Part shown: positions 1 through 64,000 of the stretch, one piece after another
Position numbering within the stretch: position 1 is the first letter of the stretch
Layout: the number at the start of each line of letters is the position of its first letter
Source: Flagellimonas aequoris
Lineage (GTDB): Bacteria > Bacteroidota > Bacteroidia > Flavobacteriales > Flavobacteriaceae
DNA length: 64,000 bases
Direction of reading: 5' to 3'
Assembly: GCF_003584165.1 (NCBI RefSeq)
Contig: NZ_QXFJ01000030.1
Coordinates: 558,001 to 622,000 of the forward strand
The notes under the pieces: model-generated
Database searches by the model: none
What the model saw: the letters and a program-made list of their open reading frames with translations, nothing else
Told to the model about the DNA's origin: nothing
Made by a program: the position numbers and the translations under genes

Positions 1-91
1 ATTTGGAAAAAAGATGGTTGTGAAAGCCATTTTTGGATAAAGAAGGGGAGAATTATTTGGTGCGAGGAAGAACAAGACTTCGGATTTTAAA

Positions 92-754
92 TCAAATCCC
101 CCCAATCACCTTTAAACTCAACCCCGTATACTTTTTAATGGTCTCATCATCTAGACCGTCCTTCTTCATCTTTTTGGCAATTTCAAGGGAGTTCTCTTTT
201 TTCGCCCGCTTTTTCTCGGTATCGATTTTAAACTGTTCCAACTCCTGCTTTTCGGGACCCATGATCTCAAACAAGCCACTTTTTTTGAGTTGGTCCATTA
301 CCCCTTGGTCGGCAAAACTGGTGTAATGGGTTTCGGTGATCACCAAGTGGTCCAGTACTTCCACCTTGATCAGTTTTCCCACTTTTAGCATGTGGTCGGT
401 AAAGGTAATGTCGGCATCGGTAACCTCGTGCGAGCCGCTGGGGTGGTTGTGCACCAAGATCAGCTTGCTGGCCAGTTTGTAGATCGCCATCCTAAACACG
501 TCGGGCGGGTCGGCATTTACCCGGTTGCTGGCCCCCAGGCCAATAAGCTCCACGAACAGGATCTTGTTGTTGTGGTTAAGGCCCACCACCCAAAAATGCT
601 CTTGGTTACGGCGTATCTTGTTTTCGCGCAGCAATACCTGCTGCATGATCGCATATATGTCCGTAGAGTTGAGCACTTTGATCTTCTGTTCTTTGGTAAG
701 CCGTATGTTCATGGTAGGTGTTTGTAAATTTTGGGTCTGGGAAAGGTAATCCAT
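92..754 (-). CDS. RadC-like JAB/MPN domain protein
   Basis: The protein of 220 aa carries the JAMM metalloprotease signature of the RadC family: HNHPSG at residues 102-107 followed by D at 113-115, preceded by a conserved Glu-containing segment near residue 52. The family name comes from an old link to DNA repair that was later withdrawn; RadC-type JAB proteins are common in mobile and accessory DNA and their substrate is unknown. The last 50 residues are highly charged and helical (KKRAKKEN), beyond the JAB core. The N-terminal UPF0758 helix-hairpin-helix part of full RadC is missing, so this is the short form. A second in-frame ATG at 712 (MNIRLT) could be the true start. Family is clear, function is not. 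Confidence 0.85.
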   Translation of the reverse strand: MDYLSQTQNLQTPTMNIRLTKEQKIKVLNSTDIYAIMQQVLLRENKIRRNQEHFWVVGLNHNNKILFVELIGLGASNRVNADPPDVFRMAIYKLASKLILVHNHPSGSHEVTDADITFTDHMLKVGKLIKVEVLDHLVITETHYTSFADQGVMDQLKKSGLFEIMGPEKQELEQFKIDTEKKRAKKENSLEIAKKMKKDGLDDETIKKYTGLSLKVIGGI

Positions 755-861
755 GCTTTTGAGAAAAGCAAAAATGCCGTTGGTCCAAAATATGTGATCA
801 ATGTTTCATTTTTCCCACAAAAAGTGGTTTCTTTAAATCGCTAACCGTTCAATCTCAAAGT

Positions 862-2955
862 ATGGGCTTACCCAAGTTCTCCCTTCGTGCGTGGTGTATT
901 TTTGTGATGTTTATTGCCTTGGGTTGTTCCAAGGATGACGATCCCGCCGATCCCGATAATTTTTATTGGGGTGCCGTTGCCAATGCCAGTAGTGCCGATT
1001 TATTGGGCTACTGGGCCATTTTTGAGGCCGAGTACGAGGGCACCCGGGTGCCGATACCCATTAATTACACGGACTGCGGCCGCGATTTTTTTGTATACCG
1101 GGACAACGGGGCCTATCAGGAATACCTATACACCAATTCAGGTTGTGAAACCGTCAGTAACCAATTCCAATGGGAGTTGAACAAAGGGGTGGTTACCCTG
1201 CGCACGCTTTCGGGCAGTACGGATGATCTGGTAATCATCAAACTTTCGGCCAACGAACTGCAGTTCAAGGCCCGTGTGGACATTGACGAGGACGGAGCCC
1301 TCGATGTAGTGGTGCTCATTGCCAAACGCTATACGCCCAACGAAAACGACTTTTATACCCAATCCTTTAGGTATTATGATACCGATTACAATTACAAATT
1401 GATCGGGTATACGTGGCAGCCCTATGATGGGTTCCACACGTTTGAAAAATATGAGATCTACCGCAGCCAAGGCGACAACTGTTCCAAGGCCAATGCGGAA
1501 CTGGTGGCCACCATTACCGATGTGGACAAAACAGAGTATTTTGATCTGACACCGCCCATAAGCAACAATCTGTGCTATTTCTTAAGGATATATACAGACC
1601 AAGGGTTACTGGGAGAAAGTTATTTAGAAACCTTTGATCCTTTTTACCTACGCATAGACCCCGTGAACTTAAATGAGCCCACGGTAGCGGGCAACACCAT
1701 TTCATTGAGTTGGGCCGCTTCGGAATCCCCTTATTTTTCGCACTATGAGATTATTGTCCGCAATCATGAAGGAGGTAGTGGTTATGGGTATCAGGACATC
1801 CCGGTGGCCACCATCACGGACAGGGAGACCACTGAATGGGTGGACGACAATCCACCTTATTTTGAAAATCCGTTTTACCATATTAGGGTACACACCCTGT
1901 TCGGCAACTACTCTGAATATAGCACCGATGTGACCACTTTTTGGCAAGTCCCCTTTAAACGACCGCAAATTCTATCCTTAAAGCAGATAAAATTTTATGC
2001 CATTGATCCCTCGGAACCCGTGGTCTATTTCTGGGGGCAGGAGAGTGGGGAAGGGTTGCAACCCTATACGATGCTCCGTGTTAATTACGATACTCAGCAA
2101 ACGGAAGCCGTAGCCGATATTAGTCCCCCATCGGACACGAATGTTCCCATTAAATTGATTGTTTCTCCCAATGGAAAAGAATTGGTGGTGCATCAAGGGG
2201 TGGAGCTCCATTTTTACGATGCTACCACCATGCAGTTTAAATATGCGGTGGATCCCGAAGGTGTTTTCAGTATACAAGATTTCAATTATGATTCTCTTCG
2301 GGATATCTGGGTGATTTCGGATGGAGACGACATTTTCACCTTGCAGCGGGACAATGCCAATATGTCCTTGATCGATACTACTCCGCATTTTGTGGAGCAT
2401 CAAGGGAGTGGAAGATACGAGTTCATAATTCTAAAGAATGGACAGATTATTTTGGGGCACTACAACGAAGCTACCAGTTTTGTATTCGATCTGGATGCCA
2501 ATGGAAACTTTATCGGAAGCCAGTCGGTCAATATCCAATTCAGGAACAACAACCAATATAAAACGGAGCAATTGTTGTACAATGCATCTATGGATTTATT
2601 GGTGGATACCGAACCGAACAGATTGTATTCCAGTACTACTTTCCAGAATCTCAGCTCTTTTGAAAAACCGAATTTTCCAACCGGCATGAGTGTTGACGGC
2701 ACCAAAATTTTCGGAACGGACAACGATTACAATTGGAACATTGATGATGACAGCCCACATAAAAAAGAGGCCATTATTTTTGACCGAAATACATTGGGCA
2801 TTACCAAAGCGGAAACCCTTGGTTATCCACAGATCCTTTTTGAAAATTTTAGGGGAGAGGTAATAAGCATTTCCAGTGGATTGAAAAAAGAGACGTTATA
2901 CCGCAATGTAAATGATACTGCGGATATTTTTATAGAGAAGGTGCAGATGCCCTAA
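862..2955 (+). CDS. Large surface lipoprotein with fibronectin-like and beta-propeller-like parts
   Basis: A 697-aa protein with an N-terminal lipoprotein signal (hydrophobic stretch ending in ALGC, Cys22, followed by the acidic SKDDDPADP linker that in Bacteroidota often marks surface export). Residues about 30-150 resemble a lipocalin-like domain; about 170-370 hold two segments with the alternating beta pattern of fibronectin type III domains (for example SLSWAASESPYFSHYEI); the last 320 residues have repeated short strands such as KLIVSPNGKELVV and FDLDANGNFIG, suggesting a propeller. No catalytic motif is visible. It is divergent from the RadC-like gene and convergent with the serine hydrolase, whose stop lies 5 bp away. 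Probably an outer-membrane lipoprotein of unknown role. Confidence 0.8.
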   Translation: MGLPKFSLRAWCIFVMFIALGCSKDDDPADPDNFYWGAVANASSADLLGYWAIFEAEYEGTRVPIPINYTDCGRDFFVYRDNGAYQEYLYTNSGCETVSNQFQWELNKGVVTLRTLSGSTDDLVIIKLSANELQFKARVDIDEDGALDVVVLIAKRYTPNENDFYTQSFRYYDTDYNYKLIGYTWQPYDGFHTFEKYEIYRSQGDNCSKANAELVATITDVDKTEYFDLTPPISNNLCYFLRIYTDQGLLGESYLETFDPFYLRIDPVNLNEPTVAGNTISLSWAASESPYFSHYEIIVRNHEGGSGYGYQDIPVATITDRETTEWVDDNPPYFENPFYHIRVHTLFGNYSEYSTDVTTFWQVPFKRPQILSLKQIKFYAIDPSEPVVYFWGQESGEGLQPYTMLRVNYDTQQTEAVADISPPSDTNVPIKLIVSPNGKELVVHQGVELHFYDATTMQFKYAVDPEGVFSIQDFNYDSLRDIWVISDGDDIFTLQRDNANMSLIDTTPHFVEHQGSGRYEFIILKNGQIILGHYNEATSFVFDLDANGNFIGSQSVNIQFRNNNQYKTEQLLYNASMDLLVDTEPNRLYSSTTFQNLSSFEKPNFPTGMSVDGTKIFGTDNDYNWNIDDDSPHKKEAIIFDRNTLGITKAETLGYPQILFENFRGEVISISSGLKKETLYRNVNDTADIFIEKVQMP

Positions 2956-2959
2956 ACAA

Positions 2960-4282
2960 TCACCGCTTTGTAAAATGGATGTTTTGAGTGCCCTGCTTCA
3001 TGGTCATACTGCCTTGGCTAGGGTCAAACTCCAAGGTTACCCCGGATTTATAATGTTTAAACTGGTCTTTGGCCACGGCATCCATGGGGTAGATCTGTTG
3101 CCCTTCGGGTTGGGCCAAGAGGTGGTTGCCTTCATGCGTCACCTTGATCACCAAACTGCTTTCCGTGCTGCCATACACTCCAAGATAGGGGGCAAGGTCT
3201 TCCTTGGTTACGGTATAGGTAGGTAAGGTGGGCAGATCAAAAGGCTCGCCAAAAGTATAGGCCAATACGGCTTGGTTCACTTGGCCCAAATCGTAGTTTT
3301 CGGCATTGGAGAGTAGGGCATAGGTCGTCTTTTCCTCAGGGAAATAATAATAGAATGCATTAAAACCATCGATCTTGCCATCATGGGTATAGGCCTTTTT
3401 ATGAAAAAGTTCCGCTTCAAAAATACCCATGCCATAGCCATCCGTTTGCGTCAACATGGTTTCCAAGGAGGTTTTGGACAGCAGTTTTCCTTGAAAGAGT
3501 GCTTCTATAAATTTCACTAAATCCGGGGCGGACATCAAAATACCCCCAGCTCCCATGGGAATGGTGTAATGGGTATCGGCCACGGGCTGCCAACTTATTT
3601 GGTAGGTGTAGGAGCGGGTCTTTTTCTCCTCGGGAAGGGTTGTATCCCCAAATTGGGTGTGTTGCAGATGCAAAGGGGTCAAAATCTTTTCCTGTAAAAT
3701 AAGAGCGTAGGGCTGTTGGTACACCTGTTGCAAAAGGTACGACAGCAATACGTAATTGGAATTGCTATAGGCGGCTTGGGTACCGGGTGCAAAATCGCTC
3801 CCTCCCGCCGCTATGATCTGTACCATTTCTTGCTCCGTCTTGGGTTGGGTGCGCCATTCCATAAAACCGGGGCCGTTCGTAAAATTATGGATACCACTGT
3901 GATGGTTCAGCATGTGCGCCACGGTAATCTTTTCCGCGTTCGGAATAGAGGGAAAATAGGCATCCAAGGCTTGGGACAGGGAGAGTTTGCCTTCTTCCAT
4001 AGCTTTTAGTATAAGAACGGCGGTAAAGGTTTTGGATATGGAACCTACCCGGTATAAGGTGTTTTCCGTTGCCGGAACTTTGGTTTCCAAGTTGGCAAAA
4101 CCGTACTGTGTGCCATAGATTTTTTGTCCGTTTCGGGATACTTGTAGGGTTCCCATAAACTTGTCCTGTTGGGCCAAGGTGTTCAAAAAAGTGTCCAATT
4201 GTTCTTGGGAAACCTGCTGGGCTTGCCCTAAACTGCAGAATAGGGCACAGAGAAGTATTTGAAAAAATTTTAGATGTGACAT
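2960..4282 (-). CDS. Secreted serine hydrolase, class C beta-lactamase family
   Basis: This 440-aa protein has a signal peptide (cleavage near AQQ, residues 20-23) and the penicillin-binding/beta-lactamase fold signature: SISK at 81-84 (nucleophile Ser81 and Lys84), YSN at 172-174 and a late HDGKIDGF motif in place of KTG. A C-terminal beta-rich extension follows (about 340-440), as in many esterase or D-aminopeptidase members. Substrate cannot be told from sequence: peptidase, esterase or lactamase are all possible, and proteins of this kind in Bacteroidota are usually not antibiotic resistance genes. It lies downstream of the M28 peptidase on the same strand, separated by a strong terminator, so it is probably transcribed separately. 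Confidence 0.88.
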   Translation of the reverse strand: MSHLKFFQILLCALFCSLGQAQQVSQEQLDTFLNTLAQQDKFMGTLQVSRNGQKIYGTQYGFANLETKVPATENTLYRVGSISKTFTAVLILKAMEEGKLSLSQALDAYFPSIPNAEKITVAHMLNHHSGIHNFTNGPGFMEWRTQPKTEQEMVQIIAAGGSDFAPGTQAAYSNSNYVLLSYLLQQVYQQPYALILQEKILTPLHLQHTQFGDTTLPEEKKTRSYTYQISWQPVADTHYTIPMGAGGILMSAPDLVKFIEALFQGKLLSKTSLETMLTQTDGYGMGIFEAELFHKKAYTHDGKIDGFNAFYYYFPEEKTTYALLSNAENYDLGQVNQAVLAYTFGEPFDLPTLPTYTVTKEDLAPYLGVYGSTESSLVIKVTHEGNHLLAQPEGQQIYPMDAVAKDQFKHYKSGVTLEFDPSQGSMTMKQGTQNIHFTKR

Positions 4283-4331
4283 GGAAAGGGTTTACACCAA
4301 AGAGAACCATTCACTTTGATTGTTACAAAAT

Positions 4332-4366
4332 TGCACAAAAAAGGGAGACCATATGGTCTCCCTTTA
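4332..4366 (-). terminator. Perfect palindromic intrinsic terminator
   Basis: Positions 4340-4365 form a perfect 26-bp palindrome with 13-bp arms (AAAGGGAGACCAT and its complement). On the minus strand the right-hand stem is followed by a T-run (complement of the A-run at 4337-4342), so it should end transcription of the M28 peptidase gene that stops at 4392. Confidence 0.8.
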
Positions 4367-4391
4367 CATATTTGCAGTTCCCTGGCCATGT

Positions 4392-6587
4392 TTACTCGGC
4401 GATCCCAATCAGTTTTTGTACTTCGGCATCAAAGCTCTTCAGGGTGGTGGCCAAAACCCCGATCTGTTCCTGTGCTTCTTTCCATTCTTTCTGTTCAATG
4501 GCCTCGCGCACGCCTGGAAGTGTTTTTACCCCATAGCCCGTGTAAAATCCGGGGGCATAGATCTGGTGCTTGAACCAGTCCCTTCGGGGCAGACCCTTAT
4601 CCTGTAGCAATACCTGCTCCATACCCATCAACTCCTTGTTGAGCTGTGCCTTTTTGGCGGCGGGCAATTGGGTCAGGTCTACCTTGGAAAAGGTATCGAT
4701 ACTCGTTTTCAAATCTGCCATTGCGTTTTGCAGGGGCGAAAAGTCCAGATAGGGGATTTCGGCCTCCATTTTGGCAGGGGCAACCGGTTTTTTGGGATCC
4801 ATCACCAATTGATAGGCATCCTTTTTTACCAGTTTGTTATGTTTTTCCACATCGGAGCGCATGTCTTCCAATGTCTTCATCACTTCTCCCAAATAACCGT
4901 TCACGGTGCTGTGCCATTGGGTCAGTTCAAACGGCAAGACCTCGGCGTTTGCCATACGGAGCACAATGCGACCGGCGGTATTGGCCAAAGCCACCCCATA
5001 TTGGAAACCGGGGTCCTTAAAGCGGGTATAGTGGGTATAGGTATCGTAAATGGTATGGTATTCCCCACCGGAACCTTCGCCACCAAAGCCAAGGTTCAAC
5101 GAGGCAATACCCGTATGTTGTATAAAGGGGGTGTAATCGGAACCCGAACCCAGGGCGGACAATTTAAATGAGCTGTCGCCACCCCGCATGGAGTTGGCGG
5201 CCATTCTGCGCTCCGCTACGGAAACCCCTTTCTGGGGATCGGTTACAGTATTGGCCACTTGGGTAACCATGGCCTGTAGGGAGTGGGATCCCCCAACACC
5301 CAAATACCCACGGCTGTTCCCATCGGTATTGACGTAGGCCACGGCCTTTTGTTTCAATTCGCCCATATGGTCCTCTACCCATTCCGTGGAGCCGATAAGT
5401 CCTGGTTCCTCGGCATCCCACGCACAGTACACGAGGGTACGTTTGGGCTTGTTGCCCTGCTTGGCCAATTTGGCCACTACGCGGGCCTCTTCCATCAAGG
5501 CGACCATACCACTTATGGGATCGCTGGCACCGTGCACCCAGGCATCGTGGTGGTTACCACGCACTACCCATTGATCGGGGAATTCGGAACCTTTTAGGGT
5601 AGCGATCAAGTTATGGGCAGGTTTCAACTGCCAGTCAAACTCCAGTTTCAAATGTACTTTGGCGGGGCCAGGGCCAATATGATAGGTAATGGGCAGTCCA
5701 CCTCTCCATTTTTCGGGAGCCACGGGACCTTCCAATGCTTCCAACAACGGTTGTGCATCTTCATACGAAATAGGCAACACCGGAATCTTGGTGATGGTAG
5801 GGGCATCTTTTCTATCCAAACGCTTGGCATCCTTGGTGGCAGCATAACCTGGGGTCAATACGTCTCCGGGATAAAGCGGCATGTCCATCACGGAACCACG
5901 CTGTACACCGGTTTTGTTCTTGAAGGGACCTTTGGGGTACACATCGCCTTGGAAATAACCATCATCCATCGGGTCGGAGTAGATGATACAACCAATGGCG
6001 CCTTTTTCGGCGGCCAATTTCGGTTTGATACCCCTCCAGGAACCTTGGTATTTAGCGATGACGATTTTTCCTTTTACATCGATGCCCAATTTTTCCAGTT
6101 CCTCATAATCGCTGGGAATCCCATAGTTCACGAAAACCAGGTCGGCCTCCACATCGCCATCGGTGGAGAAGGCGTTGTAGCTGGGCAACAATTTATCGCC
6201 CTGCTCGGTATACGGGTCACCCTCCACAGGAATCGCCTTTAACGAAGCGGAATACCTAGTTGGGGCAGTAAGCTCCAATACGCGCACTTTAGGGTAGGGG
6301 AAAAGCACTTGGTAGGTATCGATACGGGTATCGTACCCCCACGATTTGAATTGCTTTTCCATCCACTTCACGTTCTGTTCGCCATAGGCGGTACCGACCC
6401 AGTGTGGCTCGGCGGCCATCAGCTTCATCCAGTCGTCCAAATTGGAGGCAGTAAGTTCTTTTTCGAATGCGGCCTCTAGTTTGAGTTCTTCATCGGAGGC
6501 CTTTTTGCTGAACCCAAGGACAGTTTCCTGGGCAGATACGGTAAGGGTACCCACTAACAGCAATAAGGGAAGTAATTTATTTTTCAT
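4392..6587 (-). CDS. M28 family glutamate carboxypeptidase II-like peptidase
   Basis: A 731-aa secreted peptidase with a signal peptide ending SAQ at about residue 20. In order it has a cap region, a PA domain (about 130-260), an M28 zinc peptidase core with the metal-ligand motifs NHHDAWVHGASDP (about 346-358) and DAEEPGLIGS (about 391-400), and a C-terminal transferrin-receptor-like dimerisation domain (about 600-731). This is the architecture of prostate-specific membrane antigen-type carboxypeptidases, which remove C-terminal acidic residues from small peptides. Length matches the family (700-750 aa). Catalytic Glu and the two-zinc ligands appear present, so it should be active. Probably periplasmic and used in peptide scavenging. 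Confidence 0.92.
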   Translation of the reverse strand: MKNKLLPLLLLVGTLTVSAQETVLGFSKKASDEELKLEAAFEKELTASNLDDWMKLMAAEPHWVGTAYGEQNVKWMEKQFKSWGYDTRIDTYQVLFPYPKVRVLELTAPTRYSASLKAIPVEGDPYTEQGDKLLPSYNAFSTDGDVEADLVFVNYGIPSDYEELEKLGIDVKGKIVIAKYQGSWRGIKPKLAAEKGAIGCIIYSDPMDDGYFQGDVYPKGPFKNKTGVQRGSVMDMPLYPGDVLTPGYAATKDAKRLDRKDAPTITKIPVLPISYEDAQPLLEALEGPVAPEKWRGGLPITYHIGPGPAKVHLKLEFDWQLKPAHNLIATLKGSEFPDQWVVRGNHHDAWVHGASDPISGMVALMEEARVVAKLAKQGNKPKRTLVYCAWDAEEPGLIGSTEWVEDHMGELKQKAVAYVNTDGNSRGYLGVGGSHSLQAMVTQVANTVTDPQKGVSVAERRMAANSMRGGDSSFKLSALGSGSDYTPFIQHTGIASLNLGFGGEGSGGEYHTIYDTYTHYTRFKDPGFQYGVALANTAGRIVLRMANAEVLPFELTQWHSTVNGYLGEVMKTLEDMRSDVEKHNKLVKKDAYQLVMDPKKPVAPAKMEAEIPYLDFSPLQNAMADLKTSIDTFSKVDLTQLPAAKKAQLNKELMGMEQVLLQDKGLPRRDWFKHQIYAPGFYTGYGVKTLPGVREAIEQKEWKEAQEQIGVLATTLKSFDAEVQKLIGIAE

Positions 6588-6713
6588 TGTTTTGAATTAG
6601 CTCTTAAATTTAAGGGATCTGTTGTGTTTTGTGAAGCAAATCGACATTTAGAATTGCATTAAATTCAACATAATTCCATATTTCATAAAAATCCCATCTT
6701 TTTTGCTTAAAAA

Positions 6714-6750
6714 TTGCGCAGTTACATGACTGCATGTATATTTGCAGTCA
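6714..6750 (+). promoter_or_regulatory. Bacteroidota promoter with overlapping operator for the ArsR gene
   Basis: TTG at 6714-6716 and TATATTTG at 6737-6744 (20 bp apart) fit the Bacteroidota -33/-7 promoter consensus. An exact inverted repeat, TGACTGCA-N8-TGCAGTCA (6727-6734 and 6743-6750), overlaps the -7 element and lies just upstream of the ArsR-type start codon. This is where an autorepressor would be expected to bind. Confidence 0.75.
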
Positions 6751-6764
6751 AATAGCTGCATAAA

Positions 6765-7085
6765 ATGGAATTGCGTAGAGATGTTTTTCAAGCGATAGCG
6801 GATCCCACGAGAAGGGCGATCATCACCTTGGTGGCGGCAAACGCCATGACTCCTGGTGCCATAGCGGCAGAATTTGATTCTTCCCGACAAACGATTTCCA
6901 AACACATTCAAATTTTAACGGAATGTGAACTGTTGGGGCAAGAGCAGCAGGGGAGGGAGATCTATTATCATTTCAACCCACAAAAATTTAAAGAGATTGC
7001 CGATTTCATTGAACCGTTTCGCAATATGTGGGACGATAGGTTCAACACTTTGGAACAGGTGATGAAAAAAAGAATGAACAAGTAG
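6765..7085 (+). CDS. ArsR/SmtB-family winged-helix regulator
   Basis: A 106-aa winged-helix protein. Residues about 8-80 carry the ArsR pattern: [11 protein letters not shown], then a recognition helix in the segment [19 protein letters not shown], then a beta wing ending in YYHFNP. It has no CxC or other metal-binding cysteines, so it is the kind that regulates neighbouring SRPBCC (AHSA1) genes rather than a metal sensor. It is the first gene of a four-gene operon (next start 5 bp downstream) and likely represses that operon through the inverted repeat overlapping its own promoter. Confidence 0.92.
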
Positions 7086-7089
7086 TATT

Positions 7090-7554
7090 ATGGAACGAAA
7101 GACAAAGATCAAGGCCGAGGACGGCAAACAAGAAATTTGGATCACAAGGGAATTTGACCTTCCTGTGGATATGCTCTTTATGGCCTATGAAGACCCCGAA
7201 ATTGTATCGCAATGGATGGGCACCCAAGTCTTAAAACTGGAAAACCGCAACCATGGTAGTTATCTGTTCGAGACCACGGACCTCATGGGCAACAAACACC
7301 GTTTCAATGGAACCATACACGAAGTGGTGCCGAACCAACGGATCACACGGACCTTTGAGATGGAGAATACCCCATTTCCCATTCAGTTGGAGTATTTGGA
7401 GTTTGAGGCTTTGGACGATTACAAAAGTACATTGACGATGCATGTGGTCTATAAATCGGTGGACGATCGTGATAGCATGCTAAAATTGCCATTTGCCCAA
7501 GGCATCAATATGGCCCATAACCGCTTGCAGGATGTGGTTGGCCGTTTGAAATGA
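7090..7554 (+). CDS. SRPBCC (AHSA1-like) domain protein
   Basis: A 154-aa protein matching the activator-of-Hsp90-ATPase-like START/SRPBCC fold: N-terminal EIWITREFDLPVDMLFMAYEDPEIVSQWMG, a long beta sheet, and a C-terminal helix ending in RLQDVVGRLK. The deep pocket of this fold binds small hydrophobic ligands; the ligand here is unknown. The gene follows the ArsR regulator by 4 bp, a pairing seen very often in bacteria, and it precedes DoxX and YdeI-type genes. Confidence 0.9.
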   Translation: MERKTKIKAEDGKQEIWITREFDLPVDMLFMAYEDPEIVSQWMGTQVLKLENRNHGSYLFETTDLMGNKHRFNGTIHEVVPNQRITRTFEMENTPFPIQLEYLEFEALDDYKSTLTMHVVYKSVDDRDSMLKLPFAQGINMAHNRLQDVVGRLK

Positions 7555-7579
7555 AAATCATCACTTTAAACAAATAGAA

Positions 7580-7963
7580 ATGACAAAACGAAACAAAATC
7601 ATGTATTGGGTGGCCACACTCTGGCTGGCCTTGGGCATGACTTCCACAGGAATTGTGCAATTGATGCATTTGGAAGAGGAAACCACCATGATGCAACATT
7701 TGGGATACCCGTTGTATTTCCTCACGCTAATTGGCATTTGGAAACTATTGGGCGTTGTTGCAGTGCTGATGCCCAGGCTCCCGATATTGAAGGAATGGGC
7801 CTATGCAGGATTTTTCTTTACCATGACGGGTGCACTATTTTCCCATGCGATGGTCGGGGATGAAGGTATAAGTTACTTTGGACCTGGTTTATTATTGGGA
7901 TTGACACTAATTTCTTGGTATTTTAGACCATCGGATAGAAAAACGCAAAGCCATCCTATATGA
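7580..7963 (+). CDS. DoxX family membrane protein
   Basis: A 127-aa protein with four predicted membrane segments (about 8-28, 44-68, 75-95, 100-120). The pattern WLALGMTSTGIVQL near the N-terminus and the PxLPILKEWAYAGFFFTMTGALFSH segment are typical of DoxX-like proteins, whose role is still loosely defined and is linked to oxidative stress or quinone use. It lies in the ArsR operon and its stop overlaps the next start in an ATGA. Confidence 0.85.
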   Translation: MTKRNKIMYWVATLWLALGMTSTGIVQLMHLEEETTMMQHLGYPLYFLTLIGIWKLLGVVAVLMPRLPILKEWAYAGFFFTMTGALFSHAMVGDEGISYFGPGLLLGLTLISWYFRPSDRKTQSHPI

Positions 7964-8589
7964 ATGCAAACCCAGCGGTAGACGAATATTTTGAAATAGG
8001 CTGCGGAAGATGCTCTTTGGTCGGCACCCCAGATTGTAAGGTACACCAATGGCAGGGCGAAATGAAATTACTCCGAACCCTTTTATTGGAATGCGGGGTT
8101 ACCGAAGAACGGAAATGGGGCGTGCCCTGTTACACCTACAACGGGCGCAATTTTATGATGCTGGCCGCTTTTAAGGAGTATTGCTGGATCAGTTTTTTTA
8201 AGGGCGCCTTGTTGCAGGATCCCTACCAAATTTTGGAAAAGCCGGGAGAGAATACCCAATCCGGTCGGGTGGTGAAATTCACCCAAGTGGACCAGGTGAA
8301 GGAGAAGCTGGAGATTTTACGCCAATACATCTTTGAGGCCATGGAAGTGGAAAAAGCGGGGCTAAAGGTGAAGCGCAAGGATGTTTCGGAATATGAGGTG
8401 CCGGAAGAGTTCCAAGACAGATTGGATGCGGACCCTGAGCTGAAGGAAGCCTTTGAAAGCTTGACCCCGGGTAGACGAAAAGGATACTTGCTCCATTTTT
8501 CCGGTGCGAAACAATCCAAGACCCGTGAAGACCGTATCGAAAAATGTGTCCCGAAGATTTTGATGGGCATCGGGTTTCATGATCGGTAA
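7960..8589 (+). CDS. YdeI/OmdA-like protein with DUF1801 domain
   Basis: A 209-aa protein. Residues about 25-125 match the DUF1801 (YdhG-like) fold (KWGVPCYTYNGRNFMMLAAFKEYCWISFF), and residues about 150-205 hold the YdeI/OmdA helical tail (DPELKEAFESLTPGRRKGYLLHFSGAKQSKTR...RI.KC). Function is unknown. The start overlaps the DoxX stop by 4 nt (ATGA), pointing to translational coupling as the last gene of the ArsR operon. An AT-rich relic repeat (CAATGAACAATGTGCAATG) follows the stop. Confidence 0.85.
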   Translation: MNANPAVDEYFEIGCGRCSLVGTPDCKVHQWQGEMKLLRTLLLECGVTEERKWGVPCYTYNGRNFMMLAAFKEYCWISFFKGALLQDPYQILEKPGENTQSGRVVKFTQVDQVKEKLEILRQYIFEAMEVEKAGLKVKRKDVSEYEVPEEFQDRLDADPELKEAFESLTPGRRKGYLLHFSGAKQSKTREDRIEKCVPKILMGIGFHDR

Positions 8590-8627
8590 TCAATGAACAA
8601 TGTGCAATGATCAATAAACAATTACTT
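8588..8627. repeat. Interspersed repeat of the CAATgAACAATgTgCAAT type
   Basis: The stretch just after the YdeI-like gene reads as a string of CAAT/ACAAT units. Similar strings occur at 42361-42385 and 62418-62460, always in intergenic DNA, so it is a scattered low-complexity repeat family. Confidence 0.5.
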
Positions 8628-8655
8628 TTACCCTAAACCACTAAATCCAACCAAC

Positions 8656-9933
8656 ATGTCTCAACGCAGAAAATTCTTGAAACAGGGGGCCGCGGCCATG
8701 ATGTCCTTGCCCTTGTTGTCCTTCGATCCTAAAAAAGATTGGTCCATCGATTCCTTAAAGTATGTTGCCAACAAGGACGACGACTACTGGAAGATGGTCC
8801 GTAAACAATTTCCCTTGAAAGAAGGACAGACCTATTTCAATAATGGTACCATGGGCCCTACATCGGGTTATGTGCTGGACAAAATGTTCGACCACATGAT
8901 GCACTGGAATGTGGAAGCCGCAACGGTGGATTATAAGGATGGTTCAGGGCCTGAACTGTTGACAGGGTATTTCCCATATGAAGAACTGCGCACCAAATTG
9001 GCGAAAATAGTCAACTGTGATTTTAAGGAAATCTCCTTGACCCAAAATGCCACCTTTGGTATGAACTACGTGGGCATGGGCCTCGTTCTGAAAAAAGGGG
9101 ATGAGCTTCTCAACACCAATCAGGAACACGGCGGTGGATTTGGGGCTTGGCAATTGCTGGCCAAACGCAAAGGCTGTGTGTACAAACAGGCCACCATGCC
9201 CGAACCCGCCAATGACCCACAGGCCATTGTGGATGCCATTTTTAAAGAGGTGACCCCAAAAACGAAAGTCATTGCCGTACCGCACATCATATCCGGATTT
9301 GGAACGGTGATGCCCGTAAAACAAATCTGTGCCGAGGCCAAAAAACATGGTATTTTCACCATTTTGGACGGAGCGCAGTGCGTGGGACACGTGAAGGTGG
9401 ATGTGAAGGATATCGGTTGTGATGCCTATTATTCCAGTTTGCACAAATGGTTATTGGCCCCAGCGGGCAGCGGTTTGTTGTATATCAATAAAGATGTGGT
9501 GGGCGGCATCTGGTCCACTATTGCCAGCTACAATTGGGACAATCAGGACGATCACGGTTTCCGTTTGATGCAAAACGGAACGGGCAATGCTGGGCTTATG
9601 GCGGGCTACGATGCCGCCGTGGACTTCTTCAACACCATTGGCCACGATGTTTGGATCGGTAGGATCAAGGAATTGGGCATGCACCTTCGTGATGGCCTCA
9701 AGGAAATGAAACACGTGACCATCTATTCGTCCACCAATGAAGAACTGGCTGCGGGAATCACTACATACGGGGTAGAAGGCATGTCGGGACCCGACCTTCA
9801 AAAGTATCTTTGGGAGAAGGAACGATTGCAACCCCGTTCCGTAGGGGCTAAAATGCTTCGACATTCCGTGCATATTTACAATTCCAAGGATGAAATCGAC
9901 CGTGCCTTGAACCTGATTTCGGGCTTGGCATAA
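8656..9933 (+). CDS. Aminotransferase class V-fold PLP enzyme with Tat-type signal
   Basis: A 425-aa protein with an N-terminal twin-arginine-like start (SQRRKFLKQGAAAMM) and a fold-type I PLP enzyme body resembling isopenicillin N epimerase and cysteine desulfurase. The PLP-binding lysine is in SSLHKWLLAPAGSGLLY at about residue 264-265; DGAQCVGH (about 237-244) supplies the cofactor-pairing Asp. Such Tat-exported class V proteins are widespread in Bacteroidota; their substrate is unknown. The absence of a catalytic Cys region like that of NifS argues against a desulfurase. Transcribed alone and followed by a terminator. Confidence 0.88.
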   Translation: MSQRRKFLKQGAAAMMSLPLLSFDPKKDWSIDSLKYVANKDDDYWKMVRKQFPLKEGQTYFNNGTMGPTSGYVLDKMFDHMMHWNVEAATVDYKDGSGPELLTGYFPYEELRTKLAKIVNCDFKEISLTQNATFGMNYVGMGLVLKKGDELLNTNQEHGGGFGAWQLLAKRKGCVYKQATMPEPANDPQAIVDAIFKEVTPKTKVIAVPHIISGFGTVMPVKQICAEAKKHGIFTILDGAQCVGHVKVDVKDIGCDAYYSSLHKWLLAPAGSGLLYINKDVVGGIWSTIASYNWDNQDDHGFRLMQNGTGNAGLMAGYDAAVDFFNTIGHDVWIGRIKELGMHLRDGLKEMKHVTIYSSTNEELAAGITTYGVEGMSGPDLQKYLWEKERLQPRSVGAKMLRHSVHIYNSKDEIDRALNLISGLA

Positions 9934-9962
9934 ATGATTTCATATTGAGGCTGAAAAATATA

Positions 9963-10000
9963 AACCGGAGAGTCTAACCTGGATCCTTCGGTTTTTTTTT
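9963..10000 (+). terminator. Intrinsic terminator after the PLP enzyme gene
   Basis: AACCGGAG at 9963-9970 can pair with CTTCGGTT (one G-T mismatch) and is followed by a run of nine T residues up to position 10000. Confidence 0.7.
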
Positions 10001-10072
10001 AATTCTTTTTTAAGATTTCGGTGGGAATCATGGGTTTCATTAATCGGTATATTCGTAGAAATAACCCAACCG

Positions 10073-12085
10073 ATGAAAAAAATGTTACCCCTGGCCATTT
10101 TGGCCATTGCCTTCACCTCCTGTAAGAAGGAAGAAAAACCAACGGAATCCCCTAAAATAGCCTATACGGGCATTACCGAATCCATCAAACCCGGCGATAA
10201 TTTCTTTATGCGCGTGAACAAGGTTTGGTACGATTCCATTCCAATTGCCGAGGATCAGGTAGGAGTGGGATCCTATAGTTTTTTGAACATCCCACAGAAG
10301 AAATTGCTTCAAAATATATTGGAAGAAGTTTCCGCTACCGAGCACGAAGCCGGAACGGTGGAGCAGAAGGTAGGCGATTTTTACGCTTCGGGAATGGATA
10401 CGGCCCAGATCAACCAAAGGGGATATGAGCCTTTAAAGCCTATTCTGGAGCGCATCAATGCCATTACGGATGCAAAAGGAGTGATGGATTTTGTGACCGA
10501 GGCAATGGAAACGGGCAATAATTCCATCATTGCACTTCGTGTAGCGCCCGACAATAAAAACAGTAGCATCAATATTTTGCATGTGAGCCAATCCGGATTG
10601 GGACTTCCTGACAGGGATTATTATTTTAAAACGGATTCGGCAACCGTAGGTATTCAAAATGCTTACAAAAAGTACATCGCTACCTTGTTTGAGCTTACCG
10701 ACCATAAGAACGGTACCGAAAAGGCAGAGACTGTCTACGAAATGGAAAAACAGTTGGCCGAATCGCATAAGACCCGAATCGAAAGAAGGAACATCAAGGC
10801 CAATTACAATAAGTTTTCCGTGGCGGATATGTCCACTGACAATGCCCATATTGGGTGGGCCGATATGTTGACCACCCTAAAGTTGGAAGCCGATTCCGTG
10901 GATGTACAACAACCCGCTTATTACGCCAAATTGGACGAGATGTTGGCTTCAACCGCGTTGGATGACTGGAAGACCTACCTTATGGCCCATACGTTGGACA
11001 ATTATGCCAATTTTTTGAGTACCCCTTTTGAAAAAGCGGTGTTTGAATACAACAAGGTGCTTTTGGGCCAATCGGAACAACAGCCGCGTGCCCAGTTGAT
11101 GGTACAACAGGTGGATCGTATGTTGGGCTTTGCTCTAGGCCAGTTGTACGTGAAGCGTTATTTTGACGAGGAGGACAAAAAACGGGTCTCTGATTTGGTG
11201 AACAATCTGCAAAAAGCTTTTGAGAACCGTATGTCGCAGCTCGATTGGATGAGCGACAGCACCAAGGCCAAGGCCAAGGAAAAACTATATGCCATCACCA
11301 AAAAGGTAGGCTATCCCGATGTTTGGAGGGAGTATGATGTGACCATTGACCGGGACACCTATTTTGAGAATGTGGTGACCCTACAAAAAAACGCCTACGA
11401 ATACCGCATGAAGGACCTGAACAAGGCCCCGAACAAAGAAGAGTGGGGGACTACACCTTCTACCGTTACGGCCTATTACCGGGCATCTTCCAATGAGATC
11501 GTGTTCCCTGCGGGAATCCTACAGTTTCCCTATTTTGATAAGGAGGCGGACGACGCTGTGAACTATGGTGGCATCGGGATGGTGATCGGGCACGAATTGA
11601 CCCATGCTTTTGACGATAACGGTTCACAGTATGATAAGGATGGCAACCTGAAAAACTGGTGGACCGAGGATGATTTGGCCAAATTCAAGGCAAAGACCCA
11701 ACAATTGATCGATCGCTACAGCACGTTTACCGTTTTGGATAGTGTACATGTGAAGGGCGCCCTGACTATTGGCGAAAATACAGCGGATAATGGGGGTATT
11801 GCCATCGCCTATGATGCTTTCAAATTGACCCAACAAGGCCAGGATACGGTAAGAATAGGTGGCTACACCCCTGATGAACGCTTCTTTATGTCCATCGCCA
11901 GGATTTGGAGGGTAAAGGTCCGGGATGAGTTTATGCGCAATTATGTGAACACCAATCCCCATTCCCCAGCTATTTGGAGGGTGAACGGCCCGTTGATGAA
12001 CTTCACACCATTCTATGAAACCTTTAACCTGCAACCAGGGGATCAAAATTTTAAATCAGAAGAGGAACGTATCAAGATTTGGTAG
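10073..12085 (+). CDS. M13 family (neprilysin-like) zinc metallopeptidase, lipoprotein
   Basis: A 670-aa gluzincin. It has a lipobox (FTSC, Cys17), the zinc motif HELTH (about residues 506-510) preceded by VIG, the third-ligand motif GENTADNGG (about 564-572), and the C-terminal NxxFxxxF/CxxG-like region replaced by FKSEEERIKIW, the usual W-terminated M13 ending. Length is normal for the family. M13 enzymes cut short oligopeptides, so a periplasmic or outer-membrane role in peptide degradation is likely. The stop overlaps the start of the next small gene by 7 nt. Confidence 0.95.
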   Translation: MKKMLPLAILAIAFTSCKKEEKPTESPKIAYTGITESIKPGDNFFMRVNKVWYDSIPIAEDQVGVGSYSFLNIPQKKLLQNILEEVSATEHEAGTVEQKVGDFYASGMDTAQINQRGYEPLKPILERINAITDAKGVMDFVTEAMETGNNSIIALRVAPDNKNSSINILHVSQSGLGLPDRDYYFKTDSATVGIQNAYKKYIATLFELTDHKNGTEKAETVYEMEKQLAESHKTRIERRNIKANYNKFSVADMSTDNAHIGWADMLTTLKLEADSVDVQQPAYYAKLDEMLASTALDDWKTYLMAHTLDNYANFLSTPFEKAVFEYNKVLLGQSEQQPRAQLMVQQVDRMLGFALGQLYVKRYFDEEDKKRVSDLVNNLQKAFENRMSQLDWMSDSTKAKAKEKLYAITKKVGYPDVWREYDVTIDRDTYFENVVTLQKNAYEYRMKDLNKAPNKEEWGTTPSTVTAYYRASSNEIVFPAGILQFPYFDKEADDAVNYGGIGMVIGHELTHAFDDNGSQYDKDGNLKNWWTEDDLAKFKAKTQQLIDRYSTFTVLDSVHVKGALTIGENTADNGGIAIAYDAFKLTQQGQDTVRIGGYTPDERFFMSIARIWRVKVRDEFMRNYVNTNPHSPAIWRVNGPLMNFTPFYETFNLQPGDQNFKSEEERIKIW

Positions 12086-12591
12086 TAAAAAAGACATATC
12101 TAACCCTCACGGTACTGTTCATGTGCATGTTCTGTCATGCGCAGGATAAGAGCGTTTTTCAGGATGCCAATGAGTTGACCAAGGAAACACAGCGTGTAAT
12201 CTCCGTTGTACCGGGACAGAAAATCGATACCGCCTATTTTAGGACCTTGTTTCTTCCCACGGCACACTTTACTGTTGTGGGTGAAGAAGATGGTAGTTTC
12301 ATGCATGAGACCATGGACTTGAATGATTTTCTGGTTACCCTTACCGATGAATATTATACGCTCGGATATCATGAAGAGGCCACGGGGGAAATTATGGAAG
12401 AATACAATGGCATTGCCCAAATCATCCAGAGTTTTGAAGGGGTTGATTCCGAAAATGAAAAAGGAAAAGGGGTGGGGAGCTATCAATTGGTTTATTCCGA
12501 TGGTAGATGGTGGATAGCCAATATGATCTGGACCATGAGTTCGGACGATGGCAAGGATATCCCTAAAAAGTACCTTTACCAGAACCATTGA
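12079..12591 (+). CDS. Small secreted NTF2-like protein
   Basis: A 170-aa protein beginning with TTG at 12079; the next in-frame ATG lies inside the signal peptide, so TTG is favoured. The signal peptide ends near CHAQD. The rest has the helix plus curved sheet pattern of NTF2-like or DUF4440 proteins (DTAYFRTLFLPTAHFTVVGEEDG ... GVGSYQLVYSDGRWWIANMIWT). No catalytic residues can be named. It overlaps the M13 peptidase gene by 7 nt and is probably co-transcribed with it. Confidence 0.7.
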   Translation: MVVKKTYLTLTVLFMCMFCHAQDKSVFQDANELTKETQRVISVVPGQKIDTAYFRTLFLPTAHFTVVGEEDGSFMHETMDLNDFLVTLTDEYYTLGYHEEATGEIMEEYNGIAQIIQSFEGVDSENEKGKGVGSYQLVYSDGRWWIANMIWTMSSDDGKDIPKKYLYQNH

Positions 12592-12649
12592 CTCTTTGTA
12601 TGGTCCCAAGGCAATTCTCAAAACAGTTTTAAAACGTGAAGCATGGGAA

Positions 12650-12680
12650 ATAGGGGCTTTTTTGCCCCTCAAATTTTTCA
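12650..12680 (+). terminator. Possible terminator after the NTF2-like gene
   Basis: AGGGGC (12652-12657) and GCCCCT (12664-12669) form a 6-bp G/C stem around a T6 loop, followed by the A/T-rich CAAATTTTT. The stem is short and the T-run is offset, so this is a weak call. Confidence 0.4.
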
Positions 12681-12733
12681 AAAAGAATTTCTGATGACGT
12701 GTCAAAAATAGCGATACCTTCGGGAAAAAATTT

Positions 12734-13336
12734 TTGACATTAGAGCAGAAGGTCCGTATGGTTGAGAACCTCTTCGGACAATTGGAAAAAGAGAGTGCCC
12801 AATTTCAGAAAGCATCCGGATTGGGCTGTGTTTCAGGCTGTGGAAAATGTTGTAACTATCCCCATATAGAAGCCTCCCCCTTGGAATTTTTACCCTGGGC
12901 CTTTCACTTGTTTTTGGCAGGTGAGGCGGAAACCACTTTGGATACGTTGAACGGCAACCCGAACCCCAATTGCTTTTTGTTCAAGCCGCTTTCCGCTTTG
13001 GATCAAGGCCATTGTGGCAGCTATGCGTACCGGGGTCTCATCTGCCGATTGTTCGGTTTTGGGGCTACCCGCGATAAATATGGCAGTTTACGCCTGGCCA
13101 CCTGTAAGATCATCCGCGAAGGACAGGCCGAGCAATACAAAACGGTTTCCGAAGCCATTACCAAAGGGTTGTACGTTCCCGTCTTCACGGAGTATTACAT
13201 GCAACTGAACCAGATAGATTATCAACTGGGCACCAAAATGATACCTGTGAACAAGGCGTTGAAAATGGCCTTGGAGGAAGTGCTGCAATACTACACCTAC
13301 AGACCGTTGCCTGATGCGGGTATCCAATGTGTTTAG
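12734..13336 (+). CDS. YkgJ-family cysteine cluster protein
   Basis: A 200-aa protein of the YkgJ (putative zinc- or iron-chelating) family, with the N-terminal Cys cluster LGCVSGCGKCCNYP (about residues 31-44), a second region around CFLF and HCGSYAYRGLICRLFG (about 95-115), and a later Cys in ATCKII. The eight-cysteine pattern suggests Fe-S or zinc binding; the role is unknown. The start used is TTG at 12734 (MTLEQKV); ATG at 12758 is an alternative. A single gene with no obvious operon partner. Confidence 0.85.
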   Translation: MTLEQKVRMVENLFGQLEKESAQFQKASGLGCVSGCGKCCNYPHIEASPLEFLPWAFHLFLAGEAETTLDTLNGNPNPNCFLFKPLSALDQGHCGSYAYRGLICRLFGFGATRDKYGSLRLATCKIIREGQAEQYKTVSEAITKGLYVPVFTEYYMQLNQIDYQLGTKMIPVNKALKMALEEVLQYYTYRPLPDAGIQCV

Positions 13337-13636
13337 GGTCACTTCAAATGTAATCTTATTGTTTCCTTGTGTTGGATAATGCAATGCTGCCGATCACTAT
13401 ACCAACCATCCTCATTTTATAAAACCCCGTTCTTGTGGCTGGGGAGTGAAAAATCGTATCAAATTGTGGTAAAACCCTAAAAACTAGGTAGTTTTTACCC
13501 AATGGAAATCCAATAGGAATGCCTACATTTAAGGGTTGGACGTGTTTTTATTTCTTCCCCCAAACAGTCCAGAGAAAACTCCCCGATATATCAAGACCCC
13601 CTGGATAGTTCGAAAAACTTTTCTAAAACAATCGAT
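13337..13636. other. Intergenic region upstream of the metallophosphoesterase
   Basis: 300 bp with no credible ORF. The only ordered element is a near-perfect palindrome at 13478-13497 listed separately. The short ORF at 13536-13727 overlaps the start of the metallophosphoesterase gene in another frame and has no coding character. Confidence 0.5.
13478..13497. promoter_or_regulatory. Palindromic putative operator
   Basis: TAAAAACTA-GG-TAGTTTTTA has 9-bp perfect arms and a 2-bp centre, too tight for an RNA hairpin and therefore more like a dimeric regulator site. It is flanked by CCC on both sides (ACCC...ACCC) and lies 140 bp upstream of the metallophosphoesterase start. The regulator is not known. 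Confidence 0.5.
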
Positions 13637-15058
13637 ATGGCCACTTACAACATTACATCCGACTTGCAGGAGCAATTGGATGACATTAACCAGAAACTTG
13701 AAAAAGCACAATCCGAAGGGCCCTTGACCCTTGCGGCCCAGACATCAGGGAATGCCTTTTGGGATTATCTAAAGTCTTGTGAACAATATGCGCATTCAGG
13801 AAACCTTCAAAATCAGGAGTATGACCATGACATGGAAAATGTACTGGCGTTGTATCACTTGAACCATCTTATTGATGAGGGACATCTTACCCCTTTGTTG
13901 CGGACCGCATTTCATTTACCTCCATCTACCATCACTCCCGAGATGTTGGAAGCAAACGCCAATCTGGCGGGCTGGGTATCAGGTGATGGGACCTTATATG
14001 CCGTTTCACGATTTTGTCAGTTGGATTTCCGTTGGATGCTCGTCATGGTCTATTACTTTTACTACAAAATATTTCCGCACAAGAAACACGGTTTTGTTCC
14101 ACCACCGCAACCGGCCCAGCATCCAGAGATACCTTCCACGGCCACTGTGGCCATCATCGGAGATTGGGGGACCGGGGTTTGGCAGGACGGGGGAAAGGGC
14201 AAGTGTCCGGCCCAGTTGGTGATCGATGGAGTGCTTTCACGGAACCCCGATTATATCATTCATTTGGGTGATGTGTACTACGCCGGCACTTCCAAAGAAG
14301 AAAGGAAACACCTTTTGGACCTGCTTCCCAATAGTTATAAGGGTAGGGTCTACACCATGAACAGCAATCACGAGATGTATGATGGTGCCAACGGATTACT
14401 GGGAACAAGCCTGCAAGACCCCATGTTCCACCAACAACAGGGTAGCAGTTGTTTTCAATTGGCCATTGGGGGTTGGATATTTGTGGGGCTGGACTCCGCC
14501 TATTATGACGATAGCATGCTGTACATGAAGGGGTCCCTGTGCAATTCCGAAGGTGGGGAAGAGCAGTTGGGTTATTTGGGTTCAGCATATAGGACCGGCA
14601 AAAAAATATTTCTGTTGACCCACCACAATGGAATAGAAGTGGCCAAAGACGGTCCAACTCCCAATGAAACCCTGTGGAACCAAGTGGTGGGGGCCATGGA
14701 CCAACACTTGCCCGATGCTTGGTACTGGGGCCATGTGCACAACGGTATCGTGTATAGGGACAATCTATCGTTCTATAACGTTGGGAGCCATACGGCCACC
14801 CATAAAATGCGATGTTGCGGGCATGCTTCCATACCCTTTGGTGACGGGTCCTATCTGAAGAAGGCCAGCCACGGAACAGATTGTACGGTTGACTATTATG
14901 CCTGCACACAAATGCCCTACCCAACGGATGAAGTACAAAAGCTAAGGGTACTCAATGGTTTTGCCATGGTCACCATAACCGGGGATACGTTGACGGAAGC
15001 TTTTTATGAAGTCTCCAATGACTATACGAAACCTAAGCAGGTATGGCCACATCCTTAA
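13637..15058 (+). CDS. Metallophosphoesterase family protein
   Basis: A 473-aa calcineurin-like phosphoesterase. All five metal motifs are visible: GDWGTG (about 174-179), GDVYYAG (about 212-218), SNHEMYDG (about 241-248, the GNH(D/E) motif with Ser in place of Gly), THHNG (about 329-333) and GHVHNG (about 364-369). The first 150 residues are an extra helical domain not part of the catalytic core. No signal peptide, so cytoplasmic. Substrate unknown; purple acid phosphatase-like or nucleotidase activity is possible. Last host gene before the AT-rich island. Confidence 0.88.
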   Translation: MATYNITSDLQEQLDDINQKLEKAQSEGPLTLAAQTSGNAFWDYLKSCEQYAHSGNLQNQEYDHDMENVLALYHLNHLIDEGHLTPLLRTAFHLPPSTITPEMLEANANLAGWVSGDGTLYAVSRFCQLDFRWMLVMVYYFYYKIFPHKKHGFVPPPQPAQHPEIPSTATVAIIGDWGTGVWQDGGKGKCPAQLVIDGVLSRNPDYIIHLGDVYYAGTSKEERKHLLDLLPNSYKGRVYTMNSNHEMYDGANGLLGTSLQDPMFHQQQGSSCFQLAIGGWIFVGLDSAYYDDSMLYMKGSLCNSEGGEEQLGYLGSAYRTGKKIFLLTHHNGIEVAKDGPTPNETLWNQVVGAMDQHLPDAWYWGHVHNGIVYRDNLSFYNVGSHTATHKMRCCGHASIPFGDGSYLKKASHGTDCTVDYYACTQMPYPTDEVQKLRVLNGFAMVTITGDTLTEAFYEVSNDYTKPKQVWPHP

Positions 15059-15063
15059 TTTGT

Positions 15064-15092
15064 TGTCGGAGCCTGTCCTGAGCGAGGTAGAA
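15064..15092. repeat. Flavobacterial interspersed repeat variant
   Basis: The string GAGCCTGTCCTGAGCGAGG followed by TAGAAGGG is a variant of the CTGAGCGAAGTCGAAGG family seen dispersed in many flavobacterial genomes; related copies of the CATTCTGAGCGAAG branch occur at 41.8-42.4 kb and 62.46 kb. Confidence 0.45.
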
Positions 15093-15127
15093 GGGGAGTG
15101 GAGGAGGTAATGGGTGTGGAATGGGTA

Positions 15128-15355
15128 TTAAGCACAATTATGTTGCTCAACATGGATTTTTAAAACAGCTTCTTTTAATTCCATGAGCACATGACAAACA
15201 TTTTGACGATCCGTTTCTGAAAAAGTATCTGTTGGGAGGTAGTGGAACATATAAATGGCCTTGTCCAACCATTGGGTAAAGGAAAGTAAATTTCCCTCAT
15301 GGCATTCTTCAAAGTAGGAGAGTAGGGGATGTAGGTTAATTTCGTTGGGAGTCAT
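15128..15355 (-). CDS. Small hypothetical protein
   Basis: A 75-aa protein if the ATG at 15355 is used (84 aa from a TTG at 15382). It is mostly helical and acidic (for example LLSYFEECHEGNL, DRQNVCHVLMELKEAVLKIH), with no signal peptide or membrane segment. I do not recognise a family. It sits between the host metallophosphoesterase and the AT-rich island and its coding on the minus strand makes it convergent with the former. Confidence 0.5.
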   Translation of the reverse strand: MTPNEINLHPLLSYFEECHEGNLLSFTQWLDKAIYMFHYLPTDTFSETDRQNVCHVLMELKEAVLKIHVEQHNCA

Positions 15356-15545
15356 TGAGCTACTATATAAAGTTATCAACAATTAAGGATAAACTTTGTC
15401 TTTTATTTATATAAATAAAACTTAAACAAAGTTAAGATAAACTTACATGAAAATATTTAAAGAACAAAGTCTTTATTATATAAATGAAAGTTCAAGTTAT
15501 ATTTTAACAAGTTTGGATTATATCTTGTAGTATCTAAATAGTATT

Positions 15546-15749
15546 ATGACTGATAGAATTAACAGGATAAAAGAAGTATTGGTAATTCAAGGAAAATCTC
15601 AGGTTTGGCTTGCAGAGGAACTTGGAAAAAGTACAACTTCTATAACAGCTATCTGCAATAACAAATCCCAGCCACATTTAAAAGATTTAAAGAAGATTGC
15701 TGAAATCTTGGACGTGGATATAAGGGAGTTATTAGTTTCTACAAAATGA
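15546..15749 (+). CDS. XRE-family (Cro/CI-like) DNA-binding protein
   Basis: A 67-aa single-domain helix-turn-helix protein. Residues 5-62 form the whole domain: KEVLVIQGKSQVWLAEEL, the turn GKS, then TTSITAICNNKSQPHLKDL (recognition helix), and KKIAEILDVDIRELL. Proteins of this size are typical phage or plasmid repressor/Cro-like regulators. It is the first gene of the AT-rich island and runs away from the host gene, so it may control this island or the neighbouring prophage. Confidence 0.88.
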   Translation: MTDRINRIKEVLVIQGKSQVWLAEELGKSTTSITAICNNKSQPHLKDLKKIAEILDVDIRELLVSTK

Positions 15750-15918
15750 TTGCCTCGAGTTTTTGAAATCAGAATTTAGAATTAATTGCCAAAACTAACC
15801 GGAAGGAAGGAGTTGATTATAGCCTTAATTTCAATAATATATTAGATTGAGGATTTCCGTAAAAAATTATTGTCCTATATATCTAACTTTAATTTCTGAA
15901 CAAAAACTTAATAAAAAA

Positions 15919-16239
15919 ATGGCAAAATTAGCAAACTATTTCATATCAGGTGTGTGGAAAGATAGTAATGATAATATTACTCACGTGTTATTGCATATGG
16001 TTAATGATGATAATTCATTTCAGTATGGTGTCAAAACTACTGAGTCAGTAGCTATCAACTTAATAAAACAAAGAAATACTATTAAAACAATTACTTGGGG
16101 ATATCCTAATTGGCAAATAGGAGCCTCAGTTACTTATGTAAATAGTAATAATCGTGAATATTTACGAACCGTTGCAAACGCTACACAAAAAGACAATTTA
16201 GATAATGCCATTAATATGAGCTCAATTAGAAGAGATTAA
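15919..16239 (+). CDS. DUF3892 family protein
   Basis: A 106-aa protein when started at the ATG at 15919, which has A-rich DNA just upstream; the longer reading frame begins with TTG at 15847 and adds 24 residues without family character. The sequence YFISGVWKDSNDNITHVLLHMV and the later GYPNWQIGASVTYVNSNNREYLRT fit DUF3892, a small beta-rich family of unknown function common in accessory DNA. AT-rich codon use matches the island, not the host. Confidence 0.72.
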   Translation: MAKLANYFISGVWKDSNDNITHVLLHMVNDDNSFQYGVKTTESVAINLIKQRNTIKTITWGYPNWQIGASVTYVNSNNREYLRTVANATQKDNLDNAINMSSIRRD

Positions 16240-16534
16240 AATGTAAAATAGATATTTATTTTTTATCGGATGAAGCGTTGGCGAAATGGCCTCAGAAAAC
16301 TTTGGCTAAAACAATAGGAGAAATGAGCGGCGATATTTTAGAGGGTTAGAAATACATATTCTTAATAATAAAAATTTTTAAAGTTAGTTCGAAGTAATCT
16401 TGATGGGTTAAGATGTTTTCTAAAATATAGCGATTGAGCCGTACATTGTTTCCAAAGTTTTCTGCAGCCTTGATTTTTTGTTTCTTTTTTATCAAGAAAA
16501 AAGATAAAAAGGAATTAACATAAAATTCTAAGAC
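16240..16534. other. Non-coding spacer with a large inverted repeat
   Basis: No intact gene. GGCCTCAGAAAACTTTGG (16288-16305) is repeated in inverted form as CCAAAGTTTTCTGCAGCC (16452-16469; 16 of 18 match), and ATATTTTAGA (16333-16342) pairs exactly with TCTAAAATAT (16419-16428). The whole can fold into a stem over about 180 bp. A short frame in the left arm (LSDEALAKWPQ..GDILEG) ends in TAG and may be a gene relic. Confidence 0.6.
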
Positions 16535-16894
16535 ATGAGTGATGCAATTTGGGCTTTAATAGGAGTGGTTGTTGGAGGACTGTTAACGGGCTGGATAAAT
16601 TATGGTCTTCAAAAGAGACAATTCCAACATAATTTTGAAATGTTCCGATTAGAAAATCAAAGTAAGGAAACTGTCAAATCAATATTAACTGATTTACTTT
16701 GGCACAAAAAGTTCATAGATCGTTCTATGAAAGCTCTTAAACAAAATATTGGTGGTTACACTGAGGACGAAATAAGACAACTTCTTCACGAGGTTGGTGC
16801 TGTAAAAATAACTAGAAAGAAAGATAATACTGAATGGTGGTACTTAAAGGAAAGAGAGGAAGAAAGAATAGAGCACTTAAAGAGTAAAAGCTAG
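16535..16894 (+). CDS. Small membrane-anchored coiled protein
   Basis: A 119-aa protein with one N-terminal membrane segment (IWALIGVVVGGLLTGWINYG, about residues 5-24) followed by a charged helical domain (LQKRQFQHNFEMFRLENQ, ...). The C-terminal end is rich in Glu and Lys (KEREEERIEHLKSKS). I recognise no family. It lies between two stretches of foldable non-coding DNA in the AT-rich island. Its position between a regulator and unknown genes fits an accessory or defence-type cargo gene, but nothing proves that. Confidence 0.65.
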   Translation: MSDAIWALIGVVVGGLLTGWINYGLQKRQFQHNFEMFRLENQSKETVKSILTDLLWHKKFIDRSMKALKQNIGGYTEDEIRQLLHEVGAVKITRKKDNTEWWYLKEREEERIEHLKSKS

Positions 16895-17506
16895 CGAAGT
16901 TCCTTTTTAGCAGGATGTTAGCAAGTGCTTAGAAATTTATGCTCCGCTAAATTTTAAGCTTTTGCGACAAGCTGACGAGATTCCCCTGAAATTTTTCTTT
17001 TCCAAATTCGTAATTAAAACCAAAGGTTTCAACAAATACGAAAAGCTGAGCTTTTAATAGCGCTGGCCAAGTGGCTGAGAATTGCGTATAAAAATAAATG
17101 CTTGGGCATTTACTTTTTATGAAAGCAATGTGCTGTTGGCCGAGTGGCTATTTTACATAGCGACAAATTATAGGTGCAAATACGTAGTAAAATAAATTAG
17201 CCAGTGGCTGATTTGTTTTGACGGCGAAATGGTGAACTGGAAATAAAGAGACGAATGTTTAAAGCAAATTGCTTTGACATAAAATCGTTGTCGTTATGAC
17301 GCTAAAGCATCAGAACTGATTTTATATCAAATAGCACAGCTATACGCAATTTACTGAACGATAGCGTTTGCACTATAATCTACGAAGGGTACAGGAGAAT
17401 GACAGGTAAGTGATTACGAATATAATCTTTTCTTTCCAAAAAGAATTTTATAATAGCAAAATTTAAATTTACAATTACAACATTTCCATTTTATAAAATA
17501 AACATT
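16895..17506. other. 612-bp non-coding region dense in hairpins and direct repeats
   Basis: No gene found. An exact 11-bp inverted repeat (AATTGCGTATA at 17080-17090, TATACGCAATT at 17341-17351) encloses smaller hairpins: TAAATGC-TTGG-GCATTTA (17095-17112), AGCCA/TGGCT (17199-17209), AAAGCAA/TTGCTTT (17261-17275) and a 13-bp arm pair (17275-17287 and 17317-17329, 12 of 13). Three direct repeats of the TGGCC(A/G)AGTGGCT type lie at 17064, 17137 and 17198. ACTATAATCTAC at 17372-17383 also occurs in the dif-like site at 27099. Confidence 0.65.
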
Positions 17507-18127
17507 ATGCATGGCTTTAATCAATGGACTGTAAAAGATAGATACCCTGACAAGGAATTAGAGGAAATTAATCCAATATCCTTGCGAATTTATTCACTAG
17601 TAGCTAGAAACAAGACTGATTTCGAAGAAAATAAAAATGCAGTTGAAATTCTTGGAGCACTCAAAATGATTGAAGCACTTGACTATCACTATCAAAATTA
17701 TATTGATTGTAGTGAGGATAAGTTTTTAACTAATAGAATACATGAAACTGTAGCATATCTTAATAGATTAAGGCAATTTTACTATTTCCTTATTTCCAAA
17801 TTCCTCAAAACTACTTTTGGTATAGAACCCGAGAAAATGACACCAAAAATATTAGAGTTAATAAAAATTGGAATGGTAGAAACTGCTCACAGAGCATTAG
17901 ATTATAAAAAATCACATATTTCAAAAGAACGAAAGTATACAAGCGCATTAACATTTATTGGTATTCAAGTTGAATATGACCATTTACATCGACAAAAATT
18001 TACTTTGAGACATAATGATGATCCGACAAAATGGCTAATATTTACTCCTGAAGAAGACCATGAAACAATAATGGTTGAATGTTACTCAACATTTCAAACA
18101 ATGGTTAAAAAATTAAAAAACCAATAA
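17507..18127 (+). CDS. Hypothetical protein of the AT-rich island
   Basis: A 206-aa soluble, mainly helical protein. It starts MHGFNQWTVKDRYPDKELEEINP and contains ALKMIEALDYHYQNYIDCSEDKF, a helical middle (NRLRQFYYFLISKFLKTTFG), and a C-terminal beta part (RQKFTLRHNDDPTKWLIFTPEEDH). No known catalytic motif stands out. Codon use is AT-rich like its island neighbours. It stands alone after 600 bp of structured non-coding DNA, so it probably has its own promoter. Function unknown. Confidence 0.68.
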   Translation: MHGFNQWTVKDRYPDKELEEINPISLRIYSLVARNKTDFEENKNAVEILGALKMIEALDYHYQNYIDCSEDKFLTNRIHETVAYLNRLRQFYYFLISKFLKTTFGIEPEKMTPKILELIKIGMVETAHRALDYKKSHISKERKYTSALTFIGIQVEYDHLHRQKFTLRHNDDPTKWLIFTPEEDHETIMVECYSTFQTMVKKLKNQ

Positions 18128-18215
18128 TTGACTTTAGTATTTTATTCACTTTTATTTCAATTAACCCCTTTTTTTTCTTTTAATTGCACTCCCAAAATCT
18201 TAAAACCCAAATCTT

Positions 18216-18350
18216 ATGACTTTAGCAATGATCGGCCCCTGGCAATTTATTCTCATTTTACTTCCTGTTTTAGGAATCTTTTTCCTTGGCTATTTTATTG
18301 GCAAAAATGCAGGTTATATCAAACGAGTAAGAGAAACAGAAAACAAATGA
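18216..18350 (+). CDS. 44-aa single-pass membrane protein
   Basis: MTLAMIGPWQFILILLPVLG starts a 44-aa ORF with one membrane helix (about residues 8-30) and a basic C-terminal tail (KNAGYIKRVRETENK). A longer frame at 18128-18367 overlaps it, but that frame lacks protein-like composition. The ATG follows an A-rich leader. The N-terminal GPWQ-hydrophobic pattern recalls small TatA-like or membrane-anchor proteins of Bacteroidota, without the FG hinge needed for TatA. It ends 20 bp before the candidate left attachment core of the prophage. Confidence 0.55.
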   Translation: MTLAMIGPWQFILILLPVLGIFFLGYFIGKNAGYIKRVRETENK

Positions 18351-18362
18351 TAGCTGCAATGG

Positions 18363-18390
18363 TGTAAATTTAATCTACATCATATAGCAT
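18363..18390. other. Candidate left attachment site (degenerate dif-like)
   Basis: The 10-bp core TAATCTACAT (18371-18380) is identical to 27103-27112 in the right dif-like site and has the same orientation; the downstream arm TCATATAGCAT matches the right-hand TTATGTAAAAT at 7 of 11 positions. The site overlaps the last codons of the leftmost minus-strand prophage gene. The 8.7 kb between the cores holds the whole phage gene block. Confidence 0.4.
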
Positions 18391-18954
18391 CACCTCAATT
18401 TTCCATACGTTCCCATCATAGAGAAAATCTGCTGGAACAATGTTTAATTCCTTAATTGGGTCGGCTCCATTTAACCCTAAGAAAATGGTTTCATGCACTT
18501 CGTCAATTAAGGAAAAACCTGCTTTGGCAAAATCGAACGGCATTTTGTAGCCATTAGAAATCATCTCAAAACTTTCCATATAAGGAGAGTTATAAAGCAT
18601 AAGCAAATGCCCATCAACTGATGGCCCATAACTTTCATGGGGAACAAAGTTTATAATCAAACTACTTTCAAGTAAAGCGTTTTTCAATGTTACCTCGTAA
18701 CCTTGGAAAAAATCATATGCAGGATTGATAACCTTATTAAAGAGAATGTAATCTGCTTGCCCTACCTCATTGCCATTATAAAGCACTAATTGCCCATCCT
18801 TTGGATTGGAAAACTTACCATAATATACTGTTTCCAGTTTGTTCGCAAAGGAATCATTTATTGGTTTTAAAATCGGTTTTATAGAAATCACTTCATTATC
18901 TGAATATAAATCCTTAACCGCCTTATTTACTTCACAACAAGAAAAATCTATCAT
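18370..18954 (-). CDS. Prophage protein of unknown function (last gene of the structural operon)
   Basis: A 194-aa protein without signal peptide or membrane helix. It looks beta-rich (QLVLYNGNEVGQADYILF, SLIINFVPHESYG, NVWKIEVMLYDVD). It is the last gene of the minus-strand block, directly after the holin-like gene with 2 bp between them. By position it could be a receptor-binding or minor structural protein, or a late accessory protein; that is inference from order only. The stop codon is inside the candidate left attachment site. Confidence 0.6.
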   Translation of the reverse strand: MIDFSCCEVNKAVKDLYSDNEVISIKPILKPINDSFANKLETVYYGKFSNPKDGQLVLYNGNEVGQADYILFNKVINPAYDFFQGYEVTLKNALLESSLIINFVPHESYGPSVDGHLLMLYNSPYMESFEMISNGYKMPFDFAKAGFSLIDEVHETIFLGLNGADPIKELNIVPADFLYDGNVWKIEVMLYDVD

Positions 18955-18956
18955 GA

Positions 18957-19352
18957 TCAGACCTTTTTAATTTTTTCATATGTTCTATAACCACTCATCC
19001 CCAGCATGGCGAGTAGAATGCTAATCAATTGCCCCAATTCAATTGAGGGTAGGGGAGCCACATTTAATCCGGCCACATCAAAAATCCAAGTGATAAAATC
19101 CCTAAAAATGAAATGGTAGGCTAGTGCGGAACCACACACCCAACCAATGAAAGGACGCCATCCACTAACAAACAAATTCTTATTGCTTGCCTCAATTTTA
19201 TTGAGTTCAATCTGATGAATATTTGCCCTTTGCATTTCCTGAATCAATGCAATTTCAAACTCCCTTAATTTGGCTTCTTTCCCTTTGAACAAATCAATAA
19301 AATCCTTGTTCCCAAGAAGCCCCCTAAAAATGGATAGTATATCTCCAATCAT
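18957..19352 (-). CDS. Holin-like protein of the 3-TM (GTA_holin_3TM) type
   Basis: A 131-aa protein with an N-terminal amphipathic charged region (LFKGKEAKLREFEIALIQEMQ), the conserved RPFIGWVCGSALAYHF segment (about residues 66-81), and two membrane helices toward the C-terminus (about 68-90 and 108-125, LGQLISILLAMLGMSGYRTYEKIKK). The motif W/RPFIGW..G...AY and the GYRTYEK ending are characteristic of the 3-TM holin family found in gene transfer agents and phages. With the M23 peptidase upstream in the same operon it forms a likely lysis set. Its ATG overlaps the stop of the 46-aa ORF in ATGA. Confidence 0.8.
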   Translation of the reverse strand: MIGDILSIFRGLLGNKDFIDLFKGKEAKLREFEIALIQEMQRANIHQIELNKIEASNKNLFVSGWRPFIGWVCGSALAYHFIFRDFITWIFDVAGLNVAPLPSIELGQLISILLAMLGMSGYRTYEKIKKV

Positions 19353-19489
19353 TTCTTTTTATCTAAAAATTTCTTCACATTCAATGCAATTGTGGTAACC
19401 AACAAGACTACCGTTAAGCCCTTTTCCAAATGGACCATCAAACTTCCCAAGGAAAACAATGAAATAATGTTTACTTCCCAAAGCTTCAT
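19349..19489 (-). CDS. 46-aa prophage membrane protein
   Basis: A 46-aa ORF too short for usual gene finding. It starts MKLWEVNIISLFSLGSLMV and has one or two membrane segments (about 8-38) and a lysine-rich end (KKFLDKKK). Both ends are coupled: its ATG overlaps the stop of the 130-aa gene (ATGA) and its TGA overlaps the ATG of the holin-like gene. This exact fit to both neighbours is strong evidence for translation. Confidence 0.65.
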   Translation of the reverse strand: MKLWEVNIISLFSLGSLMVHLEKGLTVVLLVTTIALNVKKFLDKKK

Positions 19490-19878
19490 TCCACAAACAT
19501 TAAAGAGTTACCTGTTTTTAGGTTGTAAGCATCCAAAGCCCCATATTTAGCAGAAAATGGAAAATAGATTTTTAACCATTTGTTAAATGGCCTATTGCCA
19601 TAGACTTCGACCATCATTTTTAATTCTTCATGCGCAAGTTTATGCCACATGCTCAAAAAATAATCCTCATCAAAAAATGGTAAGGACAAATAAATAAACC
19701 ACCTACGGGCATTCTTTACATCCTCTTTCGTATGTTCAACCTTAGTTGCTTTGATGTTCAAAACTTCAAATAAAATACCCAAGGAGTAGACCAATAAACC
19801 AATAAGGCTTGGTATGAACAATATCCATTTAACTAATTGGTAGCCAAGGAGCCGAGTTTTTGATTTTTTCTTTATCAT
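19486..19878 (-). CDS. Prophage membrane protein
   Basis: A 130-aa protein with a strongly hydrophobic region at about residues 14-40 (LVKWILFIPSLIGLLVYSLGILFEVL) after a basic N-terminus (MIKKKSKTR). The rest is soluble with many aromatic residues (ARRWFIYLSLPFFDEDYF, YFPFSAKYGALDAYN). It overlaps the 3' end of the 145-aa gene by 50 nt, unusual in length but consistent with this packed operon. Possibly a virion membrane protein. Unknown family. Confidence 0.6.
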   Translation of the reverse strand: MIKKKSKTRLLGYQLVKWILFIPSLIGLLVYSLGILFEVLNIKATKVEHTKEDVKNARRWFIYLSLPFFDEDYFLSMWHKLAHEELKMMVEVYGNRPFNKWLKIYFPFSAKYGALDAYNLKTGNSLMFVE

Positions 19879-20266
19879 TACTACTTAGAGTTTGATTTAA
19901 TACTTGGGTTAAATTGCTATCCGTACCAGTTAAGGAATCAAAATTGTCAAAGGTGGAAGAGTAGGGGTGAATACCAAATGCAGCCTGTACCTTATAATAA
20001 TCTGAAAGCGTCAAATCCCTAATAAGTTCAACGATTTTATCCTCGTCGGTCATAATGCTATTTACTTCTGCAAAAATGGTAGCAGAAATAGATTTTGCTT
20101 CATCCGAACTTAAGGTAGAGGCCACTCCCTTAACAGAATCAACCGCATAAGAAATCCCCTTTTTAATCCACCCCCAAACGAACATTAGCACTACTAGAAA
20201 CACAGCAACACTAACCAAAACCATTGTTGGGTTCTTTAGCCATACCTCTTTGACCTTTGCTAACAT
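19829..20266 (-). CDS. Prophage single-pass membrane protein
   Basis: A 145-aa protein with one membrane helix (about residues 14-33, TMVLVSVAVFLVVLMFVWGW) followed by a soluble helical domain (SDEAKSISATIFAEVNSIM) and a C-terminal part rich in Ser, Thr and Asn. The start overlaps the stop of the 75-aa gene by 7 nt. Could be a virion membrane or spike-linked protein. No family recognised. Confidence 0.6.
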   Translation of the reverse strand: MLAKVKEVWLKNPTMVLVSVAVFLVVLMFVWGWIKKGISYAVDSVKGVASTLSSDEAKSISATIFAEVNSIMTDEDKIVELIRDLTLSDYYKVQAAFGIHPYSSTFDNFDSLTGTDSNLTQVLNQTLSSNDKEKIKNSAPWLPIS

Positions 20267-20487
20267 CCGCAGACATTTTCTTTAGTTCCTTTGTTGAGCA
20301 GCATTGCCTTCATAGTGTCTAAAATTTCCCCATTACCTGTACTGGCTATTCTATTGGATTTAGACTGCAAAGAACTTTGCACATCCATACAAGAACAGGG
20401 CTTTTTTTCCTTTTTGGAAAACCATAAAGCAACACCAACCAAGGTAGTCACCACTATTCCAATCACTATCATCCACTTATTTTTCAT
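20260..20487 (-). CDS. Small prophage membrane protein with two CxC motifs
   Basis: A 75-aa protein with one N-terminal membrane helix (about residues 5-23, WMIVIGIVVTTLVGVALWF), a basic patch KKEKK, and two cysteine pairs: CSC at 31-33 and the terminal CGC. The paired cysteines could bind metal or form disulfides. ATG overlaps the M23 stop in ATGA. A virion or lysis-accessory protein is possible. I know no family. Confidence 0.6.
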   Translation of the reverse strand: MKNKWMIVIGIVVTTLVGVALWFSKKEKKPCSCMDVQSSLQSKSNRIASTGNGEILDTMKAMLLNKGTKENVCGC

Positions 20488-20993
20488 ACCTTAAAAAATG
20501 GTTCAGGGTTCAACAATTCATCTTTAGCATACAGTTCAAAATGAACATGATTTGTCATGGTCGAGCTGTATCTTTTTGTAATGTCATCAGCAATGCACAA
20601 TTTTTGACCTTCTTTAAAAGTTTCCCCAACAGAGGGTAAATCCTTCACGTACATAATTTTGGCCTTATAATCAGAGTAGTTGCCAGTACCTTGGATTTCA
20701 ACAAGCCGATAACTTGTATCATCGGAGTAGGGGAAACCCAACCGAACAACCTTACAGGGAAAAGGAGCATAAACAACACTGCCAAAAGGAATATCAAAAT
20801 CAATCCCTTTATGTTTGTGGTCGCCCCTTGGAGCGTTGAAATGTCCACAGCCCCAAGCATCACAGAGCCTTATTTTTCCAGTACCGTTTAGAGCAAAAAA
20901 CTTCATAATTCTAAAAATTGCCAGGATCATAAAAACCAATACACCAAGTATCAGTTTTTCTTTGGTTCGAGTATGTCCGGAAAGATGAACCAT
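20484..20993 (-). CDS. M23 family peptidoglycan endopeptidase of the prophage
   Basis: The C-terminal domain is a LytM/M23 peptidase: HFNAPRGDHKHKGIDFD supplies the first His and Asp (HxxG..D), and NHVHFELYA supplies the HxH (both within the last 120 residues). An N-terminal membrane segment (about LILGVLVFMILAIFRIMKFF) anchors it. The open frame extends to 21032 but the first residues lack protein character; ATG at 20993 gives a good signal-anchor, and ATG at 20930 would avoid overlapping the 35-aa ORF at 20951-21058. Most likely cuts the cell wall on entry or at lysis. Early position next to membrane proteins suggests a virion-associated entry enzyme. Confidence 0.85.
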   Translation of the reverse strand: MVHLSGHTRTKEKLILGVLVFMILAIFRIMKFFALNGTGKIRLCDAWGCGHFNAPRGDHKHKGIDFDIPFGSVVYAPFPCKVVRLGFPYSDDTSYRLVEIQGTGNYSDYKAKIMYVKDLPSVGETFKEGQKLCIADDITKRYSSTMTNHVHFELYAKDELLNPEPFFKV

Positions 20994-21058
20994 ATTACAA
21001 ATGGGAGGCACATGAAAGCCATCACAAGCCAAAACCCTTTATTTTCTTTATTGAACAT
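20951..21058 (-). CDS. 35-aa prophage membrane protein
   Basis: A 35-aa ORF starting MFNKENKGFWLVMAFM with a single membrane helix (about residues 9-27) and an acidic/basic tail (PDILEPKKN). It lies between the 62-aa gene and the M23 gene and overlaps the 5' end of the latter in another frame. Size and hydrophobicity fit a small virion membrane protein or lysis effector. Support is composition and position only. Confidence 0.5.
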   Translation of the reverse strand: MFNKENKGFWLVMAFMCLPFVIWFIFPDILEPKKN

Positions 21059-21061
21059 CCT

Positions 21062-21250
21062 TTAATCGTTTTCCTTTTTAGAGGCAGAAGCCACGCCCTC
21101 ACCATCCACTGAAACAGTTAATTCTGCTTCCCAAATCTCGCTAAGACCATCATGCATTTGCTTTAAGGCCTTTGCAACAACTTGGATTGAAAGAGCGTAT
21201 TTTTCTATTTTCTTCCCATAGGAAAGAGCCTTTAGAATCTTACTAATCAT
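21062..21250 (-). CDS. Small prophage protein
   Basis: A 62-aa protein, helical in the first half (ALSYGKKIEKYALSIQVVAKALKQMHDGLSEIW) and acidic at the end (SVDGEGVASASKKEND). No membrane segment. Its ATG overlaps the upstream stop as TAATG, showing coupling with the Asn/Gly-rich protein gene. Unknown function. Confidence 0.6.
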   Translation of the reverse strand: MISKILKALSYGKKIEKYALSIQVVAKALKQMHDGLSEIWEAELTVSVDGEGVASASKKEND

Positions 21251-21732
21251 TACCTAGTGAATTTTCCGAAATAGCCTGTTACCCTTTTTCCACCAGAGGT
21301 TACTCCATGGCCATTTGGGGTAATGGTCATTCCAATATCACTAAGCACAATCACTTTGGTGTCTTTGTTCATACTACAAGGAATGAGCATCTTTTGACCT
21401 GAATTGTGATAAAACACTTCCGCAATCATGGTGATGAATACATTGCCAGTAGATTTGGCGGTATACTCTTTAGAATCCTTATAAGGAGCAACTTTAGCAG
21501 TTATCAAGCCTTTACCTTTCGATTTGTTCCAAGCGTTTACAATGGTGGCACCCTTAAACTTTCCTGTTTTAATAGTTGAATACTTTGCACCACTTCTTTT
21601 AGGTGGTGGTTGCATGTTCCCTCCATTGCCGTTCCAATTTCCACCACGGTTTCCATTCCAGTTACCACCACGATTTCCATTCCAATTTCCGCCTCGATTT
21701 CCGTTCCAGTTATTGTTGTTGTTCCAACCCAT
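21250..21732 (-). CDS. Asn/Gly/Trp-repeat prophage protein
   Basis: A 160-aa protein. Residues 2-40 consist of about four copies of an 8-residue repeat RGGNWNGN (encoded by 24-bp tandem repeats at about 21610-21725), a low-complexity region with RGG boxes known in other proteins for nucleic-acid or glycan contact. The remaining 120 residues are a basic beta-rich domain (KSKGKGLITAKVAPYKDS, TGNVFITMIAEVFYH, MTITPNGHGVTSGGKRVTG). Could be an ssDNA-binding or structural protein; not proven. TAATG coupling with the next gene. Confidence 0.65.
   Translation of the reverse strand: MGWNNNNNWNGNRGGNWNGNRGGNWNGNRGGNWNGNGGNMQPPPKRSGAKYSTIKTGKFKGATIVNAWNKSKGKGLITAKVAPYKDSKEYTAKSTGNVFITMIAEVFYHNSGQKMLIPCSMNKDTKVIVLSDIGMTITPNGHGVTSGGKRVTGYFGKFTR
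21613..21727. repeat. 24-bp tandem repeat inside a prophage gene
   Basis: The plus strand shows the 24-bp unit GGTTTCCATTCCAGTTACCA (continuing CCAC/CGCC) about four times with small changes; it encodes RGGNWNGN on the minus strand. Confidence 0.7.
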
Positions 21733-21739
21733 GATCTAA

Positions 21740-21862
21740 CTATTTAGAGAATTTTTTGACATAGATTACACTCACAGTAATGCCAAGCGCCATAATGACC
21801 AAATGACCTACTGTAATGCCCCAAAAAAGAGGCTTCATAAAGATTTCTTTTACCTTTTCCAT
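21740..21862 (-). CDS. 40-aa prophage membrane protein
   Basis: A 40-aa ORF starting MEKVKEIFMKPLFWGITVGH with one membrane helix (about residues 12-34) and a basic end (YVKKFSK). Its ATG overlaps the stop of the 303-aa gene as TAATG and its stop lies 7 bp before the Asn/Gly-rich protein, so it fits exactly into the operon. Confidence 0.65.
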   Translation of the reverse strand: MEKVKEIFMKPLFWGITVGHLVIMALGITVSVIYVKKFSK

Positions 21863-22773
21863 TACCTATAAAGTTTTCTAGATTTTGATTTACTATATGA
21901 ATTACCAGTTTTCATGAACAAGCCAACGAGAGCAGCCAAACCAAGACCAATACCACCCATTACTTGTAAAGTTTTTGTATCTGAAGTTTTTGAAGTTGTA
22001 GTACCGAAAGGATTAGCACCCCCAAATGGGTTAGATGTGGTTTTTGTAGAAGTTGTTGCGCCTGAAGAACTTCCCACAGTACCCCCAAGAGTTTCTTTTA
22101 CAGTCTCTACGACGTCAGGGCGAACAGTAACCTTAATTTGAGGAACACTTTTGGTATAAGGCACTTTAACAGCTTTTCCCCCTGCTTCTGTTCGATATAG
22201 GGTAATGGTTTTCTTGGAAATGGTAACATCACAGTTTACTTCATTGCAAATCTGTTTTGTTGTACTCTCCAATTCTGTCAAATAGGCATCAATACCCTTT
22301 TCAAGAACAATTAACCCTTTAAGCGTACAATCTTTGGCCGAATCATAACGCCATCCAATCCAGTTTTCCAAAGTTTTTTTGGCATCATAATCAGATGCCA
22401 CTTTGCCCCAAAATGTCCTAAAGAATGTGTTTATTGAATTTTCAAGCCCACTCCTTTGAACATTCAAAGAGGATTTAAATAATTCAGCCACTTTGGAAAT
22501 CCATGTTGGCAACTCCTCTTCGGCTCTAGATGGTGTCCAAGTCGCACCCCAACAGTTAAAGCCGTCTTTTAAAGCTTGCCCAATGGTTTTACTGATTACT
22601 TTTCCATCCAAAATTTTACCAACTAAACTGGTAACGGAAGTAATCGCACCAACCATCCCCACCATACTGCCACCACTTGTTGTTGTGGTAGTTCCTGTAG
22701 GTGATTTAGTAGGTTGGGTAGAACCCCCCAAAATGGGCAACAATGTTGTTGTAAGTGGCAATATTCCTATCAT
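21862..22773 (-). CDS. Prophage structural protein candidate with terminal hydrophobic segments
   Basis: A 303-aa protein. It has a hydrophobic, glycine-rich N-terminal region (MIGILPLTTTLLPILGG and GSMVGMVGAITSVTSLVG, about residues 1-53), a central domain with conserved-looking Cys/Trp residues (FNCWGATWTPSRAEEELPTW, ENWIGWRYDSAKDCTL), a Thr/Ser linker with two NPFG motifs (about 245-262) and a C-terminal membrane helix (MGGIGLGLAALVGLFM) before a basic tail. It follows the capsid candidate and leads the membrane-protein cluster, so a virion membrane or spike role is likely. No family recognised. Confidence 0.65.
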   Translation of the reverse strand: MIGILPLTTTLLPILGGSTQPTKSPTGTTTTTSGGSMVGMVGAITSVTSLVGKILDGKVISKTIGQALKDGFNCWGATWTPSRAEEELPTWISKVAELFKSSLNVQRSGLENSINTFFRTFWGKVASDYDAKKTLENWIGWRYDSAKDCTLKGLIVLEKGIDAYLTELESTTKQICNEVNCDVTISKKTITLYRTEAGGKAVKVPYTKSVPQIKVTVRPDVVETVKETLGGTVGSSSGATTSTKTTSNPFGGANPFGTTTSKTSDTKTLQVMGGIGLGLAALVGLFMKTGNSYSKSKSRKLYR

Positions 22774-22792
22774 AATCTCACTTGATTTTTTA

Positions 22793-22828
22793 AAAGCCCC
22801 TGTAATCCCTTAACGATACAAGGGCTTT
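22793..22828 (-). terminator. Hairpin between capsid candidate and downstream genes
   Basis: AAAGCCCCTGTA (22793-22804) and TACAAGGGCTTT (22817-22828) pair at 11 of 12 positions with a 12-nt loop. On the minus strand it is followed by TTTTAAAAAA. This is a likely partial terminator or mRNA 3'-end stabiliser just after the putative capsid gene. Confidence 0.6.
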
Positions 22829-22856
22829 CCATTAAATGCTCAACCAACTCAATTTT

Positions 22857-23594
22857 TTATCTGAAATCCACCGTTAGGTAAGTCATATCCTCATTTAAAG
22901 ACGTGTCATGGTGGAGTGTAATGGTTTCAAGCTGTTCCAAAGGATAACCAACTTTTACGACCCCATTACTATATTCTTCGGCTACTGTTTCAAATTGGCT
23001 CATTTCAAATGCCTGCCTAAAAGCTTCCATTTGCTCCAATGAGATTTCCACTTTCCTAAACTTGGGTTTTCCATCCGTACCCATACCATCGGAAACCAAA
23101 TGCGTGATTTTGGTTGGGACGTGGCCACCGTTGAACAAAAGGAAATCAATGTCTCCATAGTTTTCGGATTTTTCGGCCTGTGTTGCTTTTACCTCTGCCT
23201 TTTTAATGATTACAGGAATCCCAAGACGAGAGTTGTCCAAATTGAACACATCAAAGGTTGCACCACCCAAATTGCTTAGGGTTACCTTGTATTTTGTATC
23301 ATCATCGAATACAAGCACACCACTTGCGGAAAAGATGACCAAAGGAGAGTTTTTGTACACCGAATTGGTAGCATCATAAGAAATGACATTATCCCAACCC
23401 AAGTACCTATTAAGGTCGAAAAGGTCTGCAATATTCATTTCAGGAATACGGTTTACATCATTGGAATTGGTCGTAACCAAATCCACTTTGATTTTTGTGC
23501 CAAGAGGAAGACCATTCCCAAAAATGAGCCCTTGACTTGGTTCAGTAACCTCAAACGTCAAGGTATTTGCTGCGACTGCACTTGCTAACTTCAT
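22857..23594 (-). CDS. Candidate major capsid protein of the tailless prophage
   Basis: A 245-aa, strongly beta-rich soluble protein, first in the structural block and with the best promoter of the prophage upstream. It opens with a run of short strands (ANTLTFEVTEPSQGLIFGNG, GTKIKVDLVTT), contains FDVFNLDNSRLGIPVIIKKAEV in the middle and ends LETITLHHDTSLNEDMTYLTVDFR. Length is near the single- to double-barrel capsid proteins of small tailless phages (PM2 P2 is about 270 aa; FLiP's is somewhat larger). No cysteine and no signal peptide. The capsid role is inferred from position, composition, promoter and the hairpin after it; structure prediction would decide. Confidence 0.55.
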   Translation of the reverse strand: MKLASAVAANTLTFEVTEPSQGLIFGNGLPLGTKIKVDLVTTNSNDVNRIPEMNIADLFDLNRYLGWDNVISYDATNSVYKNSPLVIFSASGVLVFDDDTKYKVTLSNLGGATFDVFNLDNSRLGIPVIIKKAEVKATQAEKSENYGDIDFLLFNGGHVPTKITHLVSDGMGTDGKPKFRKVEISLEQMEAFRQAFEMSQFETVAEEYSNGVVKVGYPLEQLETITLHHDTSLNEDMTYLTVDFR

Positions 23595-23637
23595 GTTTGT
23601 ATTGTTTTAAAATTTTTGTTTGCAACGAATTACAACA

Positions 23638-23645
23638 CAAACATA
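23638..23645 (-). promoter_or_regulatory. Bacteroidota -7 element upstream of the capsid candidate
   Basis: On the minus strand TATGTTTG (complement of 23638-23645) matches the TAnnTTTG consensus, 43 bp upstream of the 245-aa ORF. The A/T-rich leader between is free of competing starts. The -33 element is not clear. Confidence 0.5.
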
Positions 23646-23762
23646 TAGAGTAGGGGAGTATAGGATTTTGAAACGGTAATTTTTGGTATAAAAAGGAAGA
23701 AATAAAAACAAGAAAGGGATTAAACCGTTATTTTTATAATAGTTAAACGAACCCAAGATTTA

Positions 23763-24548
23763 ATGCCAAATTCCACAATAAGAACCATTAAGGATTATCT
23801 TCCTGTAATTTACATATTCCTTGTATGCTTTGGATATTTCAGTGAAAACATATATTATCAAAAATTCGATATTGACATTTTAGATTATCTCTCAGTACAA
23901 GAACTAATTTTCATATTTATACCATCAGGGGCAGCACTAACAATAGGGCTGTTGATTTACTTCATAATGATTATGCCGCAAATAATGCTTGGTTTTGAAT
24001 TTGGACCTTTTAAATTCATCAATTATGTTGTCAAATTCCGTGAACATTTAAATTCAAAAAATAAAAAAATATTGCTATTTATCTATGAATTAATAGAAAC
24101 TATTGTAGCTATAGTTGTCATATTGGGACCAATTGCAGGTTTTTTTTATTTGGCATTTGTAAATGATTTCAAGACAGGAATAGCAAAGAATAGCTTTGTA
24201 TATTACCTACTACTAATATGGGTCCCCTTATTTGTAGTGAAATCCTTAATCGAAATATCCAAAAACACAAATAAGATAAATAAATCACTATTGTTGGTCT
24301 TTAGTATAATTATGATAATGGAATTACTTGACTCATATCAAAAGCTTGACAAAGCTAATAATGTACTGGAAGGCTATGGTAAATATGCAGTTTATGTTGA
24401 ACTGAAGAAAGAACATGACCCCATTGTAACAGATGAAAATCTAATATTCATAGGACAAACAAAAGACTACATATTTTTCAGAAGATTAAAAGACAGTGTA
24501 AACTGTATCTACAACAAAAATGATATAAACGAAATATTGATAAAATGA
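23763..24548 (+). CDS. Reverse-oriented membrane protein inside the prophage (moron candidate)
   Basis: A 261-aa protein with five or six membrane segments (about 12-30, 45-75, 105-135, 145-165, 175-195) and a C-terminal soluble domain of about 60 residues (KKEHDPIVTDENLIFIGQTKDYIFFRRLKDSVNCIY). It is the only plus-strand gene of the prophage and sits exactly between the replication and structural blocks. Its AT content is even higher than its neighbours'. Such inverted singletons are often morons that change the host, for example by superinfection exclusion. Possible toxin or defence role is unproved. Confidence 0.68.
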   Translation: MPNSTIRTIKDYLPVIYIFLVCFGYFSENIYYQKFDIDILDYLSVQELIFIFIPSGAALTIGLLIYFIMIMPQIMLGFEFGPFKFINYVVKFREHLNSKNKKILLFIYELIETIVAIVVILGPIAGFFYLAFVNDFKTGIAKNSFVYYLLLIWVPLFVVKSLIEISKNTNKINKSLLLVFSIIMIMELLDSYQKLDKANNVLEGYGKYAVYVELKKEHDPIVTDENLIFIGQTKDYIFFRRLKDSVNCIYNKNDINEILIK

Positions 24549-24770
24549 CTATGATTTAAGTTTAGGTATAAAATCACAATTACAAGACAGTTTAACTCCC
24601 ATAATTTCAGAAACATACCTTATTGTAACACCATCTAACCGAGCAACATCCGAAATCAATAAATAATTTCTTTTTAGCCCTAAATCCTTAACATAATCAT
24701 CATAATAAGGCTTTATTTTACTTGGATTAATGCCCAAATAAACCGAAAACATTTTCTTAGTAACCTTCAT
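24549..24770 (-). CDS. Small putative DNA-binding protein of the prophage
   Basis: A 73-aa protein with a helix-turn-helix-like C-terminal half (LLISDVARLDGVTIRYVSEIMGV). The N-terminal half is basic and helical (KVTKKMFSVYLGINPSKIKPYYDDYVKDLGLK). Two cysteines near the end (CNC). It lies 4 bp after the replication initiator gene and may control replication or act as an Xis-like accessory protein; similarity to a named family is not certain. Confidence 0.55.
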   Translation of the reverse strand: MKVTKKMFSVYLGINPSKIKPYYDDYVKDLGLKRNYLLISDVARLDGVTIRYVSEIMGVKLSCNCDFIPKLKS

Positions 24771-24773
24771 AAC

Positions 24774-25961
24774 TTAACATTCAAGGTTAAAATCCAATTC
24801 ATAACGATAAAGGTCTATCAGCTTTATCTTTTCCTTGTCCCGAAATTCAGCCACGTATAGACTAAATTTGGAGTTGTACCATTCCAGGAGGTCGAAATCA
24901 TCCAGAATCCTTCTTATGGGAAGCAGAAAACGAATATCATGGTTAGAGGAGAAGTAGGAGCGGAGCAACCCTTTTACCATACGTTGTTGCCCTATAAAAG
25001 TCTCTTTGATAGTACGTTTTATTTTTCCAATGATTCCGGTAATCAAACCTATTGCGCGGCCAACTTTTTCAAAATCGATAAATTGATGGGTTCGTTCTTT
25101 GTTCACCTCGGATTTACCGGTATTTTCTTTTACTTCAAAATGGTTTGCCCTTGCTTTTTCCAACAGGTTAAAAATGAAGTTTTTGCTAAAGAGAACATCT
25201 AAGGAAAGATTATCCTGTTCAGATAAGTATTTGTTACTTAACTGATATTCATAACGCCAAATTTCACCTGATAGCCCCAAGGCATCCCAATGGGTCGTTA
25301 TATAAGGCTTTAAAGACCCTGTTTGCAATTCACGGGATTTATTGTAAATCCTGCAAAAACGGCTAGAGGAACGTTTGCCAATTTGGACACCAGTAAACTC
25401 AATCAATCCCTTTTTGGTCTTGGTGTACACGTTCACATCCTTTTCACGGCCAGAGATTAAAAACTCCCCATTGAAAACACCCCTCAACAAATTTGGAATG
25501 TCGTGTTGTTCCTGACTGAAATCGAGGGCTATATCGAGCCGATTTATGCCTGAAAAGTCAAGCCCCAAAATATCAATGACTTCTGAGACCTTTTGGCGTA
25601 ATTGGGAAGGGGTAGAGGTGTAGAACAAATGGTTTTCGAGCTGCATTTGCACCAAATTCTCATCGATTACGGTACTCCTTGGTTTAAATGTCATGGTGGC
25701 AAAGGCTTCACCTTGATAGGTAAGTTTTGCACGCTTTTCAAAGACTTTGGTGCCGTAGTCGGCAACATCTATAGTTAAACCGTTTTGGGTGTCAGTAACT
25801 GGATTGCCCGAGAGGTTCAAAATCAGATAATCAATGTTGAGCGCATAACTCGTGTCGAGTAAGTCCCCGTTATACCTATCGGGGACGTTAACAGACTGGT
25901 TTTTAATTGTTTTCATAGTGTTATTGGTTAAAATTTTGGGTTTAAAAACTTGTTTTTGCAT
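24774..25961 (-). CDS. Rolling-circle replication initiator (Rep_trans / PF02486-like)
   Basis: A 395-aa protein with the ordered marks of the phage and plasmid replication initiation factor family: GINRLDIALDFSQEQ (about residues 135-149, the RxDxAxD motif), RFCRIYNKSRELQ (about 196-208, the LRxYDKxxE motif with the candidate nicking Tyr) and IWRYEYQLSNKYL (about 232-244, RxExxL). Such proteins nick the double-strand origin and start rolling-circle replication, as in filamentous and other ssDNA phages. ATG at 25961 gives the longest form; ATG at 25916 (MKTIKNQ) is likely too, since the first 15 residues lack conservation features. The adjacent GC-rich stretch could hold the origin. Confidence 0.82.
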   Translation of the reverse strand: MQKQVFKPKILTNNTMKTIKNQSVNVPDRYNGDLLDTSYALNIDYLILNLSGNPVTDTQNGLTIDVADYGTKVFEKRAKLTYQGEAFATMTFKPRSTVIDENLVQMQLENHLFYTSTPSQLRQKVSEVIDILGLDFSGINRLDIALDFSQEQHDIPNLLRGVFNGEFLISGREKDVNVYTKTKKGLIEFTGVQIGKRSSSRFCRIYNKSRELQTGSLKPYITTHWDALGLSGEIWRYEYQLSNKYLSEQDNLSLDVLFSKNFIFNLLEKARANHFEVKENTGKSEVNKERTHQFIDFEKVGRAIGLITGIIGKIKRTIKETFIGQQRMVKGLLRSYFSSNHDIRFLLPIRRILDDFDLLEWYNSKFSLYVAEFRDKEKIKLIDLYRYELDFNLEC

Positions 25962-26008
25962 CGCTACGCTGTTAAACGCGGGTGGTTCGCATTCGCTTTC
26001 GGCAGTAG

Positions 26009-26260
26009 TTAAAATATCGTGGTGGTCAGGATTCCATCTTTATCCCAATGGATGTAGCCAATTTGTTCAATAGGGTAGCCCTTTCTTTTTCCTAATCGCT
26101 TATAGGAATAAACTTTAGCGTAATAGAAATTGGAGAGAGAACCATAATATCGTTCAAGTGATGACCATTTGCGCCTAGAAATCCTATGCCAAACAAAGTG
26201 TGTAGCACCATTTTCTTTGCTGCCAAAAACTACTTTTACAAGGCCTTGGGAAATTGTCAT
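26009..26260 (-). CDS. Small basic prophage protein
   Basis: An 83-aa basic, aromatic-rich protein (HRISRRKWSSLERYYGSLSN, YYAKVYSYKRLGKRKGYPIEQ) with beta character and no membrane segment. It lies upstream of the replication initiator and 2 bp after the 100-aa gene. The composition suggests nucleic-acid binding, but no family is recognised. Confidence 0.6.
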   Translation of the reverse strand: MTISQGLVKVVFGSKENGATHFVWHRISRRKWSSLERYYGSLSNFYYAKVYSYKRLGKRKGYPIEQIGYIHWDKDGILTTTIF

Positions 26261-26262
26261 GA

Positions 26263-26565
26263 TCAGAAAGCCCCGTTGGTTCGTTCAACATGTCTTTGGT
26301 GTGATTCCAAACCTTGTTTAAATTCTCCAGGATCCAAACGACATTTTAAAACTTCGGTAAAATCATCTTTGAACATTCGCCGATACTTTACACGGACGTA
26401 AGGATTGAGGGATTGATAAAAGGAATCTTGCTCATTTTCATAAGCAATACAGGAATGAAGTTTATGTACAACTTCAAGCCAAAAGGAGCAGTAAATATAT
26501 TTCGGGTCGGACATGGTTTGTCCGTGCATGCACTTAGCGCAAGCCTCACCAATTCGCTTTTCCAT
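26263..26565 (-). CDS. Small prophage protein with possible zinc-binding cysteines
   Basis: A 100-aa protein with an N-terminal Cys group CAKCMH (residues 9-14) followed by YC (about 26) and SC (about 39), spacing that could hold one zinc or an Fe-S cluster. The rest is basic and helical (VRVKYRRMFKDDFTEVLKCRL). It is in the early operon with the initiator, 6 bp after the first gene. Could be a transcription or replication accessory factor; no family recognised. Confidence 0.6.
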   Translation of the reverse strand: MEKRIGEACAKCMHGQTMSDPKYIYCSFWLEVVHKLHSCIAYENEQDSFYQSLNPYVRVKYRRMFKDDFTEVLKCRLDPGEFKQGLESHQRHVERTNGAF

Positions 26566-26571
26566 AAGATT

Positions 26572-26979
26572 TTACAGTAGGTTGTGTTTAAAAAGCTTCC
26601 TGTATAAATCCTTATGCGTTTTGGCTTTTAAGGCATAGCAAAATCCTTCGGTATTTCCGTATGAATTTTCTTTTGAAGGCTTAAACGGCCGTACATGTAC
26701 ATAACCATCCTTTACGAAAGTTGAAAAATCCAGTACAACTGTTTTGATGTACCGACCATTTGAATCTGTGTAAGGATGGCGTAACGTTAAAGAATTGCCC
26801 AAAAGCTGGGTAACATAAAATTTTCTTGCGTGTCGTTGGAATGTGCCTAAAACTAATGGCGTATCACGCATAGTTTTTACATGGTCCAAAGTCAATAATT
26901 GCTTTAGCTCATGTTTCTTTTTAATCTTTGTAAGTGTGCGAGGTTGATTTGCTTCAATTTGTTTAAATTGGCGAATCAT
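26572..26979 (-). CDS. First gene of the prophage early operon, unknown
   Basis: A 135-aa basic protein (RTLTKIKKKHELKQLL, FQRHARKFYVTQLLG, FKPSKENSYGN) without cysteine clusters beyond one Cys, no membrane segment and mixed helix and strand. It starts the minus-strand early block, 116 bp from the dif-like site at the right end. A DNA-binding role is possible from charge only. Unknown family. Confidence 0.6.
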   Translation of the reverse strand: MIRQFKQIEANQPRTLTKIKKKHELKQLLTLDHVKTMRDTPLVLGTFQRHARKFYVTQLLGNSLTLRHPYTDSNGRYIKTVVLDFSTFVKDGYVHVRPFKPSKENSYGNTEGFCYALKAKTHKDLYRKLFKHNLL

Positions 26980-27094
26980 TTTACAAGAATAAAATAGAAC
27001 GCAGTCATAAAACCTTTCAATTGATACAATTGCGTTCTTGGTTAATAAATCAAGGTTTTTACTTAAAAACCTCCCTTTACTTACCAGTCATATC

Positions 27095-27122
27095 TTGTAC
27101 TATAATCTACATTATGTAAAAT
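27095..27122. other. dif-like XerCD site, candidate right attachment site
   Basis: The site reads as arm TTGTACTATAA, centre TCTACA, arm TTATGTAAAAT. The last arm differs from the E. coli XerD arm TTATGTTAAAT at one base; the inner 21 positions match E. coli dif at 18. It lies between the last prophage gene (26979) and the host aldehyde dehydrogenase (stop 27157). A partial copy is at 18363-18390 and a second partial copy of the first arm and centre is at 17368-17384. Confidence 0.55.
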
Positions 27123-27156
27123 AGAATATTTCAAACTCCTTCCCGCCAATACTCAT

Positions 27157-28527
27157 TTAAAACAAATGTTTGATACGTTTGGCCCATCGTAATGGAATCT
27201 TATACGGTGCATAACGAATCGGGACATCCAACCAGGTACCTCGCTTTACAATGGATTTTTTGTGCGAGAACAAATCAAAACTGAATCTTCCGTGATACCC
27301 ACCGATCCCGGAACTGCCCACACCGCCAAACGGTAATTTTTTGTTACTGATATGGATGACCGTATCGTTAATGGTTCCACCGCCAAATGGATATTGTGCC
27401 ATCATCCGTTTCTGGAAGTTATTGTTATTGCTAAACACATAAAACGCCAAGGGTTTTCCATAACGTGTGATGATGTCATGCATTTCGTTCTCTGTTGTAT
27501 AAGGAATAATCGGTAAAATGGGTCCAAAAATCTCTCCGGCCATCAAGGCACTGTCCATACCCGGATTCTCTACCAATGTGGGTGCTATGTATTGGGTGTC
27601 ATCGGTCCAATGTCCTCCAAAAAGAATGTTTTGCCCTTCAAGCTTTGCTTTAAGTCCAGAATAATGCTTTGCCGTGGTAATCCTTGCAAAATCAGGCGAT
27701 TCCTCAATTTTTTCACCATAAAATTCAGTGATTTTATCCTTCAAGGCCTGCACCAAGGCTTCTTTCTTGGACTCATGCACCAAGATATAATCCGGGGCGA
27801 TACAAGTCTGCCCTGCGTTCAGGAATTTCCCCCAGGTAATTCGCTTTGCGGCCAGTTTTATCTGGGCCGTTTCATCTACTACACAGGGATTCTTGCCACT
27901 AAGTTCCAAGGTCACGGGCGTCAAATGTTCCGCTGCACTTTTATACACGATCTTGCCTACCTGCGTACTTCCCGTAAAGAAGATGTAGTCCCATTTTTCT
28001 GCCAAAAGTTCGGTGGATACCTCCACTCCCCCTTCCACAACGGCCACATATTCGGGTGGGAATACTTTTTTTATGATTTCCGCAATAATCTTTGAAGTAT
28101 TGGGACTCAGTTCCGAAGGCTTTATTACGGCTGTATTGCCCGCCGCCAAGGCCCCTATCAATGGGGAGATCACCAGCATGAACGGATAGTTCCACGGGGC
28201 GATGATCAATACCTTACCAAAAGGCTCGGATTGGATCCACTCCCTCGATGGAAAATTGGTCAAGGACGAGGTTACCCGCTTCGGTTGGCTCCAATGTTTC
28301 ACGTGTTTGATGGCATATTTCAATTCGGCCAGGGCAAATTGGGTCTCGGTGGCCAGACTTTCAAAGCGGGGTTTCCTAAAATCGGCATAAAGGGCATCGC
28401 AAATGGCATCCTCCCTATCTGTAATTTCTTGGTACAGAAGCTTTAGGTAGTGCTTTCGGAACGAAACCTCGTGGGTTTTTCGTGTTGCAAAAAAATCATT
28501 CTGGTCCTGTACCAACTGCTTGATCAT
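27157..28527 (-). CDS. Aldehyde dehydrogenase family protein
   Basis: A 456-aa ALDH of the short class-3-like kind. The catalytic Glu lies in VTLELSGKNP (about residue 207) and the nucleophile Cys in NAGQTCIAPD (about 241). The cofactor region contains IIAPWNYPF and FTGSTQVGK, and the end has a hydrophobic/basic tail (RWAKRIKHLF) as in fatty-aldehyde dehydrogenases that dock to the membrane. Likely oxidises medium- or long-chain aldehydes with NAD(P). It is the first host gene right of the prophage. Confidence 0.95.
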   Translation of the reverse strand: MIKQLVQDQNDFFATRKTHEVSFRKHYLKLLYQEITDREDAICDALYADFRKPRFESLATETQFALAELKYAIKHVKHWSQPKRVTSSLTNFPSREWIQSEPFGKVLIIAPWNYPFMLVISPLIGALAAGNTAVIKPSELSPNTSKIIAEIIKKVFPPEYVAVVEGGVEVSTELLAEKWDYIFFTGSTQVGKIVYKSAAEHLTPVTLELSGKNPCVVDETAQIKLAAKRITWGKFLNAGQTCIAPDYILVHESKKEALVQALKDKITEFYGEKIEESPDFARITTAKHYSGLKAKLEGQNILFGGHWTDDTQYIAPTLVENPGMDSALMAGEIFGPILPIIPYTTENEMHDIITRYGKPLAFYVFSNNNNFQKRMMAQYPFGGGTINDTVIHISNKKLPFGGVGSSGIGGYHGRFSFDLFSHKKSIVKRGTWLDVPIRYAPYKIPLRWAKRIKHLF

Positions 28528-28577
28528 ATTCCAATTGTTTCCCTAAATATAGCCAAACCTTCCCAAGGAGATAGCAT

Positions 28578-28609
28578 AAAAAAAAGCACCGATAAACTCG
28601 GTGCCTTTT
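28578..28609. terminator. Bidirectional intrinsic terminator
   Basis: GCACCGA-TAAAC-TCGGTGC (28586-28604) with an A-run before and TTTTT after. It lies between two minus-strand genes and should end transcription of the lipoprotein gene at 28630. Confidence 0.85.
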
Positions 28610-28629
28610 TCATATCTTTCCAAAAATGA

Positions 28630-29418
28630 TTATAAGGATATTTCTTCGCTCGCTCCGTTAGGATAGATCAATGTGGCTACATCATCGCACTCCCCGTCGC
28701 CAAAATCAATGGTTACGGCCAGTCCGTTTTTGGAGACCACCATCACCCCTGAGGTCAAATAGTCACAGGCGGCACTGCCTTGAAGGTCTTCCAAGGTTTC
28801 CACAGCATATACATTGCCATCGGCTTCCACGGTCCAGTGACCGGACAAGCTGAACACGGTGCTCGCAAGGTCTTCACCAAAGGTGATACCAAATGTTTTT
28901 TCACCCGCTTCGCTGATCACGCTGCCATCTTCCATTTCGATGGACATGTCGCTGGTCACGGTAAAGGAAACGGTGGACTGCTCCACACTGGTATTCACTA
29001 CATAGGTACGGGTACCGTTTATTTTGATGGTGCCCACATAAAAGTCCACATAAGTAGCGGTGAACGATGCAGTTTCCGTTCCGGCTTCGTAGGTTACCGT
29101 CACGGTTCCGTTGATATTGTCGGTACCATTGAGCACACAATTGTTAAAAGTGGCCACAAAACCGGTTTCGGTGAATTCAGCGGTATAGCAATCACTGATC
29201 TTTGCTGTGGATATCTTTGCGGTACTTCCGGCATAAATTTCTGCCAAGGCGTTATCGGCAACCCCGGCCACCTCATCGGTGGTCAAAATGGTCTGTAGTT
29301 CTGCTTGGGACAGTTTTTCGTCTTCGCTTGGCATGCCATCTTCGCTACAGGATTGAAAACCCAAAAGGGCCATTCCCAAAAGGGCGACAGCATAAAATTT
29401 TTGTGTAAGTCTGTTCAT
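28630..29418 (-). CDS. Hypothetical lipoprotein, beta-rich
   Basis: A 262-aa lipoprotein (lipobox GFQSC, Cys24 after MNRLTQKFYAVALLGMALLG). The mature part is acidic and Thr-rich with long strands (ITGTVTVTYEAGTETASFTATYV-like), a composition common in surface beta-sandwich lipoproteins. No active-site motif. Unknown function. A single gene with its own terminator. Confidence 0.75.
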   Translation of the reverse strand: MNRLTQKFYAVALLGMALLGFQSCSEDGMPSEDEKLSQAELQTILTTDEVAGVADNALAEIYAGSTAKISTAKISDCYTAEFTETGFVATFNNCVLNGTDNINGTVTVTYEAGTETASFTATYVDFYVGTIKINGTRTYVVNTSVEQSTVSFTVTSDMSIEMEDGSVISEAGEKTFGITFGEDLASTVFSLSGHWTVEADGNVYAVETLEDLQGSAACDYLTSGVMVVSKNGLAVTIDFGDGECDDVATLIYPNGASEEISL

Positions 29419-29568
29419 GTTACTTCAGTTAAGTGTGTATGGTGGTTAAACGGAGGTTGGGCGGGTTTAGTGTGCCCAGAATCCATAGATCGATAAAATG
29501 CCGTGCCCCTCAATCCAATTTTCGGCGAATAGTGGTATCTTTCCCAATCATTTAAAATCGATTTCCCC

Positions 29569-30039
29569 ATGAAGGCCCATAAAATTTTCTTCCTGCTCAC
29601 AGTTTTCATTTCCCTTTTTCTTTCCTGTAGTGATGACGACGGTGGTTCAACAACTACGGAGGTGGATATTTATGGAACATACGATTTGCAAGAAGTAAAT
29701 GTAAGTGCCGCTGTGGATGTGGATGGAGATGGGTCCTCCTCTACCAATTTGATGGATGAGGCCGATTGCATTTCGGGTACGTTGATCATCCGTGAAAACA
29801 TGACCTGGCAGTTTGAACAGACCAATTTTACGGTGACCAGCATTACCAACAACCAATATTATGTCGATTGTGAAGGAAGCAGTTTGGGCACCGGTGCCTG
29901 GGCCAGTGACGGGGTGCAAATAGCGTTTCAGGGAAGTACCCTACTGGGCACTCTACAGTTTAGCAATGACCGCATCACCAAAACTGAAGGGGAAGATCTG
30001 CCGGGGATCAAATCCTACGTCTATGTTAAAAGACAATAG
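29569..30039 (+). CDS. Lipocalin-like lipoprotein
   Basis: A 156-aa lipoprotein (lipobox FLSC, then SDDDGGS). After the acidic linker the sequence DIYGTYDLQEVNVS, DCISGTLIIRENMTWQFEQ and GVQIAFQGSTLLGTLQFSNDRIT is that of the lipocalin-like (DUF4923/lipocalin_4-type) family in Bacteroidota. Ligand unknown. Two cysteines may form a disulfide. It is convergent with the trehalase gene (2 bp between stops). Confidence 0.8.
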   Translation: MKAHKIFFLLTVFISLFLSCSDDDGGSTTTEVDIYGTYDLQEVNVSAAVDVDGDGSSSTNLMDEADCISGTLIIRENMTWQFEQTNFTVTSITNNQYYVDCEGSSLGTGAWASDGVQIAFQGSTLLGTLQFSNDRITKTEGEDLPGIKSYVYVKRQ

Positions 30040-30041
30040 TT

Positions 30042-31628
30042 TTAATTTGGACGTCCGAGGTCTTCCAATAGTTGTTTGAACCCAAGGGCCACGCCATTGG
30101 TCCAACCGAAACCATCCTGTGTGGGGTACTCCCCTCCTCCCGAAAGTAGGGAAAGGTCTTCCACATTGTATTTTTCCATCATTTTTCCGGTATTGGCATA
30201 CACCTTTTCGTTTAAGGTGAGCCACCTTGTCATGATTTCCTTGGCCTCGTCCACATAACCGTAGTTCAACAGTCCGTTAACAGCCAACCATTGTAACGGT
30301 GCCCAGCCATTTGGGGCATCCCATTGCTGACCGGAGTGGTCCAGCGTAGTGACCAATCCCCCATCCTTTAAAAAAGTGGACATGAGCACATCTTTCACGT
30401 TTTCTGCCTGTTCATCCGTGGCAATACCAAAAAACAAGGGGGACACTCCTGCCAAAGTTGGCGAAGGAGTCATGGCTCCTTTCTCAAAATTGAAATCGTG
30501 GAAATAGCCATCTTCCGCGTTCCAGAAATATTCCTGAATTGCTTTTTTTCTGGTTTCAGCAAGCTCTTGAAAATGATTTTGGGCGGATTTATCCCCTTTC
30601 AATCCATTGGCCTTGGCCAGGGTCTTTTCCATGAAATAAAGCAGGGAGTTTAAATCCACGGGCAAGATGGAAAGGATTTCGGTAGAGCCGAGCCCTCCTT
30701 CCTCGCCAAACCAACGGGAGCTAAAATCCCACCCCGATGCCGCAGCGGACCGAAGGTTTTTGTACAATAATTGTTTCAACGAATCTGATGGCAAGGAACT
30801 GGCCAGTAAAAAATCCTCTTTGTAGGATTCCGGTCTTGGCGTGTTGCCGGCATCCCAATAACGGTTAAGGGTGATGCCACCGTTCAGGTTGACTACCCTT
30901 TTTTCTGGGTCAATGCTGTCCCCTGCCCTTGCGCCTTCCATCCAATAGTTGTATTCCTTGGTCATTTCCGGAAGGTATTTTACAAGGAGTTGTTGGTCCT
31001 TTCTCGCAATGGCATCGACCATTAACGCAAAATAAGGCGGTTGGGAACGGGTTTTATAGTAATCCCTCGTACCGTTTGGTATAAATCCTATGGAATCGAT
31101 CAAAAAAGCAAAATTGTCCACCATGCTTTGGGCCACTTCCTGCTGTTCGTCCACCAATAGTCCTTCCATGGTGAAGTAACTGTCCCAATAATAGATTTCC
31201 TGAAAACGTCCACCGGGAACAATGTAGTTATAGGGCAAAGCAATTCGGGTGGAATGGGAGATGACACTGTCCGGACTTCTTTTCAGCTTGTCCCACATAT
31301 GCGAAATGTGGGTGTACATGTTTTGGGTGGTATCCAGTTCAAATTGAAGCCCCCTCATGGACTTGTCCTCAAAGTTTTCCAGTACAAAATCCTTAAGGCT
31401 AAATCCTTGATTATCTTTGTTTTGAAGGTATTCTTCTTCAAGTGCTGCTATATCCTTTTTGGGTACCAGGTCCACAAAGGTTTTGGAGTCTTCAAAAATG
31501 GCGGACATCTGCACGTCCTTAAACAGTTGGGTATCATAAAAGCTGACCGGCTCGGTCTTGATCGGGGCATCTGTCTTGCAACTTATGAAGAAGACTACAA
31601 TCAGGGTGCCGAATAACCATTTTTTCAT
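30042..31628 (-). CDS. treA: GH37 trehalase, lipoprotein
   Basis: A 528-aa trehalase. Both family signatures are present: PGGRFQEIYYWDSYF (about residues 132-146) and QWDAPNGWAPLQ (about 432-443). The catalytic acid is expected in the AGAESGWDFSSRW-like segment (AAASGWDFSSRWF here). A lipobox (FFISC, Cys17) places it in the periplasm or outer membrane, unlike cytoplasmic TreF. It hydrolyses trehalose to two glucose. The GntR regulator gene is divergent with 86 bp between and may control it. Confidence 0.93.
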   Translation of the reverse strand: MKKWLFGTLIVVFFISCKTDAPIKTEPVSFYDTQLFKDVQMSAIFEDSKTFVDLVPKKDIAALEEEYLQNKDNQGFSLKDFVLENFEDKSMRGLQFELDTTQNMYTHISHMWDKLKRSPDSVISHSTRIALPYNYIVPGGRFQEIYYWDSYFTMEGLLVDEQQEVAQSMVDNFAFLIDSIGFIPNGTRDYYKTRSQPPYFALMVDAIARKDQQLLVKYLPEMTKEYNYWMEGARAGDSIDPEKRVVNLNGGITLNRYWDAGNTPRPESYKEDFLLASSLPSDSLKQLLYKNLRSAAASGWDFSSRWFGEEGGLGSTEILSILPVDLNSLLYFMEKTLAKANGLKGDKSAQNHFQELAETRKKAIQEYFWNAEDGYFHDFNFEKGAMTPSPTLAGVSPLFFGIATDEQAENVKDVLMSTFLKDGGLVTTLDHSGQQWDAPNGWAPLQWLAVNGLLNYGYVDEAKEIMTRWLTLNEKVYANTGKMMEKYNVEDLSLLSGGGEYPTQDGFGWTNGVALGFKQLLEDLGRPN

Positions 31629-31686
31629 TGCATTGGTATTAAACTATGTTTAAATATAGGATAATAACGGCAATTTGATTCCGTTA

Positions 31687-31700
31687 AATCGTATACGATT
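31687..31700. promoter_or_regulatory. Palindromic operator candidate between trehalase and GntR gene
   Basis: AATCGTATACGATT is a perfect 14-bp palindrome with a GTATAC centre, typical for GntR-family (FCD subgroup) operators. It lies 15 bp upstream of the GntR start and within the divergent intergenic region. Confidence 0.6.
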
Positions 31701-31714
31701 TGTAATTTAAGGGC

Positions 31715-32353
31715 ATGGCCAATAATTCAGCACTCAGGGACAAGATCAAGGAACATCTTCTTCTTCAAATACGGGAAGGACGCCTGGGGATTGGCAAGAC
31801 CATCAATTTGGCGGCCCTTTCACGGGCCACAGGAATCAGCGTTACCCCTATTCGAGAAGCTTTGAGCCAATTGGAACATGCCAGGGTCATCAAGGCGATA
31901 CCCAACCGCGGTTTTGTAGTGGCCTCGTTAAGCAAGGAAGAAGCCAAGGATATCATTGGAACCATTGCCCAATTGGAGGTCATGGCCTTGGAAGCGTCAC
32001 CATTCAAAAAGGAAACCGTGGAAATCCTAAAAAAGGTTCAGCAGACCATGGAAGACACCACGAATCCTGAGGATGGACTCCAATTACATCTACAATTCCA
32101 TAGCTTATTGGTGCAAGGTTGCCAAAATATGGTATTGCTGCAGGTTTTGGAAGATCTTAAGCTCCGACTATCATTTTACGAGCATCACCTAATCAAAGAA
32201 CCTTATTTTATTCAAAATTTGGTACGTCAGACGCGGTCTATTGTTGAAGCAATTGAGGAAGACAATGTTCCCACCGCCGCACTGATCTTAAAAATGAACT
32301 GGATGGCCATCTTGGAGTTAATGGAGGCCCAAATGGACGTTAAAAAAGGTTAA
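31715..32353 (+). CDS. GntR-family (FCD) transcriptional regulator
   Basis: A 212-aa regulator. Residues about 8-72 are the winged HTH (LGIGKTINLAALSRATGISVTPIREALSQLEHARVIKAIPNRGFVVA), followed by an all-helical FCD effector domain to about 205 with metal/ligand His residues (LHLQFHSLLV). FCD members sense sugar acids or organic acids. The neighbouring trehalase and the palindrome between them suggest a role in sugar use, though the effector cannot be told. Confidence 0.92.
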   Translation: MANNSALRDKIKEHLLLQIREGRLGIGKTINLAALSRATGISVTPIREALSQLEHARVIKAIPNRGFVVASLSKEEAKDIIGTIAQLEVMALEASPFKKETVEILKKVQQTMEDTTNPEDGLQLHLQFHSLLVQGCQNMVLLQVLEDLKLRLSFYEHHLIKEPYFIQNLVRQTRSIVEAIEEDNVPTAALILKMNWMAILELMEAQMDVKKG

Positions 32354-32357
32354 TCTG

Positions 32358-32389
32358 TTGACAATCAAAATAAAATAAGTGTAATTTCG
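32358..32389 (+). promoter_or_regulatory. Promoter of a small ORF
   Basis: TTG at 32358-32360 and TAATTTCG at 32382-32389 (21 bp apart) resemble the Bacteroidota -33/-7 promoter. It lies 23 bp upstream of the ATG of the 47-aa ORF. Confidence 0.45.
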
Positions 32390-32411
32390 TTTTCGGTTAA
32401 AATACTTTGCC

Positions 32412-32555
32412 ATGCAATTCTTGAACAAGGAAATCGAAGCCCTTTCGAAACGCAAAAAATCCCAATCGTTGGTCAAAAAACAAGTTTCCTGTGGTATTTT
32501 CCAAGATTTGGAAGTTTTGGACTTGGATTCCAAAAAGACCATGACCAAAAAATAA
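32412..32555 (+). CDS. 47-aa basic hypothetical protein
   Basis: A short ORF starting MQFLNKEIEALSKRKK and rich in Lys, Ser and Leu, ending SKKTMTKK. It has its own promoter-like sequence, sits in the convergent space between the GntR gene and the MobA-like gene, and ends 3 bp before the MobA-like stop. A real small gene is more likely than chance but not certain; no family recognised. Confidence 0.5.
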   Translation: MQFLNKEIEALSKRKKSQSLVKKQVSCGIFQDLEVLDLDSKKTMTKK

Positions 32556-32557
32556 GC

Positions 32558-33163
32558 CTACTCCCCTTTTGAGTTTAACTTTTGCTTGACCCATTCAAAA
32601 TCGGTCTGGTTGTTGGCATTGTACAAGATGATGTCATCTTCTGGATGGACCAATTTGATATCCGATTCCATTAAAAAATCGCGTGGGGAACTTTTCTGGG
32701 TTCTTTTTACATATGCTTTTACCGATTCAAGGCTCATCGGTTCCCAAATGGCGAACAAGGGTTCCGGAACGTGTCCGTTATGGTGGGCATATGCCGTGGC
32801 GATTTTGCTCGTATCCCTTTCATTGACCAATTTTTCAAGGGCCGAAAGGTCCACGAAGGGAAGATCACAGGCAAGTACCAGCCAAGCTACATTCGGGTAT
32901 TGATGGTGGGCACTTAAAATACTGTTGAGGGGTCCCTGGTATTGATCCTCATCCTCAATGACAGAAAAATTCCTTGCTTCCAAGACCTGTGCTTTGCGGA
33001 TACCGAGAAAAACCGCATCGCAAACCTGCTCCAAAAGTTGCATCACATAATCCCGTTGCGGTTGGCCATGGTACATGATCTGACCTTTCTCGAAACCCAT
33101 GCGGGAACTTTTGCCCCCATCAAGGACCAAGCCGTATAAAGTATTTGGAACCTGTGCTCCCAT
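32558..33163 (-). CDS. mobA: MobA-like NTP transferase
   Basis: A 201-aa nucleotidyltransferase of the MobA type. The N-terminal nucleotide motif is LVLDGGKSSRMGFEKG (about residues 12-27; Asp in place of the usual Ala), followed by VAWLVLACDLPF (about 105-116) with the metal-binding Asp. MobA adds GMP to molybdopterin to make the guanine dinucleotide cofactor. The MoaD-like gene is directly upstream on the same strand, 41 bp away. Length is normal. I cannot exclude a related sugar-nucleotide or MobA-like role. Confidence 0.8.
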   Translation of the reverse strand: MGAQVPNTLYGLVLDGGKSSRMGFEKGQIMYHGQPQRDYVMQLLEQVCDAVFLGIRKAQVLEARNFSVIEDEDQYQGPLNSILSAHHQYPNVAWLVLACDLPFVDLSALEKLVNERDTSKIATAYAHHNGHVPEPLFAIWEPMSLESVKAYVKRTQKSSPRDFLMESDIKLVHPEDDIILYNANNQTDFEWVKQKLNSKGE

Positions 33164-33204
33164 TCCTTAAAGATAAGTACAGGAAGCCGATTATTACGAA
33201 AGGA

Positions 33205-33465
33205 TTACATCCATACCCGCTCCGGAGGAGGAATCAAGGCCACCTCATCGTAGGAGTTGATGATTTCGTGGTCCTTCGCATAATTGTGGTTCACGGCCAC
33301 GGCCATTGCGGTCAGTTTTTTAAGTTCAGGATAGGTATTGGCCAAAAAAGCCTTCAATTCCCCAACGGTATTGGGTAATTTCTTTCCGGTTATGCTGGAT
33401 GTGGGAACGGACAACGTGGGGCTGCCCACGATTTCTTTGGCGGTTCCGTACAAAAGTATCGTCAT
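33205..33465 (-). CDS. moaD: MoaD/ThiS-family protein without the terminal Gly-Gly
   Basis: An 86-aa beta-grasp protein: TILLYGTAKEIVGS at the start, GELKAFLANTYPELK in the middle and AVNHNYAKDHEIINSYDEVALIPP at the end match MoaD. MoaD and ThiS need a C-terminal Gly-Gly for adenylation and sulfur transfer; here IPP is followed by PERVWM and a stop. No Gly-Gly appears in the other two frames close to the end. Either it has lost sulfur-carrier function or the end is mutated. It likely shares a transcript with mobA. Confidence 0.75.
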   Translation of the reverse strand: MTILLYGTAKEIVGSPTLSVPTSSITGKKLPNTVGELKAFLANTYPELKKLTAMAVAVNHNYAKDHEIINSYDEVALIPPPERVWM

Positions 33466-33702
33466 AATATCAACCTAATTAAAATAAAAGTCTGTCTTTG
33501 ATTTTGGTCAGCTAGGTTGGTATGTAGTTTGGACAGGGAACGCATCCCCTTGGCGGGTGAAATTATTAAAAATTGCACAGACGGTTACTATTTTAACAAC
33601 GACCGTATTTTTTTAACTTTTCTTTAAATCAATTCCAGCGGCCCAAAATACTTTTCGGGCAATTTGTGCGTTTTGCATGCAGAACCTTAACTTTTTTTGA
33701 AA

Positions 33703-34785
33703 ATGAAAAACGTATTTCGATATTTCTTCCTAGTTTCTTTGACCCTTGTTATTTTCTCGTGTGGCAATTCGGATGATGATGTCCGTTTCGACATCAACAA
33801 CAGCGAATTGGGGCTTGGTGAAGAACCGGATGATTGCCTTGGTTTTGGTGAAAATGAGTTGTTACTCTCCATACAGGACGAATTCACTACCCTACCCGGA
33901 AAGGTCTCCATTCTTTTTAAGGTTTCCGATCTTTTGGGGAATCCCATTTCGGGTCTCACTGCTGATGAGTTCACCATTTATGAACAAGGAAGGAATGACG
34001 ATTGCTTTAATTTGATATCCCCTTCCGAATCCCAAGCAAGGATTTCACCAAATTCACAGGTGTTCAATAACAATACCTTATTGGTGTTGGATTTGAGCAA
34101 CAGTGTTCTGGAAAGCAGTTTGGATGAATTGAAGGCAGCTTCCACCAGTTTCATCAACAACGTAATGCCCTCCCCGGAAACCCCATCGTTTAAAATGGCC
34201 ATTTATTGGTTTGATGGAGAGGACGAACTGCATTTGCTCAACGCCCTATCCTCTTCGGCTACCGAGCTAACGGCTGCCGTGGACGGGATTACGGCGGATA
34301 TCAGCAACGACCCCAGTACAGATCTGTATGGCGCGGTGATCAAATCCACCAAAATAGCTGAAGATTTGTTGAAGGCCAACTCCAACGCAATCGGTGCCTC
34401 TTCCGTGGTCCTATTTACGGATGGTACCGATCAGGCAAGCCGTTACAAAGAATCCGATGCGCTGAAGGCCGTGGATGAAGCCAGTAGGAACATTTCTTAT
34501 TTCACCATCGGACTTGGGGCGGAAATAGATACCGAAGTATTGTCCGAAATCGGTAAGACGGCCAGTGTCTTTGCGGCCAATAAGGAAGAATTGGAGCTCA
34601 CCTTCAATGAAATTTCGGAACGGGTTGCCGAGCAGGCCAACAGTTTTTACCTGTTCGAGTATTGCACACCCAAACGCGATGGCAGTGGCGAGAGCAATCT
34701 GGTCATTCGGTTGAGCCATGGTGGTCTTAAGGGTGCTGTACAGACCAAATTCAACGCCAAAGGTTTTACGGGCGGATGTGAGTAA
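33703..34785 (+). CDS. von Willebrand factor A domain lipoprotein
   Basis: A 360-aa lipoprotein (lipobox IFSC; acidic GNSDDDVRFD follows). The vWA domain begins at about residue 125 with the MIDAS motif DLSNS (DxSxS, about 128-132), continues with TDLYGAV and VVLFTDGTDQASRY (about 225-240) and SYFTIGLG. It probably binds metal and a protein partner at the cell surface. Start taken at the ATG at 33703; a TTG two codons earlier gives a longer frame. C-terminal CTPKRDGSGESNL has Cys residues for a disulfide. Substrate unknown. Confidence 0.88.
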   Translation: MKNVFRYFFLVSLTLVIFSCGNSDDDVRFDINNSELGLGEEPDDCLGFGENELLLSIQDEFTTLPGKVSILFKVSDLLGNPISGLTADEFTIYEQGRNDDCFNLISPSESQARISPNSQVFNNNTLLVLDLSNSVLESSLDELKAASTSFINNVMPSPETPSFKMAIYWFDGEDELHLLNALSSSATELTAAVDGITADISNDPSTDLYGAVIKSTKIAEDLLKANSNAIGASSVVLFTDGTDQASRYKESDALKAVDEASRNISYFTIGLGAEIDTEVLSEIGKTASVFAANKEELELTFNEISERVAEQANSFYLFEYCTPKRDGSGESNLVIRLSHGGLKGAVQTKFNAKGFTGGCE

Positions 34786-34857
34786 AATTGAATACGTAAA
34801 TGCAGGGATGTTTTTTGGATAAATCCTTATCTTGGACTTCAATAAAACTGAACAAAC

Positions 34858-35805
34858 ATGACATTCCGAAAAAAATCTTTTCGCATTCTCTTTTTGTGCT
34901 TCATTTTTGGGGCCGCATTCAATACCTATGCACAGCATATCAGTCCTTTGGAAGGAAGATGGGACTTGGAAATGGACTTTATGGGCAAAACCTCCCCATC
35001 GTGGCTGGAAATCAGACATTCCGGTACGGCAACATTATTGGGTCGCTTTGTATTCGCCTTTGGTAGTGCCAGGCCCATTTCAGAAGTGAAGACATACGGC
35101 GATAATAAATTCACTTTTAGCATTCCCAACCAATGGGAGCCCAAGGGAAGTGACATGATCTTTCATGGTGAACTGACCGATGGCAAACTGAAAGGTACCA
35201 TGATCTTCACCGATGGCTCCGTTATGCATTGGACCGGTGTGAAGGCACCTGAATTGGCCTATACCGAAAACCCCAAATGGGACAAGCCCATCAATGTTTT
35301 TAATGGAAAGGATTTGACCGGTTGGCATGTGGATGGAGAAAAGAACCAATGGGTGATCAATGATGGCGTGTTGACCAGTCCAGAGTCTGGATCCAACTTG
35401 GTTACCGATCAAAAGTTCAAGGATTTTAAATTGCATGTGGAGTTCCGCTACCCACAGGGAAGCAACAGTGGTATCTACCTTCGTGGTCGTTATGAGGTGC
35501 AGATTGTGGATAGTGAAGGCCTGGAACCAATGGATATTTACCTCGGTGGGGTTTACGGATTTTTGGAGCCCAATGAGAATGCCTCCAAACCAGCTGGTGA
35601 ATGGCAGACGTATGACATTACCTTGATCGGGAGAAGGGTAACCGTAACCCTTAATGGTAAAACAGTGATTTGCGATGCAACCATTCCGGGTATTACTGGA
35701 GGGGCCATAGATAGCAAAGAAGGTGAACCGGGGCCATTTATGATCCAGGGGGATCACGGTCCCATTGAATACAGAAGCTTTGTGGTGACCCCACGTAAAG
35801 AATAG
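34858..35805 (+). CDS. DUF1080 (3-keto-disaccharide hydrolase) family protein with N-terminal domain
   Basis: A 315-aa secreted protein (signal peptide ending YAQ). Residues about 20-125 are a beta-rich extra domain (GRWDLEMDFMGKTSPSWLEI), and about 140-315 form the DUF1080 concanavalin-like domain with the family start NVFNGKDLTGWHVDGEKNQW, the NSGIYLRGRYEVQIVDS core and GPIEYRS at the end. Members hydrolyse 3-keto-glycosides or similar sugars. A convergent DUF1080 gene follows across a terminator. Confidence 0.88.
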   Translation: MTFRKKSFRILFLCFIFGAAFNTYAQHISPLEGRWDLEMDFMGKTSPSWLEIRHSGTATLLGRFVFAFGSARPISEVKTYGDNKFTFSIPNQWEPKGSDMIFHGELTDGKLKGTMIFTDGSVMHWTGVKAPELAYTENPKWDKPINVFNGKDLTGWHVDGEKNQWVINDGVLTSPESGSNLVTDQKFKDFKLHVEFRYPQGSNSGIYLRGRYEVQIVDSEGLEPMDIYLGGVYGFLEPNENASKPAGEWQTYDITLIGRRVTVTLNGKTVICDATIPGITGGAIDSKEGEPGPFMIQGDHGPIEYRSFVVTPRKE

Positions 35806-35829
35806 TTTACAACAACAAACAAGCATAAA

Positions 35830-35853
35830 AAAGCCCGATAAAATCGGGCTTTT
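35830..35853. terminator. Bidirectional terminator between convergent DUF1080 genes
   Basis: AAGCCCGAT-AAA-ATCGGGCTT (35831-35851) has perfect 9-bp arms, an upstream A-run and a downstream T-run. It serves both the plus-strand gene ending at 35805 and the minus-strand gene ending at 35858. Confidence 0.9.
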
Positions 35854-35857
35854 ATTT

Positions 35858-36466
35858 TTACTGCACCTCGGCAGGTTTGATCTTAATGTTTCTCCATTTT
35901 ACCTTGATGCCGCCACCGTCATGTATCTGAAGGGCAATGGCACCTACACCTTCCCCAATTTTCTCATCGGTAAGGTGTACCATTTCAACTCCATTGAGCC
36001 AAGTGATTACGTCAGGTCCGTTCACCCGAATCTTCATGGTGTTCCACTCTCCCATTTTAAGCACTTTTTCCTTTTCAGGTTCAGGCAGGATCAACCAGCC
36101 ACGGCCATAGGATTCATAAATACCCCCTGTATGTAATCCCGGTGGGGCAACCTCAACTTGCCAACCGCTAACGATGTTGCCTTCAAAGGTGGAACGGATG
36201 AAAACCCCGCTATTTCCATTGGCTTCCTGCTTGAATTCAAGGGTCAACTCAAAATTCTTGTAAAAATCCTTGGTGGACAAATACCCGTACTCGGCTTTGG
36301 GTCCGCTCTCACAGATAAGCTCACCGTTTTCAACATACCATTTTTCTTCCCCATGAACTACCCATCCGGTCAAATCCTTTCCATTGAAAAGATCTGTGGT
36401 TTCTTGGGCCGATACCGTTTTAGTTACCAAAACGGATAAAAAAGCAAATACAATAAGTTTCTTCAT
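35858..36466 (-). CDS. DUF1080 family protein, short form
   Basis: A 202-aa secreted protein from the ATG at 36466 (MKKLIVFAFLSVLVTKTVSA signal); the open frame extends 25 codons further but those have no signal character. It contains TDLFNGKDLTGWVVHGEEKW, GNSGVFIRSTF and the C-terminal GGGIKVKWRNIKIKP, the minimal DUF1080 domain. Convergent with the longer homologue. Probably periplasmic glycoside turnover. Confidence 0.87.
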   Translation of the reverse strand: MKKLIVFAFLSVLVTKTVSAQETTDLFNGKDLTGWVVHGEEKWYVENGELICESGPKAEYGYLSTKDFYKNFELTLEFKQEANGNSGVFIRSTFEGNIVSGWQVEVAPPGLHTGGIYESYGRGWLILPEPEKEKVLKMGEWNTMKIRVNGPDVITWLNGVEMVHLTDEKIGEGVGAIALQIHDGGGIKVKWRNIKIKPAEVQ

Positions 36467-36614
36467 TGTGTAGTCAATTTGATAAAGAAAGATATACAAT
36501 TCTCTTCCAAAACGGTCAAAAAAATAGGGTTTTTGGCCCAATAGTTGTTTTACTTATACAAACAACTACTGACATCCTACCAATAACTGAAGTTCAACCT
36601 CAAAAAGATTCGCT

Positions 36615-36782
36615 ATGGATGTGGTAAAGGAAATTATTCAAAACAGTGCCATTGGACCTCTTTCTTATGGTTATAAAAGTGCCGTACTGATTCTATTCGG
36701 GGTTATCGTTGGCATTTTGTTGATCATGTTGGCCCTTTTGTTGAGCCATGGTTCCGACTTGACCTTTCATTATGGCTATTAA
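36615..36782 (+). CDS. 55-aa single-pass membrane protein
   Basis: MDVVKEIIQNSAIGPLSYGY starts a 55-aa ORF with one strong membrane helix (about residues 22-42, AVLILFGVIVGILLIMLALL) and a short polar tail (SHGSDLTFHYGY). It is convergent with the M14 gene and shares 4 bp of stop codons with it. Likely real from composition; unknown family. Confidence 0.6.
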   Translation: MDVVKEIIQNSAIGPLSYGYKSAVLILFGVIVGILLIMLALLLSHGSDLTFHYGY

Positions 36783-38227
36783 CGATAAATGAGTCCGTTT
36801 CCGGTTTCTTGATTCTCTAAAGGTTTATTCAGGTCGATTAGGAAACCGTTGATCACGGCATGGGTCAACTTTCCGTTTTTTTCCAAAAAGAAGGTTGGGT
36901 TCACTCCGGGCTGCAGATTAAAATCTCCTAGCTCAAAAGCTTCACTGACTTTGAATAGAGGCATCTCTACATAGGCCCCTTCTTCAGGCAATTTGCCCTT
37001 AACATAGGCAATGCCTTGACGCAAAAGCTCCAAAGGACTTGAAGCAGTTTCCATGGACACCACCTTTGGTGGTATGATTTTGTATCCAGTTGCATCAAAG
37101 GTCTCGTATGCGTAATAAGTGCTCAAATCTCCCTGGTCGCTTACCGAACTTCGGTAGTAAAAATCATTATGACCTTTTTTGTCTATTTCATATTGCATGA
37201 TGCCCAAGTCCAGGATATAATCCTTGCCCAAAAGCCCATAGGTGGCATTGGTAATCTTTAGGTCGAACAACATGCGGTCGTTCTTTGGTATTTTCTCATA
37301 ATCCTCCGTTGGAATGTTCTCATAACTTTTTGTGGCAATCGTATAAAGTGCAGACAGGATGGAAACGTAGTTCAATTTTCGTATTTCCTGCTTTTCACGA
37401 TCATCGGGATATCCTCCGGATTCAATCAAAATAAGACTTGTCCCCCATTTGGCGATATTGTCCCCAAAAGCACGCGGTTCAAAATCATCACTATAGCGAC
37501 CCACTTGACCGGGAGCATAATTTTGGATGATTTTGTTCATGAAAACAATGACTTTCATGGCCTTTGCCCTAACGTCGTTAATATCCTTTTCGTAATTGAA
37601 GGCGGTAGCCAAATACGAAATGGTAGCAGGTTTCTCGGTGCGTTCCGCATTGTAGTATCTACTTTGGTCGTGTAAGTTGAAACCAAAGGAAGCATCCAAG
37701 CTGTCGCGAAGTCTCTTTAAGGTCTGTCCTTCAGGAGATTGCAATCTCAGCGCATCCCTATTGATGTCTACACCCAAGGCATTCCTTCGTTGGAACACCT
37801 CTGCCCCATCAGGATTCAACATGGGCAAAAAGTGTAGTTTTAATTTAGAAAGGATGACTTCTTTCTCCTCCTTGAAATCCGGGGAGTCCAAAAAGTGGAA
37901 AATATCAAAAATGGCTTGGGTCGCCGTTGGCTCATCCCCATGCATCTGTGACCAAAGAAAAATATTCTCGCTACCCGAACCAATACTGATCAAATTCAGG
38001 TCACGACCTTCAATAGATTCGCCCACCTTTTGCACCTCAAATTTAGGATTGGACTTCAGTTGTTCAATCAGAGGCTTTAGGTCGTTATGTTTGATACGCC
38101 TTTTCTCCAAAGAAGGCTCCTTGTACTTTTCATAGGTTTCATACAATTTGGAAGTTAGGGCATCTTGGGCCGTGATGGTAAGGGACAATAATGAAATTGC
38201 CAAAGGCAAAAGTTTCTTGATCATCAT
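36779..38227 (-). CDS. M14 family zinc carboxypeptidase-like protein
   Basis: A 482-aa secreted protein (signal ending TAQ). The M14 zinc motif HGDEPT (HxxE, about residues 94-99) and the third-ligand/arginine region (DINRDALRLQSPEG, about 149-162, and NLHDQS around 179-184) are visible, with a long C-terminal beta-rich extension. It could be a carboxypeptidase or an amidoligase-type peptidoglycan enzyme. It is the last gene of an operon with pirin, 3D-domain and amidase genes (gap of 1 bp to the amidase). Confidence 0.88.
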   Translation of the reverse strand: MMIKKLLPLAISLLSLTITAQDALTSKLYETYEKYKEPSLEKRRIKHNDLKPLIEQLKSNPKFEVQKVGESIEGRDLNLISIGSGSENIFLWSQMHGDEPTATQAIFDIFHFLDSPDFKEEKEVILSKLKLHFLPMLNPDGAEVFQRRNALGVDINRDALRLQSPEGQTLKRLRDSLDASFGFNLHDQSRYYNAERTEKPATISYLATAFNYEKDINDVRAKAMKVIVFMNKIIQNYAPGQVGRYSDDFEPRAFGDNIAKWGTSLILIESGGYPDDREKQEIRKLNYVSILSALYTIATKSYENIPTEDYEKIPKNDRMLFDLKITNATYGLLGKDYILDLGIMQYEIDKKGHNDFYYRSSVSDQGDLSTYYAYETFDATGYKIIPPKVVSMETASSPLELLRQGIAYVKGKLPEEGAYVEMPLFKVSEAFELGDFNLQPGVNPTFFLEKNGKLTHAVINGFLIDLNKPLENQETGNGLIYR

Positions 38228-38228
38228 G

Positions 38229-38885
38229 TTATTTTGTTGGAACGGGTTTAAAATTCAATTTTTTGGTCGCTCTGCGGACTTTTTCCACGAAATCCATCCC
38301 TGGATCTGTTTTGGTAGTCCGGTATCCATCGTCCACCTCCAGCCAAAGAGGGTGTCCTTCGAATAAAGTGTATTCTTGATGGCCGATGACATATTCGATA
38401 TCATATTTTGACGCCAAATATTTGACCAGAAAAATATTGGCCTTCAATTGCTTCTTGGTCAATGGAAGTCCTTCGGTTCCCCCTACGTTTTCGATGCCAA
38501 TGGCACAATGGTTCAAACCGATGGTGTGGCGGGCCATAGTGGTTTCGGGCATCAAGCGGTAAATGGTCCCGTCCTGGTCCACCAAAAAATGGGAAGATAC
38601 ATTGAGTCCACTTACGTTTACCAAATCAGGCCTCCAATTGGGCAGGGTGGATCGGTTAAAGGCCGCAAAAGATTTTTTTAAAGATGGGATGGACGTCCAG
38701 TGGAGTACGACCATTTTAGGAATAATCTGTGTAGAGTCATTTTCAAGACCATAGCGTTGGGCCATATATTCCTTGGTCAGCTCTATACGCTGATCATCAA
38801 AGATGATGGGGATGTCCACAATCTTTTTTTGGGTGGAGCAGGCCATCATAAAGGCCAGTATTGCAATAATTCCAAACTTTTTCAT
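38229..38885 (-). CDS. N-acetylmuramoyl-L-alanine amidase (Amidase_2), lipoprotein
   Basis: A 218-aa lipoprotein (lipobox MACS, Cys16). The Amidase_2 zinc and catalytic motifs are VVLHWTS (about 58-64), SSHFLVDQDGTIYRLMPE, MARHTIGLNHCAIGIENVGG and a final TKTDPGMDF with the usual K.DPG. It cleaves the lactyl-amide bond between muramic acid and the peptide stem, so it acts in peptidoglycan turnover. Its start overlaps the 3D-domain gene stop in ATGA; an M14 peptidase follows. Confidence 0.93.
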   Translation of the reverse strand: MKKFGIIAILAFMMACSTQKKIVDIPIIFDDQRIELTKEYMAQRYGLENDSTQIIPKMVVLHWTSIPSLKKSFAAFNRSTLPNWRPDLVNVSGLNVSSHFLVDQDGTIYRLMPETTMARHTIGLNHCAIGIENVGGTEGLPLTKKQLKANIFLVKYLASKYDIEYVIGHQEYTLFEGHPLWLEVDDGYRTTKTDPGMDFVEKVRRATKKLNFKPVPTK

Positions 38886-39340
38886 TCAATAGTACTTAAT
38901 GTGGTATCCAAGGGAACGGCATAACAGATCATGATTTTTTTTCTGCCCCATTCCCTGGCCTTTTTAATATCTTTCCCCATGTAAATGTCTATCCGATTGC
39001 GCCATTTGTAGTGCATCTTGTCCAAAACATAGAAAGTATCCGGAAAGGTATCGATTTTCACCATGGTATTGTGTGCCAATCCCAATTTTATCAGGTCCCG
39101 GGAAACCGCTATGCTTTTCATGCCCGGTTTAAGGGTGTCTCCCCATGCTGCTATGGAAGGACTGATGCTATCCGTTTGCCAATGCACCGAATTGTAGGCC
39201 GAGGCCGTGACCTCATGCCCTATCCAATCATATTTTTTGGTAGGTTTGACTTCCTCTTTTTTAGAGCAAGATGCCAAAAAAACAATAATGAGTAGTAGTT
39301 TCTTCAATACAGGTATCGATTTGACCTTAACAACATACAT
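38882..39340 (-). CDS. 3D-domain lipoprotein
   Basis: A 152-aa lipoprotein (lipobox FLASC, Cys25). The body matches the 3D (three-Asp) family: VTASAYNSV, AAWGDTLKPGMKSIAVSRDLI, KIDTFPDTFYVLDKMHYKWRNRIDIYMG. 3D proteins are related to lytic transglycosylase MltA and YabE and act on peptidoglycan glycan strands. The catalytic Asp pair (IDTF, RIDIYMG) is present. Coupled by ATGA to the downstream amidase. Confidence 0.88.
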   Translation of the reverse strand: MYVVKVKSIPVLKKLLLIIVFLASCSKKEEVKPTKKYDWIGHEVTASAYNSVHWQTDSISPSIAAWGDTLKPGMKSIAVSRDLIKLGLAHNTMVKIDTFPDTFYVLDKMHYKWRNRIDIYMGKDIKKAREWGRKKIMICYAVPLDTTLSTIE

Positions 39341-39348
39341 TCATTTAT

Positions 39349-40221
39349 TTAACCCGGTAAGGGTACATAGGTTTGGTCATTTTCCATCATGGGGAATAAT
39401 TTTTCGGCCCATGCTTTTTTGGCCCATTCCAGTTTCTCTTGGTCCGAGGAAACAAAATTCCAATAAATATAACGTTCCTCAGGAAACGGCTCACCTCCGA
39501 ACAACAATAAATGGGTATTGGGTTTCAAATTGATGTTGCAGGTATCCTCCACTTTGGAGACCAATATATTTCCCTTTTCCACCGTTTCCCCGCAGGCTTC
39601 AATACCGCCTTCCACGATACAGATGCCGATTTCCCCCTTCAACATTCCATTTACATTGAGGGCATAAGCTTCCTGATTGATAACTTCTACTATGAATAAC
39701 GAGGAATGAACCGGTACGGGTGACTTTTTCCCGTATCCCTCCCCTGCCACCAGTTTGAACTGGGTATTGCCATCTTCCCATTGAGGAAGGTCTTTTCCGT
39801 CAATATGGTGAAATTCGGGGTCCATATCCTCGAGTGCTTTGGGCAATGCTACCCAAATCTGATACCCATGGGCTGTAAAAACTTTTCCGTTGCGTAGGTC
39901 TTTCGGGGTGCGCTCGGAATGGGTAACCCCTTTTCCTGCGGTCATCCAATTGACCGAACCGGGACTGATTCTTTGGTGGGTACCCAAACTATCTTCATGG
40001 ATGATTTCACCTTCCAACATAAAGGTCAAGGTAGAAAGTCCCGTATGGGGGTGTTGGTCTACATCCATGTATTTGGAAGGCCCTAATTGGGTTGGCCCCA
40101 TATGATCGATAAAAATGAAAGGGCCTATCATTCTTTTTTTACGGAACGGGATAAGGCGGCCGACTAAAAAATCGCCAATATCCCTGCTTCGTTCCTCTAT
40201 GATCAATCCGATGTTTGACAT
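39349..40221 (-). CDS. Pirin family protein
   Basis: A 290-aa bicupin. The N-terminal cupin has the metal ligands HPHTGLSTLTFMLEGEIIHEDS (His residues about 57 and 59, then His about 76 and Glu) and PGSVNWMTAGKGVTHSE; the C-terminal cupin (about 165-285) is more degenerate, as usual. Pirins bind iron and some have quercetinase activity. First gene of the operon, 8 bp upstream of the 3D gene. Not functionally related in any clear way to the cell-wall genes. Confidence 0.9.
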   Translation of the reverse strand: MSNIGLIIEERSRDIGDFLVGRLIPFRKKRMIGPFIFIDHMGPTQLGPSKYMDVDQHPHTGLSTLTFMLEGEIIHEDSLGTHQRISPGSVNWMTAGKGVTHSERTPKDLRNGKVFTAHGYQIWVALPKALEDMDPEFHHIDGKDLPQWEDGNTQFKLVAGEGYGKKSPVPVHSSLFIVEVINQEAYALNVNGMLKGEIGICIVEGGIEACGETVEKGNILVSKVEDTCNINLKPNTHLLLFGGEPFPEERYIYWNFVSSDQEKLEWAKKAWAEKLFPMMENDQTYVPLPG

Positions 40222-40273
40222 GGGCTAAATGCTTATCTTTAAAAGCAGAAAGTTACAAATACATACCATAACC

Positions 40274-41608
40274 ATGAAACTACTTAAGCGTGTTTTACTA
40301 CTCCTTGTCATCGTCATAGGAGTGGTAGTCTACCTGAATTACCCCAAATTGAACATTATTTCTGGCTATGCGGCCAAAAATGTGGCCTCCGGAGTTTTTG
40401 TGGCCCATCGGTCAGCAGCCTCCATGAACCAAATCGACAACAATGTCCCTTTGGTGGAACTGGCCGTTACCGAAGTGGATGAAAGTGAACAATCCGCATC
40501 TTCCACCGTGTATGGGTTGATGAAAAGAACAGCAGTGTACCGGGATGGTTTGGGTGCCGTGCTCATCAATGATGAATATGACCCTTCCAAACTTACCATC
40601 CGACCTCAACGCAATCAACCTTCGGATACCATTCCTTATCCCTATGGTCAGGCAGCTCCGTTGGATTCCATTTTTCCAGATGTGGACATGGATCAGATCA
40701 ACAAAGCCCTTGCCATAGCGTTTGCCAATCCGGAAACCCAAAAGACCCGAACCTTTTTGATATTGTATAAAGGGCAGATTTTAGCGGAGAAATATGTGGA
40801 TGGATTTGACCAGAACACCCCTATATTAGGATGGTCGATGACCAAGAGTGTCCTGGCCACCTGTTTTGGGGTTTTACAGCATCAAGGTAAATTGAATGTG
40901 GATTGGCCCGCACCCATTGCGGAATGGAAAGATGATGAACGGAAGGACATCACGTTGAACCATCTGCTCCGTATGCAAAGTGGGCTTGCTTGGGATGAAG
41001 ATTATTCGGGTATCTCGGATGTCACCCGGATGCTTTTTTTGGATAGCGACATGACCGTGGCCCAGAAAGGAAAAGAAGCCATTGCAAAACCTACTGAAAT
41101 TTGGAACTATTCCTCCGGGACCACCAACCTATTGTCAGGAATTCTTCGGCAACAGTTCAGAAGCCATCAGGAATATTTGGACTTCCCCTACGCTGCATTG
41201 GTCGATAAAATCGGCATGTACTCCATGGTTTTGGAGGCTGATATCGCCGGCAACTATGTAGGTTCTTCTTATGCTTGGGCCAGTACCCGAGACTGGGCCC
41301 GTTTTGGACAATTGTACCTAAACAAGGGAAACTGGAAAGGGGAACAACTCTTTGATCCTGAATGGGTGGATTACATCACCACTCCCACAGTTCATTCCGA
41401 TGGTACCTATGGGGCCCATTTTTGGCTCAATGCCGAAGGTAAGTATCCCGATGTACCCAAAGATCTGTTTTCCTGTAATGGTTATCAAGGACAATATGTG
41501 TTCATGATTCCGTCCAAGGATTTGGTGGTGGTACGTACCGGATTGGCCGAAGAACCCGATTTTGATGTGAACAGTGTATTGTCGAACATCGTAAAAGCGC
41601 TACCGTAA
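40274..41608 (+). CDS. Membrane-anchored serine hydrolase, class C beta-lactamase family
   Basis: A 444-aa protein from the ATG at 40274 (MKLLKRVLLLLVIVIGVVVY, a signal-anchor); a TTG/ATG 15 codons upstream is less likely. Motifs: SMTK (nucleophile Ser, about residue 195), YSSGTTN (about 278) and a late HSDGTYGAHFW. This is the EstB/6-aminohexanoate-dimer hydrolase branch. Activity may be esterase or amidase. Divergent from pirin (52 bp). Confidence 0.88.
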   Translation: MKLLKRVLLLLVIVIGVVVYLNYPKLNIISGYAAKNVASGVFVAHRSAASMNQIDNNVPLVELAVTEVDESEQSASSTVYGLMKRTAVYRDGLGAVLINDEYDPSKLTIRPQRNQPSDTIPYPYGQAAPLDSIFPDVDMDQINKALAIAFANPETQKTRTFLILYKGQILAEKYVDGFDQNTPILGWSMTKSVLATCFGVLQHQGKLNVDWPAPIAEWKDDERKDITLNHLLRMQSGLAWDEDYSGISDVTRMLFLDSDMTVAQKGKEAIAKPTEIWNYSSGTTNLLSGILRQQFRSHQEYLDFPYAALVDKIGMYSMVLEADIAGNYVGSSYAWASTRDWARFGQLYLNKGNWKGEQLFDPEWVDYITTPTVHSDGTYGAHFWLNAEGKYPDVPKDLFSCNGYQGQYVFMIPSKDLVVVRTGLAEEPDFDVNSVLSNIVKALP

Positions 41609-41654
41609 ATCGAGTAGATACCTTAAAATTGGGACCAAACCACAACAAAGGGAC

Positions 41655-41829
41655 ACTTCACAACAATAATTTCATTTACGGGAACACTGGTGGTACATTT
41701 ACCATGTAATTAATTAGAAAAGTAATTTTTTCATTTTCATATAGTGTTCTCGTAAAAGAGTCTTGACCCAAGTGGCAAGGCTCTTTTTGGTTTTATACGT
41801 TTCTGTTGGACACGAATTTCACGAATGAC
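41655..41829. repeat. 175-bp structured repeat, copy A
   Basis: Begins ACTTCACAACAATAATTTCA and ends CACGAATGAC. It holds an inverted repeat TTTACGGGAACACT / AGTGTTCTCGTAAA (13 of 14) and a terminator stem AAGAGTCTTG / CAAGGCTCTT (41756-41785) followed by TTTTT. Copy B at 42130-42304 has the same length and differs at roughly one position in 12. Confidence 0.8.
41756..41789 (+). terminator. Terminator inside repeat copy A
   Basis: AAGAGTCTTG (41756-41765) pairs with CAAGGCTCTT (41776-41785) at 9 of 10 positions with one G-U, followed by a T-run. It is 150 bp after the serine hydrolase stop and could end that transcript. Confidence 0.65.
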
Positions 41830-42050
41830 AGCAATTATTGATACTTCTGGTCATTCTGAGTGAAGGGAAGAATCCCATCCTTCCACAGTACATTTCTGTT
41901 GGACACGAATTTCACGAATGACATTAATCATGGATACTTCTGGTCATTCTGAGTGAAAGGAAGAATCCCATCCTTCCACAGTACATTTCTGTTGGACACG
42001 AATTTCACGAATGACACCAATTATTACCGCTGTCATTCTGAGCGATGTGA
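41800..42050. repeat. 93-bp tandem repeat
   Basis: Units start with TTTCTGTTGGACACGAATTT at 41800, 41893 and 41986, exactly 93 bp apart. Each continues CACGAATGACA... and contains GTCATTCTGAGTGAA; the third unit diverges after about 40 bp. A fourth isolated start occurs at 42275 in copy B. Confidence 0.85.
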
Positions 42051-42129
42051 AGAACCTCTTAAGGATGGATTTTATGGGAAAAAGAGGGGTGGATTTCACA
42101 AAAGCATGGGATTACCACAACTACCGGTT

Positions 42130-42304
42130 ACTTCACAACAATAATTTCATTTACGGGAACACGCAAACTACTTTTACCATGTAATTAATTAAGAAAGTAA
42201 TTTTTTCATTTTCATATAGTGTTCTCGTAAAAGAGTCTTGACCCAAGTGGCAGGGCTCTTTTTGGTTTTATACCTTTCTGTTGGACACGAATTTCGCGAA
42301 TGAC
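42130..42304. repeat. 175-bp structured repeat, copy B
   Basis: Same start and end as copy A and same inner hairpin pair; the terminator stem here is AAGAGTCTTG / CAGGGCTCTT (42231-42260) followed by TTTTT. The differences are substitutions, concentrated in the loop after GGGAACAC, which suggests that the stems are kept. Confidence 0.8.
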
Positions 42305-42428
42305 ATCGATTATTACCGCTGTCATTCTGAGCGAAGTGAAGAATCTTTATTCAATAAGCAGTTGACAATAAACAATGTACAATTATTACTTTTAATTGAT
42401 TGCTGACCACTGCTCATTGGAAATTGTA

Positions 42429-43271
42429 CTACGGAATCCACTTGTCCTTACCAAAATCAGGCTTGCGCTTTTCCAAAAATGCATTCCTACCTTCAATGGC
42501 TTCGTCCGTCATGTAGGCCAAACGGGTAGCTTCCCCTGCAAACACCTGCTGACCCACCATGCCATCGTCGGTGAGGTTCATGGCAAATTTCAGCATTTTG
42601 ATGGAAGTTGGTGACTTGGCTAATATTTCCTGGGCCCATTGGTAAGCGGTATCCTCCAATTCATCGTGGGGTATCACGGCATTTACCATGCCCATGTCAA
42701 ACGCTTCCTGTGCGGAGTAGTTTCGTCCTAAAAAGAAGATTTCACGGGCCTTTTTCTGTCCCACCATTTTGGCGAGGTATGCCGATCCATATCCCCCATC
42801 AAAACTGGTGACATCGGCATCGGTCTGTTTAAAAATGGCATGTTCCTTACTGGCCAACGTCATATCACAGACCACATGCAGACTGTGCCCTCCCCCAACA
42901 GCCCAACCGGGAACCACGGCAATCACTACTTTGGGCATAAAACGGATAAGACGTTGCACCTCCAAAATATTTAATCGATGATAACCATCCTCACCTACAT
43001 AGCCCTTATGACCACGAGCCTTTTGGTCCCCTCCACTGCAGAACGCCCATTTGCCATCTTTGGAGGAAGGGCCTTCCCCGGAGAGTAACACCACACCAAT
43101 GGATGTGTCTTCCTGCGCATCATAAAAAGCTTTATACAGTTCGCTGGTGGTTTTAGGTCGAAACGCATTGCGCACATCAGGACGGTTAAAGGCGATGCGG
43201 GCAACCCCGTTACATTTTTTATAAGTGATATCCTCAAATTCCATGGCGGTCTGCCAGTTGGGTGATTCCAT
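42429..43271 (-). CDS. menB: 1,4-dihydroxy-2-naphthoyl-CoA synthase
   Basis: A 280-aa crotonase-fold enzyme with all the marks of MenB: FCSGGDQKARGHKGYVGEDG (oxyanion hole and flexible loop), GWAVGGGHSLHVVCDMTLAS, FKQTDADVTSFDGGYGSAYLA and the C-terminal LEKRKPDFGKDKWIP. It closes the naphthoate ring in menaquinone biosynthesis, the main quinone of Flavobacteriaceae. Length fits the family (273-285). No other men gene is in the window. Confidence 0.96.
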   Translation of the reverse strand: MESPNWQTAMEFEDITYKKCNGVARIAFNRPDVRNAFRPKTTSELYKAFYDAQEDTSIGVVLLSGEGPSSKDGKWAFCSGGDQKARGHKGYVGEDGYHRLNILEVQRLIRFMPKVVIAVVPGWAVGGGHSLHVVCDMTLASKEHAIFKQTDADVTSFDGGYGSAYLAKMVGQKKAREIFFLGRNYSAQEAFDMGMVNAVIPHDELEDTAYQWAQEILAKSPTSIKMLKFAMNLTDDGMVGQQVFAGEATRLAYMTDEAIEGRNAFLEKRKPDFGKDKWIP

Positions 43272-43503
43272 AGGTATTGTATTGTTGGACTACAAAATAA
43301 CGGAAAATCTGTATCATAGAGTTTTTGTATTATGAGTAAAAGGTAACGGATTGATACAGAAATTGATATTGTTGAAAAATAGGTTGAAAAGGTGATGGTG
43401 TATGTCTGTTGACAAGTGATTTTTTCGACGAACTTAGAGATATACAAGTCAAACCTCAAAAGAGTCCTTAGTAATGAGGTACTTGTTGACCAACCTTACA
43501 ACC

Positions 43504-44262
43504 ATGATAAAATTCTTCAGAAGAATAAGGCAGAATCTGCTTTTTGAAAACAAGACAGGAAAGTATCTGAAATATGCCATCGGCGAAATTGTTCTTGTGG
43601 TCATCGGGATTTTGATCGCCCTTCAGATCAACAATTGGAACGATATCAAGAAAAACAAAGCAATTGAGCATCAATTGTTGAAGGCCCTTTTGGAGGAGTT
43701 CGAATCAAACCTAAAAATTTTGGACAGTACCCGTTTGGCTAATCAAAGAATTTATGAAACTGCCATTAAAATTGGAGATTTTACAGGACCATCATTGCCA
43801 ACATTAAATGAAAAGGACCTATCCATGCACATGGTCGGCGCATTTAAATTTGAACCGAGATTTGTCCCGAATCTAGGGACCATGAATGAAATCAACAATT
43901 CAGGGAAATTGTCCTTGATTACGGATCAGGATTTGAGAAAGTCCATCTCCGAGTGGCTTTCACAATTGGAACTGGTTCACAATCAAGAGAAATACGTGGT
44001 GGAAAGAAGGGACATTAGTCAGGAATATTTTATCAAGTATGCCAATTTTAGGAGGCATTTGGACATCATTGATGATGCTCTCCTCGATGCCACCCCAAGC
44101 AGATTCCCGAACAATGATTTCAATTTCTTGACCAACCCCGAATTCGAGAGCAATCTTTTTCTCTTTATCGTTGCTTCCATTAATCTGAACAGGGCTTTTT
44201 ATGAACCCATGGAAAAGCAAACTGAAATTTTGATAAGAAAAATTAAACAACAAATAGAATGA
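43504..44262 (+). CDS. DUF6090 family membrane protein
   Basis: A 252-aa protein from the ATG at 43504 (MIKFFRRIRQNLLFENKTGK). The sequence YLKYAIGEIVLVVIGILIAL followed by QINNWN is the hallmark of DUF6090, a Bacteroidota-specific family with one membrane helix (about residues 27-47) and a helical cytoplasmic or periplasmic domain. Function unknown. The frame extends ten codons upstream to another ATG. Confidence 0.88.
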   Translation: MIKFFRRIRQNLLFENKTGKYLKYAIGEIVLVVIGILIALQINNWNDIKKNKAIEHQLLKALLEEFESNLKILDSTRLANQRIYETAIKIGDFTGPSLPTLNEKDLSMHMVGAFKFEPRFVPNLGTMNEINNSGKLSLITDQDLRKSISEWLSQLELVHNQEKYVVERRDISQEYFIKYANFRRHLDIIDDALLDATPSRFPNNDFNFLTNPEFESNLFLFIVASINLNRAFYEPMEKQTEILIRKIKQQIE

Positions 44263-44379
44263 CCTGGAATGCTTCCATTTTAATCTGAAGGTATTCTAAT
44301 TGCTGCCATCCACAAGATCATGGTTACTATCCATCAATTGCATTTAAAACTGCGCAATATTTAGAAGTATCTTTCCCAA

Positions 44380-44991
44380 ATGTCACGCTTCAAAAAAATG
44401 TGGATTGCTTTTGGGATTATAATGGTTTTGGGCCTGCTTTTCTATTTGGTGCTTTCGCGTAAAATTAACCCGGACAGGTATTTTTTGATCAAAACCGACA
44501 AGATTCCCTTTAGGGAAATCAGGATCAGCGTATCCAAATATGCTATGGAATTTGAGCCACAATTCAAGAGGGGCAGCTACAAACTGGGTTTGGTCAGAAG
44601 CGTCGATATAGACAAACTTTATTGTACACTCTACCGTTCGGAATATGGATTCCAGATTGATTCTTCCGACCAGTTCATTTTGAGAAATTTAGACACTGAT
44701 AAGCTCTTTGTTGTTGGGAAAGTGTTGGGCAAGGAAATGTTCGAAGAATATCGCACCGTACAATACCGCATCGAAATCCCAAAGGATTTTCAGGCATATC
44801 ATCAAGAAAAAGAGGGAATGTTTCCCTACTATCAAATGCATTGGTCCATGATGAGCAGCACAGGTGGCGGTTTTGGGTACAGTTGGGAAGCGAACACACT
44901 AATTCGTTCCCCTAAAGGGGATTCATTGCAGTTTTACAGGGCAAAGGGAGCCATTGGAAAGCAAGATAGATCGGGAATCTTCCCTAAATAA
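44380..44991 (+). CDS. Hypothetical membrane-anchored protein
   Basis: A 203-aa protein with one N-terminal membrane helix (about residues 8-27, WIAFGIIMVLGLLFYLVLS) and an extracytoplasmic beta-rich domain (FREIRISVSKYAMEFEPQFKRG). Motifs such as RSVDIDKLYCTLYRSEYGFQ are not assignable. It follows the DUF6090 gene by 117 bp. Unknown function. Confidence 0.72.
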   Translation: MSRFKKMWIAFGIIMVLGLLFYLVLSRKINPDRYFLIKTDKIPFREIRISVSKYAMEFEPQFKRGSYKLGLVRSVDIDKLYCTLYRSEYGFQIDSSDQFILRNLDTDKLFVVGKVLGKEMFEEYRTVQYRIEIPKDFQAYHQEKEGMFPYYQMHWSMMSSTGGGFGYSWEANTLIRSPKGDSLQFYRAKGAIGKQDRSGIFPK

Positions 44992-45090
44992 TATCACGCT
45001 AAGAAATTCAACACATCTTTATTTTTTTAGGCTGTTGTTTTTGTTGCACCGATCTTCGAACTTAGTTACCGCAGATTAAAAAGTATAGCC

Positions 45091-45807
45091 ATGCCAGACC
45101 ATAAGGAAGAACTGGAAGCATATCTCGCTCCCCATTACATTAACAGAAGTAATTGGCTCAGAGCCGCCGTGCTTGGTGCCAATGATGGTATTTTGTCCAC
45201 TGCGAGTCTTGCTATTGGGGTGGCCACCGCCAGTGATGGTAGACCTCCTATCATTTTGGCCACTGTGGCAGGTTTGGTCGCGGGCGCCCTGTCCATGGCA
45301 GCTGGGGAATATGTTTCGGTAAGTTCCCAGACCGATATTGAACATGCCGATATTGAAAGGGAAAAGCAGGAACTGGAAGATATGCCCGAGATTGAATTGC
45401 AACGATTGACCCAAATTTATGAAAGCCGTGGTTTGAAAAAGGAAACCGCACTTTTGGTGGCTAAGGAATTGACCGAGAAAGATGCCTTGGGAGCACATGT
45501 TCGGGATGAATTGGGCCTGAATGAGATCAGTCATGCCAAACCGATACAGGCAGCCTTGGCATCTGGCGCAGCTTTTAGTCTGGGTGGTTTTCTTCCGCTT
45601 CTGGTCACTATATTGGCACCTTTGCCGGCCATGGAATATTCCCTTTATGGTTTTGCGCTTTTGTTCTTGATATTATTGGGTGTGGTCGCAGCCAAAACAG
45701 GGGGTTCAAACATAATGAAGGCCATACTCCGGATAAGTTTTTGGGGAACCGTTGCCATGGGACTTACGGCATTCGTGGGCTATTTGTTCCATGTAAATCT
45801 CGCCTAA
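45091..45807 (+). CDS. VIT1/CCC1 family transporter
   Basis: A 238-aa protein with five membrane segments and the VIT family start SNWLRAAVLGANDGILSTASLAIGVA (Asp/Asn in the first helix transport Fe2+/Mn2+), GALSMAAGEYVSVSSQTDIE (second helix), and a cytoplasmic metal-binding loop rich in Glu (EREKQELEDMPEIELQ). It moves Fe2+ or Mn2+ across the membrane. Bacterial members are often detoxifiers. Confidence 0.94.
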   Translation: MPDHKEELEAYLAPHYINRSNWLRAAVLGANDGILSTASLAIGVATASDGRPPIILATVAGLVAGALSMAAGEYVSVSSQTDIEHADIEREKQELEDMPEIELQRLTQIYESRGLKKETALLVAKELTEKDALGAHVRDELGLNEISHAKPIQAALASGAAFSLGGFLPLLVTILAPLPAMEYSLYGFALLFLILLGVVAAKTGGSNIMKAILRISFWGTVAMGLTAFVGYLFHVNLA

Positions 45808-45883
45808 ATAAGGGAGATTGTTCCGTGTAACATATTGGTTTTTAAGAATTATCATTATTTTTAAAATCTAAACATCATCAATC

Positions 45884-45967
45884 ATGAATACCACACTCAT
45901 TTTTATTGTTGGATTTTTTCTGGGCTTTTTATTGCTAAAACTGATTTTTGGCAAGAAGAAATCCTAA
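45884..45967 (+). CDS. 27-aa membrane peptide
   Basis: MNTTLIFIVGFFLGFLLLKL starts a 27-aa ORF with a single membrane helix and a basic end (IFGKKKS). Short one-helix peptides are common in Bacteroidota. It follows the VIT gene by 76 bp. Composition supports it; no further evidence. Confidence 0.45.
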   Translation: MNTTLIFIVGFFLGFLLLKLIFGKKKS

Positions 45968-46117
45968 TGTGTTTTTCACGAAGACGCGTATTGGTTTACG
46001 GATAAACGTTTCACCTTTCCATTTGTCCACTTGAGGCAATTTTAAAGCCACTCTGCAGATATTAATGACATTGTTTTTTGGTCAAAGTCAGATTTTTACT
46101 GACATAACGGTCAAAAA

Positions 46118-46717
46118 ATGAACAAAAACGGACAATTGCTTAGAACTGCCCTGAGTACTTATTCTTCCCTGGAAAATGAGGTCTGGGAAGAATTTGAACA
46201 TTTTTTCATAGAAAAGAGTATCGCTAAAAATGAGATGATATGGGAAAATGGAGAGGTGTGTAAACATTTGGTCTTTATTATTAATGGAGCGGTTCGGAGT
46301 TTTTCCATGGCCCATGGTAACGAGTTGACGAACAACTTCTATTTCGATTCCGATCTGTTCTACGACGACTACAGCTTTATTTCCCAAAAACCGTGTTTTA
46401 ACAACTATCAGGCCTTGGAGGATACAGACCTGTTATTGATTCCCAGGAGTGCCCTGTACCTCATGTTCAACAAATACAAATCCTTTGAGAGATTAGGCAG
46501 GATCGTTGTGGAATGCCGCTATATTGAACTTTACGAGTCCATGACAAGGAAGAGCAACCAATCCGCTGGGGAAAACTATCGGTACCTCATGGAGCACGCC
46601 AAGAAGGTCATTCAACGCGTGCCTTTAAAAATGGTGGCTTCTTACCTCAACATCACCCCGGAACATTTGAGCCGGATTCGAAAATCTTACGCAAGCCCGA
46701 GGGCTAAAATTGCCTAG
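46118..46717 (+). CDS. Crp/Fnr-family transcriptional regulator
   Basis: A 199-aa regulator with a cyclic-nucleotide-binding-like domain (about 20-135; FFIEKSIAKNEMIWENGEVCKHLVFIINGAVRSF, but without the typical cAMP Arg-Ser pair) and a C-terminal HTH (about 165-190, LKMVASYLNITPEHLSRIRKSY). Such divergent Crp/Fnr proteins are abundant in Flavobacteriaceae with unknown ligands. It precedes a four-helix membrane protein gene by 82 bp, a possible target. Confidence 0.88.
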   Translation: MNKNGQLLRTALSTYSSLENEVWEEFEHFFIEKSIAKNEMIWENGEVCKHLVFIINGAVRSFSMAHGNELTNNFYFDSDLFYDDYSFISQKPCFNNYQALEDTDLLLIPRSALYLMFNKYKSFERLGRIVVECRYIELYESMTRKSNQSAGENYRYLMEHAKKVIQRVPLKMVASYLNITPEHLSRIRKSYASPRAKIA

Positions 46718-46799
46718 CTTTTTTCAAAATAGTTGATTTCACATCAAGTGCTTTTAAAAGGTCTTTGATGAGCTTTGCCTAAACATAAAGACATTTTAC

Positions 46800-47207
46800 A
46801 TGAAAAGACAGACTTTTTTGACCATAGCCTCAATGATTGCCCTCATGGTCGGGGTAACGGCCACTTTTTTCCCATCCCTACTGCTGGTAAGCAAAGGAGT
46901 GTTTCCTGACGATGGGGTCAAGGTCTGGATGACCGAAGTGGGCATTTTGCTCATTGTGTTGGGAGTCATTAATTTCTTGATTCGAAAACACCCGTCCTCG
47001 CCTACTTTGTTTGTGTTGTTCTTGGGCAATGTCCTTATTCAATTGGGATTGTTGACCGTTGAGGTCCTGGCCTTTGCAAAAGGTACTATCACCGAGATTT
47101 CAGGGATTATCCCCAATAGTATCGTCCATGTTGTGTTGGCCATGGGATTCACGTATTATATTTTTAGAATGGTCCCCAACAAGAATCCACAGAGTGTAAG
47201 TTTATAG
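46800..47207 (+). CDS. Four-helix membrane protein
   Basis: A 135-aa protein with four membrane helices (about 8-32, 44-62, 70-92, 101-122). The first segment FLTIASMIALMVGVTATFFPSLLLVSKGV and the last NSIVHVVLAMGFTYYIFRM are typical of small Bacteroidota membrane proteins of unknown function. Located after a Crp/Fnr gene, so it may be regulated by it. Confidence 0.8.
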   Translation: MKRQTFLTIASMIALMVGVTATFFPSLLLVSKGVFPDDGVKVWMTEVGILLIVLGVINFLIRKHPSSPTLFVLFLGNVLIQLGLLTVEVLAFAKGTITEISGIIPNSIVHVVLAMGFTYYIFRMVPNKNPQSVSL

Positions 47208-47281
47208 GTCGATCACTGACCCAGTCCATGGAAACTTTGCCCGACCGGTGAAGGAGGCCCAAAAGGATTAATATTGATTTG

Positions 47282-48685
47282 ATGAAGAAAAAATTATCGG
47301 TTCTCGCTTTCCTTTTCATTTTGATGCATGGGAAAGCACAGTTTTCAGTTTGTGAAGACCACAACAATACACCCGAATTGCAAAATTCGCTTTGCGCCAC
47401 ACTCAATGTGCCATTGGCATATGGAACGGATATGGATGAAACCATTGAATTGTTCGTTCGAAAATTCCCGGCACAAAAAGAGAGGAAAGGTTCTATTTGG
47501 TTGGTGGCTGGCGGTCCTGGGGAATCAGGTGCCAGCCTTTACCCACTCGTGTATCAGTTTGCGGAACTGTTTCCCGATTTTGACATTTTTGTGCCCGATC
47601 ACAGGGGAACAGGACTTTCTGGAAAAATCTGCCCAAAAGAAGAATCGGTGGAATCTGTTGGTGGAGTTGCACTGGTTGGCGAGGAATGGGGTTCATGTTT
47701 TGGGTATATGTTCAGTCATCAAGAATACGTGAAGGCGTTTTCCATAACCAATGCGGCCAAAGACTTGGATTATTTGATCAATGAATTAAGTGGTGAAGGC
47801 AAGCGTTACGTTTATGGGGTTTCGTATGGTACACAATTGGTGCTACGGTTGTTGCAATTGGGTCCTTTGGAACTCGATGGGGTATTCTTGGATTCCCTTG
47901 TCCCCCTTCAAGATGACATGGAATATGATTTGAGCCATCGTTCGTTTGTGACCCATAGTGTTGGGCAAGAAGTATTGGAATATTACGATAGAAAAACAGG
48001 AAAGGACTCCCCTTCCCTATCCGAACAGTTGAAAACGATTATCAATCGCTCCAAAGCAGATGACGCTTTTGCCCAAAACCTACCAAAGCAGGACATATCA
48101 ATTTTGTTTGGGATGATGCTGGACTTACCAACGGTCAGAAGAAAAATTCCAGAAATCATACAATCACTTTCCAAAGATGAAGTTGGTCCGTTGAACAGTG
48201 CCATAGCAGAAATTACAGCATTTTATAGGGATTATGGGGAAAAGTATAGTACTTCTTCCAATTCCATCCCTCTTGCCCAAGTGATCACCGCATCTGAGAA
48301 TAATCCAAGACCTCAATTAAAAAAGAGTGAAGTGGTAGAGGAATCCAAAGGCCTACTTTTTACGAGCCCTTTGCCCAAGTTGATAGCCGAAAACACAATG
48401 CCTACCTATGATCACGATGCCTATTTTGCAGGTGTTCCCGAGAAAATGCCTCCGACATTGATCATTGATGGTTCCTTGGATCCCAAAACACATTGGGAAG
48501 GAGCCAAAAGACACGTAGAAAAATTATCGGACAAAGGTTCCATTGAGTTTGTAACCGTAAGGAATGCCCCCCATTTTATTGCTTTGTTCGCTCCAGATGC
48601 CTTTAAGGAAGCGGTGATGGCTTTTTTAGAAGGGAAATCCATAGCCGGCAACGAAGTTGAAGATACCAATGTCACACTGGATTGA
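47282..48685 (+). CDS. Secreted alpha/beta hydrolase (TAP-like)
   Basis: A 467-aa protein with a signal peptide (ending GKAQ) from the ATG at 47282. Motifs: [10 protein letters not shown] (oxyanion loop, about 79-88), [11 protein letters not shown] (nucleophile Ser in GxSxG, about 178-184), a late Asp ([12 protein letters not shown]) and His (NAPHFIAL). This is the tripeptidyl aminopeptidase/proline iminopeptidase-like group, cutting peptides or esters. Its stop overlaps the next reading frame. Confidence 0.88.
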
Positions 48686-48744
48686 TTTTGCAACCACATG
48701 TTCGAGGGTATCTCCGTAAATTTACGTATCAAAAATTTAGGATT

Positions 48745-49368
48745 ATGGAGAGCGATTGGCTTAAAAAATGGGACACAAGATTTGGAAAAGAAGAATATGC
48801 CTATGGCACCCGACCCAATGAATATCTAAAGGAAAAATTAGTAGGACTTACCCCAGGAAATATTCTATTTCCCGCAGAAGGAGAAGGACGTAATGCCGTT
48901 TATGCAGCGAAGTTGGGTTGGAACGTTTCCGCTTTCGATATTAGCATCGAAGGCCGAAAAAAGGCACTGAAACTGGCCGATCAAAACCAGGTTGGCATCG
49001 ATTATCAAATTGGAGAACTGCAAACGCTCGGGTATCAAGAGGAACAATTTGATGCCATCGCTTTGATCTATGCCCATTTTCCACCACAAATAAGAAAGGG
49101 GTATCACCAACTTTTGAGCACCTATTTAAAAAAGGGAGGGATTCTCATTTTTGAAGCCTTCAGCAAGACCCATGTGGAGTATCAACTTAAAAATGAAAGT
49201 GTAGGTGGACCAAGGGATTTGGGTTCTTTGTTCTCTACCGAAGAGATTCTTTCCGAATTTGAGGGGTATGAGATTTTGGAACTAAAGGAAACGGTCATTG
49301 AACTTAACGAAGGGTATGGACACATCGGTAAAGGTTCCGTGGTCCGCTTTTTGGGAAAAAAGAAATAG
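48745..49368 (+). CDS. Class I SAM-dependent methyltransferase
   Basis: A 207-aa protein from the ATG at 48745 ([20 protein letters not shown]). It contains the SAM-binding [23 protein letters not shown] (a modified GxGxG) and [29 protein letters not shown]. It resembles TehB/thiopurine methyltransferase-like enzymes. The open frame runs 21 codons further upstream into the hydrolase gene, probably not used. Substrate unknown. Confidence 0.87.
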
Positions 49369-49422
49369 ACAGTAACAAATTTGAACCTGAATCTTCTAAT
49401 CGATAGCTAACACTGGTTTTCT

Positions 49423-49845
49423 ATGAAACAGCCCAACCAATACCAAGATTTCAAAGTTAATGTGAAGATCAAACTGGCATTGCTCTGGTCCGCTGTGATG
49501 TTCTGCTATATCTATGGGGATTACTTTCAACTTTATGTGCCTGGAAAAGTGGAGGGTTTGATCGGAGGGAATAATATGTTGGACAATCCCTTTAAATTGT
49601 TGATGGCCTCCCTCCTTTTGGCCATTCCCGCATTGATGGTCTGTTTGTCTGTTTTTTTGAAACCTGCTGCCAATCGATTTTTGAACCTATTATTAGGAAC
49701 ATTTTACACGGCACTCATGTTGCTCATTGCCTTAACTTCCTATTCGGATTGGCACATGTTCTATGTTTTCTTGGCCATTTTGGAAAGCATTCTGACCGCT
49801 ATAATTGTTATAAACGCCTATAAATGGCCAAAGAACAAGGAATGA
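49423..49845 (+). CDS. DUF6326 family membrane protein
   Basis: A 140-aa protein with four membrane helices. The opening KVNVKIKLALLWSAVMFCYIYGDYFQLYVPGK is typical of DUF6326, a small family in Bacteroidota with unknown role. It follows the methyltransferase gene in the same direction. Confidence 0.82.
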   Translation: MKQPNQYQDFKVNVKIKLALLWSAVMFCYIYGDYFQLYVPGKVEGLIGGNNMLDNPFKLLMASLLLAIPALMVCLSVFLKPAANRFLNLLLGTFYTALMLLIALTSYSDWHMFYVFLAILESILTAIIVINAYKWPKNKE

Positions 49846-49894
49846 AACAAGAGCGGTTCCCTCTTTTTTAAAAGTTAGAGAGAAAGCAATAAGT

Positions 49895-50266
49895 TTATTT
49901 TGTACCCCTTTCCAATCTGGATTGGGTTATTTCCCCCATATTTTTATTGGCCCATTGCACTAGGTTGAGAAGTAAGGGCAATAGACTTTTTCCACGCTCA
50001 GTCAAACTATATTCAACACGTGGGGGAATTTCGGGGAACATGGTCCTATTTATGAGATTATCCGCTTCCAGTTTCTTTAAAGTTACCGCTAGCATTTTCT
50101 GCGAAATGGAATCAATGTATTTATGGAGTTCGTTAAATCGAAGAACCTCCATATCACCTAAAAGCATGATGACCAACATGGACCATTTATCGCCAAATCT
50201 GTCCAGAACATTCCTCACAGGACAATTTTCTTCATCTGCATAGTTTTTAACAACAATTTTCTCCAT
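49895..50266 (-). CDS. HxlR-family transcriptional regulator
   Basis: A 123-aa winged HTH regulator with the conserved start ENCPVRNVLDRFGDKWSMLVI, then RFNELHKYIDSISQKMLAVTLKKLEADNLI and PRVEYSLTERGKSLLPLL. The N-terminal Cys (NCPV) is the redox- or electrophile-sensing Cys of the HypR/YodB group. It is divergent from the NmrA-like reductase gene with 132 bp between; HxlR-family members frequently repress such neighbouring reductases. Confidence 0.93.
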   Translation of the reverse strand: MEKIVVKNYADEENCPVRNVLDRFGDKWSMLVIMLLGDMEVLRFNELHKYIDSISQKMLAVTLKKLEADNLINRTMFPEIPPRVEYSLTERGKSLLPLLLNLVQWANKNMGEITQSRLERGTK

Positions 50267-50398
50267 AATAAATTGATTTTCAGTTAAGGTTACCCTTAGG
50301 TAAGTGGGTTACTGAAATGTACGCTCTAGTTTGTGCTGCACTTACTCTTTATCTTTGACTTACCAAAAGTAAGTAAATAACTATTATAAATTAATAAG

Positions 50399-51286
50399 AT
50401 GAAAAAAATATTGATTACTGGGGCCACAGGCGGCTTGGGAGGCACCACAGCTTCTTTTTTAAAAGGTAAGGTACCTGCCGGTGATATTGCGGTATTGGTC
50501 AGGAACGTAGAAAGTGATAAGGCCAAAGAATTAGAAACACAAGGTTTTGAGCTCCGATCGGGAGATTATGACAATTACGAAAGCCTTGAAAAAGCCTTCA
50601 AGGGCATTGATGTCCTATATTTTGTATCTGCAAGTGATATAAACAAGCGAGTACCCCAACATAAAAATGTTGTGGATGCTGCCCAGAAAGCTGGAGTAAA
50701 ACATATCCTCTATACCAGCACGGTTCGCAAAGATGTGTCCAAAGATGCACCTTTACACGTAGTGGTGGACGCACATGTGAAAACAGAGAATTGGATATTG
50801 GAATCCGGGTTGAAATACACGATCCTGAGACACAATCTATATGGGGAAGTAATCCCGATGTTCTTGGGAGAACGGTCACAATTATTGCAATCCAAGACCA
50901 TCTATCTGCCGACTTCCAACGGGAAGACCAATTTTGTTCCAAGAGCGGATTTTGCCGAAGCCGAAGCCAATATTTTGGCAAATGCCGCTGAATACGAAAA
51001 TAGAATCCTCGAGTTTAACGGTAGTGAGGAGACAAGTTTTGAAGATGTTTCCAAAATTTTGTCTGAAATAGTTAAGGAGCCCATTGCCTATGTTTCCCCG
51101 GAAATTAACGAGTTCAAACAAACCATGGCTTCTTATCAACTGCCAACGGAAATCATTGAATTGCTTTCTATGTTCAGTCTGGGAATTGCCAATGGAGAGT
51201 TTGCACAGCAAACCCAAGACCTAGAAATAGTGTTGGGTCGGCCAACAAAGTCCATAAAGGCATTTTTAGAGGAAGTGTATGGATGA
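50399..51286 (+). CDS. NmrA-like SDR oxidoreductase
   Basis: A 295-aa atypical SDR with an NAD(P)-binding start ILITGATGGLGGTTASFL and no complete YxxxK active site, similar to QorB/azoreductase and NmrA proteins. LYGEVIPMFL and PRADFAEAEANIL fit the group. It probably senses or reduces quinones and is controlled by the divergent HxlR regulator. Confidence 0.9.
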   Translation: MKKILITGATGGLGGTTASFLKGKVPAGDIAVLVRNVESDKAKELETQGFELRSGDYDNYESLEKAFKGIDVLYFVSASDINKRVPQHKNVVDAAQKAGVKHILYTSTVRKDVSKDAPLHVVVDAHVKTENWILESGLKYTILRHNLYGEVIPMFLGERSQLLQSKTIYLPTSNGKTNFVPRADFAEAEANILANAAEYENRILEFNGSEETSFEDVSKILSEIVKEPIAYVSPEINEFKQTMASYQLPTEIIELLSMFSLGIANGEFAQQTQDLEIVLGRPTKSIKAFLEEVYG

Positions 51287-51410
51287 TCATCCTCACTCAT
51301 GAAAAGCTGAGGCGGTCCCAAGGACTGCCTTAATCTTTTTATGATTTATTGACCTAATCGATGTAACATTTTTAGGAGAAGTTCTTCAAACCATAAATAA
51401 ACAGATATAG

Positions 51411-52118
51411 ATGAAAGAAGAAGTTCGTATTGCACGCATTGCAGGTCTTATTTATTTGATTGTAGTGGTAACAGGCATATTCAATTTGGGTATACTGCCT
51501 TCCAATTTTTTAGTAAAACAAGATGCTGTTGCTACCTTTCAGAATATTACGGACAACTTGATGCTCTTCAAGTATTGGATACTCACAGGAATCGTTTGTT
51601 ATATTGCCTTTTTGCTCTTGCTCTAAGTGCTCTATCGATTGCTGAATTCCGTAAATAAAAACTATGCCCTGGCCATGGTTGCCTTGGTGGTGGTAAGCGT
51701 TCCCATTTCCTTGACGAATATTATTGACCAATTTACTATTCTAACGCTCGTTGAAAAAGCTAAAGGACCAAATGGAATGGATTTGGCTCAAGTGCAGGAG
51801 CAAGTCATGTATCTCTTTTATTCGTACAATAGTGGCCTAAGGGTAGTATCCATATTCTGGGGATTGTGGTTGTTCCCATTCGGATATTTGGTATATAGAT
51901 CAGGTTTCCTTCCTAAAATATTGGGAGGTCTGCTCATGTTCGGTTGCTTTGGCTATCTCGTGAATTTTTTGGGAAATTTTCTTTTCGAGGGATACAGAGG
52001 GAGCCTTCTATCCAAATTTATTACAAGACCCGGTAGTATTGGGGAAATAGGAATTTGCTTGTGGTTGTTGGTTGTGGGTGTTCGTCCAGGACAAGAAAGG
52101 CAAAAGACCTCTGATTAA
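51411..52118 (+). pseudogene. DUF4386 membrane protein gene split by an in-frame stop
   Basis: Two consecutive ORFs (51411-51626 and 51627-52118) lie in the same frame, separated only by TAA at 51624-51626. Joined they form a DUF4386 protein of about 235 aa with six membrane helices: EVRIARIAGLIYLIVVVTGIF, then WILTGIVCYIAFLLLL before the stop, VLYRLLNSVNKNYALAMVALV directly after it. The stop lies between helices two and three, so this is a nonsense mutation (or a sequencing error); restart at GTG 51627 would lack two helices. Confidence 0.85.
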
Positions 52119-52236
52119 CATGGGTTTCCCGAATCAGGGATTTACTTTTTGCGTCAACATTTTTAGGATTTGAATCAAGCTGCCCCGTTCTCCTCTTCTA
52201 ATTTCGTCACAGATTTAAACCCTAAATTTTAACGTG

Positions 52237-52803
52237 ATGAAAAAAAGTATTTTAATTATAGCAATTCTATTTATCGGGGCGACCAGTTTTGCCCAGAATT
52301 CCAACAATGTACAATTGGGTGTTAGAGGAGGTGCCAACTTTGCCACAGTGGCCGGCGATGACTACGACAGCCCTGACTCCAGGACTTCCTTTTATTTAGG
52401 TTTGTTGGCGGAAGCACCCTTGTCCGATCATGTATCGTTGCAACCAGAGGTATATTATTCCGGTCAGGGATTTGATGTTGATAATGCACAATTCAAGGTG
52501 GATTACATTCAAGTTCCACTGTTGCTGAAATTTTACATTGCCGATGGTTTGAACATTCATGCCGGACCACAGTTTGGTTTTAAGGTAAATGAAGAATTTG
52601 ATTTTGATCCCAATGAGGATTCGGGGAGTTTCGATACCGATTCCGTGAACGACTTTGATTTTCAAGGAGCGGCAGGCGTTGAGTACAAATTTCCATCTGG
52701 ATTCTTCATTCAGGGTAGATATTCCTACGGATTCTCGGAAATGGTCGAGGATGTGGACGTCCATAATTCCGTGTTTTCTGCGGGACTTGGATTTATGTTC
52801 TAA
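52237..52803 (+). CDS. Outer-membrane beta-barrel (porin family) protein
   Basis: A 188-aa protein with a signal peptide (ending SFAQ) and eight amphipathic strands, typical of small PorT/OmpX-like outer membrane proteins: NVQLGVRGGANFAT, SFYLGLLAEAPLSDHVSLQPEVYYSG, YIQVPLLLKFYI, LNIHAGPQFGF and the C-terminal FSAGLGFMF with terminal Phe. A highly acidic loop (DFDPNEDSGSFDTDS) is exposed. Alternative GTG start at 52234. Confidence 0.9.
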   Translation: MKKSILIIAILFIGATSFAQNSNNVQLGVRGGANFATVAGDDYDSPDSRTSFYLGLLAEAPLSDHVSLQPEVYYSGQGFDVDNAQFKVDYIQVPLLLKFYIADGLNIHAGPQFGFKVNEEFDFDPNEDSGSFDTDSVNDFDFQGAAGVEYKFPSGFFIQGRYSYGFSEMVEDVDVHNSVFSAGLGFMF

Positions 52804-52831
52804 AGAAATCACATAAGCAGAAATATAAGAG

Positions 52832-52863
52832 CTCCATCAACTAAAATTGATGGAGTTTTTTTG
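52832..52863 (+). terminator. Intrinsic terminator after the porin gene
   Basis: CTCCATCA (52832-52839) and TGATGGAG (52848-52855) form a perfect 8-bp stem followed by a seven-T run. Confidence 0.88.
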
Positions 52864-53070
52864 TTTTTATAAAATTGGGATGAGGTTTTTCTCTTCAATC
52901 TAGGTATTGTGACAATATAATCCTAAGTTCATGGTCACATTCGTGTTTTGAATTGAAATATGCTTCAAACTATTGATTTTACTGGTATTGACATAAAGGT
53001 GACATCCAAATGTCGTGTTCTTGACAAGGTTCCCGAGATACATTTGTCCTAGAATCAAAACAAAAAAATC

Positions 53071-54828
53071 ATGAACAACACATCAATTGGAGAGCGTCTT
53101 AGGTATCAGAGGAAAATCAAAGGATATTCCCAAGAAGAGCTTTCCGGACGGACCAATGTAACCGTACGCACCATTCAACGCATCGAGAATGAAGAAGTTT
53201 CCCCCCATCTGAACACGGTTAAACTTTTGGCGGCCGCTTTGGAAGTCGAGGTTAGCGATTTACTGCCTTTGGATGACCCAAGGGAAGAGACCCTGAAGAA
53301 AAAATGGTTACTGCTTATTCATGCTACTCCCCTTTTGGGCATTTTTATTCCATTACTCAATGTGCTTGCACCCCTTTTTCTCTGGATCCACAAAAAGGAC
53401 GACAACCCTATCTATAATGAGCACGGCATTAAGGTGATCAACTTTCAGATCACGGCATTGCTGTTAGCGGTCCTGTCCTTCATAAGCTTAATGACCGTGG
53501 ACCTTTTTGGGTTCATCCTCTTTATTTCCATTGTACCCATTTGTGTGGGCATTGTCATTTTCAACATCATTTATGTACTGCAAAAGGACAAGTGCTATTA
53601 TCCTTTGTCCATTCCCTTTTTAAAATTGAAGAAGAAAAATGTGCCCAAGGCATTGTGCTTTCTTATCGGAATCTCGCTTTTGGCAAGCTGTACAGGACAA
53701 AAGGTAGAAACTATTGAAAGGTTGGATGGCTCTTTGATTACCAAGGATTCTGTCAGCCATAAAATAGACCAACTGATGGCCGATGCCAAGATTACCGGAA
53801 TGGCCGTTTCTATTTTCAATGATAATGAACCCATTTACCAACATACTTTTGGATATAAGGATTTTCCGAAAAAATACCCGTTGACAGATTCCACCAATAT
53901 TTATGGAGCCTCGTTCAGTAAAGCAGTTTTTGGGGTCTTGGTGATGAAATTGGTAGAAGATGGAATTATTGACTTAGATACACCTCTGGAATCCTATCTG
54001 CCCAAAAAAATATACGAATATGAGCCTAAGACCCGCTGGCATGATGATTTTTCCAGTTTAAAGGAAGACTCTCTTTACCATAAGATTACGGCTCGTATGT
54101 GCTTGGATCATACCACTGGTTTCAAAAATTACAGATGGTTCGAACCCGATTACAAACTGAGGGTCCATGGTACCCCGGGTGCTCAATTTGGCTATAGTGG
54201 TGAAGGGTTTATTTACCTGCAGGTAGTTTTGGAAAAGTTGACAGGTAAAGGATTGGATCAATTGGCAAAGGAAATTGTTTTTGACCCACTCGGCATGAAA
54301 AATTCTGCTTACGAATGGAAACCCAGATTTGATAAGGATTATGCAGTGGGCCATAATGAAAAGGGCGAAGCGTTGAAAAAGGACAAGGATAATGAACCGC
54401 GCGCTGGTGGTACTTTGGAAACCACTGCCGAGGATTACACCAAATTTTTGACCGCAGTGCTCCATGAAAAAATCATCAGCGAGGCATCTTATAACGAGAT
54501 TTTCACCCCCCATATCAGTATTCGTACCGAAAAACAATTCAGTGAAGGGGCCATAATTGTTACCGAAAAATACGATTCCATCCATCTAGGATATGGTTTG
54601 GGCTGGGGTTATTTTGAAACACCATACGGAAAGGCAGTATTCAAGGAAGGGCACGGCAGTGGTTTTGTACATCACTCCGTATTGTTTCCAGAAGCGGGGA
54701 AAGGCATCATGATCATGACCAACTCTGAAAATGGCAACAGCATTTTCAAGGAACTCCTAGAAGTGGCCATGGCCGACATTTATACCCCTTGGGAATGGGA
54801 GAATTATATCCCATATGACAAAAAATGA
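53071..54828 (+). CDS. Fusion protein: XRE HTH, DUF4870 membrane part and periplasmic serine hydrolase
   Basis: A 585-aa protein with three blocks. Residues about 7-67 are an XRE helix-turn-helix (RLRYQRKIKGYSQEELSGRTNVTVRTIQRIENEEV); about 85-175 is a DUF4870 region with three membrane helices; about 192-210 is a hydrophobic stretch ending in LLASC, just like a lipoprotein signal. Residues about 225-575 are a class C beta-lactamase-like domain with SFSK (nucleophile Ser near 278), YSGEG (about 370) and HGSGF near the end. The enzyme part would face the periplasm and the HTH the cytoplasm, a possible cell-wall sensor. The frame is open throughout. Confidence 0.85.
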   Translation: MNNTSIGERLRYQRKIKGYSQEELSGRTNVTVRTIQRIENEEVSPHLNTVKLLAAALEVEVSDLLPLDDPREETLKKKWLLLIHATPLLGIFIPLLNVLAPLFLWIHKKDDNPIYNEHGIKVINFQITALLLAVLSFISLMTVDLFGFILFISIVPICVGIVIFNIIYVLQKDKCYYPLSIPFLKLKKKNVPKALCFLIGISLLASCTGQKVETIERLDGSLITKDSVSHKIDQLMADAKITGMAVSIFNDNEPIYQHTFGYKDFPKKYPLTDSTNIYGASFSKAVFGVLVMKLVEDGIIDLDTPLESYLPKKIYEYEPKTRWHDDFSSLKEDSLYHKITARMCLDHTTGFKNYRWFEPDYKLRVHGTPGAQFGYSGEGFIYLQVVLEKLTGKGLDQLAKEIVFDPLGMKNSAYEWKPRFDKDYAVGHNEKGEALKKDKDNEPRAGGTLETTAEDYTKFLTAVLHEKIISEASYNEIFTPHISIRTEKQFSEGAIIVTEKYDSIHLGYGLGWGYFETPYGKAVFKEGHGSGFVHHSVLFPEAGKGIMIMTNSENGNSIFKELLEVAMADIYTPWEWENYIPYDKK

Positions 54829-54890
54829 CCCTTTTTGAAAACAATACAATTATCTTTACCTTGATTTTTGAGAACAGTTGATCATTACAC

Positions 54891-55778
54891 ATGGGAAAAA
54901 ATAAATATACCGTTTCGGTAATCCAATTAAACCTGAACAATACCCCTGAAAACAATTTAAAAAAATGTGTGGAGTGGGTTAAAAAGGCAGCAGCCAAAGG
55001 CGCGGAGATCATTTCGTTGCCAGAGTTGTACAGTAGCCACTATTTCTGTCAAAGTGAGGATACGGAGAATTTCGCTTTTGCGGAACCGCTGTACAGCACC
55101 TCTTTTGAAGCGTTCAGTGCTTTGGCCAAGGAACTCGGTGTGGTGATCATTGTTCCCTTTTTTGAAAAACGCATGGCGGGTGTGTATCACAACAGCGCCT
55201 ACATTATAGATTCTGATGGTTCCGAAGCGGGATTGTACCGTAAGATGCACATTCCGGACGACCCCCACTTCTATGAAAAATTTTATTTCACCCCTGGGGA
55301 TCTTGGCTTCAAGACTATCCCAACCAAAAAGGGAAAGGTGGGTACCTTGATCTGTTGGGACCAATGGTATCCTGAAGCAGCCCGATTGACTGCCCTGCAA
55401 GGTGCCGAGGTACTCTTCTACCCTACTGCCATTGGATGGCATCCACAGGAGAAAGAAGAATACGGTGAAAAGCAACACGGTGCTTGGATGAATGTCATGA
55501 AAGGTCATGCCGTGGCCAATGGAGTTTATGTGGCCGCTGCCAACCGTATCGGATTGGAAAAGTACCTGCCAGATACCGCTGGAATCGAATTTTGGGGCTC
55601 CTCCTTTATTTGTGGGCCGCAAGGGGAAATTCTGGCACAAGCTTCCCATGACCAAGAAGAAATATTGATGGCCGAAGTGGATCTGGACCTTCAGGAAAAT
55701 GTGCGCCAAAACTGGCCTTTCCTTCGTGATAGAAGGATTGATATGTACGGAGAAATAACCAAAAGGGCAATCGACTGA
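54891..55778 (+). CDS. aguB: N-carbamoylputrescine amidase
   Basis: A 295-aa nitrilase-superfamily enzyme. The catalytic triad is visible: Glu in SLPELYSSHY (about residue 42), Lys in YRKMHIPDDPHFYEKFYFTPGD (about 117) and Cys in LICWDQWYPE (about 154). The sequence HIPDDPxFYEKFYF is specific for N-carbamoylputrescine amidase. It makes putrescine, CO2 and ammonia. Two bp upstream of aguA, so the pair is one operon. Confidence 0.94.
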   Translation: MGKNKYTVSVIQLNLNNTPENNLKKCVEWVKKAAAKGAEIISLPELYSSHYFCQSEDTENFAFAEPLYSTSFEAFSALAKELGVVIIVPFFEKRMAGVYHNSAYIIDSDGSEAGLYRKMHIPDDPHFYEKFYFTPGDLGFKTIPTKKGKVGTLICWDQWYPEAARLTALQGAEVLFYPTAIGWHPQEKEEYGEKQHGAWMNVMKGHAVANGVYVAAANRIGLEKYLPDTAGIEFWGSSFICGPQGEILAQASHDQEEILMAEVDLDLQENVRQNWPFLRDRRIDMYGEITKRAID

Positions 55779-55779
55779 T

Positions 55780-56820
55780 ATGGCTAAAACTGCGTGGCGA
55801 TTTCCCGCGGAATGGGAAAAACAACAGGGCATTTTACTGTGTTTCCCCCACAATGGAAACGACTGGCCCGGTAAATACGGTGCCATTCAATGGGCTTTTG
55901 TAGAGTTCATTAAAAAGGTAGCCACTTTTGAAGAGGTGTTTTTGGTAGTGGCTTCCGAGGAACTCAAAAACAAAGTGCTCGATCTCCTTCAAACCGCCCA
56001 TGTAAATGTAGATAAGGTTTCCTTCATCATTCACAAGACCAACCGAAGCTGGATGCGCGACTCTGGCCCTATCATTGTGAAAAATGGTAAGGAAAGAAAG
56101 GCCCTCAACTTCAATTTTAATGGATGGGCCAAATATTCCAATTATAAATTGGATCGGCACGTTCCCGAAAAAGTGTCACAATCGCTAAAAATTCCTTTGG
56201 AACAAGTCAAATACAAGGGCAAACCCGTGGTATTGGAAGGAGGAGCCATTGACGTGAACGGTAAGGGCACCTTGATTACTTCGGAAGAATGCCTGTTGGA
56301 CCCAAAGATACAAGTGCGCAATCCTGGTTTTAGTAAGGCCGATTATGAAGCCATTTTTAAAGAATACCTTGGGGTTACCCATACCATCTGGTTGGGAGAT
56401 GGCATCAAAGGCGACGATACGCATGGACATATTGATGATTTGGCACGATTTGTCAATGAAAACACCATTGTTACGGTTGTGGAATCCGATAAGAAGGATG
56501 CCAATTATGCGGTCCTACAAGAGAATTTGAAACGTTTGGAAAGTGCGGTTTTAGAAGATGGTGCCAAGCCAAAAATTGTTACCCTTCCCATGCCCAAGCG
56601 AATCGATTTTGATGGAGTGGTACTCCCTGCCAGTTACGCCAATTTCCTCATTTTGAACAAAGCTGTTCTGGTTCCTACTTTTAACGACTCAAGGGATCGG
56701 GAGGCCTTGAACATGCTAGTGGATGTGTTCCCTGATAGGGAAGTGATCGGGATCAGTGCCATCGACCTCATTTGGGGATTTGGCACCTTGCACTGCTTGA
56801 GTCAGCAGATACCATTGTAG
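55780..56820 (+). CDS. aguA: Agmatine deiminase
   Basis: A 346-aa agmatine deiminase of the peptidylarginine deiminase fold: NRSWMRDSGPI (about 86-96), GGAIDVNGKGTL, GDDTHGHIDDLARF (about 208-221, catalytic His/Asp) and the C-terminal nucleophile Cys in GTLHCLSQQ (about 340). It turns agmatine to N-carbamoylputrescine, which the upstream aguB product uses. The order aguB-aguA is typical for Bacteroidota. Confidence 0.95.
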   Translation: MAKTAWRFPAEWEKQQGILLCFPHNGNDWPGKYGAIQWAFVEFIKKVATFEEVFLVVASEELKNKVLDLLQTAHVNVDKVSFIIHKTNRSWMRDSGPIIVKNGKERKALNFNFNGWAKYSNYKLDRHVPEKVSQSLKIPLEQVKYKGKPVVLEGGAIDVNGKGTLITSEECLLDPKIQVRNPGFSKADYEAIFKEYLGVTHTIWLGDGIKGDDTHGHIDDLARFVNENTIVTVVESDKKDANYAVLQENLKRLESAVLEDGAKPKIVTLPMPKRIDFDGVVLPASYANFLILNKAVLVPTFNDSRDREALNMLVDVFPDREVIGISAIDLIWGFGTLHCLSQQIPL

Positions 56821-56867
56821 CGTTTTCGCCCTAATTGGTTACATTGTACCATTGTAAAAATCCTTAG

Positions 56868-57980
56868 ATGAGAATCTGTATTACCCGTTCCGAAAAGCAT
56901 GCCTACTCCGAAACCTTTATTCGTGACCAAATCGCTGGATTTTCCAAATTGGCAGAGGTGTTCACGGTGTATGGTGGAAGATATCCTGAACGGGAAGAAA
57001 GCGGGAAATTACTGAGTCCTAAACCCTTTTGGGTGGCCCATAAAGCGGTTAAACTTTTGGTTGGTCGAAATAATTTCTTCAGTAATTACGGTATGAAGAA
57101 GTTCCTGAAAAAGAATCAAATTAATGTGGTCTTGGCCAATTATGGTATGTGTGCTGCCCATATGGTTCCTGTTTGCAAGGCTTTGGACATTCCGCTGCTG
57201 GTCATTTTTCATGGTCATGACGCCACGGACCAAAAACTTCTTGGAAAATATAGAGGGAAGTATCAAAAGCTGTTCGGCTATGCCGCGTCCATTATAGTGG
57301 TGTCAAATGACATGGCGGCCAAATTGACTGAACTTGGTGCCCCTGCCGAAAAAATACAGGTGGTACCTTGTGGAGTGGATACGGATAAATTCAAACCCAC
57401 TGAACAACCGGCACAAGAGCAAAAATTCTTGGCCGTAGGAAGATTTGCAGCTAAAAAGGGGCCATTGTATACCATTGATGCCTTTAGCAAGGTCTACCAG
57501 AAATTCCCAGATGCCACTCTTACCATGGTGGGTAAAAAAACGGGCTTATTTGATGAATGTGAAGCAAAAGTAGCCGAATTAGGTCTTGAAAATGCTGTGA
57601 CTTTCACTGGAATTTTGGACCAATCCCAAATTGCCGAACTCATGGGTGAAGCATTGGCTTTTGTGCAACATTCCATTACCGCCCCAAATGGTGATATGGA
57701 AGGAACTCCGGTCAGTATTATGGAAGCTGGAGCATCGGGATTGCCCATTGTGAGCACGGAACACGGAGGCATTAAAGATGCAGTGGTGCATGGGCGGACA
57801 GGATTTTTAGTGAAGGAAACCGATGCAGATGCCATGGCCAATTTTATGATGCAACTTTGCGAGGATCCCATTCAGGCCAAGGCTATGGGACTTGAAGGAA
57901 GGGAACACATCCAGAAAAACTATCTTCAAAAGGAACAGATCAAAAAACTGTACGACCTGAGTGTAGCAGCATGTAAATAA
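56868..57980 (+). CDS. Family 4 glycosyltransferase
   Basis: A 370-aa GT-B enzyme. The C-terminal half holds the GT4 signatures FLAVGRFAAKKGPLYTIDAF (about 183-202), GEALAFVQHSITAPNGDMEGTPVSIMEAGASGLPIV (nucleotide-sugar Glu residues, about 260-296) and HGGIKDAVVHGRTGFLV. It transfers a sugar in surface polysaccharide or glycolipid synthesis; donor and acceptor unknown. It follows aguA by 47 bp. Confidence 0.92.
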   Translation: MRICITRSEKHAYSETFIRDQIAGFSKLAEVFTVYGGRYPEREESGKLLSPKPFWVAHKAVKLLVGRNNFFSNYGMKKFLKKNQINVVLANYGMCAAHMVPVCKALDIPLLVIFHGHDATDQKLLGKYRGKYQKLFGYAASIIVVSNDMAAKLTELGAPAEKIQVVPCGVDTDKFKPTEQPAQEQKFLAVGRFAAKKGPLYTIDAFSKVYQKFPDATLTMVGKKTGLFDECEAKVAELGLENAVTFTGILDQSQIAELMGEALAFVQHSITAPNGDMEGTPVSIMEAGASGLPIVSTEHGGIKDAVVHGRTGFLVKETDADAMANFMMQLCEDPIQAKAMGLEGREHIQKNYLQKEQIKKLYDLSVAACK

Positions 57981-57995
57981 AAATCTTGATTTCCT

Positions 57996-58445
57996 ATGGA
58001 TATAAAGAGGGTTTGTATTGGATTGATTGTCTTGCTGTGGCTTGGTTGCAATACTCCTACTAAAAAATCAAAACTGGAGACTTGGAAACAAGAAATCCGG
58101 GATACGGAAAAAGCTTTTTCCAATATGGCACAAAAAGAAGGTGTTGCAAAAGCTTTTGAAACCTATTGTGCCAATGATGTGGTCATGATGCGCAACAACA
58201 AATTGGTGAAAGGGAAAGATGGTCTGAAGACTTATTTTTCCCATCAAACTTCTTCATCAAACTTTAAGCTTTCATGGGCGCCCGATTTTGTGGATGTTTC
58301 CTCGTCCGGGGATTTGGGTTATACGTATGGAAAATATCAATTGACCTACAAAGATTCCACGGGTGCCGAAATGCAAAACACAGGAGTTTTTCATACCGTT
58401 TGGAAGCGCCAACCAGATCAAACCTGGAAATTTGTTTGGGACTAA
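57996..58445 (+). CDS. NTF2-like (DUF4440) lipoprotein
   Basis: A 149-aa lipoprotein (lipobox WLGC, Cys18). The SnoaL/DUF4440 fold is seen in EIRDTEKAFSNMAQKEGVAKAFETYCANDVVMMRN, FVDVSSSGDLGYTYGKYQLTYKDS and VWKRQPDQTWKFVWD. Such domains bind small ligands or act as weak enzymes. Fifteen bp after the glycosyltransferase gene. Confidence 0.88.
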   Translation: MDIKRVCIGLIVLLWLGCNTPTKKSKLETWKQEIRDTEKAFSNMAQKEGVAKAFETYCANDVVMMRNNKLVKGKDGLKTYFSHQTSSSNFKLSWAPDFVDVSSSGDLGYTYGKYQLTYKDSTGAEMQNTGVFHTVWKRQPDQTWKFVWD

Positions 58446-58546
58446 CTGGACGCATCGTTGCTTGAACGAACAGAAATCTTAATAAAATGGCTTACTACCT
58501 GTAACAAGTCGTGGTTTTTTTTATCTTTTGTGGGTAACACCATAAA

Positions 58547-60079
58547 ATGAGACGATTAGTAGTACTTTCTATTTTAGTATTGGTCCAGACTAGCCTGGTT
58601 TTAGCGCAGACTTCTTTAAAGAAAATTGATTTAGAAAGTGGAGACTTCCACGTAGGATTTAAACACTACCTAACCTCCGACAGTACCAGAACATATAAGA
58701 GAATTTATGACTGGAACAACAAAAGTATTCCAAGGCCCATCCCAATAAGTATTTGGTATCCATCAGGTAAAGCTTTGGATTACACTGAGCCAATGAACGT
58801 ATTGGATTACATGGAAATCCTTAAAGAAGAAGAGGAATGGGAATACTTGCCAAATGACCAAATATTGAATTGGTTTTATTATCCAAATAATTTCGCGAAT
58901 CAAAGCCATTTAAAAGAACAGACAACTGCGCAATATGGGATAAAGCCGGCTGAGGGTACATTTCCAGTGGTCGTTTATGCCCCGAGTTATCAAGCGTCAT
59001 CCATAGAAAATTTTGCTTTGTGCGAATATCTGGCCAGTCACGGCTATGTGGTGATTTCTAGTCCAAGTAGAGGTACTGAGAATCGATTTTTTGAGGGAGG
59101 CACCCCAAAAGACTTGGAAACACAGGCTAGGGATATTGAGTTTCTGATCAAAGAAGTCCAAAAATTGCCTTATGTGGAAACGGACCATATGGCTACCATG
59201 GGTTTTAGCTTTGGAGGGCTGTCCAACGTTTTGTCACAAATGAGAAATGAGAACATCATGGCCATTGTCAGTTTGGATGGAAGTATAAAATATCAATATG
59301 ACACGTTGAAAAAATCCCCTTTCTTTAATATGGATAAGGTGGATGTTCCTTTCATCCATATGGCCCAAAAGAACATTCCAGAGCAGGTTATGGCTGAAGA
59401 TAAGATAGACCCGGAACTCAACACCAAGTTTGAATTTTACGATAGTCTCACCAATAGCAAGGCCTATCAATTGAAGTTCCACAACATGACGCATTCCTAT
59501 TTCAGTACCTTGGGGGTCTTGTTTCAATCAAGGGATGAAAGACAGGATAAAAGTGATCCCGAGATCATGGAATCCTATAGGTTGGTATCCCAGTATTCGT
59601 TGAATTTTTTGGATGCATTTTTGAAAAATGACCCGAAAGCCCTTAAATTTTTAAACAACGATCCTTCCCAAAATGGAATAGCAAAGGATATACTGGATTA
59701 TCAAGCCAAAGAACCAAAAGAAAAAGGATTTGGTTTCAATGATTTTAATGAATTGGCTGCGGAACAAAACTATGGCAATCTGAACGCGCTTTACGAATCG
59801 CTATTGAAAGAACATCCCACCTTGGAATTGCCAGAAGGGAAACTCAACAATCTTGGGTTACAGTTGGTGTTCAACCCAAAAACATCTGCCCACGGAATCA
59901 ATGTGTTTTTATTGGCAACGGCCCTTTATCCAAATTCAAGCAACCTTTATGATAGTTTGGCAGAGGCCTATTTATTTTTGGGAGAGAAAGACAAGGCGGT
60001 CACTAGCTTTAAAAAGTCCCTGGATTTAAATCCGCAGAACCAAAATGCCATTGACCGATTGGAACAGCTGAGGAAATAA
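58547..60079 (+). CDS. Secreted alpha/beta hydrolase with TPR tail
   Basis: A 510-aa protein with a signal peptide (ending LAQT). The hydrolase part (about 60-370) has ATMGFSFGGLSNVL (nucleophile Ser in GxSxG, about 222), VVVYAPSYQASSIENFALCEYLASHGYVV and a His in FHNMTHSYFS. The last 70 residues form a TPR-like helix pair (LYDSLAEAYLFLGEKDKAVTSFKKSLDLNPQN). Similar to PAF-acetylhydrolase/dienelactone hydrolase-like esterases. Substrate unknown. Confidence 0.85.
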   Translation: MRRLVVLSILVLVQTSLVLAQTSLKKIDLESGDFHVGFKHYLTSDSTRTYKRIYDWNNKSIPRPIPISIWYPSGKALDYTEPMNVLDYMEILKEEEEWEYLPNDQILNWFYYPNNFANQSHLKEQTTAQYGIKPAEGTFPVVVYAPSYQASSIENFALCEYLASHGYVVISSPSRGTENRFFEGGTPKDLETQARDIEFLIKEVQKLPYVETDHMATMGFSFGGLSNVLSQMRNENIMAIVSLDGSIKYQYDTLKKSPFFNMDKVDVPFIHMAQKNIPEQVMAEDKIDPELNTKFEFYDSLTNSKAYQLKFHNMTHSYFSTLGVLFQSRDERQDKSDPEIMESYRLVSQYSLNFLDAFLKNDPKALKFLNNDPSQNGIAKDILDYQAKEPKEKGFGFNDFNELAAEQNYGNLNALYESLLKEHPTLELPEGKLNNLGLQLVFNPKTSAHGINVFLLATALYPNSSNLYDSLAEAYLFLGEKDKAVTSFKKSLDLNPQNQNAIDRLEQLRK

Positions 60080-60143
60080 AATGGTCACTTGCCCTTAAAC
60101 AAAAAAGGATTAACTTGGTTATCTCTCACCAAATAACCGAGTT

Positions 60144-61823
60144 ATGAAACCAACACTGACCACTTTCCTTCTTGCCATGCTTCTTATGGGTAGTTGTAGC
60201 AAACCCCAAAATTTTGATGTACTTATAAAAAACGGCCGCATCGTGGATGGTTCCGGTGGATCTTCTTTTATGGGCGATGTGGGTATCAATGCCGACACCA
60301 TTGCAGCCATTGGCAACCTGGAAAAAGCTACCGGTAATGTTGAAGTGGATGCCTCTGGCCTAGTGGTCGCCCCAGGCTTCATCAATATGCTGAGTTGGGC
60401 CACAGAATCCCTTATAGAGGATGGAAGGTCCATGGGTGATATTAAACAAGGCGTAACCCTTGAAGTTTTTGGCGAAGGGTGGTCCATGGGTCCCCTTAAC
60501 GAAAAGATGAAGAAACAAGAACAGGAAAGCCAAGGCGACATCAAATTTGATATCACTTGGAACACCCTGAACGAATATCTGGAATATTTGACCCATAAAG
60601 GGGTTACACCCAACGTGGCTTCTTTTGTGGGTGCAACAACATTAAGGATCAACAAGGTAGGTTATGAAGACCGGGCCCCTACTCCACAGGAACTGGATTC
60701 CATGAAATTGATGGTAAAACAGGCCATGGAAGAAGGTGCCTTGGGTGTGGGATCTTCACTGATCTATGCACCGGCCTTTTATTCCAGCACCGAGGAACTC
60801 ATAGAACTTTGTAAAGTGGTAGCAGAGTATGACGGCATGTACATCAGTCATATGCGGAGTGAAGGGTCGCGGTTATTGGAAAGTTTGGATGAACTGATTC
60901 GTATTGCCCATGAAGCGGGTATACGAGCAGAAATCTATCATTTAAAAGAGAGCGGGAAGGATAATTGGGATAAATATGACGATGTGGTGGCCAAGGTAGA
61001 TTCAGCCCGGGCGGCTGGGCTTCACATTACGGCCGATATGTACAATTACGTGGCTGGGGCAACAGGCTTGGATGCCGCCATGCCCCCGTGGGTTCAGGAA
61101 GGTGGATATGACCAATGGGCGGAGCGTTTGCAGGACCCCGCTATTCGAAAGAAAGTCAAGGAAGAAATGATGACCCCCACGGATGAGTGGGAAAGCTTGA
61201 TGCAAGCGGCTGGAGACCCCAGCAAAATATTGCTGGTCGGATTCAAAAATGATACGCTTAAACAGTATACAGGTAAAACCTTGAAGGAAGTGGCCGAATT
61301 ACGGGGGACTTCCCCAGAAGAAACGGCCATGGACCTTGTGGTACAGGATGGCAGTCGTGTGGGCACGATTTATTTTCTAATGTCCGAGGACAATGTGAAA
61401 AAACAGATTGCCCTCCCATGGATGAGTTTTGGCTCCGATGCGGGTTCTCTAGCCACGGAAGGGGTTTTTCTCAAATCCAGTACCCACCCAAGAAGCTATG
61501 GCAATGTGGCCCGTCTGTTGGGTAAATATGTGCGTGAGGAAAAGGTGATTTCCTTGGAGGAGGCGGTCCATAAGCTTTCACAATTACCGGCGACCAACTT
61601 GAAAATCAAAAAACGGGGAAGTTTGGCCACGGGCAATTATGCTGATGTGGTGTTGTTCGATCCGGAAACCATCATCGACAAGGCAACTTTTGAAAACCCC
61701 CATCAATATGCCGAAGGGATGGTCCATGTATTTGTCAACGGTACCCAAGTATTGAAAGATGGCGAGCATACCGGGGAATTTCCAGGGCAAGTGGTGCGTG
61801 GACCGGGATACACAAAAGATTGA
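60144..61823 (+). CDS. Amidohydrolase lipoprotein, N-acyl-D-amino acid deacylase-like
   Basis: A 559-aa lipoprotein (lipobox GSC, Cys19). Overall it fits the D-aminoacylase group: LIKNGRIVDGSGG, GQ/FGEGWSMGPL, YISHMRSEGSR (second-metal His), AEIYHLKESGKDNW, a late SFGSDAGSLA with the catalytic Asp, and LKIKKRGSLATGNYADVVLFDPE at the end. The family's first metal motif HxH after APGFID is replaced by APGFINMLSW, so the usual alpha-metal pair is missing. Several Bacteroidota homologues seem to share this change. Function: D-amino acid or acyl-amine release, uncertain. Confidence 0.85.
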   Translation: MKPTLTTFLLAMLLMGSCSKPQNFDVLIKNGRIVDGSGGSSFMGDVGINADTIAAIGNLEKATGNVEVDASGLVVAPGFINMLSWATESLIEDGRSMGDIKQGVTLEVFGEGWSMGPLNEKMKKQEQESQGDIKFDITWNTLNEYLEYLTHKGVTPNVASFVGATTLRINKVGYEDRAPTPQELDSMKLMVKQAMEEGALGVGSSLIYAPAFYSSTEELIELCKVVAEYDGMYISHMRSEGSRLLESLDELIRIAHEAGIRAEIYHLKESGKDNWDKYDDVVAKVDSARAAGLHITADMYNYVAGATGLDAAMPPWVQEGGYDQWAERLQDPAIRKKVKEEMMTPTDEWESLMQAAGDPSKILLVGFKNDTLKQYTGKTLKEVAELRGTSPEETAMDLVVQDGSRVGTIYFLMSEDNVKKQIALPWMSFGSDAGSLATEGVFLKSSTHPRSYGNVARLLGKYVREEKVISLEEAVHKLSQLPATNLKIKKRGSLATGNYADVVLFDPETIIDKATFENPHQYAEGMVHVFVNGTQVLKDGEHTGEFPGQVVRGPGYTKD

Positions 61824-61827
61824 TAAC

Positions 61828-62418
61828 ATGAAGAGGCTCGTTTTAGTGGTAACTTTTTTATCACCGATGCTATTCTGGTCGCAGTCGCCACAAAATCAAT
61901 TTGTACTTTTTGATGTAGAGTACACCTATACCAAGCATGACGCAGACACTTCCACACCAAGTAAATCACATTATTATGTAACTGGGGATAAGTTAAACCC
62001 GGATATTCCCACGGATTGGACATCTCCTGTGGATTTTAGGAACGGGACAGTGCACATCCGTATCCATGTTTTGGAAAAACCACCGGGCAAGGAACCAACA
62101 AAATGGACACTTTGCTATATTCCCAACCATGGCCAGGGTAATGGGTATGGCTGTACTTCCACGGATCTTTATTTGGATGAAGGGGTTTATGAAAAAGATG
62201 TCCCGATGACGGAATTCTGGGAAAATGAATCCATTATTTGGTCGGAAGGCATCAAACAGATGGATTTGGTCATCAAGGATGACAGTGGCGGGCAAGGGCA
62301 TGCCCACAAGCGGGAAGATTTTGAAAAGTTCTTTCCTACCAAGGTACGGATTACCATGGTTCAGGTGGCCAAGGGAGCAACCTATGACCCTTCTCTGGTG
62401 CCGAATCTTGATCAGTGA
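61828..62418 (+). CDS. Small secreted protein
   Basis: A 196-aa protein from the ATG at 61828 (MKRLVLVVTFLSPMLFWSQS signal), 4 bp after the amidohydrolase stop and thus in its operon; the frame reaches back into the previous gene. Beta-rich, with NQFVLFDVEYTYTKHDADTSTP, HIRIHVLEKPPGKEPTKWTL and DDSGGQGHAHKREDFEKFFPTKVRITMV. No family recognised. Secreted partner of the amidohydrolase is possible. Confidence 0.75.
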   Translation: MKRLVLVVTFLSPMLFWSQSPQNQFVLFDVEYTYTKHDADTSTPSKSHYYVTGDKLNPDIPTDWTSPVDFRNGTVHIRIHVLEKPPGKEPTKWTLCYIPNHGQGNGYGCTSTDLYLDEGVYEKDVPMTEFWENESIIWSEGIKQMDLVIKDDSGGQGHAHKREDFEKFFPTKVRITMVQVAKGATYDPSLVPNLDQ

Positions 62419-62490
62419 AATGAACAATAACCAATGTACAATGAGCAGTTGGTAATTGTCAACATGATCATTCTGAGTCTGGTGAAGAAT
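62418..62490. repeat. Interspersed repeat pair
   Basis: Contains a CAATaACCAATGTACAATG string and then GATCATTCTGAGTCTGGTGA followed by AGAATCTT, the same two repeat types seen next to each other at 42320-42390. Confidence 0.5.
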
Positions 62491-62627
62491 CTTTACAAAC
62501 ACATTAATAAATAGATTAAAAAAGAATCCAATAGTAAACAGTCCCCATATCGTGAAAGAGAATCAAAAAATATTGATGGAACGTAAGAGTCAAAAAAAGA
62601 ATTTCGCTCAATATTAATAGTTAACAA

Positions 62628-63278
62628 ATGATTGCAAATCTTAAGGAATTCATCAAGAATAAAGAAACGGACAAAATCCTGAACTTGATCAAAGAAACCC
62701 CCGAGGTTTTGGGTCAACAGGATGAAAGCGGGACATCAGGACTGCTGATGATTGCTTATAGTGGTATGCCAGATGTTTTTGAAACGGCAAAAACCCTCAA
62801 GAAAACATTTGCGTTTCATGAAGCCATTGTCTGTGGGAAAGTGGAACGGGTTAAAGAATTGCTCCATAATACCCCAAGCTTTATAAACCAATATTCCAAC
62901 GATGGTTTTACACCGGTCTCCTTGGCTGCCTTTTTTGATCAAATAGAAATTGCCAAATGGTTGCTTGAACAAGGTGCGGACCCAAATCTTCATGCGACCA
63001 ATCCTTCCAAGGTAAATGCGTTACATGCCGCTGTGGCCAAGGAAAATGTTGAGTTGTGTCAATTGCTGATTGCAAAAGGTGCAGACATCAATGCCCCGCA
63101 AATGCAAAATGTTACGGCCTTGCACTCTGCGGCGCATCGGGGGAATTTGGAACTCGTAAAATTATTGGTGCAACAGGGTGCCGATATCGACCTGAAAATG
63201 GATAATGGCGATACGGCCCTTAGCATTGTGAAACGGGATGGGCATAAGGAAGTTGCCGCCTATCTGGAAGAAAGGTAG
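62628..63278 (+). CDS. Ankyrin repeat protein
   Basis: A 216-aa cytoplasmic protein with five or six ankyrin repeats. Clear ones are NDGFTPVSLAAFFDQIEIAKWLLEQGADPNLHA (about 88-120), VNALHAAVAKENVELCQLLIAKGADINAP, NVTALHSAAHRGNLELVKLLVQQGADIDLK and NGDTALSIVKRDGHKEVAAYL. It binds a protein partner; no enzyme domain. The N-terminal repeats are degenerate. Confidence 0.92.
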   Translation: MIANLKEFIKNKETDKILNLIKETPEVLGQQDESGTSGLLMIAYSGMPDVFETAKTLKKTFAFHEAIVCGKVERVKELLHNTPSFINQYSNDGFTPVSLAAFFDQIEIAKWLLEQGADPNLHATNPSKVNALHAAVAKENVELCQLLIAKGADINAPQMQNVTALHSAAHRGNLELVKLLVQQGADIDLKMDNGDTALSIVKRDGHKEVAAYLEER

Positions 63279-63285
63279 CCAGGAA

Positions 63286-64000
63286 TCAGCCTTGATGCCC
63301 GTTTTTGGCCTCGATCCATTTGGCCATGTATTTGGTACTGTTCAAGGTTTGGTGCTGCAATAGCCTCCCTATAAAGTTTTGCTCCCGATGTGCATCCAAA
63401 TTTTCACCTATTTTCACTATTGATCGAGCTAGACGATCATGAAGTTTTTCCTTATCAAAATATGTGTGGAGTAAGTTGATTCCATTGTGCTGAGCTTGTT
63501 CCCAAAGTTTCCTTTGCTGATAGAGCTCCACGACTGCATGGGCAAAAGTGTCCCATTCATCTGAAATGGCGCCGTTCCAAGGCAAATCCCCATGCATTCC
63601 TTCTGCACCAATAGATGTGGTAACACTGGGGGTTCCATTTTTCATGGCTTCCAGTAATTTTCCTTTGATACCGGCACCAAACTGTATGGGGGCTAATAAA
63701 ACTCTGGAGTTCTGCAAGGCTTCATCAAGGTTTTCCACCCAATCTTTAATATGGAACCCTTGTTTCGGTGCATGCATTTCCTGTATCATTTGAGGCAAGT
63801 AAGCCCCATAGATATGGATTTCGGCATTGGGTAACTGGTTTCGGATGAGGGGCCAGATTTCTTTTTTCAAGATTTTGATAGCGTCTACATTTGGGGCATG
63901 TTTACCATTGCCCACTGTGATAAAATGCTGTCTTTCATCAAAACTGGGCCATTCTTTTATGTTTTTGGCCGTTGGTACTTCCAGCATCAGTGGTAAATGT
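63286..64000 (-). CDS. Glycosyltransferase, C-terminal part (runs off the window)
   Basis: The frame stays open from the stop at 63286 to the window end; codons beyond the internal ATG at 63987 (HLPL) fit the protein, so the 5' part is missing. The visible 238 residues are the GT4 donor-binding half: QHFITVGNGKHAPNVDAIKIL, AEIHIYGAYLPQMI, VLLAPIQFGAGIKGKLLEAMKNGTPSVTTSIGAEGM. The C-terminal tail (RSIVKIGENLDAHREQNFIGRLLQHQTLNSTKYMAKW) is typical for GT1/GT4 proteins. Convergent with the ankyrin gene. Confidence 0.85.
   Translation of the reverse strand, partial: HLPLMLEVPTAKNIKEWPSFDERQHFITVGNGKHAPNVDAIKILKKEIWPLIRNQLPNAEIHIYGAYLPQMIQEMHAPKQGFHIKDWVENLDEALQNSRVLLAPIQFGAGIKGKLLEAMKNGTPSVTTSIGAEGMHGDLPWNGAISDEWDTFAHAVVELYQQRKLWEQAQHNGINLLHTYFDKEKLHDRLARSIVKIGENLDAHREQNFIGRLLQHQTLNSTKYMAKWIEAKNGHQG

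Follow-up and report, generated by a model that had tools for sequence, protein, structure and literature searches.

A putative membrane-bound autoregulator joined in frame to an S12-fold hydrolase in Flagellimonas aequoris and its relatives

Introduction

In BlaR1 and MecR1 a periplasmic penicillin-recognising fold, a class D-like sensor, is linked via membrane helices to gene control. The protein described here, encoded in the window (the whole stretch of 64,000 nucleotides of Flagellimonas aequoris DNA that was analysed) and hereafter called the window protein, is alike in general logic, but it has no zinc protease motif, carries an S12 domain and not a class D-like sensor, holds its DNA-binding domain in the same chain and in the reversed order, and apparently regulates itself. 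The cytochrome b-c1 precursor FbcH of Bradyrhizobium consists of a membrane protein, an internal signal peptide and a periplasmic domain, and is cut in two. Its polyprotein layout is similar to that proposed below for the window protein, although FbcH belongs to a respiratory complex and is not a regulator combined with an enzyme.

Among transcriptional regulators, the closest described system is BcrR, the bacitracin sensor of Enterococcus faecalis, which has been termed a one-component transmembrane regulator (PMC3968067) and is anchored by a four-helix domain (PMC13384398). Like the window protein, BcrR combines an HTH with a membrane domain, and it acts on its promoter directly from the membrane; it differs in controlling a separate transporter operon, in having its own transcription unit and in lacking a fused enzyme (PMC3968067). 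More generally, transmembrane transcription regulators (TTRs) resemble the window protein in having a DNA-binding domain and a transmembrane region in one chain; a survey of them reports enrichment in Bacteroidota and two-component domains as the commonest extra domains, and a word search of its main text finds no mention of DUF4870, lactamase or peptidase (PMC10269533). The HOTT/DUF4870 family is characterized by a first pair of helices that is reentrant-like, followed by two more helices, and its proteins, or at least the non-magnetosome members, were described in 2024 as uncharacterised (PMC11628618). In contrast to this general picture, the DUF4870 domain of the window protein comes together with an HTH, a site upstream and a hydrolase. 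In the open-access literature we found no description of DUF4870 with an HTH, of its operator or of this fusion, nor of a CPBP protein with an XRE-family membrane regulator.

Architecture of the fused gene

An earlier note on this DNA had placed an HTH, DUF4870 helices and a beta-lactamase-like domain in one frame, with an internal LLASC motif, and both the open reading frame and the Pfam matches agree with this arrangement:

53071..54828, plus strand: fused XRE-DUF4870-signal-S12 hydrolase gene (ATG start, open frame, 585 aa)
53098..53262, plus strand: XRE/HTH_3 DNA-binding domain, residues 10-64 (Pfam E 1.5e-11)
53299..53622, plus strand: DUF4870 (HOTT, Tic20 superfamily) membrane domain, residues 77-184 (Pfam E 1.6e-22)
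53626..53691, plus strand: predicted internal signal peptide or fifth membrane helix, approximately residues 186-207 (LASC lipobox, 53680-53691)
53758..54750, plus strand: S12 hydrolase domain, residues 230-560 (Pfam PF00144, E 5.1e-46)

HTH_3, DUF4870 and PF00144 all exceed the curated Pfam scores in the window protein, DUF4870 (PF09685) with 80.0 bits against a gathering score of 25 and PF00144 with 157.8 bits against a cut-off of 27. The LLASC motif corresponds to residues 203-207, Cys207 being the last, and the S12 active-site residues are S281-x-x-K284, Y375-S-G and K525-E-G. The AlphaFold model, built from 28 sequences (mean pLDDT 82.3), comprises the HTH and a well-predicted S12 domain, with helices predicted at residues 70-91, 96-108, 113-142 and 146-172 and a low-confidence helix at residues 191-205. 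The N-terminal half of the model aligns to the DNA-binding domains of SinR and P22 c2 (VIA Z about 12 over 62-65 residues). The fold search with this half recovered HTH domains, the best Foldseek match having an E value of 3e-3, and the VIA matches listed span mainly residues 1-68 with no Tic20 entry among them; in effect, the search covered the HTH and hardly DUF4870. Lys and Arg residues sit on the DUF4870 loops taken as cytoplasmic, and with the HTH inside the cell and these residues on the cytoplasm-facing loops, the hydrolase would be located outside.

The window protein has a DNA-binding domain and membrane helices in one chain, as expected of a TTR/BcrR-like regulator, and by its domain content it belongs to the broad TTR class. 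Kinship with BcrR by sequence was not supported, as a search of the N-terminal half against plasmids gave no sequence link among the matches listed. Three of the 149 records cover at least 80% of the query, and the 40 listed match mostly the HTH or the HTH plus the first helix; in an Enterococcus plasmid record the match lies beside a bacteriocin gene, not bcrR, and in a Spirosoma plasmid record no hydrolase directly follows the HTH gene.

Distribution of the fusion

The search for the same architecture in other genomes, which the earlier note had called for, was successful. Genome contigs were scanned and 299 genomes from the window's family searched, and the 48 full-length one-frame ORFs obtained were aligned; removal of four repeats identical over the last 500 residues (L038, L039, L047 and one of L027/L052) left 44 distinct loci, with the frame open in the window and in 43 others. 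Two contig fragments (L030, L031), one locus in broken pieces (L037) and two fused loci found later (L073, L075) are outside these counts. Identity of the fused ORFs to the window protein ranges from 34 to 100%, and the hosts include many Flavobacteriaceae, Mangrovivirga and three Alteromonas (Pseudomonadota). Since 17 of the 44 loci come from a single genus group, the species counts do not represent independent events.

In the 12 close pairs computed, each of the three domains has a dN much lower than its dS (HTH, dN 0-0.045 and dS 0.11-0.99; hydrolase, dN 0.008-0.078 and dS 0.18-2.36), although dS was not computable in one case for DUF4870 and in some for the signal region. The 44 open one-frame loci, together with the low dN, exclude chance or sequencing error, and judging by these comparisons the fusion of two genes is real and old. 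The earlier note had considered that relatives might encode two separate genes and that a sequence error might explain the fusion; such relatives do exist, as described below, but a sequence error or chance read-through is ruled out by the 44 distinct open fusions.

Unfused relatives

The proposal that two genes have fused is corroborated by the existence of separate XRE-DUF4870 genes, of separate hydrolases and of a tandem unfused pair in two genomes from another family of the order (G310 and G616), where a separate hydrolase gene is located about 108 bp after the XRE-DUF4870 gene. The hydrolases of both tandem pairs carry their own signal peptide, and that of L078 has 36% identity to the fused hydrolase half over 362 aa.

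With a threshold of E 1e-40, XRE-DUF4870 genes were detected in 37 of the 299 family genomes, one in each: 16 are fused as in the window (type 1), three are fused to a different S12 hydrolase (type 2; open frames of 659-675 aa with a lipobox-like Cys at the join) and 18 stand alone. Every one of the 18 stand-alone genes adjoins a gene for a CPBP/Rce1-like protease, in each case above the Pfam cut-off, which lies downstream of the regulator in 16 genomes (gap 23-74 bp) and directly upstream in two (G154, G125). In the tree of N-terminal halves these 18 genes form one clade, and so they are not 18 independent associations.

An XRE-DUF4870 gene followed by an unfused S12 gene is seen in L078, L079 and L083. 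In G430 the next gene encodes an S12 enzyme whose signal is lipoprotein-like, and in G300 it encodes a putative esterase. Among the 11 distant HTH-DUF4870 loci (L078-L088), a hydrolase is the next gene in four (L078, L079, L083 and L084), and inspection by eye of the other seven showed no obvious hydrolase next door. Free hydrolases of the fused type occur at six further loci, with no XRE-DUF4870 gene within the stretch fetched.

Operator-like site upstream of the XRE-DUF4870 genes

Alignment of the upstream regions from the window and 16 close relatives revealed an isolated conserved block, with consensus TGACATAAAGGTGACATCTAAATGTCGTG, amid diverged DNA. This block lies beyond the coordinates of the earlier note, which did not notice it. 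The corresponding elements in the window are as follows:

52989..53014, plus strand: operator-like site TGACATAAAGGTGACATCCAAATGTC, TGACA-N6-TGACA-N6-TGTC, in the conserved upstream block
53022..53025, plus strand: possible degenerate fourth box TGAC, 11 bp on (C at the last base in 58 of 65)
53039..53046, plus strand: TACATTTG, a putative -7 element that fits TAnnTTTG

The sequence TAnnTTTG is the consensus of the Bacteroidota -7 promoter element. The three boxes (TGACA at 52989-52993, TGACA at 53000-53004 and TGTC at 53011-53014) follow an 11-bp period, and the three Alteromonas loci have a clear TGTC at the position of the fourth box. The BcrR operator reportedly reads GACA(N)7TGTC, and boxes 2-3 of the window site, GACA-N6-TGTC, are close to it.

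The 14-base core is present with at most two mismatches upstream of all 65 close-clade XRE-DUF4870 transcription units, fused or not (41/41 Bacteroidota type-1, 3/3 type-2 and 3/3 Alteromonas fusions; 16/16 regulator-led and 2/2 CPBP-led stand-alone units), a level reached by 0.09% of 6,500 dinucleotide shuffles. It precedes none of the six free hydrolases, where the best matches have 4-8 mismatches. The TAnnTTTG element is located exactly 24 bp past the core in 59 of the 62 Bacteroidota units (39/41 type-1, 2/3 type-2 and 18/18 stand-alone) and at 23 bp in one more, the third type-2 fusion; it is found at this distance in 0/3 Alteromonas units. The two later fused finds, L073 and L075, have the exact site with TAnnTTTG 24 bp on. 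Where CPBP comes first, in two genomes, no site precedes the regulator gene itself; it stands instead at the head of the operon, before the CPBP gene.

Exact matches to the core were found in 23 of the 299 family genomes, one in each, 20 of them before an XRE-DUF4870 gene, one before a decayed remnant of such a gene and two elsewhere; in G085 the exact site lies 174 bp from the XRE-DUF4870 gene. The remnant belongs to G037, where the acyltransferase-like neighbour is the same as in L021. A reversed-pattern control gave seven matches across the 299 genomes. The exact site occupies the promoter in 20 of the 37 genomes with the gene, versus 2 of the 262 without it, one of the two being the remnant (Fisher p about 5e-19, with kinship ignored). 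In the 4.24-Mb genome of the window the only exact core is the one at the gene's own promoter, so that no further targets were detected at exact match; at up to two mismatches this genome contains five matches, two of which are overlaps of the same site, versus five for the reversed pattern.

A single exact site, located at the gene's own promoter, suggests self-regulation and not control of other genes, and on this sequence evidence the natural reading would be that the XRE-DUF4870 protein is a dedicated autoregulator. The suggestion of the earlier note that the protein regulates DNA thus gains support, in the form of a conserved operator-like site, as far as a regulatory role is concerned; as for other genes, the evidence points to self-regulation. 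Most likely, the module as a whole couples a membrane-bound autoregulator to a hydrolase, either an adjacent CPBP protease or a fused S12 enzyme. The direction of regulation leans to activation, because there is no obvious -33 box beside the site.

It is highly improbable that the site serves another regulator and that the XRE-DUF4870 half acts on other genes or is no longer functional. Such a reading could draw on the fact that XRE proteins can have degenerate distant sites, which a three-box pattern would miss, but the site tracks the XRE-DUF4870 gene across fused, stand-alone, CPBP-first and Alteromonas contexts, persists before the decayed remnant in G037 and occurs in only 2 of the 262 gene-less genomes, and the dN of the HTH is very low. 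The evidence for autoregulation through this site comes from the closer clade: the core is absent from the 11 distant HTH-DUF4870 loci (best matches with 4-7 mismatches) and a hydrolase is next in only four of them, thus the rule is shown for the closer relatives alone. Some of these 11 loci show related boxes with 11-bp spacing.

Identity of the hydrolase

The SxxK motif is found in all 44 loci, all of which retain the catalytic Ser, Lys and Tyr. The position of the YxN motif is filled by YSG in 41 of the 44 loci and by YNS in the three Alteromonas, and that of KTG has K in 40, E in 37 and G in 42 loci, the window reading KEG. The NCBIfam bla_class_C model gives the window protein 53.9 bits against a cut-off of 415, and the cut-offs are missed for all 25 listed of the 48 NCBIfam families matched. 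Foldseek matches the S12 domain to the 2qmi and AmpC structures. With known S12 hydrolases (the Pyrococcus 2qmi homologue, AmpC, AmpH and D-aminopeptidase) the window hydrolase shares the fold and the SxxK/Tyr active site, and it differs from them in having YSG for YxN. A class C beta-lactamase was therefore rejected on the YxN and KTG motifs and on the bla_class_C score: the hydrolase has the S12 fold but, judged by its motifs, is not such an enzyme, and a beta-lactamase function is not supported. The beta-lactamase-like domain of the earlier note stands in respect of the S12 fold and fails in respect of the class C motifs and score.

The HE..H motif is absent from the 585 residues, and there is no metallopeptidase among the nine Pfam families matched at E up to 1. 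The specific idea of a BlaR1-like beta-lactam sensor is not supported, as the protein lacks the HEXXH metalloprotease motif and its active-site motif departs from those of beta-lactamases. A phage origin or a defence role was also rejected after examination of PHROGs and PADLOC matches. The former are HTH regulators, phrog_382 (a lysin-like family of tail proteins, E 5.8e-34) and families without a known function, including one that matches the S12 part; the latter cover the HTH region only.

Export signal at the join and proposed mechanism

An internal lipobox is unusual, and no precedent is described in the titles and abstract openings of the best 10 of 42 literature matches. In the window protein LLASC follows KKKNVPK, that is, the lipobox comes after a basic n-region and a hydrophobic core; the signal is internal (about residues 186-207 of 585) and not N-terminal as in a bacterial lipoprotein. 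A lipobox-like Cys is present at the join in 36 of the 44 loci, 28 of them with a PROSITE-like lipobox core, two with Asn at -2 and six with Asn at -1; the remaining eight have no Cys and, by eye, a signal-peptidase-I-like end (for example GFA|Q in L051). No column of the join (0/29, residues 185-213) is conserved at 90% or more, versus 30/68 in the HTH, 37/116 in DUF4870 and 113/372 in the hydrolase, and the signal region evolves fast in the 12 close pairs.

The retention of either type of export signal with no conserved column favours a polyprotein over a one-piece BlaR1-like sensor. In the latter case the chain would stay whole, the periplasmic hydrolase fold sensing a cell-wall fragment or beta-lactam, with the last helix and DUF4870 relaying the signal to the HTH. 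We consider this unlikely, as the helix through which the signal would have to pass shows the lowest conservation (0/29 columns) and alternates between two types of signal peptide, the stand-alone versions, which have the same site, manage without a covalent link, there is no HEXXH, and YSG replaces YxN in 41/44 loci. In its favour, all parts lie in one frame under constraint, 44/44 loci retain the catalytic Ser, Lys and Tyr, and the fusion recurs with several S12 domains, which is expected if the coupling matters. Of the two options raised by the earlier note, the better supported is thus that the protein is cut in two at the lipobox, where a Cys or a signal-peptidase-I-like end is kept and evolution is signal-peptide-like.

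Our main reading, with a probability of roughly 0.55, is that a membrane-bound autoregulator and an exported hydrolase are synthesised as one polyprotein, which is split at the signal. The XRE HTH and DUF4870 half would be a membrane-bound one-component transcription regulator that binds its own 26-bp site of 11-bp-spaced TGACA/TGTC boxes, just upstream of the -7 element, and controls a single transcript carrying itself and the hydrolase. In the stand-alone relatives the hydrolase is encoded by a separate gene, for a CPBP intramembrane protease or an S12 enzyme, and in the window an S12 hydrolase gene would have joined in frame, bringing its own signal peptide along. In the resulting polyprotein the HTH would be inside the cell and the DUF4870 helices in the membrane, with the old signal peptide as the last helix. 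Lipoprotein signal peptidase would cut at Cys207 (in relatives that lack the Cys, signal peptidase I would make the cut), and the products would be a membrane autoregulator and a hydrolase that is free and lipid-anchored. We infer the DNA binding of this protein to the site, its membrane topology and its cleavage; the inducing signal is probably an envelope or membrane state.

Among ordinary lipobox-like N-termini, Asn at -1 was observed in 0 of 26 in one sample and in 1 of 62 in another. In view of this rarity, the six joins with Asn at -1 may be cut poorly or not at all, and they would count as a point against uniform cleavage. They also raise the question of regulated cleavage, in which the lipobox is cut only in some conditions, the cut and uncut regulators bind DNA differently, and export capacity or lipidation is the signal. 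Cutting efficiency may indeed be tuned at the joins with Asn at -1 (six of 44) or -2 (two of 44), and autoregulation would supply the output of such a device. We nevertheless regard it as distinctly unlikely, since stand-alone regulators end before such a cut site and share the same operator core, so that basic sensing seems independent of cleavage.

A free lipoprotein hydrolase could also be made beside the fusion from a start codon within the join. The GTG at codon 191 of the window gene would give MPKALCFLIGISLLASC, a plausible lipoprotein signal; a GTG at this codon is confined to L001-L003, and across the region corresponding to codons 176-195 an ATG or GTG is present in 19 of 44 loci, at varying positions. 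A conserved internal start was accordingly rejected as a general explanation, and internal initiation seems barely plausible.

If cleavage at the internal signal does take place as the polyprotein model predicts, the fusion would be a clean case of a bacterial regulator-enzyme polyprotein with fixed stoichiometry. DUF4870/HOTT proteins are widespread, and the conserved, near-unique site makes one branch of them accessible to experiment as a transcription system whose target is defined, namely itself and its hydrolase partner. The analysis is also a warning that proteins of the type HTH plus beta-lactamase should not be read as resistance sensors.

History of the joining and genomic context

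The type-2 fusions form one clade in the tree of N-terminal halves. In the hydrolase tree, L025, L036 and L027 (and, less firmly, L053) group with free hydrolases and not with the other fused ones, whereas the N-terminal halves of L025, L036 and L027 are placed with those of other fusions. The Alteromonas proteins L033 and L034, two of the three, have 28-29% identity to the window protein in the hydrolase half versus 59-60% in the N-terminal half. These are quick trees without bootstrap, the hydrolase tree carrying a long-branch warning for the Alteromonas entries; the type-2 fusions, the mixed placements and the Alteromonas half-identities suggest that joining or replacement at this same point probably happened more than once.

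We see an even chance that these proteins constitute a new class of bacterial regulator-enzyme polyproteins separated by signal peptidase II or I, in which DUF4870 is a membrane-embedded sensor and the operator is found only at the own promoter, the module being re-used beside CPBP and joined to S12 enzymes several times independently, once outside Bacteroidota.

A conserved operon partner of the fused genes was sought in 32 neighbourhoods (the window and 31 loci) and rejected, as the most widely shared families reach 13 of them. Upstream porin-like genes and downstream amidase/agmatine-deiminase-like genes are common almost only to the window's genus group.

Variation of the operator-like site outside the close Bacteroidota clade

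In the Alteromonas loci L033-L035, the site upstream of the relatives of the fused gene has a clear fourth TGTC box (about 3905-3950), which makes it a symmetric TGACA/TGACA/TGTC/TGTC array; the Bacteroidota -7 element is absent there at its usual distance from the site. Boxes related to those of the close clade, yet different from them, precede more distant HTH-DUF4870 genes (loci L085-L088, L080, and L083), for instance GACA-N4-TGTCG-N6-TGTCG in L086, and these variant sequences suggest a wider operator family.

Stand-alone regulators and decayed relatives

Stand-alone XRE-DUF4870 genes with one or two CPBP protease genes share a recurrent setting in four loci (L063, L067, L137, and L145), flanked by an asparagine-synthase-like gene on one side and a gyrB-like gene on the other (names assigned by eye). 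This interval is a stable chromosomal spot. The CPBP gene adjoining another stand-alone regulator (L138:2823-3281) encodes only 153 aa, its PF02517 match reaching position 74 of 93, and is perhaps truncated or frameshifted.

Genome G037 has lost its XRE-DUF4870 gene except for ~20 codons at the start, which it retains together with the site upstream:

L146:3689-3831, minus strand, upstream site and XRE-DUF4870 remnant

The remnant adjoins the same acyltransferase-like neighbor as in the Ulvibacterium relatives (71% identity of the neighbor). A free hydrolase of the same family as the fused S12 part occupies two overlapping frames (L037:3994-4586) and is probably a broken gene.

Genes flanking the fused gene

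On the 5' side of the fused gene, a frame for what we take to be a DUF4386-like membrane protein (window 51411-52118) is broken by a single in-frame stop (51624-51626), immediately followed by the GTG start of the second part; it is either a pseudogene or a sequence error. Directly 3' of the fused gene lies a pair common almost only to the genus group of the window, presumably belonging to a polyamine route:

Window 54891-56820, N-carbamoylputrescine-amidase-like and agmatine-deiminase-like genes
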